This document shows, in pieces, positions 1 through 64,000 of a DNA stretch of 64,000 nt; within the stretch, counting starts at the first letter, position 1; the number at the start of each line of letters is the position of its first letter. The stretch spans positions 125,676 through 189,675 of the forward strand of contig JALVVN010000007.1 of NCBI GenBank assembly GCA_027023405.1. The letters are read 5' to 3'. Both the position numbers and the translations under genes were made by a program. The stretch is from Campylobacterales bacterium. Its GTDB lineage: Bacteria > Campylobacterota > Campylobacteria > Campylobacterales > QNZT01. The notes beneath the pieces were generated by a model. It was not told where the DNA came from. It saw only the letters and a program-made list of their open reading frames with translations, and ran no database searches.

Positions 1-391
1 CTGAACCGGAATCATGTGTCGCTTTGATCACGCACTGATTAGGTAACGACGCAAAATCAAAAGCTTGCGCATCATCATAAACAGTAATTAATTCATTTAA
101 ATATTTTGTGCCTATCTTCTCTTTGATATAGGAACGCACCGCATATTTATCAGAACAGAGTCGTGCAAGTTCACTGTCACCATACACTTTAAGATATTGT
201 AATTTTTCATTATATGTTTTTGGTTCTTTGATATTAAGTGGTTTATGAAATTTTTTGTACCACATATAACGAAGCCAAAACTTCGTAGGTATCAATGCAT
301 ACAGCACACTTCTTGTCTGCCTATAGAGACATTTAAATCCTACATAATACTTTTGAAACAGAGATGGATAAAAACTTCCATAATACGACAT
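1..391 (-). CDS. TupA-like ATP-grasp / polysaccharide biosynthesis protein, truncated by window edge (N-terminal 130 aa visible)
   Basis: Not in the ORF track because it runs off the left edge. Reverse complement from ATG at 391 is open to base 1: MSYYGSFYPSLFQKYYVGFKCLYRQTRSVLYALIPTKFWLRYMWYKKFHKPLNIKEPKTYNEKLQYLKVYGDSELARLCSDKYAVRSYIKEKIG...CVIKATHDSGS; the KPLNIKEPKTYNEKLQYLK...DKYAVR pattern is typical of the family. Confidence 0.75.
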   Translation of the reverse strand, partial: MSYYGSFYPSLFQKYYVGFKCLYRQTRSVLYALIPTKFWLRYMWYKKFHKPLNIKEPKTYNEKLQYLKVYGDSELARLCSDKYAVRSYIKEKIGTKYLNELITVYDDAQAFDFASLPNQCVIKATHDSGS

Positions 392-491
392 AAAATTCCT
401 TGTTAATTAAATTATTTGAATAATACCTTATTGATCCTAATAACAAATCGGCATACGCTATAATTAATAAATAGCATTTCTAAGGAAATTC

Positions 492-1310
492 ATGAAACAA
501 CAAAACTTTTATCTATTGATTGAAAATATTCTCACGACGCCTCAACCCGATCAAAAAATAGAAAAATTTCAATCGATGTACAAAAACTACAAATGTGATA
601 AACTCTCGTTTGAAAGTAAGCATTCCATACAAATCTTTCAAACTCCCTCCTTTGAAGCGATCTGCAAAGTCAAGCCCGCCACATCGATGCCAAAGCGAAC
701 CGCTCTCACCACCCCCAAAGGACAAGCCAATCTACTGCATGCCATCGCCCATATCGAATATAGTGCAATCGATCTGGCACTCGATCACTGCTATCGTTTT
801 CGTGATCTTCCACGCGAATACTACAGTGATTGGCTCAAAGTAGCCGAAGATGAGATACGACACTTTCAAATGCTTCACTCACTTTTGGAGGAGTTAGGTT
901 ATCGATACGGCGATTTTAGTGTGCATCGCTTTTTGTTTGATGTCTCTCAAAAGACGCTGACACTTGTCGAGCGCATGGCGGTAATCCCCCGCTACCTCGA
1001 AGCCGCCGGTCTCGATTCCAATCCTCAAATCATCGAGAAACTGCGTCGCATCGATGATCCCCTTTGCGAAAAGATTATCGATGCGCTTGAGATCATCTTA
1101 GAGGAGGAGGTCGATCATGTCCACAAAGGGGATCGCTGGTTTCGCTACGCATGCCAAAAAGAGGGTATCGATCCCGACACCTACTTCGATCTCGTTGAAG
1201 CGGTGCTCCCCGGTGCCAAACGCCCCAAACCCTTTGTCAATGTTAAAGCACGAAAACGCGCCGGATTTAGCTGTGTGGAACTCAAACAGCTTGGTAGCGA
1301 GGAGTGCTAG
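492..1310 (+). CDS. DUF455 family ferritin-like protein
   Basis: ORF 272 aa with HIEYSAIDLALDHCYRF...EIRHFQMLHSLLEELGYRYGDF...EEEVDHVHKGDRWFRY ferritin-like E/H pattern. Confidence 0.8.
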   Translation: MKQQNFYLLIENILTTPQPDQKIEKFQSMYKNYKCDKLSFESKHSIQIFQTPSFEAICKVKPATSMPKRTALTTPKGQANLLHAIAHIEYSAIDLALDHCYRFRDLPREYYSDWLKVAEDEIRHFQMLHSLLEELGYRYGDFSVHRFLFDVSQKTLTLVERMAVIPRYLEAAGLDSNPQIIEKLRRIDDPLCEKIIDALEIILEEEVDHVHKGDRWFRYACQKEGIDPDTYFDLVEAVLPGAKRPKPFVNVKARKRAGFSCVELKQLGSEEC

Positions 1311-1355
1311 ATTAATCTTTTTAGAATATAATTCTTTTTTTTAGAGGAGAAATAT

Positions 1356-2027
1356 TTGCAATTAAAAAACAAACAGGTGATCTTCTTCGATCTTGACGGT
1401 ACGCTCATCGATTCTCTGCCCGATCTTGCTACCTCACTCAATGCCACGCTGACACACTTTGGCTTTGAGCCCTTTGCAATCGAGACGATTCGCTCGTGGA
1501 TCGGAGGCGGTGCGATTCTGCTTGTGCAGAGGGCTTTTGAGCGAGCGACAAATCGTGCGATCGATCCCGATCTTCAAGCCCAAGCCCTCTCCTTTTTTCT
1601 TCAACACTATGAAAAACACCATTTACGCGCGACCACGCTCTATCCACACTGTCACTCTACGCTTGAGGCACTCAAAGAGCACTACACACTCGGACTCATC
1701 ACCAACAAGCCCGTGCGTTTTGTGCCCTCGATCTTAGAGACACTTCAGATTGATCGCTACTTCAGTATCGTGCTCGGTGGTGATTCGTTAGAGGAGAAGA
1801 AACCCCATCCACTCCCTCTATGCCACGCCATCAAAACGCTTCACACAAGTGCGGAAAAATCTCTGATGATCGGCGACACCCCCAACGATCTCCTCTGCGC
1901 CCGTTCAGCTGGTGTTGACGCTATCGCCATCACTCACGGTTATGCGACACACGAGATGCTTTGCGCGCACAATCCCGACTATCTTGTCGAAAATTTAAAA
2001 CAATTACAAGAAAGGTTATGCCCATGA
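1356..2027 (+). CDS. gph: HAD family phosphatase, phosphoglycolate phosphatase-like
   Basis: IFFDLDGTLIDSLPDL, TNKP, MIGDTPNDLLCARSAG HAD motifs; apparent TTG start. Confidence 0.8.
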   Translation: MQLKNKQVIFFDLDGTLIDSLPDLATSLNATLTHFGFEPFAIETIRSWIGGGAILLVQRAFERATNRAIDPDLQAQALSFFLQHYEKHHLRATTLYPHCHSTLEALKEHYTLGLITNKPVRFVPSILETLQIDRYFSIVLGGDSLEEKKPHPLPLCHAIKTLHTSAEKSLMIGDTPNDLLCARSAGVDAIAITHGYATHEMLCAHNPDYLVENLKQLQERLCP

Positions 2028-3430
2028 GTTCTACGATACAAAAGATTGCTATCATCGGAGGAGGTGTTGCCGGTGCATCCACAGCGCTGATACTAGCACG
2101 ATACGGATACGATGTCACACTCTATGAAGCACGCGACTCACTCGTGAGCGGCCCACCCTTTTGTCATCTGCATGCCGGAGGAAATCTCTATCCCGATATC
2201 TCGGATGAACAGTGCCTTGATCTACTCAAACAATCGATCGACTTTGCCAAACTCTACCCCTTTATCGTCGATTACCGCCCGACACTCATCGCCCTTCCCG
2301 ACACTTGTGAGCGATCGGTTAGCGATCTACTCCCTCGCCTCAAACGGCTTCAATCACGCTACCGTGAACTGATCGAAGCCGATCCCGCTAATGCACTACT
2401 GGGCGATCCCAAACACTATTTTCGTCTCTATGATCGTAAGAGATTAGAAGCCCTCTCCGCACTCCCCACACCCGACCAACCTCACACCTTTGATGAGTGG
2501 CTCATCGCTCCTGCAAAAATGCTTGATCTTGACAAACTCCAACTGCCACTTATTTTAGTGCAAGAGTATGGGCTCAACCTCTTTTTGCTCGCATCGGCTC
2601 TCGAACTCTCACTCAAACAATTTCCTAATCTCGCACTCCATCTCAAGACCCGTGCCAAAGAGGTCAAACAAGAAGATGGTTCATGGTCACTCACAAGCGA
2701 CGATGGAGTCGCACACTACGACTACCTCATCAATGCTTGTGGTTATCAAACCGGTGAGATCGACGATATGATCGGTATCAAAGATAGGCGACTTGTCGAA
2801 TTTAAAGCCGCGTATGTCACCCAATGCCCAGAGCTAACCGCCTTCCCGGAGATCATCTTTCACGGCAAGCGGGGCACCCCGCAGGGAATGGGACAATTTA
2901 CCCCCTACCCCCAAGGACACTTTCAACTCCACGGCATGACCAAGGAGATCACCCTCTTTGAAGAGGGACTCGCCCAAAGCAGTAGCACCAGTGCCCAACC
3001 CCGACTCAAACCGCATCTCCTACACAAACTTAATCGTGGTTGGCGGTGGAAAACCGTCGAAGAAAGAAGCAAGAGAGCCATCTCTCATCTTGCCCGTTTT
3101 ATCCCGGCATTTCAATCTGCAAAACCTGCCGCAAAACCGCTCTACGGTGCCCAGCAAATCCCCGGAGACAATCCTGATCTTAGGGTGGCGGAAGTGAGCT
3201 TTCCTACCGATAACTATGCGCGTTGCGAAATCGTCAAAGTTTCATCGGTATTAGATATGATCAAAGCGATTCTTGCTGATCTTGGAGTGGAGCAAAGTGA
3301 TTTGTTAAAACCTTTGAAGGTTGATGAAAAAGAGGTAGAAGCCTATGCAAAAGAGATAGCACAACAGCGCGGTTATCCCCCACAGATGGCATCTCTCCTT
3401 ATTCCAAAACAACTACAGTGCAAAGAGTAA
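2024..3430 (+). CDS. FAD-dependent oxidoreductase (DadA/glycine oxidase-like)
   Basis: IAIIGGGVAGASTALILARYGYDVTLYEA dinucleotide-binding fold; the track start at 1961 is upstream, but ATG at 2018 or 2024 (ATGA overlap with the gph stop) is more plausible. Confidence 0.75.
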   Translation: MSSTIQKIAIIGGGVAGASTALILARYGYDVTLYEARDSLVSGPPFCHLHAGGNLYPDISDEQCLDLLKQSIDFAKLYPFIVDYRPTLIALPDTCERSVSDLLPRLKRLQSRYRELIEADPANALLGDPKHYFRLYDRKRLEALSALPTPDQPHTFDEWLIAPAKMLDLDKLQLPLILVQEYGLNLFLLASALELSLKQFPNLALHLKTRAKEVKQEDGSWSLTSDDGVAHYDYLINACGYQTGEIDDMIGIKDRRLVEFKAAYVTQCPELTAFPEIIFHGKRGTPQGMGQFTPYPQGHFQLHGMTKEITLFEEGLAQSSSTSAQPRLKPHLLHKLNRGWRWKTVEERSKRAISHLARFIPAFQSAKPAAKPLYGAQQIPGDNPDLRVAEVSFPTDNYARCEIVKVSSVLDMIKAILADLGVEQSDLLKPLKVDEKEVEAYAKEIAQQRGYPPQMASLLIPKQLQCKE

Positions 3431-3880
3431 TAGATACACCACCCATCCCGTTATGAGTGTCAAGACAAGATCGACAAAGAGAATCCGCCCCCATAACGCA
3501 TGATGAAAATGCTCAAAAGGTTGGGGATAGCGTAGTGATGACTTGAGCACCAACCACACCCAGATAAAGAAGGTACTTAACGCCAAAAAGAGATGCGCAC
3601 CAAACACCCAAGCAAGTATCGCACTCCCCCAATAGTTACTCTGATGCACCCGAGTCGTTACATCGCCCAAGCGAATATCAACCTCTAACACCATCACTAC
3701 AACGGTCATCAAAAGCAGTAGCAATATCTGTAAATTTTTATGCCATACAATTTTACCTTTAGAAACAAATGCAATCGCAAACATCATGCCTAGCGGTATC
3801 AACCCCGAAGCAATCATAATTGTATCGATGAGGAGATCCGCGCGTGTCCCTAAAAACCCCTCTGCTATCATCTTGAGCAC
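3413..3880 (-). CDS. DUF420-like multi-helix membrane protein
   Basis: 155 aa, about four TM helices, conserved His in transmembrane context. Confidence 0.5.
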   Translation of the reverse strand: MLKMIAEGFLGTRADLLIDTIMIASGLIPLGMMFAIAFVSKGKIVWHKNLQILLLLLMTVVVMVLEVDIRLGDVTTRVHQSNYWGSAILAWVFGAHLFLALSTFFIWVWLVLKSSLRYPQPFEHFHHALWGRILFVDLVLTLITGWVVYLLLFAL

Positions 3881-4446
3881 TGCTTATCGAAAAACCACAT
3901 AAACGCAAAAAGCAAGCCTGGCGTCTTGATCTTGGACTCATCATACATAAAGTCACGCGCTTGAGAAAGGGGTAGATAGATCACTTCGATCTGTTCATCA
4001 TCGATCCCACCCCCTTCACTCACCTGCATCGATGCATCTACTTCGGCATAAAAAAGTGTCTGGCGTCCACCGGCAAAACCCACAGCAGCGTTATATGCGG
4101 TAATGCGTTTAATCACATTGAGCGTAACCTCATACCCACACTCTTCTAAAATCTCCTCTTTGGCGATCTGCTCTAAAGACTTCTGCTTATCAACCAATCC
4201 GGCACACAGCTCATAAGTAAGCCCATCATTTTTATACTTCAAATAGATAGCGGGACGAAACTGTTTGACCAAGACAAAGGCATCACGATCACGATGATAG
4301 AGGAGTATCGCCACGCTGTCAAAGGTCTCTGCCACTTCCCAATCTCTAAGCACTCCATTGTGCCGAAATGTCATCAACTGCGGTTTGATATATTGGGGGT
4401 TTGTAAGGGGTTCGAGTTTAAGTATCTCTATTTTATCAGTAGCCAT
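3868..4446 (-). CDS. NUDIX hydrolase
   Basis: GLVDKQKSLEQIAKEEILEECGYEV matches Nudix box GX5EX7REUXEEXGU with substitutions. Confidence 0.8.
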   Translation of the reverse strand: MATDKIEILKLEPLTNPQYIKPQLMTFRHNGVLRDWEVAETFDSVAILLYHRDRDAFVLVKQFRPAIYLKYKNDGLTYELCAGLVDKQKSLEQIAKEEILEECGYEVTLNVIKRITAYNAAVGFAGGRQTLFYAEVDASMQVSEGGGIDDEQIEVIYLPLSQARDFMYDESKIKTPGLLFAFMWFFDKQCSR

Positions 4447-5801
4447 TTTGCCAATCCTAAAAAACTAAAAAAACCGAGCACATCGGTGACGGTCGTCAAA
4501 ATCACTGTGCTTCCCACCGCCGGATCGATATTGAGTCGTTTCAAGATCAGTGGAATCACAGCACCAAAAAAACCTGCTGCCAACAGATTGATAATCATCG
4601 CCAATCCAATCACTACACCCAGCATCGGCTTGTGAAACCAGAGTGATGCAATCAGCCCCAAAATCAGCGCAAAGAGCAATCCATTAAGCACCGACATCAA
4701 TATCTCCCGCTTAATCGCCTCTTTGGAGTTATTGAGTTCTATGTCCCCTAGTGCCAATTTCCGCACCGTAACGGTGAGTGTCTGCGTACCGGCATTGCCC
4801 CCCATCGATGCGACAATCGGCATCAACACCGCCAATGCGACATAGGCTTGGATCGTATCATCAAAGAGTTGGATCACCGCCGATGCCAATATAGCAGTCA
4901 AAAGATTGATAAAGAGCCACCATGCCCTCTTTTTACCGGCGACGAAAAAATCTTCGTCCTCCTCCGCTTCATCATCGACTCCGGCGAGGTTATAGATCTG
5001 CTCTGTCGCACTCTCTTGGATGACATCATAGATATCGTCGGAGGTGATTCGCCCTGTCAACTCTCCATGATAATTGACTACCGGTACAACCGCCAAATCG
5101 TGTTCTTTGAAGAATTTTGCTACCTCTTTAATATCATCATCATCTTTGACATAAAGGCTCTTGTATTGCTCCTCTTTCCCCTCTAAAAATTCTCGATAGG
5201 TTTGACTAAAATCGGCAATGATCAAATCCTCAAAAGGAATCGTAAACATCAAGTTGTTGTAACTGCCGACCACAAAAACATTGTGCGTATCATCCAACTC
5301 TTCACTCTCTTTGAGCGCTTTAAGTCTTTGAATAGAGGAGGCGATGCTCTCATCCAACTTCGCACTAAAGAGCTCTGTTTGCATATAAGCACCTGCCTGA
5401 GACTCATCATAGCGCTTGAGCTTTTTGATCTCCTCCTGATCCTCTTCATCCATCGAGGAGAGGATTTGATCCGCTTTCTCTTTATCAATATCCTCGATAT
5501 CTTGGAGTAGATCGGTCGCATCATCACTATCGAGCTCTTCGATCACCTCGACCAAATCCTGCTTCGGAAGCTCCTCGATGATATCTTTGAGGTGCTTTTC
5601 CGGAAGTTCCAGAGCGATATCTCCCAAGCAATCATTTGGAATCTTTTGAAGATACTCATGAAACTTCTCCTCATCACTCGCATAGATTTGCTTGAGTGCT
5701 TTGGCAATATCTGTCGCTGAACAACTGGAAGCTTGGGGATCTTCGACATAGGAATCAAGCAGTTCTATTTGCGTACTCAAATCTTTCTCTTTAGACATCA
5801 T
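4428..5801 (-). CDS. mgtE: Magnesium transporter MgtE
   Basis: N domain, CBS pair and C-terminal TM region with MPIVASMGGNAGTQTLTVTVR. Confidence 0.92.
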   Translation of the reverse strand: MMSKEKDLSTQIELLDSYVEDPQASSCSATDIAKALKQIYASDEEKFHEYLQKIPNDCLGDIALELPEKHLKDIIEELPKQDLVEVIEELDSDDATDLLQDIEDIDKEKADQILSSMDEEDQEEIKKLKRYDESQAGAYMQTELFSAKLDESIASSIQRLKALKESEELDDTHNVFVVGSYNNLMFTIPFEDLIIADFSQTYREFLEGKEEQYKSLYVKDDDDIKEVAKFFKEHDLAVVPVVNYHGELTGRITSDDIYDVIQESATEQIYNLAGVDDEAEEDEDFFVAGKKRAWWLFINLLTAILASAVIQLFDDTIQAYVALAVLMPIVASMGGNAGTQTLTVTVRKLALGDIELNNSKEAIKREILMSVLNGLLFALILGLIASLWFHKPMLGVVIGLAMIINLLAAGFFGAVIPLILKRLNIDPAVGSTVILTTVTDVLGFFSFLGLAKWLLIK

Positions 5802-7006
5802 ACCCCTCCTTTGTCTGAACTATCAGAGATATTACGATCTTCAATCGTCTCGAGCGAAACTTGATCTTTCTCCCTTTTGTTTTGAGATTGTAGCAGATTT
5901 TTAATCTTTTGGAGATAGATTTTCACACTTTGTAAAAAAGCGCGTCGTTTTTCTCCTCTTAAGCCACCTTGAAAAGTGATCTGCAAGGCTGGATTGATCC
6001 ATCTACCGTTTCGACTCAAGCCAAAATGCAGATGCGGTCCCGTACTCATACCTGTATTTCCTGAAAGGGCAATCAATTCACCGGTTTTTACCTGTTTGCC
6101 CACATGCGTTTTAAAACGACTCAAATGGGCATAAAAAGTTTTATATCCTCCCGGATGGCGAATGATCACTACATTTCCATACCCGCCCTTTTTACCGGCA
6201 AAGATCACCTTACCGTTATAGGCCGCTTTGATAGGCGTACCGACTGGCGTTGCATAATCGATCCCGTGATGCGCGCGATAGCGATGCAAAATAGGATGCC
6301 ATCGTTTATTGGTAAAGACAGAAGAAATATGATTGTAATGACAAGGTACAATAAAAGAGGATTTTTTTGCGTTTTTACCGTTTTGATCATAATAACGCCC
6401 ATCCAGTGCCAAAAAGCGATAATAGGGTTTACCACGCACTTCTATCATAGCCGCTTCGATAATCGGATCACCAAAGGGTTTACCCAATCGCATCTTCTCA
6501 TCATAAAGCACCACCAAGTGATCTCCTTTGCGAATCTTGCGAAAATCGATCACCTTTTTAAAGAGCTGCTCCACCTCAATCGCCACATCAAAATTACCAC
6601 ATCGTTTTGTAATATCTTTGGAGGGAATCCCCGCAAACGCCATTACCAAATGTTTGCGAATTGTTTTGTAAATGATGGGAATCACCTCAAATTGATACTT
6701 ACCGCTCAAATCTCGTGAAATATGAAGTTGTAACTCTTCAGAAAGTGGCAAAAGTACCTGTAAAACCTGTCCATTTTCATCTCGGACGATATAGTAAGTT
6801 GTCGCCATACGAATATCCATCAAGAGCTTCTCATCTTCAGGATCAAGCTTGTAGTAGAGTTTGAGTGGCATCTTGTTTTGATGTAAAAAGGAGAGAAAAG
6901 TCTCCCCTGCTCTCCACACCTGCTCCTGTACAATGTGCCCTTTGAGTGTATACGCCTGTAAAAGATAAGGAGTGAGTAAAATTATCCATAGTAACTGTCG
7001 AATCAC
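5798..7006 (-). CDS. M23 family metallopeptidase
   Basis: HHGIDYATPVGTPIKAAYNGKVIFAGKKGGYGNVVIIRHPGGYKTFYAHLS...TGMSTGPHLHFGLSRNGRWINP. Confidence 0.92.
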   Translation of the reverse strand: MIRQLLWIILLTPYLLQAYTLKGHIVQEQVWRAGETFLSFLHQNKMPLKLYYKLDPEDEKLLMDIRMATTYYIVRDENGQVLQVLLPLSEELQLHISRDLSGKYQFEVIPIIYKTIRKHLVMAFAGIPSKDITKRCGNFDVAIEVEQLFKKVIDFRKIRKGDHLVVLYDEKMRLGKPFGDPIIEAAMIEVRGKPYYRFLALDGRYYDQNGKNAKKSSFIVPCHYNHISSVFTNKRWHPILHRYRAHHGIDYATPVGTPIKAAYNGKVIFAGKKGGYGNVVIIRHPGGYKTFYAHLSRFKTHVGKQVKTGELIALSGNTGMSTGPHLHFGLSRNGRWINPALQITFQGGLRGEKRRAFLQSVKIYLQKIKNLLQSQNKREKDQVSLETIEDRNISDSSDKGGV

Positions 7007-7023
7007 GCGTCGCTTCCCTTATA

Positions 7024-7054
7024 AGGGCACATCTAAAAACCCTAGATGTGCCCT
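7024..7054. terminator. Perfect 12-bp inverted repeat hairpin between divergent genes
   Basis: AGGGCACATCTA-aaaaccc-TAGATGTGCCCT; hairpin visible, function unknown. Confidence 0.5.
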
Positions 7055-7134
7055 AAAATCAATCGCCAAAGTATACTAAAAGTAAATAAAGATTGTTGTA
7101 TAATCACTCTAAAAACATCAAAGGTAATACTAAA

Positions 7135-7848
7135 ATGTTCAAAAAGATACTGATACTCTTTACAATCGCAGTGCACGCACTTTATGCAGGCTCTGCCATT
7201 ACGACCCATATAGAAAAGTTCAATAAAGGTTACGCCGTTGTCACTGCCCCCAAAGCACTTCCTATAGGCGTCAGTGGCATTGTTCTACGCAATTTTGACA
7301 ATACCCACGAGGCAATCATCGCCAATGCCCTTGTCGTACAGGCAGCCGGTTCACATCTCGCACTCAAACTCACGCCCTACCGTGATCTCCAACAAGATGT
7401 GCTACCCACTTACAATATCGCACCCAAAGTCGGTGATCGTGTCGTTCTGCAACATCACTACTCCCGTATTCTTCCAATCGTACCAGATAAGGCAAGTTTC
7501 GATGCACTCGTTTCCCGATACCCCAATCTTACTTGGGTACACCCTGACCTCTATGCATCGGCACTAGAGAGCTCCTTTCATTCTAAACCCAATCGTGAAA
7601 ATCTCCAAGCAGAGTGCAGAGACGACAGTATCGGACTGCTTCTGTTTCAAATCAATGATAAAGATTACTTTGTCGATTGTAAAAGCTTTCATGTGATCGA
7701 TACGCAACCTGCAACACCCGCCACCACCTTTCTCACCCCGTTTTACAATCGTCTAGGCAAGATTAAGGGGCGTTTTATGGGGCTCTTTGGAGGCGGTACG
7801 ATCACAGATTTCAATCGCTACTATTCACAACTGCTCTTTCAAAAGTAG
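7135..7848 (+). CDS. Plasminogen-binding N-terminal domain (PgbA-like) protein
   Basis: Signal peptide MFKKILILFTIAVHALYAGSAITTHIEKFNKGYAVVTAPKALPIGVSGIVLRNFDNTHEAIIANALV; ATG at 7135 preferred to track start. Confidence 0.65.
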   Translation: MFKKILILFTIAVHALYAGSAITTHIEKFNKGYAVVTAPKALPIGVSGIVLRNFDNTHEAIIANALVVQAAGSHLALKLTPYRDLQQDVLPTYNIAPKVGDRVVLQHHYSRILPIVPDKASFDALVSRYPNLTWVHPDLYASALESSFHSKPNRENLQAECRDDSIGLLLFQINDKDYFVDCKSFHVIDTQPATPATTFLTPFYNRLGKIKGRFMGLFGGGTITDFNRYYSQLLFQK

Positions 7849-7854
7849 GCTAAG

Positions 7855-9237
7855 ATGTTAGAAAAAAGAGATAAAAAAGCGTTTGAACAAATTGTCGGTG
7901 CTGAGAATATCTACGATGATAAAGCACACATGCTCGCCTATGCCTACGATGCAACCAGAGAACACTATGAACCCGATGCGGTGATCTTCCCTAGAAACGA
8001 AGCCGATGTGAGTGCTATTTTGAGTTACTGCAACACACACGGCATCGTCATCACGCCTCGCGGTGCGGGTAGTGGATTTACCGGTGGGGCACTCCCCAAA
8101 AACGGCGGTATCATCTTGGCGTTTGAGAAACATATGAACAAAATTCTCGAAATCGATCTTGAAAATATGCTTGCCGTCGTACAACCCGCTGTGGTCAATA
8201 TGGATCTTCAAAAGGCGGTCGAAGCCAAAGGGCTCTTCTATCCGCCCGATCCCGCCAGTGAACAGTATTCGACGATCGGCGGAAATGTCAGTGAAAATGC
8301 GGGCGGTATGCGCGCGGCGAAATACGGCATCACCAAGGATTTTGTCATGGCACTCCGCGCGGTTAGAGCCAACGGCGATATCATCCGTGCGGGTAAGCGC
8401 ACCATCAAGGATGTGGCAGGTTACAATATTGCCGGTATTTTGACGGCGAGTGAGGGGACATTGGCGGTCATCACCGAAATCACGCTCAAACTCCTCCCTA
8501 AACCCAAATTTGCCGCCTCCTATATGGCGATCTTTCCCAATGTCGAAGCGGCGATGAATGCGGTCTTTAAGTCACTCGCAAGCGGTGCCAATCCTGTTGC
8601 GATGGAGTTTTTGGATGCGCTCTCGGTGAGAGCTATCAAAGAGAAACTCGGTGTAGAGCTCCCTGAAGATGCAGGTGCGCTCCTCATCGGCGATGTGGAC
8701 GGCAATGTCAAGGAGGAGATCGATTTTCAACTCCAAACACTCCAAGACTCTTTTGCGCAAAACGGTTGTAGCGCCTTTGAAGTCGCGACCCAAAGCGACG
8801 ATCGAGCAAAGATTTGGTACGCGCGACGCAATGTCTCGCAATGTGTCACCATCTACGGCTCAAAAAAGCTCAATGAAGATATCTCTGTCCCTCGAAGCAA
8901 ACTCCCCCAAGCACTCAACGAAATTTATAAAATAGGCGCAAAGTACGGCTTTAGCGTCCCCTGTTTCGGTCATGCGGGTGACGGTAATATCCATGTCAAT
9001 GTGATGGTGGACGGCTCCAAAGAGGAGGAGCTACATAAGGGGCACCAAGCGATCGAAGAGATCTTCCAGCTCGTCGTCGATATGGGCGGAACACTGAGTG
9101 GTGAACACGGGATCGGGCTCTCCAAAGCCCCCTTTATGGATATCGCCTTCACCCCGCAAGAGCGAAAACTCTTTGAGGATATCAAACGGGCTTTTGATCC
9201 TAACAATATCCTCAATCCCGGCAAGATGGGGCTCTAG
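7855..9237 (+). CDS. glcD: FAD-linked oxidase, glycolate oxidase subunit GlcD-like
   Basis: PRGAGSGFTGGALP, CFGHAGDGNIHVN, GGTLSGEHGIGLSKAPFM, DPNNILNPGKM. Confidence 0.9.
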   Translation: MLEKRDKKAFEQIVGAENIYDDKAHMLAYAYDATREHYEPDAVIFPRNEADVSAILSYCNTHGIVITPRGAGSGFTGGALPKNGGIILAFEKHMNKILEIDLENMLAVVQPAVVNMDLQKAVEAKGLFYPPDPASEQYSTIGGNVSENAGGMRAAKYGITKDFVMALRAVRANGDIIRAGKRTIKDVAGYNIAGILTASEGTLAVITEITLKLLPKPKFAASYMAIFPNVEAAMNAVFKSLASGANPVAMEFLDALSVRAIKEKLGVELPEDAGALLIGDVDGNVKEEIDFQLQTLQDSFAQNGCSAFEVATQSDDRAKIWYARRNVSQCVTIYGSKKLNEDISVPRSKLPQALNEIYKIGAKYGFSVPCFGHAGDGNIHVNVMVDGSKEEELHKGHQAIEEIFQLVVDMGGTLSGEHGIGLSKAPFMDIAFTPQERKLFEDIKRAFDPNNILNPGKMGL

Positions 9238-9240
9238 CCC

Positions 9241-10029
9241 TTGCGATCACGATTAAAAAGTCTTAAGCGCTTTTTTCTCGATCACGATCTGCTCCACTAC
9301 GCCTCTAGTCTCAGTTTTCATACCATTCTCGCGCTGATCCCGATTCTACTCATCTCGCTCTTTATCTTCTCACAACTCCCCCTCTTCAATGAGAGTATCA
9401 CATCGATCAAATCCTTCATCTTCTCCTCCATTATGCCGGTACACGCGGAGAAGTTTAGTCGTTATCTCGATACCTTTATGGCAAACACCAAAGAGTTGGG
9501 ACTGTTGGGTGTGGCTTTTGTCCTCTATGTCTCCATTATGTTTTTTGATGATTATGAGTATGTGGTCAATAAAATCTTTCACAAAGCACCACGAAAATTT
9601 TTCCACTCAATCTCCATTTATCTAACAATCACACTCCTTGTCCCTATCGGTCTTGCGATCAGCCTCTTTCTCTCATTTAAAGCAAACCTTCTTCTTCATA
9701 GTTACGCCTATACCAAAGATATCAATATCCTTACACTCAGCTCCTACCTCATCGCGTGGCTTCTCTTTTTCATGCTTTATAAAATCTCCGCCAACACGAC
9801 CATCCACACCAAAAGTGCCCTCACCGCCTCTCTCGTCGCTTCCGCCGTCTGGTTCGCTTCCAAAGGGCTCTTCTTCTACTATGTCACCTACAACAAAACT
9901 TACAGCACCATCTACGGCTCTTTCTCGATCGTGATGTTTTTTGTGATCTGGATCTACCTCTCGTGGATCATCTTCCTCTACGGTATCAAACTCTGCGCAC
10001 TTTTAGAGCGAAAACGACAAAAGCAGTAG
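9241..10029 (+). CDS. YihY/virulence factor BrkB family membrane protein
   Basis: ASSLSFHTILALIPILLISL...YSTIYGSFSIVMFFVIWIYLSWIIFLYGIKL; TTG start. Confidence 0.85.
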   Translation: MRSRLKSLKRFFLDHDLLHYASSLSFHTILALIPILLISLFIFSQLPLFNESITSIKSFIFSSIMPVHAEKFSRYLDTFMANTKELGLLGVAFVLYVSIMFFDDYEYVVNKIFHKAPRKFFHSISIYLTITLLVPIGLAISLFLSFKANLLLHSYAYTKDINILTLSSYLIAWLLFFMLYKISANTTIHTKSALTASLVASAVWFASKGLFFYYVTYNKTYSTIYGSFSIVMFFVIWIYLSWIIFLYGIKLCALLERKRQKQ

Positions 10030-11283
10030 TCGCACCCAAAACCCCAACCCCGTCAGGATCAGCATCCCAAATGCCCAGCGCCAAAAGATCGAAGCAATCA
10101 TTAGCGCGACATAGATCGCCAAAAACCACAACGGCGTGTGATACTCGAAGGTCGGCATCTCAACTGCGAGTAACTTCAGCATCACACCATCGAGCAAATC
10201 GCCCATGCCCAGCAGGTGCAACACCCACACCAGCGGGTAGAAGATCGCAAACAACAGTGAGAGGATCGGTGAGAGAAGTTGAGAGACACTAAATCGCGCA
10301 AAGATAAAGTGAACGATCGGATGCATCATTACATAGACCCAAAAGTTGATCCCCAATGCAATCTGCCACTTTTTCAACCCATCAAAATAGTGCAAAAATA
10401 GATAGATAAAGAAGATCCCACTCACCGAAAACCAAAATGCCACACTCCAAAAGAGTGAGATATCCATCGCAATCAAAAAGAGTACACTCACCGCCAAGAC
10501 CTCAAAACTGACGATTTTGAAGTGACGCGTATAGAGGAAAAATCCAAAGATCAGCATCGTCAGTGATCGCACGATCGAAGGGGTCATCCCGATCAAGATC
10601 GCGTATCCGCTCAAGGCGAGCATGATCGTCACACCCAGATCAAAGGTCCGGTTTCGGTAGGGAAAGTAGCGATCTTGAAAAAAGTGATAGATCGGTGTGA
10701 GTATCAACAGTAAAAGACCATACAAAAAGCCCAAATGATACCCTGATATGGCGATGAGGTGGCTAATTCCAAGCCCTGCAATGTGCTCCCGTAAATCTTT
10801 AGAAATAGGCTTTGCCAAAAAGAGCGCACCGTAGAGTTCACGCATCCACCTGTTCGTGTGCTGTTTGGCGATCCACTCCTTAATCTGCGATGAGATCGAG
10901 GGGCGCTCGGGAAGCAAAAAGAGATCAAACGACGGCGCGAAAAACCCGCGCATATAGTCCCAAAAGGTGATCTTGGAGGTGATGATCCCAATCTCCATCC
11001 GTCTTCCGCGCAAATCTCTCAAATCCTCAAAGCGCGTCGTCACAAAGCGATACCCCTCATCACTCTTGAGGCGCAATACAAAATAGGGTTTGCCCCGTTT
11101 GCTCGTTTTGGGGTATTGATTGAGTACCGTGACGATGGTGTGGTGAAATTTTGAAGCGGTCAATTCCCGATAGGATCGATAGGAGAGGTAGAGTTGAAAG
11201 AGCGCTAAACTGACAAAGATGCTCACAAAGCTCATCCACTCTCGACGAGACTCAAAGAGCTTGAGCCGTTCGACCTTATTCAT
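10003..11283 (-). CDS. comEC: ComEC/Rec2-type competence membrane protein, short form
   Basis: HIAGLGISHLIAISGYHLGFLYGLLL and SGYAILIGMTPSIVRSLTML; no C-terminal metallo-beta-lactamase domain in the 426 aa. Confidence 0.85.
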   Translation of the reverse strand: MNKVERLKLFESRREWMSFVSIFVSLALFQLYLSYRSYRELTASKFHHTIVTVLNQYPKTSKRGKPYFVLRLKSDEGYRFVTTRFEDLRDLRGRRMEIGIITSKITFWDYMRGFFAPSFDLFLLPERPSISSQIKEWIAKQHTNRWMRELYGALFLAKPISKDLREHIAGLGISHLIAISGYHLGFLYGLLLLILTPIYHFFQDRYFPYRNRTFDLGVTIMLALSGYAILIGMTPSIVRSLTMLIFGFFLYTRHFKIVSFEVLAVSVLFLIAMDISLFWSVAFWFSVSGIFFIYLFLHYFDGLKKWQIALGINFWVYVMMHPIVHFIFARFSVSQLLSPILSLLFAIFYPLVWVLHLLGMGDLLDGVMLKLLAVEMPTFEYHTPLWFLAIYVALMIASIFWRWAFGMLILTGLGFWVRLLLLSFSL

Positions 11284-11286
11284 CTG

Positions 11287-12717
11287 TTAAATGTCGGGAA
11301 TATCGATCGTCGAGTGACTTGCATCGTAGTCAGCACTCTCATAGACGATCTCCATGCCTCCTTTTCTACTCTCTACAAACCGGGTAAAATCCTTTTGGAA
11401 GATGAGATCAGCTTTACCGATAGGACCGTTTCTGTTTTTGCCGATAATGATCTCCGCATCCTCCTCTTTGCGCTCTTTAAATTCACTCTTGTACTCGACA
11501 CCCTCTGCTTTGGCACGCTTCTCTTTCTCCGCCTCTTCACGCATTCGATAGACATCGTCACGATAGACAAAGAGGATCATATCGGCATCCTGCTCGATCG
11601 ACCCCGACTCCCGAATATCACTCAACATCGGTCGCTTATCATTTCGACTCTCAAGCCCACGATTGAGCTGTGAGAGCGCGATGATGGGTATCTCCAACTC
11701 TCTTGCAAGCAGCTTCAATCCTCTGGATATCTCACTCACCTCAAGGTGCCGATCTTTAGAACTGCTACCATTCATAAGCTGAAGATAGTCGATCACACAA
11801 AGCGAGATCTCTTGGTGTTGCGACTTGAGTTTGCGCAGTTTGGAACGGAGTTGATGGATATTAAGCATACCGTCATCATCGACAAAGAGCTTCTGTTTTG
11901 CCATCTCATCACTCGCACTCGTCAATCGGCTCCACTGATCATCATCGAGATCACCTACGCGAAGCTTTTGAAGCGGGATGGAAGTCTTGGCACTTAGCAT
12001 CCGTAGCATCAGCTGCTCCGCCGGCATCTCCAGCGAAAAGATCGCCACACCCAAGCCGTCATCCAAAATATTTTGCGCGAGATTGAGTGTAAATGCGGTC
12101 TTTCCCATCGCCGGTCGCGCCGCAATGATAATGAGATCACCTTTTCCAAATCCCGCCGTCAAGTCATTGATCTGCCCAAAGCCGGTATCGACTCCGACCA
12201 CCCCTTTGTTGCCCCGTTTTTTGAGCTCATGAATATAAGCGATGGTCGATTCGACCATTTCGGGGGAGTCTCGAAACTCTTTGGTATCATTATCCATCGA
12301 AATTTCATAGAGCTTCTTCTGTACCAGATCCAGTACATCCTCACTCGGCAAATCCTGCTCGATCGCCACACTCTTGATCTCGCTTGTGAGGGTTATGAGC
12401 TCCCGCTTGATCGAGCGCTCCTTGATCTCTTTGAGGTAGGCTTGAGTGTTTGTGATAGGATTGGTGACGAGGACTTCTGAAAAGCTCTCTTCGTTGTAGC
12501 GCTCCTGACGCACCAACTCCTGCTTCAAAAACTCCTCATCAATCGGACTTCCCTCCTGCTCTAGCTTGATCATCGCTTCAAAGATCGCTTGATGATCGGG
12601 CAGATAGAAATCAGAGGGTTTTAACACTGCCACAATATCCTCAAAGATAGAGGGTTCAAAGATGATCGAGCTTAAAACGGCGCGTTCGATATTGATATTG
12701 TGTAGGGCGTTACTCAT
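11287..12717 (-). CDS. dnaB: Replicative DNA helicase
   Basis: DLIIIAARPAMGKTAFTLNLAQN, IFSLEMPAEQLMLRML, LCVIDYLQLM, LSQLNRGLESR, RNGPIGKADLIFQKDFTRF. Confidence 0.96.
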   Translation of the reverse strand: MSNALHNINIERAVLSSIIFEPSIFEDIVAVLKPSDFYLPDHQAIFEAMIKLEQEGSPIDEEFLKQELVRQERYNEESFSEVLVTNPITNTQAYLKEIKERSIKRELITLTSEIKSVAIEQDLPSEDVLDLVQKKLYEISMDNDTKEFRDSPEMVESTIAYIHELKKRGNKGVVGVDTGFGQINDLTAGFGKGDLIIIAARPAMGKTAFTLNLAQNILDDGLGVAIFSLEMPAEQLMLRMLSAKTSIPLQKLRVGDLDDDQWSRLTSASDEMAKQKLFVDDDGMLNIHQLRSKLRKLKSQHQEISLCVIDYLQLMNGSSSKDRHLEVSEISRGLKLLARELEIPIIALSQLNRGLESRNDKRPMLSDIRESGSIEQDADMILFVYRDDVYRMREEAEKEKRAKAEGVEYKSEFKERKEEDAEIIIGKNRNGPIGKADLIFQKDFTRFVESRKGGMEIVYESADYDASHSTIDIPDI

Positions 12718-13782
12718 CTAACTATCACTCTCTTTCGCCGCCGCTTCAACCTCTTGTAAAAAGCGCTCCACAAGATTTTTCTCATCCAGCTTTGCCACCA
12801 CTTCACCCTTTCGCATGATCAGACCGCTCCCTTTGCCGTAGGCGATCGCCACATCCGCCCCCTTTGCCTCTCCGATGGCATTGACGACGCACCCCATTAC
12901 TGAGACATTGAGTGGCGCTTTGATGTGCTTTGTCGCCTCCTCCACCTCTGCCACCGCCTTGACAAGATCGGCTTCGATGCGTCCGCAGGTCGGGCAGGAG
13001 ATGATATTGAGCCCCTCTTGACTCGCCCCCGCATCTTTAAGGATCGCGCGCCCTACTTCGATCTCCTTCTCCAACTCACCGGTGATCGACACCCGCATTG
13101 TATCGCCGATCCCCTCTAGCAGAAGTGTACCGAGTCCGATACTCGACTTGATCGTCGCGTGAAAGAGCGTCCCCGCTTCGGTCACACCCAGATGAAAAGG
13201 ATACTCTACAAGCGGACGAAGCGTACGATACGCCTCAACCGTTCGCTGTACATCACTCGCCTTGAGAGAGATTTTGATATCGGTAAAGTCGAGATCTTCG
13301 AGATATTTGATATTGTAAAGCGCCGATTCGACCATCCCTTTGGCACTCTGTCCATACTTTTTTTCAAACTGATCTTCGAGCGAACCGCAATTGACCCCGA
13401 TCCGCACGGGAAGATTTCGCTCTTTACACGCTTTGACGATCTCTTTGATACGGCTCTTTTCTCCAATATTTCCGGGATTAAACCGGATACAATCGACCCA
13501 CTTCGCCGCCTCTAGTGCCAAGCGATAGTTGAAGTGAATATCCGCAACAATCGGAAGCGAACTCTGCTCCTTGATCGCCTTGAGCGCCAAGGCATCCTCC
13601 ATCTCCGGCACTGCCACACGGACGATATCTGCACCGGCAAAATGGAGCCGTTTGATCTGCTCAAGCGTCGCCTCTACATCACGGGTTTTGGTAAAGGTCA
13701 TCGACTGTACTGAGATCGGCGCATCACCGCCGACAGCGACATCGCCTACAAAAATCTGTTTGGTTGGGTATCGTTTTATCAT
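12718..13782 (-). CDS. ispG: 4-hydroxy-3-methylbut-2-en-1-yl diphosphate synthase
   Basis: [64 protein letters not shown]. Confidence 0.96.
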
Positions 13783-13856
13783 AGTGGGATTATAGCTAGA
13801 TTAGATAAAAAAGAGTTCTGAAGCACTAGAGGTGCCCTAGAATATTTTACGGGAAA

Positions 13857-15173
13857 TTACGAAGCATTATCCGCAATTAAAAAATCTAACACATTTACTA
13901 TCTCAATTTCACACCCGTTATACTCAACAACTTCAGAGTTATCAAAAGTAATAAGTAGGGCTCTTATCTCCCCTCTTAGCTCTCTCTCAGCTTCAGAAAA
14001 TACCCTTAATTCCCTATGCCGTGTCTCTTTATTTTCAAGCGTTGCAGAGACTTGTATCAGTTCAATACGATTCTCCTCTTGTACAAAAAAATCTACCTCT
14101 CTACCTTTTTCTGTTTTGTAATAGAAGATCTCTTTGCCTCTTCTTTTTAACTCCAAAAAAACGATATTTTCCAGATTAGCTCCGACTTTTCGGGAGATAT
14201 TAAACGAAACAACATTTGAAAAACCTGTATCTATGGCATAAAATTTTTGAGGATTGGCAATCTGTTTTTTTAATGAGTAGTCAAACTTCGGTATGCTCAA
14301 AACTATATAGGAATTTTTAAGATACTCAACATAATCTCGTATGGTATCAAAGGAACTTGAAAAGTTATTTTTTAGCTTATTGTAGGCGTTGATAGTCGCA
14401 TTGTGAGAGAGTAAAAAGAGAGCCAAATCATTCAGCACTTGATAGTTTTTTAACTGATATCTTGCCACGATATCTTTGAGCAATATTGAATCATAGTAAC
14501 TCTTTATCGTCTCTATTTTTAAAGCTTCATCCTCTTGTAGCACTATTTTTGGAAAGCCTCCATACTTTATGTAGTTGTTCAACTGCTGTTGTAGAAGTAT
14601 TTTATTGTGTAAGCGTTGAGCTTTGGAATTAACGCAGATACCGTTAAAAGTTAAGTATTCATTAAAAGAGAGAGGGAAAACCTCTATATCCAAATATCTA
14701 CCGCTTAAAGCTGTACCAAATTCGGCACTTAAAAGATGTGAGTTTGAACCTGTCACATAGAGACGATTATGATACAACTCATACTCTTTGCGCACCCACT
14801 GTTCCCATCCGGATACATTTTGTACTTCATCGAGCATAATGACCAAATCACCTGTAGGTTTAATGTACTCCAAATATATATTTTTTATATCCTCTAACAG
14901 CGTTTGTGTTTCAAACATTCTAAAACGCTGATCTTCAAAATTGACAAAGAGTATATTATGTACATCTATACCTTCTGCAACAAGTCTCTTTATCTCATTA
15001 ATTAAGAGTGTAGATTTTCCGCTTCGTCTTACTCCCTTAATGACGATTACTTCTCCGGACTTAGACTTTTTAGCTATTTCTGCTTCATAGCGTTCTCTTG
15101 CATGTGTGTGAGGTAGAGGTTTAAACCAAAAGTTCCAATCACTTATAATTTCAAATATTTTATCTTTATTCAT
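13857..15173 (-). CDS. AAA ATPase with DUF4143 (orphan, accessory)
   Basis: VIVIKGVRRSGKSTLLINEIKRL Walker A, LVIMLDEVQNVSGWEQWV Walker B, C-terminal PD-(D/E)XK-like region FYYKTEKGREVDFFVQEENRIELIQVS. Confidence 0.88.
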   Translation of the reverse strand: MNKDKIFEIISDWNFWFKPLPHTHARERYEAEIAKKSKSGEVIVIKGVRRSGKSTLLINEIKRLVAEGIDVHNILFVNFEDQRFRMFETQTLLEDIKNIYLEYIKPTGDLVIMLDEVQNVSGWEQWVRKEYELYHNRLYVTGSNSHLLSAEFGTALSGRYLDIEVFPLSFNEYLTFNGICVNSKAQRLHNKILLQQQLNNYIKYGGFPKIVLQEDEALKIETIKSYYDSILLKDIVARYQLKNYQVLNDLALFLLSHNATINAYNKLKNNFSSSFDTIRDYVEYLKNSYIVLSIPKFDYSLKKQIANPQKFYAIDTGFSNVVSFNISRKVGANLENIVFLELKRRGKEIFYYKTEKGREVDFFVQEENRIELIQVSATLENKETRHRELRVFSEAERELRGEIRALLITFDNSEVVEYNGCEIEIVNVLDFLIADNAS

Positions 15174-15183
15174 CTCTCATCTT

Positions 15184-15197
15184 GTCAGTTTACTGAC
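15184..15197. promoter_or_regulatory. Palindromic operator-like site just upstream of the DUF4143 ATPase
   Basis: GTCAGT-tt-ACTGAC, 6-bp arms, next to the -10-like TATTATAAT on the minus strand. Confidence 0.35.
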
Positions 15198-15241
15198 TGA
15201 ATTATAATAAAATCACCCTTTATAACGACTAATTTCAAAAT

Positions 15242-17047
15242 TTAACTAAAATTTACCGGATCAATATCGATCTCACATACTTGACATTGACATCGTCTCG
15301 CTGCTTCTAAGAGCGGTTTGCGTTTGTGGGATCGTAGAAGAACGACAAAGCGGAATTTGCCGGCAATTCTAGCGATGGGTGCCTCTCCTGCTCCGATCAC
15401 TTCAACATCTTTGTGCGCTTCACAGCAGTTTCCAACCTCCAAAAGCATATCTTTAGCTTTGAGTTGATCTTTGTGTGAGATGAGAATGCGCATCAGGTAG
15501 GTGAAGGGAGGATAGAGATCTCGGCGCATCTGTAGATCCTCTCGGATAAATCGCTCATAATCCTCCAGATAGGGCTCGAAAAAATCGTGGTTTTTGCTCT
15601 GAATCACCACACGCCCCTCACCGCTTCGCCCACTTCTGCCCGCGATCTGAAGCAGGAGACTCACCGCCCGCTCCCTTGCACGAAAATCGGGCTGACTCAA
15701 AAGGGTATCGATCCCAAGCACCACGGCAAGATCGACATTGAGATAGTTGTGCCCCTTTGAGAGCATCTGCGTACCGACAAGGATATCGATCTGATGATCG
15801 TTAAAGGCTTTGATGCGGGCATTGAGCTGGCGTTGGCTCTTGATCTCATCGCGATCAAACTTTTCGATACTCGCCTTGGGGAAGTGCTCTTGGAGCTCTT
15901 TGAGTACTTGCGCTGTGCCGATTCGTTGCGTTCGCATCGCTGATGCACTACATTTGGGACAGAGTTGCGGAATCGGTTCGACGAAGTGGCAGTAGTGGCA
16001 CATCAGGGCACGGCGATCCAGATGCAGACTCATCCCCACACTACAGTAGGGACACTCCACAAAGGCACCGCAGTCACGGCACTGGAGATATTTAAAGTTC
16101 GCCCGCGTGGGGACAAAGACGATCACTTGGCGCTTGGCATCAAGCGACTGGGTGATCTGCGTCAAAATCGTCTCACTCAACCCCTCCGAACTATCAAAGA
16201 GAAACTGTTTTTGACTCGTATGATAGGTGCCTTTGAGACGAAAGTGCGGGTATTTGTGGTAGCTCGTCACCGAAGGGGTCGCACTTCCGAGTAGTACCTG
16301 CGCACCCAATGCTTTTCCCATATAGATAGCTAGATCTCTTGCATGGTAGCGCGGTCTCTGCGCCGATTTGTAACTGTCATCATGCTCCTCATCTACGACA
16401 ATGAGCCCCAATTTGGGCATCGTCACAAAGAGCGCCGATCGTGCACCGGCGAGGATGCGGATCGTGCCCTCAGAGATCCCCTCCAAAATATCCCGCTTCT
16501 TTTTGGGGGTGATCTTGGAGTGCCAAATAGCAACGCTATCGCCAAAGTGAGAGGTGAGGCGCTTGGACATTTGAGGTGTGAGGGAGATTTCAGGTAACAA
16601 AAAGATCGCCCGTTTACCAGCATTGAGCGTCTGTTCAAACCACTTCATATAGATCTCACTCTTACCGCTTCCCGTGTCACCAAAGAGAAGTGAAACGGGG
16701 TGAGACTTGGCAAACGCCAACGCCTCCTCCTGCGCAGGGCTGAGTTGAATATCCACCGCACACGAAAACGCCCGCTCCTCTTGAGGAGAGATCAGATGAA
16801 AAAGCGCCGCCGATTCGCCGATCTCGCAAGAGTAGTATTGGGAGATAAAGGAGAGGATCTGGAGGTAGACGGAATCAAATCGCTTGGTTTCAACCTCATC
16901 GATCTCCAGACACTTAAAGTCGGGCTTATCAACCGCTTCGATCACCACTCCCCGAACGCTCCGTCGTTGCAACTTACACGACACAATCGTGCCGTTTTCG
17001 ATCTGATGAGGGCTTTGGTAGGTCAAAGGAGAGAGGTTTTGCGCCAA
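15242..17047 (-). CDS. priA: Primosomal protein N' (replication restart helicase)
   Basis: LLFGDTGSGKSEIYMKW, VVDEEHDDSYKSAQRPRYHARDLA, CRDCGAFVECPYC and CHYCHFVEPIPQLCPKC zinc motifs, QIAGRSGRSGEGRVVIQ; 5' end probably extends to about 17071. Confidence 0.95.
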   Translation of the reverse strand: MAQNLSPLTYQSPHQIENGTIVSCKLQRRSVRGVVIEAVDKPDFKCLEIDEVETKRFDSVYLQILSFISQYYSCEIGESAALFHLISPQEERAFSCAVDIQLSPAQEEALAFAKSHPVSLLFGDTGSGKSEIYMKWFEQTLNAGKRAIFLLPEISLTPQMSKRLTSHFGDSVAIWHSKITPKKKRDILEGISEGTIRILAGARSALFVTMPKLGLIVVDEEHDDSYKSAQRPRYHARDLAIYMGKALGAQVLLGSATPSVTSYHKYPHFRLKGTYHTSQKQFLFDSSEGLSETILTQITQSLDAKRQVIVFVPTRANFKYLQCRDCGAFVECPYCSVGMSLHLDRRALMCHYCHFVEPIPQLCPKCSASAMRTQRIGTAQVLKELQEHFPKASIEKFDRDEIKSQRQLNARIKAFNDHQIDILVGTQMLSKGHNYLNVDLAVVLGIDTLLSQPDFRARERAVSLLLQIAGRSGRSGEGRVVIQSKNHDFFEPYLEDYERFIREDLQMRRDLYPPFTYLMRILISHKDQLKAKDMLLEVGNCCEAHKDVEVIGAGEAPIARIAGKFRFVVLLRSHKRKPLLEAARRCQCQVCEIDIDPVNFS

Positions 17048-17110
17048 AACGGCGACACGATAGTAGTAGATAGCGCTCCTCCCAATGTAACATTGAGAAT
17101 ATTATAGAGA

Positions 17111-17587
17111 CTATTCGGTTAAACTTTTACAATACTCTTGCACTTTTGCATTAGCATCAGTGTGAGTACAATCAAAAACACCTCTACTGTAAGTAAAATT
17201 AATATCTGTCTTTAGTGCTCTAAAAGTGTAGGTATCAACGGCAACTTTACGCCAATTCCCATCACTAGTTTGAGAGTAGATCGGATAATCAAGCAACTTT
17301 TTACTCGGATCACTGTTATTGCTGTCATAATCGAAAAGCGGATCACCGTCATTTGATGTCGCGGTAGAGAGCGCATCCAAATGTATCGGATTGCCCCCTT
17401 TGCCCGTCATCATATTTTTGCTCCGAAGCAGTGAGATTGCCGATCGGATCGATGCGACTTGCGATCGCCCCTTGGTCAAGATCGCATCATCTCGCGTCAC
17501 TGCCATCTTTGAGACAGCGATCGAGGAGAGTATCCCCAATACAACGATCACCATTACCAACTCTATCATTGTGAATGCTTTTTTCAT
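17111..17587 (-). CDS. Type IV pilin/pseudopilin-like protein 1
   Basis: MKKA-FTMIELVMVIVVLGILSSIAVSKM class III signal peptide; C-terminal Cys pair. Confidence 0.85.
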   Translation of the reverse strand: MKKAFTMIELVMVIVVLGILSSIAVSKMAVTRDDAILTKGRSQVASIRSAISLLRSKNMMTGKGGNPIHLDALSTATSNDGDPLFDYDSNNSDPSKKLLDYPIYSQTSDGNWRKVAVDTYTFRALKTDINFTYSRGVFDCTHTDANAKVQEYCKSLTE

Positions 17588-17598
17588 TCTGTGCTCCT

Positions 17599-18048
17599 CT
17601 ATTTTGTATAGATATGGCTTCCACCTATCTCATATTTTTTGATAGTATTATCAAGTTGCGAAATCAGTGCATCACAATAATCTGAACCATCACTATGTTT
17701 TGCAATTGTAATCGTCCCATTACTATCATCTACGCTTACCTTTAGACATATTTTTGTCCGTGCCGAATTTGCAATATAGGCAGGCGTAGTCAAAAAATTT
17801 CCAATATATGTTGCGCCTGAACTATCAACAAGATTTTCATGTGTCATTTTGCTTACATTTTTTTCAAATGCCCCATGTGCTGTATAGTATGATGAAAGCT
17901 CTGCGATGAGATTAGTAACACTTTTTTGTTTAATTACAATCTCTGCATCATCTCTAGTTGCTGAGAGTTTCGGAATCGCCACTAATGCTAAAATACCCAG
18001 GACAACAATCACAAAAACAAGTTCTATCATTGTAAATGCATTTTTCAT
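17599..18048 (-). CDS. Type IV pilin/pseudopilin-like protein 2
   Basis: MKNA-FTMIELVFVIVVLGILALVAIPKLSATRDDAE; Cys pair; ends GGSHIYTK. Confidence 0.87.
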   Translation of the reverse strand: MKNAFTMIELVFVIVVLGILALVAIPKLSATRDDAEIVIKQKSVTNLIAELSSYYTAHGAFEKNVSKMTHENLVDSSGATYIGNFLTTPAYIANSARTKICLKVSVDDSNGTITIAKHSDGSDYCDALISQLDNTIKKYEIGGSHIYTK

Positions 18049-18174
18049 GATAACCCCAAAACTTCTTTACTATTTACTTTTAAATAGATATTATTACACT
18101 TAATAGCCATTTAAAAATAAACCTGGAGCTAAATATTAACTCCAGATTATATAATTATGCTTTTCAAAGACAAC

Positions 18175-18657
18175 TTAGTAGATAGAAGAACCACCAAAAG
18201 AGTACTCTCTCAACATTTTGTTTTGACTAAGTGCATTCGCTAAACCTTTGCAGTAAATACTCTTGTCAGCATCAGAATCTTTACTTATTGTCACAGTACC
18301 ATTAACATCATTGAATGTTACATCAAGACATTTAACCGCTCTTTTTTTATCAAAATAATAAGCTTTAGCAATTTTACCTTTAAGTGGTAAATTCTCCGCA
18401 GGTGTATTAGTCGTATCATCTGTATAGCTTGTATACAAAGAAACATTTGTCATTTTGGATACATTGTTATCCATATTCCCTCTTGATGTATAATACGAAC
18501 CAATATCCTGTACCAATGATGAAACTTCACTTGTTGCCTTTGCAATCTGCGCATCATCTCTTGTCGCCGCCAATTTTGGAATCGCTACCGATGCCAAAAT
18601 ACCTAAAATAACAATCACGAATACCAACTCGATCATAGTAAAACCACTTCTTTTCAT
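18175..18657 (-). CDS. Type IV pilin/pseudopilin-like protein 3
   Basis: MKRSG-FTMIELVFVIVILGILASVAIPKLAATRDDAQ; Cys pair; ends GGSSIY. Confidence 0.87.
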   Translation of the reverse strand: MKRSGFTMIELVFVIVILGILASVAIPKLAATRDDAQIAKATSEVSSLVQDIGSYYTSRGNMDNNVSKMTNVSLYTSYTDDTTNTPAENLPLKGKIAKAYYFDKKRAVKCLDVTFNDVNGTVTISKDSDADKSIYCKGLANALSQNKMLREYSFGGSSIY

Positions 18658-18866
18658 AAAAGAACTCCTTCAAAAAATTAAATTTTCCCGACTCTTTTGA
18701 CTTGGTCGTTGTACCTAAATCGGAGCGGTTCAATAAAACTTTAGAAAAATTATTATTTTTTGTATAAGAAGGTGTAAGAGAAGTGTTATATTATTAATGA
18801 AAAGTATTTTTTGTTACAAAGAGCCTCTATTTTGTGCTATAATAAATCAAAAAGTGAGGAGGCTTT

Positions 18867-20984
18867 GTGTCCGCAGATCTGAGTAATCCGGCATTTTATA
18901 CCAACCGTGAGCTCTCATGGCTCAAATTCAACTCCCGCGTCCTCGCCCAAAGCGCGAAACCGACCAATCCGCTTTTGGAGAAGTTAAAGTTTATCGCTAT
19001 CTACTCAACCAATCTTGATGAGTTTTATATGATCCGCGTTGCGGGGCTCAAGCAACTCTACTCCGCGCGTATCACCTCCTCCGGGATTGATGAGATGAGT
19101 CCGCTCGATCAGCTCAAAGCGATCACCGCCTATCTACACAACGAGAAAAAGGAGTTAGAGGAGCGCTACAAGGCGATCGTCTCTGATCTCAAAGATGAGG
19201 GGCTAATCATCACCGACTATCGTGATCTAGATGCCGATCTTCGTGCGAGTGCGGATGATTTTTTCATCCAAAATATCCTGCCCGTGATCATTCCGATCGC
19301 CGTGGATGCGACACACCCCTTTCCACCACTCAACAACCTCTCCCTCTCACTCGCCGTAACACTCGTAGATGAGCAGGCGGATACCGACGCGATGGAGGAG
19401 AACAGTACCAAATACGCCATGATCCGCATTCCGCGATTGCTTCAGCGCTTTATCCCCGTCGATGAGCAGACCTATATCCCGATCGAGTCACTTGTTATTG
19501 AGCATATCGGCGATATCTTTCCCGGCTACAAAGTCACCTCCTACGCCACCTTTCGCGTCACAAGAAATGCCGATATCGTCATCGAAGAGGAGGAGGCGGA
19601 TGACTTTATGGAGATTCTTGAACAGGGATTGAGACTGCGTAAAAAGGGGGCCTTTGTACGGCTTGAGATCGATCAGAACGCAAGTGAGGAGATCATTGAG
19701 TTTCTTCGAAGCCACATCAAGATCTATGAGGAGGATATCTTTACCTATACGATCCCGCTCAATCTCGGCGCATTGTGGGATATCGTCAACAACAAAAAGT
19801 TTTCACATCTTGCACTTCCAACCAATATCCCGAAGATTCTCGCCCCTTTTGATAAGAGTGAGTCGATCTTCAAGATTATCGATCGTGAAGATGTGATGGT
19901 CTTGCACCCCTATGAGAGCTTCGAACCGGTCGTGCGCTTCATCCAAGAGGCGGCAAAAGATCCTAAAGTCCTCTCGATCCGCATGACGCTTTATCGTATC
20001 GGTAAAAACTCCCCGATCGTCCAAGCCCTCATCGATGCGGCAAACAACGGCAAGCAAGTCACCGCAATGGTTGAACTCAAAGCGCGTTTCGATGAGGAGA
20101 ATAATCTCATCTGGGCAAAGGCACTCGAAGAGGCAGGCGCACATGTGATCTACGGTATCCCCGGCTTCAAAGTCCACGCCAAGATCACCCAAGTAATCCG
20201 CCAATCCCGTGGAAAGCTCAAGATCTATCAGCACTACTCGACTGGAAACTACAACGGCACCACCGCCAAGATCTATACCGATGTCGGACTCTTTACCGCC
20301 AATGAGGCTTTTCGCGCCGACTCGATCACCTTTTTTCATATCCTCACCGGATTTTCCAAGAACAAAAAGCTAAGCCACCTCAAGATGTCCCCTTTTCAAA
20401 TCAAAGAGACGCTTTTGACCCTCATCAAAAATGAAATGAAAGAGGGGAAAAAAGGGCATATCATAGCCAAAATGAACTCACTTGTCGATAAGGATGTCAT
20501 CAAAGCACTCTACCGTGCTTCACAAGCCGGTGTCAAGATTGAACTCATTATACGAGGTATCTGTTGCCTTAAGCCCGGCATCAAAGGGGTAAGTGACACT
20601 ATACGCGTCACATCGATTGTCGGAAAATATCTGGAGCATGCACGGGTCTTTTACTTCAAACATGCCAAGCATCGTGTCCAAATCTCGAGTGCCGATTGGA
20701 TGCCAAGAAATCTTGAGAAGCGCTTTGAGCTGATGATCCCCATCTGCGATAAGGCGATCGAACAGAAGCTTATTGACTATCTCAATCTTCAACTCGCTGA
20801 TAATGTTTTGGCATGGGAATTAGACAGTAATGAGAACTATAAACCACTCTTACCACAAAATGGAGAAGATGCGATCAATTCCCAAGAGGTACTTGAGCGC
20901 TACATCAATAAAATCTACAAAAAAAATACCAAAACCGCTTCAGCGGACACACTTTCAAATAAGGATAAAAAACGCATAAAATGA
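18867..20984 (+). CDS. ppk1: Polyphosphate kinase 1
   Basis: [65 protein letters not shown]. Confidence 0.95.
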
Positions 20985-21505
20985 TTTACGACTATCAAGG
21001 TATCCGACCCACAATCGGTAAAAACTGTTTCATCGCCCAAAGTGCTGATCTCATCGGCGATCTCTATCTTGGAGAGGATTGCTCTATCTGGTTTGGGTGC
21101 GTAGTGCGTGCCGATGTGCATGAGATCCGAATCGGTGATCGTGTCAATATACAGGATCTGAGCATGATCCATGTCACCCACTACAAAAACGGCAACAAAT
21201 CGACGGGAAACCCAACGATCATCGAGGATGATGTTACCGTAGGACACAGAGTGATGCTACATGGCTGTACCATCAAAAAAGCATGTTTGATCGGAATGAG
21301 TGCAACCATTCTTGATGGGGCGATAATAGGTGAGGAGTCGATTGTCGGAGCCGGCTCACTCGTCACCAAAAATAAAAAATTTCCACCAAGAAGCCTTATT
21401 ATGGGCTCTCCGGCAAAAGTGGTGAGAACACTGACCGATGAAGAGGTTGCGGAGCTCTATGCCTCTAGTGAACGCTATGTAAGCTTTAAAAATAATTATC
21501 TATAA
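20981..21505 (+). CDS. Gamma carbonic anhydrase-like hexapeptide-repeat protein
   Basis: Left-handed beta-helix repeats [27 protein letters not shown]...[12 protein letters not shown]...[29 protein letters not shown] overlap with ppk1. Confidence 0.88.
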
Positions 21506-21636
21506 GATAACTATAAATGATATTTATTAAAAACTTAAAGTCAAGCTCACTCAATAAATAACCAAAACTAATATTTCTTTAAACAGGTTTTGATTATAAT
21601 AATAGACGATATCTAACATTTCATAAAGGAGCGCAT

Positions 21637-23106
21637 ATGGCAAGAGTTGTCGTAATGGGCGGTGGTGTCTCCGGACACACGGCTGCAACATTCGCAAAAG
21701 AGTGGCTTGGTAGTGCCCACGAAGTCGTCGTGGTTACACCCAACAGTCAATGGAACTGGATTCCCTCAAATATTTGGGTTGGAGTTGGACAGATGGAGAA
21801 GAAGGATGTCGTCTTTGATCTTGCACCTGTTTATGCTAAAGCCGGCATCGATTATCGCCAAGCTAAAGCAGTTTCTATCCATCCCGAAGGTGGAAGAGAT
21901 GAGGAAAAGCCTTATATCACCATAGAGTATACAGGGCAAGGGAAAGAGGGACAGTCAGATACTGTTACCTATGACTACCTTATCAATGCCACCGGTCCCA
22001 AGCTCAACTTTGATGCTACTCCAGGACTTGGAAACGGTGAAGGACAATTAGGTCCAAACACAGTATCAGTTTGTACGGCGGATCATGCTACACACGCAAA
22101 CCAAGAGCTTAGAGCAATTTTTGACAAAGCAAAAACCGAAAAGCAAAAGATTCTCGTTGGAACCGGACACGGTATGTGTACTTGCCAAGGTGCGGCATTT
22201 GAGTATATCTTCAATATTGAGCATGAAGCGCAAAAAGCAGGCGTTCGAGACAATCTTGAGATCAAGTGGATCTCCAATGAATCATTCTTAGGTGATTTTG
22301 GAATCGGTGGTCTTCATATCAAACGAGGTATGTATGCAGCTAGCTCTAAACTCTTCGCTGAGTCTCTCTTTGTTGAAAGAGGTGTCGAGTGGATGATCGG
22401 TGCGCATGTCAGCAAAGTAGAAAAAGGCAAGCTTGAGTATGAACTACTAGACGGTACAAAAGGTGAAGAGACTTTTGATTTTGCTATGTTAATCCCACCG
22501 TTTGCAGGTGTCGGTCTCAAAGCTTATAATAAAGCCGGTGAAGATATGACTGATGAGATCTTCGCACCAAACGGTTTCTTGAAAGTGGATGCCGACTATA
22601 CACCAAAGCCCTATGAAGAGTGGAAGGCGGCTGACTGGCCTAGAACTTACCAAAACCCGAAATATGACAATATTTTTGCCTGTGGAATCGCTTTTGCACC
22701 ACCACACCCTATAAGCAAGCCTATGAAATCATCCAACGGCACACCAATTACACCAACACCACCAAGAACCGGTATGCCTTCGGGAATCATTGGAAAAGCA
22801 GTTGCACAATCTATCTGTGATAAAATTCTAAAAGGGAAAGATGCACCGCTTCACGAGGCTTCTATGGCTGAGATGGGTGCTGCGTGTGTGGCGAGTGCCG
22901 GTAAAGGCTTGACAACCGGTACAGCTGCTGCATTGACGGTTTATCCTGTCGTACCTGACTTTGAGAAGTATCCGGGTATCGGTCGAGATTTGGATTATAC
23001 CTTTGGTGAAGTTGGTCTTGCGGGTCACTGGATTAAGCATATCTTGCACTATCTATTCTTGCATAAAGCAAAGCTTAAGACAGGTTGGACACTTATTCCA
23101 GAATAG
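21637..23106 (+). CDS. Sulfide:quinone oxidoreductase-like FAD flavoprotein
   Basis: RVVVMGGGVSGHTAATFAKEWLG, WNWIPSNIWVGVG, TGHGMCTCQGAAFEYIFN, FACGIAFAPPHPISKP, C-terminal amphipathic AGHWIKHILHYLFLHKAKLKTGW. Confidence 0.85.
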   Translation: MARVVVMGGGVSGHTAATFAKEWLGSAHEVVVVTPNSQWNWIPSNIWVGVGQMEKKDVVFDLAPVYAKAGIDYRQAKAVSIHPEGGRDEEKPYITIEYTGQGKEGQSDTVTYDYLINATGPKLNFDATPGLGNGEGQLGPNTVSVCTADHATHANQELRAIFDKAKTEKQKILVGTGHGMCTCQGAAFEYIFNIEHEAQKAGVRDNLEIKWISNESFLGDFGIGGLHIKRGMYAASSKLFAESLFVERGVEWMIGAHVSKVEKGKLEYELLDGTKGEETFDFAMLIPPFAGVGLKAYNKAGEDMTDEIFAPNGFLKVDADYTPKPYEEWKAADWPRTYQNPKYDNIFACGIAFAPPHPISKPMKSSNGTPITPTPPRTGMPSGIIGKAVAQSICDKILKGKDAPLHEASMAEMGAACVASAGKGLTTGTAAALTVYPVVPDFEKYPGIGRDLDYTFGEVGLAGHWIKHILHYLFLHKAKLKTGWTLIPE

Positions 23107-23139
23107 GAATTAATGAGAAAAAATTTAGAAGGAGAAAAT

Positions 23140-23316
23140 ATGGCAAGCGTAGATCATTCAATCGAAAAAAATATCAAAGCGTACGAAGAGAGCTTCAATG
23201 TAATGGTGCCGACACCATTTGTAAAGTTCATGAGAACTTGTATCATTTGGCAATTTATTCGATTTGTTATTATCAATATTAAAATGTTGCTAGTGGTTCG
23301 TAAAAGCCACCACTAA
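23140..23316 (+). CDS. Small single-TM protein downstream of the SQR-like gene
   Basis: MASVDHSIEKNIKAYEESFNVMVPTPFVKFMRTCIIWQFIRFVIINIKMLLVVRKSHH; AAGGAG ribosome-binding site upstream of ATG 23140. Confidence 0.65.
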   Translation: MASVDHSIEKNIKAYEESFNVMVPTPFVKFMRTCIIWQFIRFVIINIKMLLVVRKSHH

Positions 23317-23326
23317 CTCTAACATT

Positions 23327-23347
23327 GCGGGGTTTCATCCCCGCTTT
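23327..23347 (+). terminator. GC-rich hairpin with short T tract
   Basis: GCGGGG-tttcat-CCCCGC-TTT between the small protein and the deformylase-like gene. Confidence 0.5.
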
Positions 23348-23377
23348 AAACTCACCAAAACATAAAAAGGAAGTAGT

Positions 23378-24211
23378 ATGGTCAAAGAGTTAGTTATTTA
23401 TCCCGACGATAGAATCATGGCATGTGGTGATGTGCGTGGCTTCGACGAGAGTGTGGGAAAACTTTTTGATGATATTATTGATACGATGAAAGCGCATAAT
23501 CTTGAAGCACTGAGTGCGATGCAGGTTGCACACCCCTTTAATATGTTTGTCGTCAAAAAAGATGGAGAGTATTTGGAGTTTGCCAATCCTCGTATCCTTA
23601 TCAAAGAGGATCGCTTTGAAGCACCCGAAAGTAGTTCTTACTATCCTGAAAATATCTCAATCGTCGTACCCCGTTATGCAAAAATGAAGATTGTCTATGA
23701 AGATCGAAACGGACAAACAAAATATATGGACTCAGAAGGAGACAAGAAGTTTGCTGCCCTCTTTCAGCAAATGATGGACTTCTCTCTTGGCGGGACGATT
23801 TTAGATAGAGTCGACAAAAAACAGAAAGAACAATTTCTCGCAGCACTTGAAAATAAGGGAATTATGCCAGAAGTCGGTGATGTCTGCCCTACCTTCTCCA
23901 AAAAAGATTATTTTGTCAGTTTTGCGGATAAACTACTCTTTTTAATGGGAGCTTCTCTTTTTGCAGCACTTTTTCACTTCTCAAAAGAGACTCTCCAGAA
24001 AATATACACCATCGATAAATTTCTTTTTCCGTCTATTCTCATCTTGATGGTTGGGTTTTTTATCTATGCTTTTTATGAGTCCAAAAAGTATCGACAATGT
24101 AGCAGCTGTCAAGTGGGTAATAATATCGGCGTCGTCATCAAACGAAGCGTGCTTGCTCTCATTTTAGCGATCGCTACCTATTTCATTTATGAGCATGCAC
24201 TACATTCTTAA
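23378..24211 (+). CDS. Peptide-deformylase-like domain lacking metal ligands, fused to a three-TM membrane domain
   Basis: MVKELVIYPDDRIM...KLFDDIIDTMKAHNLEALSAMQV...EFANPRILI...KIVYEDRNGQ...FQQMMDFSLGGTILDRV aligns by eye with deformylase; three hydrophobic helices and CSSC follow. Confidence 0.75.
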   Translation: MVKELVIYPDDRIMACGDVRGFDESVGKLFDDIIDTMKAHNLEALSAMQVAHPFNMFVVKKDGEYLEFANPRILIKEDRFEAPESSSYYPENISIVVPRYAKMKIVYEDRNGQTKYMDSEGDKKFAALFQQMMDFSLGGTILDRVDKKQKEQFLAALENKGIMPEVGDVCPTFSKKDYFVSFADKLLFLMGASLFAALFHFSKETLQKIYTIDKFLFPSILILMVGFFIYAFYESKKYRQCSSCQVGNNIGVVIKRSVLALILAIATYFIYEHALHS

Positions 24212-24996
24212 GAGTGTACGCTCTGACTCTTCTTTCTCCTGCTTTTTGTTGCACCTTGTGAAAATTTGATAAGATCCTCCGTGCTTTTTACCTCTGGGGG
24301 GAGATTTTTGAGGCACTCTTCAAGTACTTTGGCCGCACTGAGGGCATCAGAATAAGCACGATGATGCTCACCGGTATTGATATTGAGATGCTCTCTCAAA
24401 AACGCCAAACCGTGTTTATCGGCAGTAATCGTCTTTTTGGAGAGGTTAACTGTGCAGAGTTTACGATTGAGTAGCTTCTCCTCGCCGACTGTTTCAAGAG
24501 ATTTTGAGATAAAATTATAATCAAAATTGACATTATGCGCGACAAAGATACTATCACCCAAAAATGCCTTGAACTTTTTTAACACCTCTTTGAGTGAGGG
24601 AGCATCGGCGAGATCAGAGACTTCAATATTGGTCAAACGCACAATTGTATTGGGAATATAGTCAGCATAGACATACGATTCAAAACGATCAATAATTTGA
24701 CCGTTTTGCATCTTTACCGCACCGATTTCAATGATCTGATTTTTAATCGGAGAGTTACCGTTTGTTTCGATGTCAACCACGCAATAGTTTTCATCTTTAC
24801 AACTATTTTTAAAAGTCTTGAGCGCTATTTCATCTCCATCTTCAACGATACAGAGACCAAACTCTTTCAGTTTTTGTGGTGTAAGCTCATAATTGAAGTG
24901 CGATTTCAGACGATTCAAACAAGCTTGGAACTCATCAACTTTTAACGGACCGCTCTCTAGTTTACTGATTAATGCATCAAATCGAACCACTATCAA
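24208..24996 (-). CDS. 3'-5' exonuclease (DnaQ/PolIII epsilon family)
   Basis: YCVVDIETNGNSPIKNQIIEIGAVK, VAHNVNFDYNFI, HRAYSDALSAAKVLEE DEDDh motifs. Confidence 0.88.
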   Translation of the reverse strand: MIVVRFDALISKLESGPLKVDEFQACLNRLKSHFNYELTPQKLKEFGLCIVEDGDEIALKTFKNSCKDENYCVVDIETNGNSPIKNQIIEIGAVKMQNGQIIDRFESYVYADYIPNTIVRLTNIEVSDLADAPSLKEVLKKFKAFLGDSIFVAHNVNFDYNFISKSLETVGEEKLLNRKLCTVNLSKKTITADKHGLAFLREHLNINTGEHHRAYSDALSAAKVLEECLKNLPPEVKSTEDLIKFSQGATKSRRKKSQSVHS

Positions 24997-25582
24997 TCGC
25001 CTTCATAAATTCATTTATTTTCATTTTATCTTTTTTGCCTTTAGATTTCTCTACAGAACTACTCAGATCGACTCCATAAAAGCCAAAAGGAAGCACTTTG
25101 GCGATATTTTGTGCACTTAATCCACCTGCTAAAATGATTTTGGAGCAATCTACACCTTTAAACCAATTTAGATCAATTCGCTTTCCCTCACCACCGTAAC
25201 TCTCTACAAACGCATCAACAATGCGATAGTGATCTTTGTATTGAAAAATATCCTCTTGACTTCGAGCACGCACCACTCTTATGGTTGCAATCTCAACCTC
25301 TTCATAGAGTTTCGCCTCAGCTTCAAAGTGGATTTGCGCCAAAGAGATACCACTCTCTTGTGCGATTTGGTTGATCTGATCAGCGCTATGATTGACAAAG
25401 AGCCCTACCCGCTCTACAAACGGCGGGAGCTGTTCAATGATTGCTCGTGCTTCTAGGGGTGTAATATATCGCGGAGATTTTTTATAAAAAACAAAGCCCA
25501 ACGCATCAGCACCCGCCTCTATCGCATCCAACGCATCAGTGAGATTGGTAATCCCGCAAATCTTTACCCGTGTTCGCATCAC
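24977..25582 (-). CDS. trpF: Phosphoribosylanthranilate isomerase
   Basis: RVKICGITNLTDALDAIEAGADALGFVFYKKSPRYI; ILAGGLSAQNI; YGVDLSSSVEKSKGKKD. Confidence 0.93.
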   Translation of the reverse strand: MMRTRVKICGITNLTDALDAIEAGADALGFVFYKKSPRYITPLEARAIIEQLPPFVERVGLFVNHSADQINQIAQESGISLAQIHFEAEAKLYEEVEIATIRVVRARSQEDIFQYKDHYRIVDAFVESYGGEGKRIDLNWFKGVDCSKIILAGGLSAQNIAKVLPFGFYGVDLSSSVEKSKGKKDKMKINEFMKAIDSGSI

Positions 25583-26220
25583 ACTTTTAAACGCTCAATC
25601 GCTTTGGCATAATCGCTATTACCATAGACATAGCTTCCTGCTACCACCACATCAACACCGGCATCTTTGAGTGCGTGAATATTTTTATCACTCACACCGC
25701 CATCCACTTCAATCAGCGTCTTGGCACCTCTTTTATCGATGAGATCACGCAATCGCTTCGCCTTTTCCAAAACCGTAGGAATAAACTTTTGCCCGCCAAA
25801 ACCGGGATTGACACTCATCAACAGCACCATATCCAAATCATCAATAATATACTCCAAATCCTCCAATCCACGATGCGGATTCAACACCACACAAGGAGAG
25901 ATATCATATGAACGGATCTTTTGGATCAGCCGATGCACATGCTTCTCCTCTTCAATATGGAAGGAGAGATATTTGGGCTTCAATGGGGCAAAGAGATCGA
26001 CAAAAAAGCTGTTATTTTGCACCATCAAGTGAATATCCAACGGTTTTGTTGCCGCCTTTGCCACCGCTTCTACAACTACAGGACCGATAGTGAGATTGGG
26101 TACAAAGTGACCATCCATCACATCCACATGCACCAAATCACACCCCGCATTACAAATCGCGCGCACCTCTTGATCTAAATGCCCAAAATCTGCTGAAAGA
26201 ATACTCGGAGCTACTAACAC
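25579..26220 (-). CDS. rpe: Ribulose-phosphate 3-epimerase
   Basis: VAPSILSADFGHL, LVHVDVMDGHFVPNLTIGP, MSVNPGFGGQKFI, EVDGGVSDKN. Confidence 0.95.
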   Translation of the reverse strand: MLVAPSILSADFGHLDQEVRAICNAGCDLVHVDVMDGHFVPNLTIGPVVVEAVAKAATKPLDIHLMVQNNSFFVDLFAPLKPKYLSFHIEEEKHVHRLIQKIRSYDISPCVVLNPHRGLEDLEYIIDDLDMVLLMSVNPGFGGQKFIPTVLEKAKRLRDLIDKRGAKTLIEVDGGVSDKNIHALKDAGVDVVVAGSYVYGNSDYAKAIERLKV

Positions 26221-26281
26221 ATTTATCCTTTTTTGTGGGTTCTCTTATTATACTCTCTTGAAGATTATGATTAGAATTTTT

Positions 26282-26525
26282 GCCCTCGTTGCTTCGCTTC
26301 GCTCCGACTACTCGGCTTGGGACCCTAAAAACGACAAGAAATTGTCGTTTTCTTAACTCTCTCCCGCCCTCGTTGCTTCGCTTCGCTCCGACTACTCGGG
26401 TTGGGACCCTAAAAACGACAAGAAATTGTCGTTTTCTTAACTCTCTCCCGCCCTCGTTGCTTCGCTTCGCTCCGACTACTCGGGTTCCGACCCTAAAAAC
26501 GACAAGAAATTGTCGTTTTCTTAAC
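26282..26525. repeat. Three tandem copies of an 84-bp unit, each with a perfect 10-bp hairpin
   Basis: Copies start at 26282, 26366 and 26450 (third slightly short). Unit GCCCTCGTTGCTTCGCTTCGCTCCGACTACTCGG(G/C)TTGGGACCCTAAAAACGACAAGAAATTGTCGTTTTCTTAACTCTCTCCC. Confidence 0.95.
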
Positions 26526-26530
26526 GGGTC

Positions 26531-27751
26531 TCACATATTAGCCATGTTCATGGAGAAGATGGGGAGGAGCATGGCAATAACGATGAAGCCGATGGTGGCA
26601 CCGACAAAGAGGATCAACATCGGTTCCATTAGTGAGAGAAAGACATTGATCTTATCTCGGTTTTCGCTAAAGTAGAGATCAGCAAGGTTCTCCATGACCA
26701 TTGGAACTTCACTAGTCTCCTCTCCTAGTGCAATCGCTTGAATAAAAGATTTATCGACATGTTTGCCGTGTTTAGCAAGTGATGAGGAGAACTTTTTGCC
26801 CTCGACCACATCTTTGCTAGCACTCTCAAACTCCTTTTTCATCACTTGGTTATCCAAGATACCGCTTGAGAGTTTCACCGCATGCACAAAGGTCACACCG
26901 CTTCGGGTCAAGACAGAGGTGATATAAGAGAAGCGCGCAAGCTCAAAAGTGCGGATAATCTTTCCAAAGAGAGGGAGTCGAAGCATCGTACTATCAAAGA
27001 GATAGCGAAATCTTGGGCTCTTTTTGAGAAAATAGCTAAAAAGAAGCGATCCGATTATAATCACAGCGACAATATGCAACCAATAGTGCCCCAAAAAATC
27101 ACCGGATGCAATGACAAATTTGGTAATTCCCGGTAACTCTTGCTTGAGCTGTGCAAACATTTTGGTGATCTTGGGCACAACAGTCGTGAGCATAAAAGCG
27201 ACCATAAAGATCGAGATGACGACGATCACCATCGGGTAAATAAGTGCCTGCTTCACCTGTCCGGAGACTTTATCCTGCTCCTCCACAAAACGCGCCATCT
27301 CAAAGAGTACCTCACTCATGCTCCCACTCTCTTCCGCTACCTTGATCGACTGCTTGTAAAAAGAGGGTAATGCAATAATATGTTGCGAATCGAGCGCGGC
27401 ATAAAAGCTATTTCCCTCATTCATACTACTCTCAAGCGAATTGAGAAAATCGACCATTATGCCATCATCTTCATATTGAGACTTCGCAAGCTTGATAACA
27501 TTGACAATCGGAATACCCGATCGCAAATAGATAGCAATATTTTTGGAGAATTGGGCGAGCTGTTTGGAGGTGAGTTTATGCGATCGTTTGAAACTCAAAC
27601 GACTGAGCAATCCTTCACCGCTCTCAGTAATACTATCAAAGAGAATCCCTTTGGCTTTGAGTTTGCGTTTGGCTTCATCTAAATCATTCGCTTCGATTCT
27701 CGCCTTGACCCGCTTACCGTGCGAATCATATCCACTATACTTAAAAATCAT
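26531..27751 (-). CDS. gspF: Type II secretion/competence inner membrane protein F
   Basis: Two GspF domains; LTSKQLAQFSKNIAIYLRSGIPIV; TRSGVTFVHAVKLSSGI; MEPMLILFVGATIGFIVIAMLLPIFSMNMAN. Confidence 0.92.
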   Translation of the reverse strand: MIFKYSGYDSHGKRVKARIEANDLDEAKRKLKAKGILFDSITESGEGLLSRLSFKRSHKLTSKQLAQFSKNIAIYLRSGIPIVNVIKLAKSQYEDDGIMVDFLNSLESSMNEGNSFYAALDSQHIIALPSFYKQSIKVAEESGSMSEVLFEMARFVEEQDKVSGQVKQALIYPMVIVVISIFMVAFMLTTVVPKITKMFAQLKQELPGITKFVIASGDFLGHYWLHIVAVIIIGSLLFSYFLKKSPRFRYLFDSTMLRLPLFGKIIRTFELARFSYITSVLTRSGVTFVHAVKLSSGILDNQVMKKEFESASKDVVEGKKFSSSLAKHGKHVDKSFIQAIALGEETSEVPMVMENLADLYFSENRDKINVFLSLMEPMLILFVGATIGFIVIAMLLPIFSMNMANM

Positions 27752-27752
27752 A

Positions 27753-29276
27753 CTAATCTTTCAATCCTACGCGAATCACCTCTTTGAGCGAAGTTTCACC
27801 TTCAAGTAGGAGCTCAAGCAGTTTTTCGGAGATCGTACGCATCCCTTTTTGGCGCATCTTTTCACGAATCTCAAAGTCGGTCATTTGATTTTTGAGCATC
27901 ATCTTCACATCCTCATCCATCAAGAGCAGTTCACCCACAGCATGTCTGCCTTGATAACCGGTAAAGTTACACGCTTTACACCCCTTCTCTTTATAGATGA
28001 GATGATGTGGATCGATATGAAACTCTTCAGCAATCTCTTTTGGGAGGTGATCTTTTTCCTTGCACTCCGGACAAAGCTTTCGCACCAACCGTTGCGCCAA
28101 CACACCCAAAAGCGACGAAGTGATCAAAAAGTCATCAATTCCCATCTCAACCAAACGCGTAATTGCCGCAGCAGCGTTATTGGTATGGAGTGTCGAGAGC
28201 ATCAAGTGACCTGTGAGTGCGGCTTGAATCGCAATCTCCGCCGTCTCTTTGTCACGAATTTCACCCACCATCACGATATCAGGATCTTGCCGGAGGATTG
28301 AACGAAGTCCGGAGGAAAAAGTGAGCCCTGTTTTAGTATTGACTTGGATTTGGTTGATATTGTCCGCTTTATACTCGACCGGATCTTCGACAGTAATAAT
28401 ATTTTTATCCGGGGTCGCCACCAGTTGCAAAAAGGTGTGCAGTGTCGTTGACTTACCGCTTCCCGTAGGTCCCGTAACGAGGATCATCCCATGTGCGTGA
28501 TCGAGTAGCTTTTTAAAGTGACGCGTCAAATCCTCTTTGAATCCAAGATTCTCCAATGTCGGGATGTGGCTTGACTCCATCAAGATACGCATCACCACCC
28601 GCTCACCGTAATAGGTCGGTAAAACCGAAACCCGCACATCCAGCCCCTTACCGGCGATCTTCACCTGCGTTCTTCCATCTTGCGGAATCCGTTTTTCGGA
28701 GATGTCAAGATTGGAGATAACCTTGATACGGGAAACAACAAGCGCAATAATATTTTTATCGAGATCGACATGCTTGATCAATACACCGTCGATACGAAAG
28801 CGCACCACACCACGATGCTCATGCATCTCGATATGGATATCACTTGCACCCTTCTTGATCGCTTGATAGAAGAGTGAATTAACAAATTTAATAATCGGTG
28901 CTGACTCTTCACTCGTCAAAATATCGGAACTGGTTTGCAAAAACTCCGCAAGAGAGATATCCTCCTCCAAAAGCTCACTCTCACTCTCTTCATTAATCGT
29001 CGAGGAGAGTTCATTGTCGGTTTTGATCTCCAAAAATCGATGATAGAGCCTCTCATACGACTCTTTGTCCAGCATCGCAATCGGAAAATCGACATCGATC
29101 TTACTGAGATAGTTGAAGCTATCACTCAAATGCTCTTTATCTATGATAGTATAGATTTGATCATCGATTTTGGTAAAGAGAAGTGAATTTTTGACCGCCA
29201 GATCGAGATCAACACCCTCCACTATTTCGGGGAAGAGATCGAGATCAAAAAATTCAGGAATATTACTTAACTGCAT
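27753..29276 (-). CDS. gspE: Type II secretion ATPase E
   Basis: MILVTGPTGSGKSTTLHTFLQ, EDPVEYKADNINQIQVN, RQDPDIVMVGEIRDKETAEIAIQAALTGHLMLSTLHTN, CPEC/CKAC zinc motif. Confidence 0.96.
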   Translation of the reverse strand: MQLSNIPEFFDLDLFPEIVEGVDLDLAVKNSLLFTKIDDQIYTIIDKEHLSDSFNYLSKIDVDFPIAMLDKESYERLYHRFLEIKTDNELSSTINEESESELLEEDISLAEFLQTSSDILTSEESAPIIKFVNSLFYQAIKKGASDIHIEMHEHRGVVRFRIDGVLIKHVDLDKNIIALVVSRIKVISNLDISEKRIPQDGRTQVKIAGKGLDVRVSVLPTYYGERVVMRILMESSHIPTLENLGFKEDLTRHFKKLLDHAHGMILVTGPTGSGKSTTLHTFLQLVATPDKNIITVEDPVEYKADNINQIQVNTKTGLTFSSGLRSILRQDPDIVMVGEIRDKETAEIAIQAALTGHLMLSTLHTNNAAAAITRLVEMGIDDFLITSSLLGVLAQRLVRKLCPECKEKDHLPKEIAEEFHIDPHHLIYKEKGCKACNFTGYQGRHAVGELLLMDEDVKMMLKNQMTDFEIREKMRQKGMRTISEKLLELLLEGETSLKEVIRVGLKD

Positions 29277-31430
29277 CTATTCCGCACCCTCATCAATCGC
29301 TTCACGAAATACCTCTTTGCCTGAAGCATCATAGTAAACCGCAGTTTTATTACCGTAATCATCGATCAAAATCTCTTTGGTCAAACCGGTTGTATCCAAG
29401 TGTGTATGCTCATCTAAGATCATCGACTCTTGTGCCGCCGCTTGTTGTGTATCAACCACTTCTCCCACTACCTCTTGCGGATCTTTCCCCTCTTTGAGTG
29501 TACGATTGAACCGCTTTGCCAAATCATACTCCAAACTTGAGAGTTGAGAGAGTGAATCTTTGAGCGTCGCTAAATCCTCACTTCGTTTGACAATATATGG
29601 CGTAATCATAATCACAAGATTTTTACGATCATAAGACTTGCTTCGATCTCGAAAAGGAATACCCAAAATAGGAATATCACCTAAAAATGGTATCTTACTT
29701 GTACTCTCATCACTCTTATCTTTGCTAAGTCCTCCTATGATCACCGTCTCACCGTTCATCACGATCGAGCTTGTCTTAACCTCTCGTTTCGTAGTTGTCG
29801 GTTGTGCGGTGTTCTGCTTATCATTTTTCTCCACATCTTCACTTTTTACCGTCACATCCAAAGAGACTTTATTATCTGCGGAGATGCGAGGCTTGACTTT
29901 GAGCGTGAGACCAATATCTTCTCGTGAATAGTTGTTGATCGGTACTGCTGTGACGGAGCTTGCCTGTGATGTCTGGGTCAAGATTGACTCTGTTTGCCCA
30001 ACATAGATTGAAGACTCTTTGTTATTGATACAAAGAATCGAAGGCTCAGAGAGTATCTTTGTCGCACCGTTGATATCAAGCAGGTCAACGGTAATACCTG
30101 TCGCCAACGCCTTTTTAAAGGTGGGTAATTTTAAGTTTGCAAGTGTTTTGACCGTCGTAAGCGGACTCAAACTTCCACCTAGCAGTTTCATTCCCACACC
30201 ATAGAGACCGCTATTACTCGAAATACCTGCCAATACTTCATATTTCGCTCCAAGCGCTTTCGCTTTCTTCTCACTGATCTCTAAAATCTTTGCCACTACA
30301 TAGACCTGCTGTCTCTCGACATCAAGTGATTGAATGACATTACGAATCTCTTTGAGTTCACTCTCTGTCGCATAGACGATCACCGCATTAAGCTCAGCAT
30401 CAACCGTAACAGTCGGCTTATCTTTATCACCGGTAATCGAAGGCTTGATGCGTTCAGTTTTGATAATAGGTGGTAGTCGTTTCCCTCTCACTCCTCTTTG
30501 AGGTATATGTGTCGTAACAATCTTCTCCTTCTCTTCAACTTTAGGCTTGGCAAAAGATTTGTCCGCAAGCAACTTTTCCAAAGTTTTGACAATCTCTGTC
30601 GCATCGGCATTTTTGATGTAGATGATCTCCATCTTTTTATCGACTGTCTCATCCGCCTTATCCATCTTTTTGATAAAGGGCATCACCCTTGCGATATTAT
30701 TACTATTCCCGACAAGCACGATTGAGTTACTTGCATCATCTGAAAAAACCGTCACCCGTTGCGTCTGAATACGGTTATCAAACATGGCGTTGACAAGTTG
30801 TCTTGCTTTGGGATAGACGCTTTTTGCCTGGGCATTTTGTAGTGTGATAAACGAGACACGATTATCTCGATCTTTATCAAGATGGCGGATAATGTTTTTG
30901 ATCGTTTTGATATTTTCAGGATAATCTGTCACGACAATAGAGTTGTTTTCATTTGAGAGTGAAATCTTCCCATAACGAGAAAGGAGAAAATTCACTTGTC
31001 TCAAAATGGTTCTCACATTGAGATTTTCAATTGGAATAATCGCCGTCTCTACTTCACCGATTTGGCTCTGTCCATACATTGGTGGCGCCGATTTGGAAGC
31101 GTCACTACTTTTGATCACCTTCAAAAAGCCGTTACCGGTATCTCGAAGCGTATACCCCTTAGAAACTAAAATATTTTTCAAAAGCGAAAAGACTTGTGAC
31201 TTTTTAATAGGCTTGACTGAAATATAGTCAACCGTACCGGTCACCTTTTTGGAGATCAAGATATTTTTCCCTGTAATCTTCGCAACCATCTTGATAAAGT
31301 CGGTAATTTTCAAATCTTTGAAGTTAATATTGACTTCATCCCGATTGGTCTCTCTAAATTTCGTCTGAGCATTGAGTGTTCCATACAGTGTCGAAACCAA
31401 TGCCAGTGACAATACAATTTTTCTCATCAT
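29277..31430 (-). CDS. gspD: Type II secretion secretin D
   Basis: VNINFKDLKITDFIKMVAKITGKNILI N0 domain; secretin domain with VIIGGLSKDKSDESTSKIPFLGDIPILGIPFRDRSKSYDRKNLVIMITPYIV. Confidence 0.95.
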   Translation of the reverse strand: MMRKIVLSLALVSTLYGTLNAQTKFRETNRDEVNINFKDLKITDFIKMVAKITGKNILISKKVTGTVDYISVKPIKKSQVFSLLKNILVSKGYTLRDTGNGFLKVIKSSDASKSAPPMYGQSQIGEVETAIIPIENLNVRTILRQVNFLLSRYGKISLSNENNSIVVTDYPENIKTIKNIIRHLDKDRDNRVSFITLQNAQAKSVYPKARQLVNAMFDNRIQTQRVTVFSDDASNSIVLVGNSNNIARVMPFIKKMDKADETVDKKMEIIYIKNADATEIVKTLEKLLADKSFAKPKVEEKEKIVTTHIPQRGVRGKRLPPIIKTERIKPSITGDKDKPTVTVDAELNAVIVYATESELKEIRNVIQSLDVERQQVYVVAKILEISEKKAKALGAKYEVLAGISSNSGLYGVGMKLLGGSLSPLTTVKTLANLKLPTFKKALATGITVDLLDINGATKILSEPSILCINNKESSIYVGQTESILTQTSQASSVTAVPINNYSREDIGLTLKVKPRISADNKVSLDVTVKSEDVEKNDKQNTAQPTTTKREVKTSSIVMNGETVIIGGLSKDKSDESTSKIPFLGDIPILGIPFRDRSKSYDRKNLVIMITPYIVKRSEDLATLKDSLSQLSSLEYDLAKRFNRTLKEGKDPQEVVGEVVDTQQAAAQESMILDEHTHLDTTGLTKEILIDDYGNKTAVYYDASGKEVFREAIDEGAE

Positions 31431-31436
31431 AACCCC

Positions 31437-32255
31437 CTAATTTACACTAAAATCCAACTCTTTCTCTTGACCATTTCGAAGTACCGTCAAAGATAAAGAC
31501 TCTAAATTATCTGCATTATTATAATATTTCATCACATCTCCAAGCGAGTGAATCTCATTACCGTCAATCGCTTTGATCACATCACCTGAACGAAGCCCTG
31601 CTTTATCAAAAAAACTCCCTCTCTTGACATAATTGACTCGAAACCCCACCAATTCACCCTCTCGTCGCATCTCCTGAATACGAATATTATTCCAAATTTT
31701 ATCCGGGTTTCTCAGGTAACTCTTCATCTCCTCATGTGTTAACGAAACCGGTGTATCCTCATCCTCCTGCGAAGATGCACCACCACCGGAAAAAGATGAT
31801 TGATGCTGACGCTGTCGCTTCTCCTCCTCTCCATCGAGAAGGACATAATAATTTTTACCGTTTTTCTCAAAAACTACCTTTCTTTCCCCCACACGATTGA
31901 GTTCATAACCGCGGAATTTCTCACCGATATAGATAAATTTGCTCTCACCTCCATCCTCAATGATGATAAAGCTGGCATCACCACCGAGATAGGTACCTTT
32001 GAGCTTGATATCTTCAAGTTTTTGACCATCATCCTCTGTTGGTTTCTCTTGCGGAATCTCTACTTTGTTACCGATGATTTTATTGGCAAGATAGAGCGAA
32101 TAGTGGTAATTATATTGCGTGCTATGTTTCGCCCTCATCGGTGGTGCTTTTTGCAAAAAAATCTCTGAAACACTCCAAAGAAGCTTTGCCACAATCAAAG
32201 GCAAAGCGATAAAGAGAAGAAAAAAACGAAGCTTTTTGCTAAAAGTGTGATTCAT
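31437..32255 (-). CDS. gspC: GspC-like protein with PDZ domain
   Basis: N-terminal TM, HR-like region LKGTYLGGDASFIIIEDGG, PDZ GSFFDKAGLRSGDVIKAIDGNEIHSLGDVM. Confidence 0.75.
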   Translation of the reverse strand: MNHTFSKKLRFFLLFIALPLIVAKLLWSVSEIFLQKAPPMRAKHSTQYNYHYSLYLANKIIGNKVEIPQEKPTEDDGQKLEDIKLKGTYLGGDASFIIIEDGGESKFIYIGEKFRGYELNRVGERKVVFEKNGKNYYVLLDGEEEKRQRQHQSSFSGGGASSQEDEDTPVSLTHEEMKSYLRNPDKIWNNIRIQEMRREGELVGFRVNYVKRGSFFDKAGLRSGDVIKAIDGNEIHSLGDVMKYYNNADNLESLSLTVLRNGQEKELDFSVN

Positions 32256-32754
32256 AGAGATAGCCCTCCTTCGTTTTTCTAAAGTTCTCTCTGAGAATTT
32301 GATTGTGCCGAAAAGATTTACTTGGGTGCAGTATCAAATGCACCTTCCGATCCTGAAGATCAATCTCCCCCTCAAGCGTTCCAAAGGCACCCTCACCTTC
32401 AATCTTTGCAACATTATAGTGCAAGATAGAGTGTGTGATATGCAACGCTTTTGCACTGGTCTTGACCATATCCGCTACCGATGTACTAGGCTTCACCCCT
32501 GTCAAATCAATGCGATTATAGAAGATCCACGGTTTGATTGATGCGTGTTCAATCTTCAAAGAGTCGATCCCGTCGTAACCGATATGCACCTCTTTAAGCA
32601 CTAGATCAACCCATCGATCTTGACTCTCTTTGGCATGGATTTGAATATGCTCCTTTTGGAGTAAAGATTCCAGAGTATAGAGTAAATTGAGCTTGGGCAT
32701 AAAGAGGACTAAACCGATGAAAAAAAGTACACATGCTAACAACAATTTTTTCAT
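32239..32754 (-). CDS. GspN-like protein
   Basis: 171 aa, N-terminal TM, position in the gsp operon; weak sequence signal. Confidence 0.5.
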   Translation of the reverse strand: MKKLLLACVLFFIGLVLFMPKLNLLYTLESLLQKEHIQIHAKESQDRWVDLVLKEVHIGYDGIDSLKIEHASIKPWIFYNRIDLTGVKPSTSVADMVKTSAKALHITHSILHYNVAKIEGEGAFGTLEGEIDLQDRKVHLILHPSKSFRHNQILRENFRKTKEGYLYESHF

Positions 32755-33143
32755 TTGGCAATCTCCACCCGCAAATTGACTCCGGCATCTGAAACCCTAG
32801 TAATCTCAAGGTTTTTAATCTGGAGCGAAGAGTTCTCGATCTTCCGTAGCAATCGTGAAAGGGTTGATGCCGAAAGATTCTCATAGACAAAAATTTCCGC
32901 ATTGGCTTTAGGGATACGATTTTGAACCGGTGCAATGCGACTCAAGGTTTCCATCGTTCGTTTGCTTGCATGCTTATCAAAGCGTTGTTTCAACTGCTTG
33001 AGTGCTTTGGCTTGGGTCTCAAACGCACTCAAGGCTTGCGCCGAGGCAAGATAGTCAGCTTTAGCTCGTTGTGCCATTGTATAGCTGATTCCCAACACTA
33101 CCACTGCCAATAGTGCCACCAAGATCAATGTCCGTTTACTCAT
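32751..33143 (-). CDS. GspM-like small bitopic protein
   Basis: N-terminal TM, coiled-coil and ferredoxin-like periplasmic region; position in operon. Confidence 0.5.
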   Translation of the reverse strand: MSKRTLILVALLAVVVLGISYTMAQRAKADYLASAQALSAFETQAKALKQLKQRFDKHASKRTMETLSRIAPVQNRIPKANAEIFVYENLSASTLSRLLRKIENSSLQIKNLEITRVSDAGVNLRVEIAK

Positions 33144-34117
33144 AGTGCAATCCTTGCAGAGAGGATATTCTCCTGCATCTGTGTACTTAGCACTTTACCA
33201 ATACGCTTCAGCGCTTGCGTCATGCTGTTTTGACGAGTTGGATCTGCTAAATGTAACTTCACCGCCATCTCCTTCTCTCCTAACTCAATCGACTCAAAAT
33301 AATCACCCTCTCTGAGATTGATTTTTGAAAGAGCATAAAGCGCTTTTCTAAGCTTCTTCTGCTTTGCAAACTTTTTCCCCAAAGATTTTTGAATACTGCG
33401 TATTTGAATCATCGTAGGAGGTAATTTGTTCTCTTTGATGATCTCACTGCGCTTCTGATCTAAATCATTTTGTGCCTTTTTATAGATGAAATACTCTCCC
33501 AAAAACGCAACCAATAAAAGCGCTACCAACACAGAAGCCAATATAATATCACGCTTCGGAAGTATCTCATCCCCACCAGGGGAGAGTCGAATCTTATGCC
33601 GTCCAAGTACGGCATCTTTGAGATGTTCCGCAATTTTCGAATCGGAGTTCACACAACTACGAGGTACCTGAATAATAATATCATCAATATTCATCAGTGC
33701 CGCTTTTTCGTTGATCGTCGTACACTCTTTGATACCTCCCAAAGCATCTTGCGCAAAGTAGATCTCTTTGATCTTGCTTTTGGCAGGGAAAATTTTCTCA
33801 AGCTCCTTCTGAATCTGCTCTTTATTGTACGCCATCACGATAAACTCGCCATCTCCCGCACGCCTGATCTCATAGCTATAACGCCCCTCAGGTAAATTCC
33901 CTTCAAAAACAGAGGGAGCCAAGTTTCTTGCTTTGGCAAGGCTCTTGACAGGTAGCTTCACCTTCTTGACCCAATAGAACTCTGGAGCCAAAATAACGGT
34001 AAAATCACCGTTTCGTATAAATTTATCTTTTTTGGTAATAAAGAGTGCTTCTCGTTTTTGTCTACCAAACGCGTTTCTCAATGTTGCTAATCCTCTTGGT
34101 GTTGACATCGTAGTCAA
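33140..34117 (-). CDS. GspL/PilM-N-like assembly platform protein
   Basis: Cytoplasmic actin-like N-terminal part, central TM DIILASVLVALLLVAFLGEYFIY, periplasmic coil; operon position. Confidence 0.6.
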   Translation of the reverse strand: MTTMSTPRGLATLRNAFGRQKREALFITKKDKFIRNGDFTVILAPEFYWVKKVKLPVKSLAKARNLAPSVFEGNLPEGRYSYEIRRAGDGEFIVMAYNKEQIQKELEKIFPAKSKIKEIYFAQDALGGIKECTTINEKAALMNIDDIIIQVPRSCVNSDSKIAEHLKDAVLGRHKIRLSPGGDEILPKRDIILASVLVALLLVAFLGEYFIYKKAQNDLDQKRSEIIKENKLPPTMIQIRSIQKSLGKKFAKQKKLRKALYALSKINLREGDYFESIELGEKEMAVKLHLADPTRQNSMTQALKRIGKVLSTQMQENILSARIAL

Positions 34118-34994
34118 AAGAGATCTCCTCTCTTGAATCCGTGCGGTTTAAAATAACAGTACATCTTACTAAATATTTGCTTTTAGAACTATATTGTGAA
34201 ATATTATATATTTTTTTTAATTTACCCATAGCTTCTGAATTGGCTTCTTGGCAGAGGTCCACTCCCTCTCCCAACTGCATCTCATCCTCAACAATTAGTG
34301 GCATTGTCACTATCGCATGTTCAGATGAACAATCAAACATTCCATACACCTTGGGATCACCGAAGTAGAAATATTTATCAAACTCTTCTTGGGTAATTTT
34401 ATAGATGTTGCTATCACTATTTTGACGATAATAATAATCTTCCATCTTTTTTATCTCATCAAAATCATAGAGCCTTCCCTGTCGGATGTTGATGCTCTCC
34501 TTTGCCATTTCACTTTCACCGCTCCTCTCTAATAGATCAGGATCCATTGTATCCAGTAGTATGGCTTCAAAAAGATAGGGATCGCTCAAATCAAAACGGC
34601 GTAAAAATTTTTCGATCGCACGATTGTAAAGTGTCGCTGCCTCCATCTTACTACTATTGGTTTCACTCTCCACAATAGTTTGCAACATCGCATTGAGATT
34701 GAGACGATCCATGAGTGAATGCACACGAAACCCCGGCATTAAACCGCTTTTTGAATCAACTATGGGGGAATCAAAAGAGAAGCTCAAAAATGCTTGAAGC
34801 TTTTCACTGCTGTTAATATCAAATTTTTGCACCATCTTGGAAAAGTCGGCAAAAAGGAGATTAAATTGATTTTGGTTATGCAGATCTTCTACACGATCAA
34901 AACGCTCCTTGGTAATCGAAAGAGACCAGAGTATCAATGCTGTGATCACAGCGATAAATCCCAAGGTTATCAGTAAAACAATCCCTTTTTTCAT
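34062..34994 (-). CDS. GspK-like minor pseudopilin
   Basis: MKKGIVLLITLGFIAVITALILWSLSITKERFDRVED long N-terminal helix, 310 aa, operon position. Confidence 0.6.
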   Translation of the reverse strand: MKKGIVLLITLGFIAVITALILWSLSITKERFDRVEDLHNQNQFNLLFADFSKMVQKFDINSSEKLQAFLSFSFDSPIVDSKSGLMPGFRVHSLMDRLNLNAMLQTIVESETNSSKMEAATLYNRAIEKFLRRFDLSDPYLFEAILLDTMDPDLLERSGESEMAKESINIRQGRLYDFDEIKKMEDYYYRQNSDSNIYKITQEEFDKYFYFGDPKVYGMFDCSSEHAIVTMPLIVEDEMQLGEGVDLCQEANSEAMGKLKKIYNISQYSSKSKYLVRCTVILNRTDSREEISFDYDVNTKRISNIEKRVW

Positions 34995-35073
34995 GTAGAA
35001 CCTACTTTCATTAATTTTATATAAAGCTAAATAAAGTAAAATATTTTATTAAATTAAGACTTAAAGGATAGCT

Positions 35074-35493
35074 ATGAGAAAAGCGTTTTCATTGATTGAG
35101 ATTATGATTGTTATCATTATCATCGGATTGTTAGCAGGTTTGGTACTTCCAAACCTCTTAGGGCAGGGAGAACAAGCAAAACGAAAGATTGTCTGTATTC
35201 AGATGAAGAGTATCAAAGATGCTCTCAAGAGCTTCAAGATGCAAAACGGTACTTATCCAACAACCGAAGAGGGCATCGCCGCATTGGTAACAAATCCTGA
35301 TCCTGAAAAATATAAGAGCTTTCCGGATGGTGGCTTTTTAGACGGCAAAAAACCACTTGATCCGTGGAGCAATCCCTATATCTACACCAACGACGACGGT
35401 AAAATTGAAATTATTTCACTCGGTGCCGATGGTAAAGAGGGTGGTAGCAAGGAGAATGCAGATATCTCGATGAGCCAGTGTGAAGCGCATTAA
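35074..35493 (+). CDS. gspG: Major pseudopilin GspG
   Basis: MRKA-FSLIEIMIVIIIIGLLAGLVLPNLLGQGEQAKRKI...NGTYPTTEEGIAALVTNP...GGFLDGKKPLDPWSNPYIYTNDDGKIEIISLGADGKEGG. Confidence 0.96.
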   Translation: MRKAFSLIEIMIVIIIIGLLAGLVLPNLLGQGEQAKRKIVCIQMKSIKDALKSFKMQNGTYPTTEEGIAALVTNPDPEKYKSFPDGGFLDGKKPLDPWSNPYIYTNDDGKIEIISLGADGKEGGSKENADISMSQCEAH

Positions 35494-35535
35494 TCAAACG
35501 CTTCACAACCGGATAAGGTGCGGAAAACTTTCCGC
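35480..35535. terminator. Two adjacent hairpins between convergent gspG and the RND gene
   Basis: GTGAAGCG-n11-CGCTTCAC (35480-35506) and GCGGAAA-ac-TTTCCGC (35520-35535). Confidence 0.5.
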
Positions 35536-35571
35536 TCCCCTACCCCTAAATATTCCCCTAATTCCTTACTT

Positions 35572-37245
35572 TTAAATCGCTTTTGTTTGATACATCAAAA
35601 CCGGCACAAAGATAAGTGACACCACAACTGCTGCAACTGTTCCGGAAATCAATGCCACACCCAATCCTCCAAAGATAGGATCAGTCGCCAACAGCGCAGA
35701 ACCAAGAATAATAGCTATTGCCGTTAGCATAATCGGTTTAGCTCTCGTTGCCGTTGCTACTGCTATCGCCTCTCTTTTGGACATTCCCTTCTCCTCGATC
35801 AGAGATTTGGTAAAGTCAATCAATAGCAATGAGTTTCTTGAACTAATTCCCATCAGGGAGATAAATCCAATTAGTGAAGTCGCCGTCAAGAAGAAAGTAT
35901 CTCGCGTCACCATATCAGCTACCCAATGCCCGACAATCACACCGATAATCGACAAGAAACTGCCGCCAAGAATAATAGCTGAAATCGCAAATGATTTATA
36001 GTAGATTACCAACAATAAGAAAATAAGTACCAAGGCAGCAATAAATGCACCTCCCAAATCTCGGAATGTATCGAGTGTGACCTTCATCTCACCATCCCAT
36101 CGAAGCAGTATCTTTTCACCGGTCTTCTTATCGGTCAAATGAAGATCAAACATATAGGTGGACATTCCCGGCTCTTTCGAGACATTGTACTCTTTGCTAA
36201 AATGCTCGATCATCTTCTCTCTTGCATCAAGCAATGGATAGACTTGCGAAACCATATCGGTTTCAGCAACGACATTGGTACTTCGTCGCAAATCTTTTGA
36301 AAAGATTGTAGGTGTATTTTTCACTTTCACAATGTCGACCAACTCACTCAACGGTACCATCATTCCCTTTTTATTCATCAATTTTAATGAAGAGAGTTTA
36401 GAATAAAGCGCATCATAGGATTGATCTGCAATGCGTTTTGTATCAGGACTCAAAACAAGGAAAATAGGAATTTGATCCGGAGAGTTTTGAGAATTTTTTA
36501 CCGCTACAATCATTCCCTCAAATGCCAAATAGAGAATTTTATTGACCTGATCAAGTGAAATACCCGAACGACTAATCTTCTCAGTATTGGCAATCAATTC
36601 ATATTTGTCGAAAAACTCATCTTGCATGATATCGACATCAACTAACCCTTTTGTCTTTCGAAAGATATCAGCAACCTCTTCGGAAATTTTCCGATTTGTA
36701 TAGAGATTATCTGTTGTTACCTCCATGACGATTGATGCAAGCGTCGGAGGACCGGCAGGTTGTTCAATCATCTTGATGCTAGTACCCTCTTTGAGCGTTT
36801 GACACTTTTTGTCTATCTCAGGTCTGAGACGATGCACCATAAGATAGGAGGGCTCATCCCGTGTATGCTTATCGGTCAAATTGACAACAATTTCTGCCAA
36901 ATTTTCACCCTGTTTCATTGATGAACCTTTGACCAAGCCGGCATAATCAAGTGGCGCACCCATCCCCAAAAAGACTTCCGTATTGACAATCTCCTCTTCA
37001 TCTTTGAGCAGATTCACAACACAGTCAGTCGTACGACGCGTCTCATCCACAGAGCTTCCTGTAGGCATATCAACATAAATAGAGAAGGTATTGGCACTCT
37101 TGCCGGGTAGCATCTTTGCTTTGACCAACTTTGTCGGAATCATCATCACAGAAAGTACCAGTGCCAACATGACACCTGCAATCACTAACCATCTTGTTGT
37201 AAAATGCCCAATAATAAAATAGACAACTCCCTCTAACCACTTCAT
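35572..37245 (-). CDS. RND efflux permease, C-terminal half (TM7-12 equivalent)
   Basis: 557 aa; TM7-like N-terminus, porter domain, GISSRNSLLLIDFTKS TM10-like motif; TAATG junction with upstream half. Confidence 0.85.
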   Translation of the reverse strand: MKWLEGVVYFIIGHFTTRWLVIAGVMLALVLSVMMIPTKLVKAKMLPGKSANTFSIYVDMPTGSSVDETRRTTDCVVNLLKDEEEIVNTEVFLGMGAPLDYAGLVKGSSMKQGENLAEIVVNLTDKHTRDEPSYLMVHRLRPEIDKKCQTLKEGTSIKMIEQPAGPPTLASIVMEVTTDNLYTNRKISEEVADIFRKTKGLVDVDIMQDEFFDKYELIANTEKISRSGISLDQVNKILYLAFEGMIVAVKNSQNSPDQIPIFLVLSPDTKRIADQSYDALYSKLSSLKLMNKKGMMVPLSELVDIVKVKNTPTIFSKDLRRSTNVVAETDMVSQVYPLLDAREKMIEHFSKEYNVSKEPGMSTYMFDLHLTDKKTGEKILLRWDGEMKVTLDTFRDLGGAFIAALVLIFLLLVIYYKSFAISAIILGGSFLSIIGVIVGHWVADMVTRDTFFLTATSLIGFISLMGISSRNSLLLIDFTKSLIEEKGMSKREAIAVATATRAKPIMLTAIAIILGSALLATDPIFGGLGVALISGTVAAVVVSLIFVPVLMYQTKAI

Positions 37246-38885
37246 TACTTCTTTCCTTCCTGTTTCTCTTTCTGAAAATGATGATGGTGATGGTGCATTT
37301 TCGGTTTTTTCAAAAGCTTATTTGCCAAATAGGGAGTAAAGATATAGGCGATCACCAAGGATGCAAAGAGTGCAACCGGTACATTATAGGGAATCGGCTT
37401 CATAAACTCACCCATCATACCGCCTACAAATGCCATCGGTACCATCGTTAAGATAATTGCCAATGTCGCAATATTGGTCGGTGCACCAATCTCATCAGTC
37501 GCTTTAATCATAATCTCATCTTTTGGCGTATCGACAGCTTCATGCGAATGCATATGTCTATGAATATTTTCAATCACAATAATCGCCGCATCGACCAAAA
37601 GCCCCAATGAAAGTAAGAAAGCAAAGAGCGTAATACGGTTAATCGTCTGTCCTGTCAAATAGGCGATAAAAAGCGTAATCGCCAAAATTGCGGGAACGGT
37701 AAAAGTAACAATCAAAGACTCCCGCCAACCTAAAGCAAAGATTAATAAAACCGCAATAATAGCAATAGTAATCACCAAGTGATGAACCAGTTCATTGACC
37801 GCATCATCTGCTCTTACACCGTAATTTCGTGTAATGGTATAACCTATCTTATCCTTTTCAAGAGAGGGTTTATACTCATTAAGCTTTTTTAATACATCTT
37901 CTGCAACAAAAACCGCATTGGTACCTTTGAGTTTTGAGATAGAAAGTGTCACTTGTTCTCTAATAGGACTCATAAAATGATTTTTTCGCTGCATAATAAG
38001 TGCAAGTTTATGATTTTGAATATCATCCCCACGCTTGACTGTTGCTACATCTTTAAGATAGATTGGCGACCCCATATAGGAAGCAACAATAACATTCTTT
38101 ACATCCTCTTCACTATTAATCGCATTTTTTACACCAAAAATAACCAATTTCTTTATCTTCTGATCTGTCCGAGTCTTGACATCAGGGACATTGACCGCCA
38201 AAGCTTGAATCGCTTTCATGATCTGCCCCATAGAGAGATGATAGCCGGAGAGTTTATGCAGATCGACTTCAACATTAAACTGCTCTTTATGCTCCCCTTT
38301 GAGTGAAGTTTTGGAAACATTTTTGATACGGTTCATATCATTTTGAATATCTCTAACCCGTTTAAAAAGCTCAAAACGAGAAATATTCGAACCCTTTTTT
38401 GTATAGAAGGCAATGGTGACAATCGGCACATCAATATCGATATCAAAAGGTTTAATCAACGGTTGCATTGCACCTTTTGGCAAAAGATCCATATTTTGCA
38501 TCACTTTGTCGTAGAGTTTGAGGTTTGAATCTTCACGATTCTCCCCAATCTTATACATCACATTGACAATACCGACATTATTCATCGCCATACCGTAAAT
38601 GTGCTTGATACCAGAAATCTCTCTTAATTTTCGTTGAAGTGGCTTCACGATAATATTCTCCACCTCTGTCGGCGTTGAGCCGGGAAGGGGCACAATCACC
38701 GTACCCCCACTAATAGAGATTTGCGGATCCTCTTCTCTTGGCATGATTACCAGTGACAAATAACCGATCGCCAATAAAAAAACAGCAAGGATCGGAGTGA
38801 GTGGATTATAGATAAAGGATTTCGCCAAACGCCCCGCATAGTCGGTGACGCGTATCTTTTCTATGCCCTCTTCCTCTTTGCTCAT
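37245..38885 (-). CDS. RND efflux permease, N-terminal half (TM1-6 equivalent)
   Basis: 546 aa; MPREEDPQISISGGTVIVPLPGSTPTEVENIIVKPLQ; GLLVDAAIIVIENIHRH TM4-like motif; ends KPKMHHHHHHFQKEKQEGKK. Confidence 0.87.
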   Translation of the reverse strand: MSKEEEGIEKIRVTDYAGRLAKSFIYNPLTPILAVFLLAIGYLSLVIMPREEDPQISISGGTVIVPLPGSTPTEVENIIVKPLQRKLREISGIKHIYGMAMNNVGIVNVMYKIGENREDSNLKLYDKVMQNMDLLPKGAMQPLIKPFDIDIDVPIVTIAFYTKKGSNISRFELFKRVRDIQNDMNRIKNVSKTSLKGEHKEQFNVEVDLHKLSGYHLSMGQIMKAIQALAVNVPDVKTRTDQKIKKLVIFGVKNAINSEEDVKNVIVASYMGSPIYLKDVATVKRGDDIQNHKLALIMQRKNHFMSPIREQVTLSISKLKGTNAVFVAEDVLKKLNEYKPSLEKDKIGYTITRNYGVRADDAVNELVHHLVITIAIIAVLLIFALGWRESLIVTFTVPAILAITLFIAYLTGQTINRITLFAFLLSLGLLVDAAIIVIENIHRHMHSHEAVDTPKDEIMIKATDEIGAPTNIATLAIILTMVPMAFVGGMMGEFMKPIPYNVPVALFASLVIAYIFTPYLANKLLKKPKMHHHHHHFQKEKQEGKK

Positions 38886-38893
38886 ATGCTCTC

Positions 38894-39691
38894 CTAATTT
38901 TCAAATGTAATTTTTGAGTAAAGACCTGGATAGACGATCTTATCTCCTTTATCAAAGGTGATCTTAATTCTAAAGGTATGTGTCATAGGATTGGAACTTG
39001 GAATAATTGCGCTCACTTTTCCTTCCGACTTAATACCGGCAGATGGAATTTCCACCTGTACGCGTTTCCCAACTTTAATATGTTTCAAATCACTCTCTGC
39101 AACCTCTGTGGAGATATAGAGTTTACTCAAATCGGTCAAGATGATTGCCGGCATTCCGGGCATAGCCATCTCACCTTCATTAATATTCTTCTTAACAACA
39201 ACACCGTCATTGGGCGCTTTGACTTTAAGATAGTTATACTGGTTATTGACCTCTTGAAGTCTGGCTTTGGCTTGTGCAACCTGAGCTTCAGCCACCTTGA
39301 TCATATCCAAAAGATTTTTCTCTGCAAGCTCTAAGGTTTCAACTTTATATTTTGCAACCATATCTTTTCGATATAGTCTTTTATTACGCGAAAGATTCAA
39401 TAGTAGATTTGTGTGCTGATTACGATACATCTGCAATGAAAGTTGCGCCTGCTGAATCGCTAACTCTACCTGCGCACGCATACTGTCTATCTCTTTAGAA
39501 TCTATTTCATAAAGCAACTGTCCCTTTTTGACACGATCACCCTCACTTACATTGACACTTTTCACAAACCCCATAAAACGACTTGTCAACATCTTTTGAT
39601 TGTCTGAAAAGACTGCACCTGAAAGCTCCACTTTACCAGCATAAAGAAGATTTCCCACCAATAGTAACCCTATCCATAAAATTTTTTTCAT
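38894..39691 (-). CDS. Periplasmic adaptor (membrane fusion protein, HlyD/AcrA-like)
   Basis: GFVKSVNVSEGDRVKKGQLLYEIDSKEIDSM; YLKVKAPNDGVVVKKNINEGEMAMPGMPAIILTDLSKLYI. Confidence 0.9.
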   Translation of the reverse strand: MKKILWIGLLLVGNLLYAGKVELSGAVFSDNQKMLTSRFMGFVKSVNVSEGDRVKKGQLLYEIDSKEIDSMRAQVELAIQQAQLSLQMYRNQHTNLLLNLSRNKRLYRKDMVAKYKVETLELAEKNLLDMIKVAEAQVAQAKARLQEVNNQYNYLKVKAPNDGVVVKKNINEGEMAMPGMPAIILTDLSKLYISTEVAESDLKHIKVGKRVQVEIPSAGIKSEGKVSAIIPSSNPMTHTFRIKITFDKGDKIVYPGLYSKITFEN

Positions 39692-41136
39692 CGATTCTCT
39701 CCATATGTTAATCTTGCAAGCTCTAAAATCTTGTCATTTCGTTCATTTTGTGTTTTTTGAAGCTCCAATAGTTTTTGAATTTGGAGCGCCTCTTTGATCA
39801 TCACATCGTTAATGGATGCCAAACCTTCATCATACTGCGCTAAGTAGGTTTCAAAAATATCTTTTGCCAGTTTTACTTCGCTCTTGAGTGACTTAATCTG
39901 AGCATTATATTTTTTAATCTCAGTCTTGATCTTCTTAAACTTCAAAGCAATACCTTTTTGCGCCAACTTCACTTGACGCATTACTTTGAGTCGTTTCAAC
40001 TTCTCTTGTTCAAGTTTTGCCATATCACTGCCTCCATTAAAGAGGTTATAGTTTAACTGCACACCGACTGTATATCTGTCATGATCTAAAAACTGGTTAA
40101 AAGGTTTATCGTCACTGCTACCATACTCAGCAAAGGCACCTACTTTTGGTAAAAATGCCGATTTTGCCACACCAACCATTTTGGATTGAATTTCTAAACC
40201 CTTTTTCGCTTTTTTAATATCAAGATTTTGAGCGAGTGCCTCATCCAGTGAAATATGAAATTCAGGTGCATCTGAATGAACACTTCGTATCGATTTCACT
40301 TTTGCGTTGAGCAAAAAGCTTAAAAAATCATAACTCAACTCTAAATTGGCTTTTGTTTGAATGAGCATACGCACAACATTTGCCTTTTTGGATTGTACTT
40401 CCAAAACATCTGTTTTTTTCGCATACCCCTCTTTTTTCATCTCTTTTGTGGTACGCTCAAGTTCATCCATATTGATCTTAATAGATTGTAGTGACTTTTT
40501 AAAGCGCCTTAAAAGGGAGATATCATAAAAAGCCTTTTCAACCTGAAAAAGCTTTTCAGCAACCATTTTCTCTTTATCAAGCTGTGACATCTCTACCATC
40601 TTGTGGGCAATCGCTTTATAGTTAGTCAATTTATATCCCGTGTAAAGAGGAATCATATAGACCAATTTAGTATCAAAATGGTTACGCGCCTTAGGATTAT
40701 TGAGATCATCAGGAGTTTGAGCAAGAAGCTGATCAGCCATTTGAGGGTTTGCCATCAGTTGAGAAAACTTCGAAAAATCCCCCTTGCTCATCTGCAACGC
40801 GCCACCGACACCACTAAGAAAATCACGAAAACCGAAATCTCCAAAATTTGCTTCACGGCTTTGAAGTTTAAAACCAAACACATTCCCAGCATCATTAGAG
40901 CGAAGCCCCATCAGAGTTGCATCAAGCTTACCGAAATTATAACCGTTAGCGATTTTCTCACCCAACGCATTAATCTCTCGATCAAGATCGGCAATCTCAA
41001 TCTCAATATTTTGTTCTTTGGCTATTTCAATAGCTTGTTTTAGGGTCAAATGACGATAAACCTGTCCATCAGATGCATATAGCTCTATACCAAGAAAAAA
41101 TAGCAGAGCTAATAACTTCAGACCTTTTGTAACCAT
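39688..41136 (-). CDS. TolC family outer membrane protein
   Basis: HLTLKQAIEIAKEQNIEIEIADLD; GVQLNYNLFNGGSDMAKLEQEKLKRL; long heptad helices. Confidence 0.9.
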   Translation of the reverse strand: MVTKGLKLLALLFFLGIELYASDGQVYRHLTLKQAIEIAKEQNIEIEIADLDREINALGEKIANGYNFGKLDATLMGLRSNDAGNVFGFKLQSREANFGDFGFRDFLSGVGGALQMSKGDFSKFSQLMANPQMADQLLAQTPDDLNNPKARNHFDTKLVYMIPLYTGYKLTNYKAIAHKMVEMSQLDKEKMVAEKLFQVEKAFYDISLLRRFKKSLQSIKINMDELERTTKEMKKEGYAKKTDVLEVQSKKANVVRMLIQTKANLELSYDFLSFLLNAKVKSIRSVHSDAPEFHISLDEALAQNLDIKKAKKGLEIQSKMVGVAKSAFLPKVGAFAEYGSSDDKPFNQFLDHDRYTVGVQLNYNLFNGGSDMAKLEQEKLKRLKVMRQVKLAQKGIALKFKKIKTEIKKYNAQIKSLKSEVKLAKDIFETYLAQYDEGLASINDVMIKEALQIQKLLELQKTQNERNDKILELARLTYGENR

Positions 41137-41252
41137 TTTGTCTCCTCAATAATTCTTTTAACCAGGGATAAGATTAAGCAGTTTATTATTCTATATGAAT
41201 ACAACTTATATCATGGCTAAAATAATGAACTAATGAAAAAGTCAAAAAAATT

Positions 41253-42833
41253 CTATAGATTTGCAGTTTCTACCCAGTTGGAAGCATCTAGTGATCTCAA
41301 CTCCTGAATTATATCTTTCGAAACAATATCATCAATCAACACAACCGCTAATGCATTACCGCTCTCATCTCGTCCTAATCTAAAGTCTGCAATATTTATT
41401 CCATTATTACTCATAATACGACTAATATCTGCAATGACTCCAGGTTTATCCTTATTTGAGAAGAAAATCATCTTCCCTTTAGGCTTGAAGTCTAATTTAA
41501 TTTTATCAATATTAACAATTTTTTCAATATTATCTGAGAAGACAGTTCCACCAATCGCAATGGTACGCACATCTGTTGTCAATTTCAATAAAATTTTATT
41601 TTTATACTCACTCACATTTGAAACCACTTTTGTATCCAAATCAATTCCTCGCTCCTTGGCTACAAACTCCGCATTGACATAATTGATCTTCTCACCCATC
41701 GATTCGCTCAACGCTCCTACGAGAGCAAATGTTAAAAGCGACTTGAGGTAGCTTGCAATTTCTCCCTCCGCTTCAAGTCTGATACTTTTAATATGCCCTT
41801 TGTTAATCTGTGCGGCTAAATAGGCAATCTTTTGTGTTAAATCAAGGTAGGGTTTAACAAATTCTGGTACTTCACTCTCCACAATTGGAAGATTGAGTGC
41901 ATTGGGATAACTGGTACCGCGTGCAGCACTAATCGCCTGTTCAGCTGCTTGTGTGGCAATCTTTTCTTGAGATTCTAATGTATTCGCACCCAGATGTGGT
42001 GTAACAGAAATATTATCAAGATCAAGCAGTTTATTATCAATTGCAGGCTCTTTGACAAACACATCAATACCCGCATACGCAATCTTCTTACTTTTTAAGC
42101 CTTCGTAAAGTGCATCTTCATTATAGAGTCCACCTCTTGCGCAGTTAATCAGTCGTACCCCCTCTTTCATCTTGGCAATCTCTTCACGGTCGATCATATT
42201 AAGTGTTTCACTTGTTTTTGGGGTATGAATAGTAATAAAATCACAAGCTAAAATATCATCAAAATCGGTTGTATATTTCACGCCGAGTTCTGTTGCTTTT
42301 GAGGGTTCGATATAGGGATCATAAGCGATCACATCCATCTCAAACGCTAATGCTCTCTTGCCGACTCTACTTCCGATATTCCCAAATCCGATGATGCCTA
42401 ATTTCTTATCTTTAAGTTCAATACCATACCACTTTTCTCGTTTCCAAACACGATCAAGTTTGAGATGGTTGTTTGCATTAGGAAAACTTCTCGCAGCAGC
42501 CAGCATATGTGCCATGGTTAATTCAACCGCAGCAATCGTATTGGCAGTCGGCACATTCATTACAATGATACCGTTTCGACTACACCCCTCGATATCAACA
42601 TTATCGACACCCACACCGGCACGCACAATCGCCTTCATCTGTGTTGCATTTTCTAAAAATTTGGCATCCACATCTGTAGAACTTCGTGTGATAGCGACAT
42701 CATAATCTCCAATCATCTGAAGCAATTCATCTTTGGGTACCTGTGAAGCATCTACATATTCAATATCATCTTGTGAACCCAAAAGCGCTAACCCCTTAGG
42801 ATGAATAGTATCACATACTATTACTTTTTTCAT
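41253..42833 (-). CDS. serA: D-3-phosphoglycerate dehydrogenase
   Basis: AIVRAGVGVDNVDIEGCSRNGIIVMNVPTANTIAAVE; LGIIGFGNIGSRVGKRA; ACT domain KPGVIADISRIMSNNGINIADFRLGR. Confidence 0.95.
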   Translation of the reverse strand: MKKVIVCDTIHPKGLALLGSQDDIEYVDASQVPKDELLQMIGDYDVAITRSSTDVDAKFLENATQMKAIVRAGVGVDNVDIEGCSRNGIIVMNVPTANTIAAVELTMAHMLAAARSFPNANNHLKLDRVWKREKWYGIELKDKKLGIIGFGNIGSRVGKRALAFEMDVIAYDPYIEPSKATELGVKYTTDFDDILACDFITIHTPKTSETLNMIDREEIAKMKEGVRLINCARGGLYNEDALYEGLKSKKIAYAGIDVFVKEPAIDNKLLDLDNISVTPHLGANTLESQEKIATQAAEQAISAARGTSYPNALNLPIVESEVPEFVKPYLDLTQKIAYLAAQINKGHIKSIRLEAEGEIASYLKSLLTFALVGALSESMGEKINYVNAEFVAKERGIDLDTKVVSNVSEYKNKILLKLTTDVRTIAIGGTVFSDNIEKIVNIDKIKLDFKPKGKMIFFSNKDKPGVIADISRIMSNNGINIADFRLGRDESGNALAVVLIDDIVSKDIIQELRSLDASNWVETANL

Positions 42834-42849
42834 CTCTTCCCCTATTTTC

Positions 42850-43107
42850 TTAATATAATTTGAGTTGCAACTGTGTCACTGTATAAAAATAAGTGCGATG
42901 GCTCTGCTCTTCACGCATCTCTCTCAGCCAACTTTTTTGAATCTCAGTCTCATAAGTAACACTGGTATTATCGGCATTTTGAAAACTTTTCTGTAATGTT
43001 TGTTGAGTGTTGTGTGGAATTCCAACCACACGATACGATACAAAAAGCGCTACCCCTACTCCTGTCGCTAACAAAAGAAAGATGGTGTAAAGCACTCCTT
43101 GTTGCAT
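42850..43107 (-). CDS. Small bitopic membrane protein between rpsA and serA (positional equivalent of C. jejuni Cj0892c)
   Basis: 85 aa, N-terminal TM TIFLLLATGVGVALFVSYRVV; syntenic position. Confidence 0.65.
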   Translation of the reverse strand: MQQGVLYTIFLLLATGVGVALFVSYRVVGIPHNTQQTLQKSFQNADNTSVTYETEIQKSWLREMREEQSHRTYFYTVTQLQLKLY

Positions 43108-43112
43108 CTATT

Positions 43113-44822
43113 TTATTTTAACTGATCTTTTAAGATATCCCCAAGCGTCGTGCTAGAATCATCATTATACTCTTTGAGCGCAGCTTTTTCCTGCATTCGC
43201 GCCACTTTTTTGACAGAGAGGCGAATACGATCCTTCTCCGTATCGATAAAGACGATCGCGGCTTCGATCTCATCCCCGATCTCTAAATCATCAGCTTTTT
43301 TCTCACCCAAATCTTCATGTCGAATCAGTGCATCAACACCCTCATCAATCTGTACAAAGACACCAAACTCTTTGATATCACGAACTTTTGCTTTGACAAT
43401 ATCACCGCTTTGATGATTTGCTGCAAATTTTTCAATAGGTGATTCATCAAGTGCTTTTTTACTCAATGAAATTTTCTCATTATCATGATCGATTCGAATA
43501 ATTTTTACCTCAACTTCATCACCCTCTTTGAAGACATCTTTTGCTTTTACGCCCCGCTCCCAAGAGATATCTTCATTGTGCAATAATCCATCAATTGACC
43601 CAAGATTTACAAATGCTCCAAAGTTTGTAATAGTTGCAATTTTTCCCTTTACAACATCGCCACTACGATGCTCTCTTGAAAAACTCTCAAACGGTTTAGG
43701 AAGAAGATTTTTCAAGCTCACTCGAAGTTTTCGATTCTCAAAGTCAATCTCCACAATCTCCACATCAATCTCTTGATCGAGTTCAAGATAATCTTTTGGA
43801 TGTTTGATATTTTTATCCCAAGAGACTTCAGAGATATGTAAAAATCCCTCTACATCATTTCCTAAATCAACAAAAACACCGTATGGCTCAATATTACTCA
43901 CAGTAACGCGTACGGCATCACCCACTTCAAGTTGCTCTTTGAGATCATCCCACGGATCATCCATTGCCGCTTTGATAGAGAGCGAAAGATGTCTCTTCTC
44001 TTCATCATACTTGATCGCTTTAACCTCAACCTCTTCTCCCTCGCTATAATGTTTTGAAGGGTTTACCGGACCTTTGTAAGAGATTTCACTATAATGGACG
44101 AGCCCATCGACACCGCCGACATCGACAAACATGCCGTAGCTTGTGATCTTTTTCACCACACCGCGTACAACTTCATCACTTGCTAAGAGTTTTTCAATCA
44201 CCTCTTTGCGCTTCTCTCGCTCCGCTTCAATCAGAACTTTTCGTGAAACAACAATCGACTTTTGATCTTTATCAACTTTAATCACTTTTGCTTCAATCTT
44301 CTTTCCGATATGATTAGCGGACTCTTTGAGATAGGCTTGTGACCGCGGTAAGAAAAACTCAACGCCGGCATACTCACCGAGTCCTTCTACAACATAACCC
44401 CCTCTGTTTTTAGAGAGTATCTTTCCTTCAATAAGCGGTTCATCACCCTCTTTATAATTTTCTAAAAACGCTTCAACTTTTTTTGCTGCCTGCGCTTTTT
44501 TGTAAGAAACGATGGGTCGTTCATTGCGGTATCCTGTCACCACAACTGTAATTTTATCACCCTCTTTAAATTGGAGATTACCCTCTTCATCCATCAACTC
44601 GGATTTCCACAAAAGTCCCTCTTGCTTCTTGCCTACATCCACAAGCGCACCATCTTCATCATCACGAATCTTGACAATCGTACCCTCTACCGTAGAACCG
44701 CTTTTGTCCTTTTGAACAGAAGCCTCAAACATAGAAGCAAAATCTACCTCTTCATCACCCAAGTCCATAGACTCAATCTCTTTTTTACTTTTTTGAACTT
44801 TTCCGTTCACCTCATTCAACAT
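43113..44822 (-). CDS. rpsA: 30S ribosomal protein S1
   Basis: Multiple S1 domains, e.g. GDVVKGKIATITNFGAFVNLGSIDGLLHNEDISW. Confidence 0.95.
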   Translation of the reverse strand: MLNEVNGKVQKSKKEIESMDLGDEEVDFASMFEASVQKDKSGSTVEGTIVKIRDDEDGALVDVGKKQEGLLWKSELMDEEGNLQFKEGDKITVVVTGYRNERPIVSYKKAQAAKKVEAFLENYKEGDEPLIEGKILSKNRGGYVVEGLGEYAGVEFFLPRSQAYLKESANHIGKKIEAKVIKVDKDQKSIVVSRKVLIEAEREKRKEVIEKLLASDEVVRGVVKKITSYGMFVDVGGVDGLVHYSEISYKGPVNPSKHYSEGEEVEVKAIKYDEEKRHLSLSIKAAMDDPWDDLKEQLEVGDAVRVTVSNIEPYGVFVDLGNDVEGFLHISEVSWDKNIKHPKDYLELDQEIDVEIVEIDFENRKLRVSLKNLLPKPFESFSREHRSGDVVKGKIATITNFGAFVNLGSIDGLLHNEDISWERGVKAKDVFKEGDEVEVKIIRIDHDNEKISLSKKALDESPIEKFAANHQSGDIVKAKVRDIKEFGVFVQIDEGVDALIRHEDLGEKKADDLEIGDEIEAAIVFIDTEKDRIRLSVKKVARMQEKAALKEYNDDSSTTLGDILKDQLK

Positions 44823-44854
44823 CTCTTGTCCTTAATTTTTTAAAATTTCGCCCA

Positions 44855-45685
44855 TTATATCGAAAACTCCCTTATCTTAGCTATAACCTTTTCAATTATC
44901 CAATCGGGAGTGGAAGCACCTGCACTGATACCGCACACTTTTTTACCCTCAAACCACGCTGCCGACAAATCTGTTTCATTCTCAACCAAATAGGAATCCG
45001 CACAATGTGCTTTGGCTATTGTTAATAGCTGTTTGGTATTGGAAGAGTTTTTTCCGCCGATCACAACTACCACATCTGACTCTTTGGCTACATCCAATAC
45101 CGCATCCTGATTCTCAAAAGTTGCATTGCAGATGGTATTAAAGACTCGCACTTCTGAGACATGTTGCACCAAGTAGGCGACAATTTTCTGAAACTCACTG
45201 ATCTTGCGTGTCGTTTGTGATACCAGTGCGACTTTGGGACCTAATATCTCAGATTCCAACTCCTCTACGCTCAAAACAACGAGCGCTCCGTTTTTTGCAT
45301 AACTTCGCACCCCTCTCACTTCAGGATGATTCGCATCTCCAAAAATGATGATCTTATACTTCTGTTCGCTCATCTCCTTGACGATATCCTGTGGCTTGGT
45401 CACAAAGGGGCAAGTCGCATCGATAATCTCTTTTCCCGAAGCTTTGAGTGTCGCCAAATCCTCTTTGGTGATCCCGTGGGTACGAATGATGACCCGTTTC
45501 TCATCCCCGATCTCACTCATGTCATGCGCTGTTCGAACAGAAAAATTCTCTTGCAGTCGCTTGATCTCTTCTCCATTGTGGATCAAAGGTCCCATCGTAA
45601 TGGCATTTTTTGAATCCTCCGCAATTTCGATCGCCCGTTTCACTCCAAAACAAAAACCGTAACTCTTTGCTAACTTAATCTCCAT
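44855..45685 (-). CDS. ispH: 4-hydroxy-3-methylbut-2-enyl diphosphate reductase
   Basis: [68 protein letters not shown]. Confidence 0.96.
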
Positions 45686-46964
45686 GTTCCACCTTTGTCA
45701 TACGAGATAATAACTCAATAAAATTGGGGAAAGAGGTGTCGATACAGGCGGTATCATCGATCTCGATACCACTCAATAAACCGGCAATCGCAAAGCTCAT
45801 TGCTACTCGATGATCACCAAAACTCTCGACCGTTACTCCCTCTTTCAAGCGACCGCCGACGATCTCATAACCATCTTCACTCTCAACTGCCTCAATGCCA
45901 CATTTTTGCAAATTCTCCACCACACTGCTGATTCGATCACTCTCTTTGACGCGAAGCTCCGAAGCATTTTTGACGACACTTCTCCCCTTGGCCACCGCCA
46001 TTGCAATAGAGAGTGCGGGCAGTTCATCAATAAGCCAAGCGATATTTTCACTCACCTCGATCCCTTTGAGACTGCCGTACTGAACGACGATATCACCGAT
46101 CGGTTCATACTTCTCCTCTTTGGAAATAAAGTCGATGTGCGCCCCCATCTTTTGAAGCACCTTATACGCTTCAATGCGGGTAGGATTGAGAGAGACATCT
46201 TGCAACACCACACGAGACTCCGGCACAATCGCCGCCGCTACCGCAAAGAAAAAGCCACTGGAGGGATCGCAAGGCACGCGAATCTGTAACGGTTGAAGTG
46301 GCGCCAAAAGTGGCATAATCGTAATTGCGTCCTCTTTACTAATGATCTCCGCTCCCATACCGACCAACATCCGCTCTGAATGATCTCGACTCAAAAAGGG
46401 TTCACTAAAATGAGACATCTCTTTGGCATGCAGAGCCGCTAGGATCATGGCGGACTTCACCTGTGCCGATGCGATAGGACTCTGATACTCAAACCCTTCT
46501 AATTTCGATCCTCGAATTGCTATCGGAGAGAGATTCCCCTTGACCCGACCGTCTATCTTGGCACCAATTTTGCGCAACGGATCAGCGACGCGACGCATTG
46601 GACGATTGGCAAGATAGCGATCACCGTGAAGTACAAAGAAGCCCTCCTTCGCACTCAAAAAACCCATCAAAAGACGCATCGCCGTTCCGGAATTCCCACA
46701 ATCCAAGATTTGTGCCGGCTCCTTAATCGCTTTGGGAGGGGTGATAGTGATCCTCTCTCCCTCCTTCTCTACCTCCGCTCCCAATAGGGAGATGATATGA
46801 AGGGTATTGAGCGTATCTTCTGCTTGAAGATAGTTCTCGATCACAGAGGGCTTGTCACTCAGTAACGAAAAGATCGCACAACGATGTGAAATCGACTTAT
46901 CACTCGCAATCGTATCTATTTCGACATCAAACGCCTTTGTCTTCTCTACGCGCATCCGACTCAT
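45675..46964 (-). CDS. aroA: 3-phosphoshikimate 1-carboxyvinyltransferase
   Basis: [73 protein letters not shown]. Confidence 0.96.
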
Positions 46965-49243
46965 CTCAACTCCAATCCTAAATCTGTCGTAATCGTCTCA
47001 AGAATTTGATTCATCGCTGTCTCAATCTCTGTTTCATCAAGCGTCTTCTCATCCGACTGCAAAATAGCGCGCATCGTCACACTCTCATGCTCTCCCATCT
47101 CTTCACTACGATACAGATCCACAGGAAAAAGGCTACGAAGATGCGAAATCCCCTTCTCTTCGATCGCTAATCGAATCTGAGAGAAAGGAACCGTTTTGGG
47201 TTTAAGAAAACTAAGATCACGACTCAATTGCGGATATTTAGCATAACTTTTTGCCTCAACTTTTGAAAAATCAAGCGCTTCAAAATCGATCTCGCACAGG
47301 TAGGTTCGCGGCAAATCATACGCCTCTCTGAGGTCGATATGCAACGCCCCCATCACTCCCACACAGCGCCCCTTAATTATAATATCCGCCACCTCATAGG
47401 GATTAAAAAGTGCACTTGGTGTTTGCGCCGGTAGCAATTCACACGCACCCACAACTCCTAAAACTTTACTACTAAAAGTAACAAAATCGACCGGTTTCGG
47501 CTTCGCTCCGCTATGGATCGACGCAACTTCACGATCTCCGCTCATCACAAACGCCATTTTAGTGTTTTCATTGCGATCCACATCCACCACTTTGCCGATC
47601 TCAAAGAGCATCACACGATTTTTACCGTTTTTGATATTAAGTGACGCGGATCGGATATGGTGTAATAGAAGGGTCGTTCGTAGCGTATCAAGCTCTTGAC
47701 TGATAGGATTGCGAAGATCAAGCTTTTGAGGAAGTGTCGCCAAACCATATTTTTCCAGTGCCTCTTTACTCTCAAAGAAGTAGTGAATCGCTTCACTAAA
47801 TCCAACACCTACCGCTTTGGTGCGGTAATAATTCCGCTTCTTATAGTTTTCAAAACTGGCATTCAAACTATGCTTAAGCACTACTTGTTGCGCATTGGAA
47901 GGAATATGATCGATACCGATCATTCGTACAATCTCTTCGATCACATCTTGTTGATTGTTGATATCGTGTCGGAAATGGGGAACTTTGATCACATAACCAT
48001 CTCCCTTCTCCTCCACTTCAAAGCCTAATCTCTTTAGTGGCACAGTAATCGCCTCAGACTTCAGTGAGATACCGATAAATCGTTCAATCTCTTGGTGTGA
48101 AAGTATGATTTCACATCGAAAAGGATCAGACAACAATAGCGTATGAAGTTCGCACTGCTCCTGTCCCAACAGTAACACCAAATAGGCAAAACCCCTCTGA
48201 AGATCGGGATCGCTTCCTCTTGAAGTGTGATAGTAGCGCGTATCCTTCTGTATCTTTTTACCCATCATTGCTCGAGAGAGTGCATCGGGATCGATATAGG
48301 AAGCCTCGATCAACACGCTTGGATTCTCTGCATCTACCCTACTCTCCTCTCTTTGTGAGACACCGAGTATCGAAATCTCTTTTTCGTCTCCATAAACCGT
48401 CGCAATACCCGCCTCCTCTTTCACCTTGATCGCTTGATAGCAGTGATTGTAACCGCTTAAAATAACTCCAGTCGCATGTGTCACATAGCTGAGTAGATTT
48501 TCAACGCCATTCTCACTCAACTTCTCAACCAATGCCAAACGGTAGCGTTCCAAAGCGTTGATTGGGCGCAACTGATCTTGCTCCATACAGCTAAAAGCCA
48601 ATGCAATCGGCAGATCACTCTCGATCGCGATCGTGGGTGTTTCGATCTCTTTGAGTGTCGTTTGCGCAATCGGGTAGAGCTGACGATCCAAAGCCGCACT
48701 CAAATCTCTCGCCACACCGTAGATACTCAAACAATCTCCACGATTGGCAGTAAGCTCTATCTCAATCACTTCATCCGCAATATTGGGAAGATCATTGAGC
48801 GTGACACCGCTTTTGAGATCACCCATACTCTCATCCAGCTTCCAAATCCCCGGCTCAACGGCAGGCAATCCCAACTCCGTACTACTGCAGATCATTCCGT
48901 GAGAATCTACACCTCGCAACTTCGCTTCTTTGATGACAAACCCTTCACCTAGATCAGCACCGACGGTTGCCACGGCTACCCACGAAGCATCGGTGACATT
49001 TTTCGCCCCACAGACGATCTGCTTCGTCTCCTCGCCGATCTCTACTTGACAGACATTGAGCTTGTCCGCATCGGGATGCTTTTCACAAGAGAGTACCTTC
49101 CCTACAACAACTCCCTTTGGAAAGGTGATCTGTCGATAGGAGTCCACCTCTAGTCCGATTTGATTGAGTATCTTACATATCTCTTGGGTCTCAATCCCTT
49201 CTATATCAATAAAGTTCTCTAGCCACGATCTTGTAATAATCAT
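46961..49243 (-). CDS. pheT: Phenylalanine--tRNA ligase beta subunit
   Basis: [28 protein letters not shown] tRNA-binding domain; B3/B4, B5 and anticodon-binding regions. Confidence 0.95.
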
Positions 49244-50232
49244 CTAAACTGCTCCAATAGCCTTAAATCTCCCTCAAACATACTTCGCAAATCAGGAATT
49301 TGATGCAATAGCATCGCAATCCGCTCGATCCCTAATCCAAATGCATAACCGCTTACATTCTCATAACCGACAGCTTTAAAAACATTGCTATCGACCATTC
49401 CCGCACCCAATATCTCCAACCAACCGGTATGAGAACAGACTCGACATCCGGTTCCTTCACAGAAAATGCAACTGATATCAACCTCCGTACTCGGCTCGGT
49501 AAAGGGAAAGAAACTTGGACGAAATCTCACCGCAACATCTCCGAACATCGTGCGCAAAAAATCCTCCAAGATAAATTTCAAATGCGAAAAACTCACACCG
49601 TCTCCCTCTTCGACGACTAACCCTTCGATCTGATGAAACATCGGTGTATGTGTCAAATCAAAATCTCGTCGAAAGACGCTACCGGGAGCGATCATCCGAA
49701 TCGGCGGTTTTTGTGAGAGCATCGTACGAATCTGCACCGGTGAAGTGTGGGTTCGCAGTAGATGACCATCATTGAGAAAAAAAGTATCTTGCATATCCCG
49801 TGCAGGGTGATAGACGGGCAGATTGAGTGCCTCAAAGTTATGAAAATCATCCTCGATAAAGGGTCCATCCTCGATCGTGAAGTTCATGCTTACAAAGTAG
49901 TCAATCATCCGATTCATCGTCTCATTAACCGGATGAAGCGCACCGGAAACCTTCAAAGGTGAATAAAGCGTGACATCCACCGCTTCTTCTCGCATCGTCT
50001 GCTCTTTTGCCTCTTTGGAGAGGACTTCTAGCTTCTCATCAAAGAGGCTAGTGAGCTGACTCTTTTGTCGATTCAGCTCCTGCGCAAAAGCCTTTTTCTC
50101 CTCATTTGGTACGCTCTTCATCTTGGCAAACTCTTGCGCCAAAACACCCTTTTTCCCAAAGATCTCGATCCGTACGGCTTCGAGATCTTTGAGCGTATTA
50201 CACTGTGTAATCTTCTCAACTAACGCTTGCAA
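49240..50232 (-). CDS. pheS: Phenylalanine--tRNA ligase alpha subunit
   Basis: [62 protein letters not shown]. Confidence 0.96.
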
Positions 50233-50334
50233 TCTGATCCCTTACATTTTTTGGTCTAAGTGTAGTAAAAAGTTGGTTAAAGGCGACTTTGCTACAATAT
50301 TGCTACATTATCACCGCAAATAAGGAGTTTCCCA

Positions 50335-50691
50335 ATGTGTATCTTTTGTCAAATTGTCAAGGGTGAAATCCCCTCCAACAAAGTACTCGAAGATGATGAT
50401 TTTCTCTGTTTTCACGATATCAACCCCGCCGCACCGGTACACCTACTAGTGATTCCTAAAGAGCATATCGAAAAGTTTCAAGATGTATCAGGAGAGATGA
50501 TGGCAAAAATGACTCCGTTTATCCAAAAGGTTGCCCAATTGATGGAACTGGATGAAAACGGGTATCGTCTCATCACAAACAACGGTAGAGACGGAGGACA
50601 AGAGGTGGGGCATTTACACTTTCATATTTTAGGTGGTACCAGATTGGCGTGGCATCGTTTTGACGATGCACATCCTAAAGAGAGTCTTTAG
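50335..50691 (+). CDS. HIT family protein
   Basis: CIFCQIVKGEIPSNKVLEDDDFLCFHDINPAAPVHLLVIPKEHI; GGQEVGHLHFHILGG. Confidence 0.95.
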   Translation: MCIFCQIVKGEIPSNKVLEDDDFLCFHDINPAAPVHLLVIPKEHIEKFQDVSGEMMAKMTPFIQKVAQLMELDENGYRLITNNGRDGGQEVGHLHFHILGGTRLAWHRFDDAHPKESL

Positions 50692-50701
50692 GGGTACTCT
50701 G

Positions 50702-51406
50702 TTAGTATGGGTACTCTCCTATAATGTTACCGGGGATTTTATATTTGCAGACGATGACATATCCCGTCATCTCCAAACCATCGCTTGTTTGTGTCTCTTG
50801 GTAACGACTTCGCGCGCATCCGATGCGTGTCGTATCTTTCCAGACAATCTGTGTATAATGACCACACTGTTTACCGGGATTGCAGTCACTATTTGAACGA
50901 TCTATCTTCCCATAATGATAATCCCTTTTTTCATCAATCCAAGCTTTGGCAGCATCGATATAACCGGGAACCACACCATTTGAACTCCATATAGCGTAGA
51001 GATTTTCACCATAGGGTCCATTCTCATAACCGCCCTCATTTTGCGCTTTGTGGTTTTTTGGATCGTGACGAAAGGCTCCTGAGCGTGCCAGCATATCCGC
51101 ATACTTTTGCGCATCTTTGGCAATAGCATCACTCCAAAAAAGGTCACGGCTCCTCTCGATTCCTACCTCTGCTCGTGCTTGGTTTTGCAGATCAATCATC
51201 TGCTTAATCTCATCACTCGGTATGGGTGAATTTTCACCATCGACAATCACTTTCGGTCTGTTTCCTTTATACTTTTCAACCGTTTCATTCACTTGATCGC
51301 CGGTTTTATCAAGTGCTTTTTTGACTTTTTTCATCTCCTCACTACTACATCCTAACAGCAATAGTCCACTTAGTAGTGCAACTACTACACGATTGTTTTT
51401 AAACAT
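50702..51406 (-). CDS. CAP (SCP/PR-1) domain lipoprotein
   Basis: Lipobox [64 protein letters not shown]. Confidence 0.93.
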
Positions 51407-52781
51407 TTTCTAACCACCCTTCAAAATAGGCTATCTGCTCTTTTGCACGATTGGTTGCAGTGCCACCATAAGAATCCCTCGCATTCATTGAGCTTCGTAG
51501 GTCAAGATGTTCTAACACATCCGCTTCTATACGACGATCGACATGTTGAAGCTCCTCCAAAGAGATTTCACTCAAATCAATCCCCTTCTCTTCACACTCT
51601 GCAACCAAACGACCCGTCAGTTTATAGGCATCTCGAAAAGGTATCTGACACTTTTGAACCAAGTAATCAGCAAGATCGGTCGCACTCAAATGCCCAACTT
51701 TACACGCCTCTTCCATCCTCGCAACATTTATAGTCATCGTATCGAGTGCTTCTCTTAAAATCTCTAAAGAGATGCGTGCGGTCTCCACTGAATCAAATAC
51801 CCCCTCTTTATCCTCTTGCATATCTTTATTGTAAGCCAACGGTAACCCTTTGAGTACTGTCAAAAGTGAAATCAGATTACCGTAAACGCGACCTGTCTTA
51901 CCGCGAAGCAGTTCAGGCACATCCGGGTTCTTTTTTTGTGGCATAATCGAAGAGCTTGTTGAGTAATCATCACTCAAACTTACAAAATTAAACTCACTAC
52001 TCGACCATAGAATCAACTCTTCTGAAAGCCGCGATATATGTGTCATCATCACAGAGATATTAAAGAGAATTTCCAGCGCAAAATCACGATCACTCACGGT
52101 ATCAAGGCAGTTGATCGTCGGCTCTTTGAATCCTAATAATTTGCTTGTTTTCTGACGATCAATGGGATGCGGTGTACCCGCTAATGCCGCACAGCCGATC
52201 GGCGAAAGATCAGCGCGTTCATAACTACTCTCAAACCGTTCAATATCGCGTTTAAACATGCTCATATAGGCAAGCATATGGTAGGCAAAATTGATAGGCT
52301 GGGCATGTTGAAGATGGGTCATCCCCGGTAACATCGTCTCTGTGTGATCTTTGGCAATTCGCAGCAATACCCGTTCAAGCTTACGAAGTAGTTCAATCAT
52401 CTGACGGTTACTCTTTTGGACAAAGAGACGAAAATCGAGTGCCACTTGATCATTTCGACTTCGCGCGGTGTGGAGTTTTTTGCCGGCATCACCGATCATC
52501 TCTGTCAAGCGCTTCTCAATCGCCATATGGATATCCTCATCCGAAATATCAAAGACAAAGCTACCCGCCTCAATCTCCGAGCTAATCTGCTCAAGCCCCT
52601 CTTTAATCTTCAACAGCTCTTCAGTAGTGATAATTCCTTGAGATTCGAGCATCTGCGCATGGGCAAGTGAACCTTTGATATCTTCTTGATAAAGCACTTT
52701 ATCAAAGGGAAGTGAAGCATTAAATTCATCCAGCAATGCACTACTTTTTGTGAGCACACGCCCTGTTGCTAATTTTGCCAT
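51399..52781 (-). CDS. argH: Argininosuccinate lyase
   Basis: [63 protein letters not shown]. Confidence 0.96.
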
Positions 52782-52841
52782 TTATATAAAACTCCAATGG
52801 TGATTTCAAACAATTATATCGAAAGTTCATTAACGAGGAAT

Positions 52842-52869
52842 GTACGCAAAGCGTATATTGCTTGCGTAC
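52842..52869. terminator. Inverted repeat downstream of pckA
   Basis: GTACGCAA-n12-TTGCGTAC. Confidence 0.4.
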
Positions 52870-52881
52870 GAAGTGAAGGAT

Positions 52882-54462
52882 TTAAAGTTTTGGTCCAGCG
52901 GCAGAGTAGTCAAACTCCGCATCTTCTTGGAGATACTTTTTGAAGTTTTCAATAAAGAGTTTTGCCAAATTATCTCTCGTTTGGAGATATGCCTCTTTAT
53001 CAGCCCATGCATTTTTAGGATTGAGCACTTTGGGATCAACATTAGGAATTGTGAGAGGAAACTCCAAACCGAATGTATCGGTCACATCAAACTCACTCTC
53101 ATGGATAGTTCCATCCATAATTGCATCGATGCAAGCACGCGTATCTTTAAGACTCATCCGTGTTCCGACACCGTATGCACCGCCTGTCCATCCGGTGTTA
53201 ACCAAAAAGACATTCACTTGATGCTTCTCGATCTTTTCACCTAAAAGTTTAGCATAAACAGTCGGATGCAACGGCAAAAATGCCTCTCCAAAACAGGCAC
53301 TAAAAGTCGCTACCGGTTTTGTAATACCTCTCTCCGTACCGGCAACTTTTGCCGTATAACCGCTCAAGAAGTAATACATCGCCTGCTCTTTTGTCAAACG
53401 ACTCACTGGAGGAAGCACACCGAAGGCATCAGCCGTCAAAAAGATGATATTTTTCGGATGCCCCGCTTGAAGTGAGGGTTGATGATTGGGGATAAACTCG
53501 ATAGGATACGAAACCCGAGTATTTTCTGTTTTGCTATCATTCTCATAATCAACTTCACCCGCATCATCCGCAACCACATTTTCCAAGAGTGCATTTTGAC
53601 GAATCGCCCCGTAAATCTCCGGTTCATTCTCCTCTTTGAGTCCTATCACTTTGGCGTAGCATCCACCCTCAAAGTTAAAGACGCCCTCATCATCCCAACC
53701 GTGCTCATCATCGCCGATAAGATGTCGCTTAGGATCAGCAGATAGTGTAGTCTTTCCTGTACCGCTAAGACCGAAAAAGAGCGCCGTATCTCCTGCGTCA
53801 CCCACATTAGCAGAGCAGTGCATTGAGAGTTTGCCCTCTAATGGCAACCAGTAGTTCATCATCGAGAAGATACCCTTCTTCATCTCACCGCCATACCATG
53901 TACCGCCGATAATCGCAATATTCTCTTCAATATTAAAGACTACGAAAACTTCAGAGTTAAGATGGTGTTTTTGCCACTCATCATCGACCACTTTACAAGC
54001 ATTGTAGAGTACAAAATCGGGAGAAAAGTTCTCAAGCTCTTTTTCAGAAGGTCGAATAAACATATTTTTAACAAAGTGAGCCTGCCATGCGATCTCCGTT
54101 ACAAAACGAATCTTCTTTTTACTTGCTTCACTTGCCCCACAAAAAAGATCTTGGATATAGATATTTTTTCCACTGAGCTCTTTTTTTGCCTTTTCAAAAA
54201 GTTCATCAAAGACCTCTTTTGTAATCTTTTGGTTAATATCTCCCCATGCGATATATTTATTGGAGGGGTCTTGATCAACAAAAAATTTATCTTTGGGACT
54301 TCTTCCCGTAAAGACACCGGTATCTACCATCATCGCACCGTTTGTTGCAACTTTTAATCCCTCTTCAAGCTCCTTTTCCCGTAAAAAATCATAGCTTGAA
54401 TTGTAGTACACATCTCTGACATCGCTGAGACCTAATTTTTCCAAATCCCCTGCTTTTAACAT
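52882..54462 (-). CDS. pckA: Phosphoenolpyruvate carboxykinase (ATP)
   Basis: [66 protein letters not shown]. Confidence 0.96.
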
Positions 54463-54517
54463 CTTTTCACCTTACTTTTCTATAGAATATAACCTCAATA
54501 TCGACATTACCACTATT

Positions 54518-55849
54518 TTATTTAAATATCGATAATAATACACCGGCTGCAACCGCTGATCCAATGACTCCGGCAACATTTGGTCCCATTGCATGCATCA
54601 ATAAAATATTGGACTTATTGTACTCTTGCCCGACACGACTTACCACACGAGCCGACATCGGTACCGCTGAAACTCCTGCCGCACCGATCAGCGGATTGAT
54701 AGGATCTTTAGAGAACTTGTTCATCACTTTCGCCATCAATACACCTGCTGCCGTTCCTGCCGCAAATGCCAAAAGACCTATCACCATAATACCTAAAGTT
54801 TCCGCAACAAGAAATTTATCTGCCTGTAAAGTACCACCCACGCCCAAACCGAGAAAAATCGTAACAATATTGATAAGAGAGTTTTGCATCTCATTGGAGA
54901 GACGATCCACGACACCGCTCTCTTTGGCAAAATTTCCAAAAGCAAATGCACCCATAAGCGGTGCAGCATCCGGTAGAATCAAAGCAATCAACATAATCAC
55001 TACCAAAGGAAAGATCAACTTCTCTAATCGACTCACCTCTCTACCGGTCACCATTTTGATCTTTCTCTCCTCCTCTGTCGTCAATGCTTTCATAATAGGT
55101 GGCTGAATCACCGGAACCAACGCCATATAGGAGTATGCCGCCACGGCAATAGCACCTAACATTTCAGGTGCAAGAGCAGAAGCGATAAAGATCGAAGTCG
55201 GACCATCTGCACCACCGATAATGGAGATCGCTGAACACTGCTCAAGGGTGTAGTGCACAAATCCACTTTGAGAAAGCGCCGCCGCACCGACTAAGGAGCC
55301 GAAAATTCCAAACTGTGCCGCACCACCCAAGATCGCTGTTTTGGGATTTGCTAAGAGCGGTCCAAAATCGGTCATCGCCCCCACCCCCATAAAGATAAGA
55401 AGCGGGAAAAACTCATTTCGGATTCCCATATCGTAGATAATTCCCAACATACCGTGAGGACCTGTCATATTTGCGATAGGAATATTTGCCAGCAAACCGC
55501 CAAATGCGATCGGAAGTAATAGCAACGGCTCGAACCCTTTGGCAATCGCCAAGTAAAAAAGTAAGAAGATGATCAAAAACATAATAACGCGTCCACCACT
55601 TTGGGCAAACTTCGTCATCTCCTCTCCTCGACCGTTTTTCACTCCATCTTTGGGAAAAAGAATCGCATTCAAACCGGTTGTTTGAAAAAATCCGGCAAAG
55701 AGTTCTGTCACACTTTTAGGCTTATATTTCGTTTCAGCTTGATGACTCTCTGCCGTTGTCGCCGAAACACTGTCCTGCGCCGAAAGTTGGCTTGGCACAA
55801 AAAAGGTGAAAAAAAGTAACAGTGCGATGATAGCGTGTTTCATTTTCAT
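54518..55849 (-). CDS. oadB: Na+-translocating decarboxylase beta subunit
   Basis: [91 protein letters not shown]. Confidence 0.95.
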
Positions 55850-55851
55850 GC

Positions 55852-57666
55852 TTAATCCATTGTCGCCAAAAGTTGCCCATCAGCTACAGCATCATCGACA
55901 TTGACATTGATACTCTTGATCACGCCACTTTGAGGAGCGGGAATATCAATCTCCATCTTCATCGCCTCCAAGATCATAATAGTATCACCCTCTTTAACAT
56001 GATCACCGTTCTTCGCTAATATTTTCCAGACATTGCCGGGAGTTTGTGAATGAATCTCTACACTCCCTGCACCACCTGAAGATGCCGGTGTAGCCGGTGC
56101 AGGTGTCGCTTGCACTGCAGGTGCTGATGTGGGAGCCGGTGTTGCCTGTGTGACAGCAATCTGACCATCATGCCCCTCAACCACATCTACATTGTACTTT
56201 ACACCGTTTACGACTACCGTATATTCTCCTGCCATTTTGCTGTTTCCTTTCAACATAATATCTTTTTTCTTTAGCTGAATCTCACCTTCGCCTTTGAGAT
56301 ACTTGATCCCCTTATCACCACATACTGCCACGATAAAGATATTTTCATCTGTAATCTCAATATCATTAACTTCCAACATCGAACGATAGTAAGCGATACT
56401 CTTTTGCGGATCCCCATCAGCGATCTCGAGTGCAGATTTGGTTGCAGGTGAGAGTTTTAATAACTTTCCTGCCAACTTCACAATCTCCGGATCAGGTTCA
56501 ACCGGTGTTTTACCGTAATAACCCAACACCATACGACCATAACCTGGTGTAATTTGATTCCAATCTCCAAACATCACATTGGCATAAGCTTGTTGCCAGT
56601 AAAATTGAGAAACCGGAGTCACTGATGTTCCATACCCGCCCTTCTCTACCACATCTCGCATCGCTTTGATGATTTGTGGAAATTTATCCATATTTCCATT
56701 TTCACGCAACATTTGGGTATTGGCAGTCAAGGCACCGCCCGGCATCGGAGAGAAAGGAATCAGTGGAGAGACTCGCACCGCTTCAAGTGGGATAAAATAG
56801 TCTCGTAAAGAGTCTTGTAGAACCTCTTCATAGGTTAAAACCTTTTCAAGATCCAATCCGCCAAGATCAAAACGCGTCCCCTTTACCGCATGCAAAAGTG
56901 TCAAAATGTCCGGCTGACTGGTACCGCCGCTCACAGGACTTGCGGCAAGATCAATCCCATCCGCCCCCGCTTCCAAAGCGGCCAAATAGCATGACACACT
57001 CACCCCTGCGGTCTCATGTGTATGGAGTCGAACCGGAATATTTTCAGGTAGTATGCGTTTTGCCATCGCTATTGACTCATATACTTTGTGAGGGCTTGAA
57101 GTACCGCTAGCATCTTTAAAGCACAATGAATCAAACTCTATCTCTGCATCCAAAATATTTCTCAGTGTCTTTTCATAAAAAGCGACATCATGTGCACCCT
57201 TACAACCCGGCGGTAAATCCATCATGGTAATAGTCACTTCATGGTTCAACCCCTGCGCTTTGATCGCTTTTGCACTATATTTAAGATTCTCCACATCGTT
57301 GAGGGCGTCAAAATTTCGAATAGTCGTCGTACCATGCTTTTTGAACAGTTTTGCATAAAGATCAATCACTTCACTAGAACTGGTATCAAGCGCAACAGTA
57401 TTGACACCCCGTGAAAGCGTCTGAAGATTGGCTTCTGGTCCGACAATCTCTCGAAACTTATCCATCATCTCAAAGGCATTCTCATTCAGATAAAAGAAGA
57501 GTGTCTGAAATCTCGCCCCCCCACCAAACTCAAAATGGCTAATACCGGCATCTCGCGCAGCTTCAAGTGCCGGAAAAAAATCCTTCATCAGCACACGACC
57601 GCCAAAGACTGACTGAAATCCGTCTCTAAAAGTCGTATCCATGACATCAATTAACTTTTTGCCCAT
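55852..57666 (-). CDS. oadA: Oxaloacetate/pyruvate carboxylase-type alpha subunit with biotinyl domain
   Basis: [76 protein letters not shown]; biotin site ILEAMKMEI after Ala/Pro linker. Confidence 0.95.
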
Positions 57667-57684
57667 CTTTTTCCTTCATATAAA

Positions 57685-57969
57685 TTAGTGTGTTTTTCGA
57701 TAGTCTGCAATGGCAGCGGTAATAGCAGCAATCAAAGCACCGTCTTCATCAGGTATCTCACCGCTGACCGGTAAAACATTAGCCGATGAATCTGTGCTTT
57801 TATGACTCGTCTCTTTTGACGATGTGAAATATTTTTGGATAATATAACTTTGAAGTTTCAAAACATAGATCATTAAGATCAAAAAGAGGAAAACAGTTGC
57901 CATGCCGAGAATCAGAAATTTAAAACTCTCTGCAATTAAATTCACTTCCACGAATGTTGCCTTATTCAA
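57685..57969 (-). CDS. oadG: Oxaloacetate decarboxylase gamma subunit
   Basis: ESFKFLILGMATVFLFLILMIYVLKLQSYI single TM; GALIAAITAAIADYRKTH; operon position. Confidence 0.85.
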   Translation of the reverse strand: MNKATFVEVNLIAESFKFLILGMATVFLFLILMIYVLKLQSYIIQKYFTSSKETSHKSTDSSANVLPVSGEIPDEDGALIAAITAAIADYRKTH

Positions 57970-58009
57970 TAAGATACTCAGATCATAACAAAAGATTGAT
58001 TAATCAAAC

Positions 58010-58513
58010 CTAGAATTCTTCATGCTCATCTAAGCTTTTTAAATAGTCATAAACCCTTTTTTGACCTAGTTTTTTAGCATAATCTATTGCCCGCATCCCA
58101 TTTTGATCGCGTTCGTCAAGATCAATTCCATGAGATAATATATAGGTTAAAACCTCCATATCTCCATAGCAACACGCTTGCATAAAAGGTGTCAATCCAC
58201 TTTTCCTCTTTGTTTTTGTAATGTCCATTTTACACTCTTCTACAAGATAGCGAATCGTATCAAGTTTACCAAAAATCACCGCTTCATCCAACAAGCTTAC
58301 ACCATCATCCGTGCAATAGTGTAGATCGGCACCTTGCTCAACTAAAAACTTAATAATCTCTAATGAAACGCGTTTTCGTAGTGCAAAAAAGAGTACCGGA
58401 GCATATTCATCTTCTGATATTTCAATGAGTCCATTGAGATCCGCACCCTGTTTGAGTGCAGTTTTGACCTTTAGAAGATTATCCTCTTCTAATGCATCAC
58501 TTAAGTGCAGCAT
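58010..58513 (-). CDS. Ankyrin-repeat protein
   Basis: Repeats DDGVSLLDEAVIFGKLDTIRYLVEE, KSGLTPFMQACCYGDMEVLTYILSHGIDL, NGMRAIDYAKKLGQKRVYDYL. Confidence 0.88.
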   Translation of the reverse strand: MLHLSDALEEDNLLKVKTALKQGADLNGLIEISEDEYAPVLFFALRKRVSLEIIKFLVEQGADLHYCTDDGVSLLDEAVIFGKLDTIRYLVEECKMDITKTKRKSGLTPFMQACCYGDMEVLTYILSHGIDLDERDQNGMRAIDYAKKLGQKRVYDYLKSLDEHEEF

Positions 58514-58635
58514 ATTCTCCCCCTATCTATAGAAGTTGATTATAGCATAATTGTATTGGGTTTAGGGTGTAAGTAGTGGGAAGAGTAGAGACAATATAGA
58601 GAAGGAGAGCTTCCTTCTCTATATATAGTATTAAA

Positions 58636-58935
58636 TTACTTCAATGTTGCGATATAGTCTGCAACAGCTTTCATATCTGCATCACTAAGATTCGCAACTT
58701 GACCTTTCATCAATGCACCCATACCATGTTGATTAAGAGTACCTGCTTTATAGCCTTGAAGCAGTTTAATAGTTTTTGCAGCATCTTGCCCTGCAATGAC
58801 ATTAGATTTATTCAACGCTTTCTTTTTACCATCTTGTCCATGACAACCGGCACACTTTGCGAAGATCGCTTTACCATCCGCACTCACCAATGAAAACGCA
58901 CCCGCTACCATCAATCCTAATACTACTTTTTTCAT
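58636..58935 (-). CDS. Class I monoheme cytochrome c
   Basis: Signal peptide; GKAIFAKCAGCHGQDGKK CXXCH; HGMGALMKGQVANLSDADMKAVADYIATLK. Confidence 0.95.
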   Translation of the reverse strand: MKKVVLGLMVAGAFSLVSADGKAIFAKCAGCHGQDGKKKALNKSNVIAGQDAAKTIKLLQGYKAGTLNQHGMGALMKGQVANLSDADMKAVADYIATLK

Positions 58936-58964
58936 ATCTTTTTCTCCTTTAATGAAAGTGGACT

Positions 58965-59273
58965 CTAGCTACCGCAACTAGGAAACAGTCCTGAATCTTT
59001 TGCATATTCGTACAAAAAATCGAAGATATCCGGTAACTCTTTTGCACTAATCTCTTTTAGATTTGGCTCTAATTTTAGCAACTCTGCTTTGAGTTTTTTC
59101 TGATCTTTGAGCATTTTCCACTCTTTTTGGCTATGTTTTGCAGCCAAATCAGCGATCGAAATCGTACAACCGCTTTTGAGCTTCTTCTCTAAGATCTCTT
59201 GTCCGACATTGGGACTCGCCCAAAGAGAGAGTGTCAAAAAAAGAGTCAAACTTAAAACAACTTTGTGCATCAA
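58965..59273 (-). CDS. Cytochrome-c-like periplasmic protein without CXXCH
   Basis: Signal peptide, GQEILEKKLKSGCTISIADLAAKHSQKEW...LKEISAKELPDIFDFLYEYAKDSGLFPSCGS. Confidence 0.55.
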   Translation of the reverse strand: MMHKVVLSLTLFLTLSLWASPNVGQEILEKKLKSGCTISIADLAAKHSQKEWKMLKDQKKLKAELLKLEPNLKEISAKELPDIFDFLYEYAKDSGLFPSCGS

Positions 59274-59351
59274 TAGCTCCTTTATATCTTGACAGAAGTA
59301 TAATCGGCATTTGTGGAAAAATTGTGAATATTAATTTAATAAACTAATGAA

Positions 59352-59720
59352 TTATTTTAATTTTCCAAAAACTGTATAGCGTTTCCAATAATAATCGATC
59401 GCTTTTTCAAGCTCTTGATCAGTCAGCGATGTCGGTTTTTTCACCCCAAAACGACGGATATACTCTTTAGGCATGACTGAAGTATCTTTATTCGGTGCTT
59501 TCAAATAATCGATAAGTGCCAATTTTACAGCCTTTTCACTACTATATTTCAATAGATAATCAAAATAAACCTGTTTTAAGTTAAAAGAGAGTTTTTGATG
59601 GCATTGTAAGCAATTTTGATGATATATCAACGCTGCTTGACTCTGAGTATGCAGATTCTCTTTTGCGTTTAAGCTCCCTAAACATTGTACTAAGAGCAAA
59701 AATATGCTTACTCGCCCCAT
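59352..59720 (-). CDS. Cytochrome-c-like protein with CXXCH
   Basis: ALIYHQNCLQCHQKLSFN; SVMPKEYI possible Met ligand; overlaps 3' end of histidine kinase. Confidence 0.75.
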   Translation of the reverse strand: MGRVSIFLLLVQCLGSLNAKENLHTQSQAALIYHQNCLQCHQKLSFNLKQVYFDYLLKYSSEKAVKLALIDYLKAPNKDTSVMPKEYIRRFGVKKPTSLTDQELEKAIDYYWKRYTVFGKLK

Positions 59721-60901
59721 GTTACCCTCACTTTTGTTCCTTCACCAACCTTAGAATCCACATCAATTTTCAAATGGTATTCTTGCACAATCTCCCAAAC
59801 AATATTCAGTCCAAGACCAAATCCACCGGCATTTTGATTAAAACGACTGTAACGCATAAAAATATTTTTCACCTCCTCTTTACGCATACCTATTCCACTA
59901 TCCGCTATCTCAAAATATCCATCTTCCAAACGAATGACAATTTTTCCGTCGCGTTTATTATATTTTATTGCATTGGAGAGTAGATTATCTACAATACGAC
60001 TAATTTTATTCTTATCAATCACCAAAAAAACACCCTCTTTTAGATGGAGTGTACACTTAACCTGTTTTTGCCGGGCAATTAATTTAAAAAAATCTACGCG
60101 TTCTCGTATGAGATCTGCCATATCGATAGATTCATTATGTGAAGGAGTACGGTGTTTGAGTACCATATATGTCAAGTCGTTATAGATATTTGAGATCGTT
60201 CGTGCCGCAATATCGATGCGGTTGATCTTTTTTTGTGAGCGAGGATCCAATGTTTCTGTCGATAGTGTTTCAATGTTCATTAATATTGCATTGATAGGGG
60301 TATTGAGTTCATGCGTCGTATCCTTGATGAAGCGATCCAACAGGTAAAGAGAGTCTCTCATGGGCTTCAAAAGGAGCTTCAATAACACATATCCTCCTAA
60401 TAATAGTACCAAAAAGAGTAAAAGTCCATAGACAATAACTTTGGTTCGCACAAAATTGAACCAACCGCTATTATCATGAATCTCAATCACAAGATACATC
60501 GCACCTAAATAGTAACGCTCCAAAAGACGGACATAATGAATCTTATCTCCAACTACATAAATATTTTTATTTAAATCCACACTAGAGTTTTCTAAAGTAG
60601 AAAAAATGCATTTGTTACTTCCGTCATAGATAGCAGATTGATAGCTTGAACTACGAGGATAACGCATGCCGGCATGAAAGTTTTCATGCATATAGGCTAG
60701 CTTGGAGAGTAGTTTATCCGAGTACTCTTTGAGTCGGCTATTTTGCTGTGAGAGCATCACCTCTTTTTGGAGATTGTAGTAGATAAAAGCACTAAAGAGA
60801 AGAATAATAAGTGCCATCAATGAATAGAGTAACAGGAAAGAAAGAAGGGTCTTTCTTTCACTTTGTTGTAAACTTATAGCCCTGTTTTTTGATGCTGACA
60901 A
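59708..60901 (-). CDS. Sensor histidine kinase
   Basis: DTTHELNTPINAILMNIETL H-box, LLSNAIKYNKRDGKIVIRL N-box, GGFGLGLNIVWEIVQEYHL. Confidence 0.94.
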   Translation of the reverse strand: MSASKNRAISLQQSERKTLLSFLLLYSLMALIILLFSAFIYYNLQKEVMLSQQNSRLKEYSDKLLSKLAYMHENFHAGMRYPRSSSYQSAIYDGSNKCIFSTLENSSVDLNKNIYVVGDKIHYVRLLERYYLGAMYLVIEIHDNSGWFNFVRTKVIVYGLLLFLVLLLGGYVLLKLLLKPMRDSLYLLDRFIKDTTHELNTPINAILMNIETLSTETLDPRSQKKINRIDIAARTISNIYNDLTYMVLKHRTPSHNESIDMADLIRERVDFFKLIARQKQVKCTLHLKEGVFLVIDKNKISRIVDNLLSNAIKYNKRDGKIVIRLEDGYFEIADSGIGMRKEEVKNIFMRYSRFNQNAGGFGLGLNIVWEIVQEYHLKIDVDSKVGEGTKVRVTWGE

Positions 60902-61535
60902 TGCGTTCTTTCCCCAGTAATTTTCGTAAATTTTTAATATAGGTCCTTAGGCTCGCCTCTGAATAGGTCTCATCAAAATCCCACACTCTATCGTAAATCC
61001 GCTCATGTGAAAGAATTTCATCTTGATGTTTCAAAAAGAACTTAAGCAATCGAGACTCTTTTTTATTTAAGATCTGCTCTTTACCATTGATAAAAAGTAC
61101 ATTTTGCGCAATATCATAGTAGATATGCTCATCAATCTCAACCCGTTCAGAATTATTGGTATGGAAATAGTCTCGTTTTAAAAGATTCTCCATTCTCACA
61201 ATCAACTCTTTGAGTGCAAACGGTTTACGGATATAGTCATCCCCACCGCTCAAATAACCCTTTTCAAGATCATCTACCGAGTTGAGAGAGGTGATAAATA
61301 TAGCAGGTGTTTGCACCTCGCGATCTCGAAGCTCTTTGAGAAGCTCAAAGCCATTCATCGACGGCACATTGACATCTAGCAATAAGATATCAAAACACTG
61401 CTCATAAACAAGATCGAGTGCACTCTCGCCATCTTCCACCACCTCTACTTCATAACCCAACTCTTCAAGATGTTCACTAATCGTCTCATTAAGCGTAATG
61501 TCATCTTCCAGAAGCAATACCCGTTTTTTCAACAT
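60858..61535 (-). CDS. OmpR-family response regulator
   Basis: VLLLEDDITLNETI, DILLLDVNVPSMNGFELLKEL, IRKPFALKELIVRM, winged-helix C-terminus. Confidence 0.95.
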   Translation of the reverse strand: MLKKRVLLLEDDITLNETISEHLEELGYEVEVVEDGESALDLVYEQCFDILLLDVNVPSMNGFELLKELRDREVQTPAIFITSLNSVDDLEKGYLSGGDDYIRKPFALKELIVRMENLLKRDYFHTNNSERVEIDEHIYYDIAQNVLFINGKEQILNKKESRLLKFFLKHQDEILSHERIYDRVWDFDETYSEASLRTYIKNLRKLLGKERIVSIKKQGYKFTTK

Positions 61536-61655
61536 GATACATCCTCATTTGATTAAGGCATTCTAAAAAGCCCTAAATAAGATCATAGCATAAATTATAA
61601 TAGATTTGTTATAATGAATCAACTATCACAAATATTTTAAATTAGGGCATAGATA

Positions 61656-62207
61656 TTGACACGCAAAGCATTCACACTTTTTGAACTCATTATTGTCGTC
61701 ATTTTAATTGGGATTATCTATGCGGTTGTATTAACCAATTTTCAAGTCAAACGAGATGTTAAAATTATGCACCTAAAAAATATTCGAAGTTCATTGATGC
61801 CATTTTGGAAAAGGGGCAAACGCGTTGATCTTGTGATCTATGATCATTGCAAAAAAGCGGTAATCTTACTAAATCATGAACCCCAAAAAGCGTATCATCC
61901 CAAAATCAATCTCAAAGAGTTTCAACATTTAAAACGCTTTGAGATAAATGCCGATAATGAGCTCAAAGAGATAGCTTGGACTCCCTATCGAATCGACGAT
62001 AAGCTCTATCCCGTCTGCTTTTCTTATACGATCTTTAAAAACGGAAGTAACTCCAGCTATATTCTGCAAACAGAAGATGAAACTTATGCAGTCGTCTATC
62101 CCTATTTTCAGGATATAAATATCACCGAAGATGAAGAGGAAGCAAAAAAACTCTATCTACACGAAGATGAGAAAGGAGCTATTATTGATACATTGCAAAC
62201 AGAGTAG
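61656..62207 (+). CDS. GspH-like pseudopilin
   Basis: MTRKA-FTLFELIIVVILIGIIYAVVLTNFQVKRDV; TTG start. Confidence 0.75.
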   Translation: MTRKAFTLFELIIVVILIGIIYAVVLTNFQVKRDVKIMHLKNIRSSLMPFWKRGKRVDLVIYDHCKKAVILLNHEPQKAYHPKINLKEFQHLKRFEINADNELKEIAWTPYRIDDKLYPVCFSYTIFKNGSNSSYILQTEDETYAVVYPYFQDINITEDEEEAKKLYLHEDEKGAIIDTLQTE

Positions 62208-62670
62208 TGGTTTTACACTGATTGAAGTTTTGGTATCTGTCGCTATTTTAGCGGTAGTTGCTACCGCTTTGTTAGATATCAACTCCAACAGCAAGCAAAA
62301 CTTCTCCTATCTAAAGCAGAGAATTGATTTTGAAACGCGTTCATCGCTAGCATTCATGCACAGTGATCCAAAACTACACAACAAAGATCTTGAACTATAT
62401 GATTTTGTAAAAGAGAGCTATCCTACACTGAGCGAAACATTGCACAAAGAGCTTAAAGAGTATAAAATACACTATGAACATGAAGAAGCATTTTCAACTA
62501 TCTCGCCCAATGATCAAAATAAAAGTTCCCAAGATACGCTTGATGAGAATAACCCCTCATTGTCAGAAAATATATCACTTATTTTTGACAAAATTACACT
62601 ATCTCATCAAAAAAATAGTAGTACACTCTTTGAGATCACCATTCCATTTTCCAAAGGATACAACCAATGA
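62185..62670 (+). CDS. GspI-like pseudopilin
   Basis: SSG-FTLIEVLVSVAILAVVATALLDINSNSKQN; AAAGGAG six bases upstream of in-frame TTG at 62185 supports a later start than the track's 62131. Confidence 0.75.
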   Translation: MIHCKQSSGFTLIEVLVSVAILAVVATALLDINSNSKQNFSYLKQRIDFETRSSLAFMHSDPKLHNKDLELYDFVKESYPTLSETLHKELKEYKIHYEHEEAFSTISPNDQNKSSQDTLDENNPSLSENISLIFDKITLSHQKNSSTLFEITIPFSKGYNQ

Positions 62671-63248
62671 AAAGAGGATTTAGCCTTGTAGAGCTTATTA
62701 TCTCAATTTTTCTTTTGGGAATTATTGTGACATTTTTGTACTCATCACTTTCAGCTCTGGAACAGAGCAATAAGATACTCTCCACAGCAGAACAAAAACT
62801 GCAAATAAAAGATAAATTACTCAACATCCTTTATGATGATATCTTTTTAAGCGACTCACTTACCCTTAAAACAGGAGAATTTACAACAGCATCACTTCAA
62901 ACAAAAAACAGTATCTATCAAATCAACATGCCTTATGTCACATGGCTTGTTACACAACCAAAGCATGATCTGATGCGTATCGAATCTATCTATCCTATTG
63001 GGAAAATGAAACCACAAAACGAGCACTATTTTCATATCTCAAAAGTAGCGGATCATGTGGAGCATTTTGAAATTTATCAATCAAAAAAGAGGGACAAAGT
63101 ACTACTTTACCTAAAAAGAGCGGAACAACCGACACTTATTTATGAACTACCTAAACCGCTTAGTGTCAAAAAGAAGAAAATTCAAAAAAAATCACACAAG
63201 AAAGAAAAAGAATCAAACCCAATACATCCACAAATTAGAGTTAGATAA
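62667..63248 (+). CDS. GspJ-like pseudopilin
   Basis: MKRG-FSLVELIISIFLLGIIVTFLYSSLSALEQSNKIL; ATGA overlap with preceding gene. Confidence 0.72.
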   Translation: MKRGFSLVELIISIFLLGIIVTFLYSSLSALEQSNKILSTAEQKLQIKDKLLNILYDDIFLSDSLTLKTGEFTTASLQTKNSIYQINMPYVTWLVTQPKHDLMRIESIYPIGKMKPQNEHYFHISKVADHVEHFEIYQSKKRDKVLLYLKRAEQPTLIYELPKPLSVKKKKIQKKSHKKEKESNPIHPQIRVR

Positions 63249-63252
63249 ACAG

Positions 63253-63708
63253 CTACTCATTGCTGCTATCTAGCTCTTTATTGTGTGTGATACTCGGCGC
63301 AAATACTCGTTTAATTGCACCTTTGAGTCCTGACTCACGCTCCTCATACTCTTTCTCAGCTTCTTGCAGAGAAAGTTCCCATCCTTGTGCAAAACCCGGT
63401 GCTTTCGTATTCATCTTACGAATCGCTAAATCATAAATGTTTAATAATCTAATTTCATTTCGACCCGGTTTTTGACTTAATGTTTTAACTGAAATACGAA
63501 GATTCTCATTCTCACTTTTCAGCTTCTCATTCTCTTGCTCAAGCTGTTTCGTACCATCTTGCGTGAGCTTCATCTGTCTTTGTAGATGATCTTTATACTC
63601 CTTAAGCTCCTTTTTCAAAGCCGCTGTTGTAAAAAAACTTTTAATACCATATAAAATGATACCTACTACAACACCTAGTACTAAAGAGACCAAATCAATA
63701 TTTTCCAT
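63253..63708 (-). CDS. Membrane-anchored coiled-coil protein
   Basis: N-terminal TM DLVSLVLGVVVGIILYGIKSFF then long coiled coil; ATG at 63708 with upstream AAGGAG. Confidence 0.65.
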   Translation of the reverse strand: MENIDLVSLVLGVVVGIILYGIKSFFTTAALKKELKEYKDHLQRQMKLTQDGTKQLEQENEKLKSENENLRISVKTLSQKPGRNEIRLLNIYDLAIRKMNTKAPGFAQGWELSLQEAEKEYEERESGLKGAIKRVFAPSITHNKELDSSNE

Positions 63709-63724
63709 ATTATAACTCCTTTGA

Positions 63725-63801
63725 TGGCGCACCCTACAGGAGTCGAACCTGTGACCTTCGGTACCGCAAACCGATGCTCTATCCAGCTGAGCTAAGGGCG
63801 C
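63725..63801 (-). tRNA. tRNA-Arg(GCG), CCA encoded
   Basis: Reverse complement GCGCCCTTAGCTCAGCTGGATAGAGCATCGGTTTGCGGTACCGAAGGTCACAGGTTCGACTCCTGTAGGGTGCGCCA folds as cloverleaf; anticodon loop TTGCGGT. Confidence 0.93.
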
Positions 63802-63883
63802 AAATGAGTTACGATTGTATAGAAAATGGACTTAAAGAACCTCATAAAAATAAAAGTAAATGAGATACATTAGAAGAACAAAC

Positions 63884-64000
63884 GAACCGGCAGCGACCTA
63901 CATTCCCACACCAGTAAGGAGCAGTATTATCGGCGATGAGGGGCTTAGCTTCTTGGTTCGAAATGGAGCAAGGCGTTTCCCCCTCTCTATAGCCACCGGA
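63884..64000 (-). rRNA. rrf: 5S rRNA, nearly complete at right window edge
   Basis: Reverse complement TCCGGTGGCTATAGAGAGGGGGAAACGCCTTGCTCCATTTCGAACCAAGAAGCTAAGCCCCTCATCGCCGATAATACTGCTCCTTACTGGTGTGGGAATGTAGGTCGCTGCCGG. Confidence 0.93.

Follow-up and report, generated by a model that had tools for sequence, protein, structure and literature searches.

The space between gspF (26531-27751; Pfam T2SSF, 4.3e-48) and the next gene downstream, rpe (25579-26220; Pfam Ribul_P_3_epim, 1.2e-79), in the 64,000-nt window (the whole stretch of DNA analysed here) contains a tandem array at 26282-26525, with a period of 84 bp, 2.9 copies and 98% match by Tandem Repeats Finder. Both genes are on the minus strand, as an earlier note made from the sequence had it, and the 84-bp repeats with perfect hairpins which that note reported are real: a 10-bp hairpin, AAAACGACAA-GAAA-TTGTCGTTTT, is perfect in 3 of 3 copies. 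The minus strand, which is the sense strand of gspF, is the biologically oriented strand of the repeat, and on it the unit is an element of ~83 nt, GAG...GGC. The gspF stop codon is TGA at 26531-26533 and the GAG of the element begins at 26532, so copy 1 starts within the stop codon. On both strands the array folds better than shuffles (z -4.1 and -5.9).

The gene-proximal unit (unit 1, 26450-26532, minus strand) is intact; it is delimited by its sequence, by a covariance model match of 75.3 bits at 26484-26535 and by the empty gspF orthologs considered below, and its first two bases complete the gspF stop. Unit 2 (26366-26449, 49.9 bits), in which the 5′ arm of the outer stem is replaced by GGGAGAGA, and unit 3 (26282-26365, 49.8 bits) are tandem copies on the same strand, delimited by sequence and Tandem Repeats Finder. 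The outer stem, P1, pairs GACCC (26530-26526) with GGGTC (26493-26489) in unit 1, spans 26489-26530 as judged by the fold and family covariation, and encloses a GTTAAG/TA internal loop and the 10-bp hairpin P2 (26496-26519; its loop, TTTC in minus-strand reading, is the GAAA of the plus strand), for which sequence, fold and covariation agree. The P2 hairpins of units 2 and 3, evident from sequence and fold, lie at 26412-26435 and 26328-26351. A further hairpin region of unit 1, P3 (26450-26484), folds with the architecture of class A, CC-nnA-stem...stem-GAn-GG, and holds GCGAAGC. The standard P1 is kept only in the gene-proximal unit; in the fold of units 2 and 3 a different 5′ arm, GGGA, pairs with TCCC on the 3′ side. 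Differences between the copies had been placed at CGG(C/G)TT(GG/CC)GACC, and the GG/CC difference there is real; since GGGA/TCCC replaces GACCC/GGGTC with pairing kept, it looks like a compensatory P1 change. In other genomes, the inner units of arrays likewise carry a stereotyped 5′ arm (TGGGAGAACC) and not that of the first unit.

A loose DNA search of relatives yielded shorter matches in many genera, and their side-by-side alignment gives a common arrangement when read on the upstream gene's strand: GAG-nnnC - GTTAAG - AAAACGACAA-nnnC-TTGTCGTTTT - TA - Gnnn-C - G(G/A/C)AACC, then the second hairpin. The parts are those of unit 1, i.e. P1, the conserved internal loop GTTAAG/TA, P2 and P3. 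In a seed of 15 sequences, 9 of the 15 base pairs show two-sided changes with pairing kept; 98.7% of cells are paired, and none of 500 shuffles reached as high a covariation. With 82 distinct sequences 14 of the 15 pairs covary (this alignment was fitted to the covariance model and so leans towards it), and sliding one strand by a single base abolishes the signal. Of 59 class-A copies, 50 show the P3 architecture, which only 6.5% of shuffles do, and its stems occur in many different complementary versions, which is also covariation. The GAAA cap, pointed out earlier, is indeed present in all three copies at this locus, but is not the conserved loop of the family: the apical loop of P2 is CTGC in 101 of 128 copies, so that GAAA is a local loop rather than a conserved GNRA tetraloop. 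P2 pairs are 98.4% Watson-Crick and ~1% G-T, with a slight excess of G-T over A-C (13 vs 4). We infer that such pairing fits a palindrome kept as DNA rather than a typical RNA stem. DNA-specific C-GNA-G triloops are enriched in P3 (12 in 108 versus about 2 expected), which is a suggestive but weak pointer to DNA folding.

Covariance model matches occur in 133 of the order's 299 genomes and in 51 of 81 genera, with up to 21 copies per genome. The earlier note had proposed searching the whole genome and its relatives for the unit. The exact 84-bp unit has no other occurrence in this genome; two divergent family members are present in it (G000, C44:33058-33109 and C12:2639-2689), making 3 loci in total, and others are spread across the order. 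The array is thus not the single locus without homologues that the note had set out as contrary evidence. The exact core pattern is found in 26 stretches among 84,980 species genomes, all in Campylobacterales records (Sulfurovum, Sulfurimonas, Sulfuricurvum, Sulfurospirillum and other Campylobacterales among those named) except for one contig in a Caldisericaceae MAG, which is probably misbinned. Viral contigs lack the exact pattern, the whole 84-bp unit has no match in plasmids, and in phages it has only weak matches (E 0.07-0.8) that reveal no source. Rfam gives nothing at gathering score in the window and nothing up to E = 10 over the array.

Tandem pairs and triples are common in many genomes, with spacings of about 51, about 80-86 or 93-138 bp, and copy number varies between orthologous loci. 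For one such locus in two Sulfurovum genomes there are three matches in one (L111) and two in the other (L122), and at another Sulfurovum locus at least two units (L115) are set against one (L286). Copies also lie within rRNA operons, either in the interval from tRNA-Ala to 23S or immediately ahead of 16S. The former position is seen at L127:909-1259, with identical copies, in G069 and at L131 in G038; in both genomes the element is followed by a degenerate 3′ half of tRNA-Ala, GGTCACCGGaag...GGTAGACTCCACCA. (In the window itself, 63725-64000, which is the contig end, has tRNA-Arg and 5S rRNA, as is usual where an assembly breaks at an rRNA operon.) At three further loci (L134 and L135 in G024, L141 in G198) a duplicated 3′ fragment of a nearby tRNA-Asp gene (TGGCGCGGTGGACGGGACTCGAA) precedes the element, and these loci look as if units had been stacked at the tRNA end. 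At L130 (G069) and L080 (G038) the element adjoins repeats, AATCCCCTTaAGATCGGGTCCAATAGGTAAAT, resembling the edge of a CRISPR-like array.

Each of the family's 21 other genomes has gspF, in every case without the element. Wherever the 3′ end of these relatives is visible in the alignment, the stop codon is TAA or TAG; the ATG-TGA ending of gspF is unique to this genome within the family, and its GA is that of the element, the T being native. The suggestion in the earlier note of recent amplification is supported by this absence from relatives. The sequence to the right of the array (AAAAATTCTAATCATAATC) resembles the post-stop sequence of a congener (L224), and because of this resemblance the native TAA of gspF appears to have been split T^AA without duplication. 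Empty and filled sites can also be matched elsewhere, and there the boundary is the same. G162 has GAGTGG-TAATATGC where G152 and G211 have GAGTGG-T|GAG...GGC|AAAGCAT, and in the reverse direction G152 and G211 have an empty ATGTAR where G162 has ATGT|GAG. Splitting of T^AR with no apparent target duplication is seen both at gspF and at the S4 locus, but the right junctions have diverged. At the S2 locus G152 and G277 carry different elements, and G162 and G142 carry none. Presence is patchy, most orthologs of host genes being without the element.

Among 144 distinct copies, the upstream ORF ends exactly at the T|GA of the element in 27, and in none is there an upstream stop codon 10-46 nt before the element. 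When the analysis was rerun with longer flanks, all 25 scored stop-site copies followed ATG (18) or TGG (7). About 14 different genes are concerned, groEL among them. Intergenic copies follow the ATGT/TGGT rule less strictly than those at stop codons. Overall the 5′ flank is TGT, GGT or GAT, or else NGG, before GA. The base 5′ of the insertion is T where the 3′ joint is AAC and G where it is CAC; it can thus extend P1 by one pair across the GA/GxA step. The pairing proposed is T3 with A51 in class A and G3 with C51 in class B, and RNAfold closes the extended P1 helix at one locus (L112). These are hints, short of proof, that pairing is how the element recognises its target. A plain sequence-specific target plus tolerance was also considered, and fails to account for the limited frequency of intergenic copies. 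A third variant is found in two genomes (L017, L198) at the 3′ end of a gene reading ...EWE-stop, probably guaA; it supplies TAA, not TGA, and has an AT-rich P1 and, at L198, a P3 with CATGTGTAAG...GAACACG.

The order-wide and previously unnamed REP-like family is real, and this locus is a lineage-specific insertion and tandem triplication of its element. We consider it probable that the array represents a REP-like, non-autonomous, palindromic mobile element of Campylobacterales which entered the gspF stop and was then triplicated. By that account one element would have inserted between the T and the AA or AG of the stop with no visible target-site duplication, its 5′ GA would have rebuilt a TGA stop, and tandem triplication would have followed in this lineage. 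The active form would most likely be a folded single DNA strand (P1-P2 plus P3), recognised next to a short target ([A/T][T/G]GT) by a nuclease or transposase acting in trans. The analysis shows the family, its structure, the empty and filled sites, the placement at stop codons and the varying number of tandem units, whereas a DNA rather than RNA form, transposition by an enzyme in trans and persistence as a selfish element with no role for the host are inferred; its presence probably amounts to a near-neutral 3′-UTR structure from the host's side. Among the options raised in the earlier note, that of a REP-like mobile or structural repeat fares best and is supported: the family is dispersed, multi-copy and palindromic, its copies lie at the 3′ ends of genes, and orthologous sites may have or lack one. 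The REP-associated Y1 transposase which that note thought worth looking for did not emerge. There is no Y1/RAYT transposase in this genome at E <= 0.001, and presence of the element is not associated with presence of Y1 across the 299 genomes (69/64/74/92, p = 0.24). Scanning of 27 Y1 loci with R1 gave one element, a distant match, and no parental IS sharing the ends of the element was found among these 27; nor is a transposase evident among the genes between nearby element pairs (L201, L082, L044). Also against the mobile reading are the 1-21 copies per genome, which is low for REPs, and the looser ATGT/TGGT rule of intergenic copies, for which a simple sequence-specific target gives no explanation; nor was a transposition event itself observed. 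A bolder proposal, to which only a small probability can be given, is that the family is a new class of short two-hairpin mobile DNA which finds its insertion site through pairing of its internal AAC(C)/CAC(G) joint with the bases immediately 5′ of that site and which moves without a RAYT, hence landing in ATG-T and TGG-T stops and rewriting TAA/TAG to TGA across the order.

The position of copies exactly at stop codons and on the sense strand, together with conservation of structure across families, could instead reflect function. The element would then be an RNA feature of 3′ ends (a stabiliser of mRNA 3′ ends or a terminator), selected at gene ends and exchanged by recombination. The slight G-T excess in P2 is in keeping with this, as is the occurrence at some empty orthologous sites of palindromic terminator-like hairpins overlapping the stop, e.g. 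ATGTAATTTG-AAAAG-CAAATTACAT. However, G-T pairs are very rare, presence is patchy with most host-gene orthologs empty, and P2 is not followed by a U run in 44% of copies (T run <=2 in 56/128). The terminator scan calls none at the array, and copies inside rRNA operons must, from their position, be transcribed through. The stacked bidirectional terminator offered by the earlier note is not supported, in view of the scan, the T runs and the rRNA-operon copies; a terminator role is unlikely, and a functional RNA element of the wider kind is doubtful. (Empty gene ends in this group, as at L275, L281, L288 and L289, often have terminator-like palindromes whose stem includes the stop codon.) Hairpins of the type A-stem-T are frequent where a genome is AT-rich, and independent, non-homologous terminators could on that count have converged on a similar form. 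More is shared than hairpin convergence would give, namely the unpaired GTTAAG/TA loop, CTGC as apical loop in 101/128, conservation of the 3′ joint and the architecture of P3, and the covariation is lost in slid-column controls; covariance and joint conservation already disfavour convergence, which is very improbable.

Tandem accumulation at one spot, a folded two-arm structure and the presence of copies beside tRNA genes whose 3′ fragments are duplicated would suit sites recognised by a site-specific recombinase, resembling either integron attC or dif/Xer; the tandem units would then be stacked sites. attC sites carry RYYYAAC/GTTRRRY boxes; inspection reveals no such boxes here, and no cassette ORFs lie between units. 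The element is unlike the difH and dif consensus sequences published for epsilonproteobacteria, which are described as single sites near the terminus of each chromosome. Identity with dif/Xer or attC was rejected on sequence, and a recombinase site in general is improbable. Tandem structured repeats between genes also recall the antitoxin arrays of type III toxin-antitoxin systems or a source of small RNAs. The neighbours here are gspF and rpe, with no toxin gene, single copies are dispersed at unrelated genes and, as mentioned, Rfam has no match; such an array is most improbable. The preferred reading is still that of a REP-like mobile element.

No published description of the family was found in the literature searched, an incomplete search which included the available part of PMC3733652 (covering Sulfurovum NBC37-1). 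The short palindromic elements of Campylobacterales are here defined as a family spanning the order, and they show that TAA/TAG stops have been replaced by TGA repeatedly in nature. The sites of insertion, stop codons after Met or Trp, can be read precisely and compared with matched empty sites, so that movement of REP-like DNA without a RAYT is directly testable in culturable Sulfurovum.

Known REPs offer the closest comparison. As described in PMC2817692 and PMC3733652, Pseudomonas GTAG-1 REPs have an unpaired 5′ tag, GA, a stem and a 3′ GAA-like tail, enterobacterial (GTAG-3) REPs have TAAG before the inner stem of a two-stage stem, and REP termini can supply the stop codon of an upstream ORF. 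The present family similarly consists of dispersed, multi-copy, extragenic palindromes at 3′ gene ends (133/299 genomes; 3 loci here), its terminus can supply the upstream stop, and it has a tag followed by GA, stem and GAA-like tail, as well as TAAG (here GTTAAG) before the inner stem of a two-stage stem. A terminal unpaired GTAG or close variant is absent: the tag is [A/T][T/G]GT or NNGG. Other differences are the ~83-nt unit with a second conserved hairpin (P3), the 1-21 copies per genome without RAYT association, and the frequency of head-to-tail tandem arrays, head-tail dimers being rare among REPs. Because of its tag and lack of a RAYT link, the family is filed as a variant and not as a GTAG REP, though it works like a REP. 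CGTC REPs, reported in Sulfurovum sp. NBC37-1, are intergenic palindromes with a CGTC tag, a single 8-9 bp stem starting AT, a CCA tail and no dedicated transposase known, according to PMC3733652. That strain (G211) carries the present family as well, with 13 copies. By inspection the unit lacks the CGTC tag, the 8-9 bp AT-starting stem and the CCA tail, though there may be some overlap with the REPs reported for NBC37-1.

In the way they work, MITEs and PATEs (palindrome-associated IS200/IS605 derivatives) are also alike, being short and non-autonomous with two subterminal hairpins and, as far as the diverged right junctions here allow comparison, no visible target duplication; the present element differs in having no parental IS found to share its ends among the 27 Y1 loci and no Y1 transposase in this genome. 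Several class-B copies of this genus (L146:550-794 in G001; L107 and L108 on C44 and C12 of this genome; L202) lie centrally within a MITE-like element, a unit of ~245 bp with inverted repeats at its ends, CCCAAATTTTGCATTA...TAATGCAAATTTTGGG. In G001, the class-B copies at L042 and L043 are in another inverted-repeat frame (AAAAACTGTT / AGTTAAAAACTC...GAGTTTTTAACT...AACAGTTTTT). As some copies in the genus are carried in larger inverted-repeat units, part of the spread may be passive. The inverted repeat of the ~245-bp MITE-like unit is also present between gspF and rpe in the congener G001 (L226).
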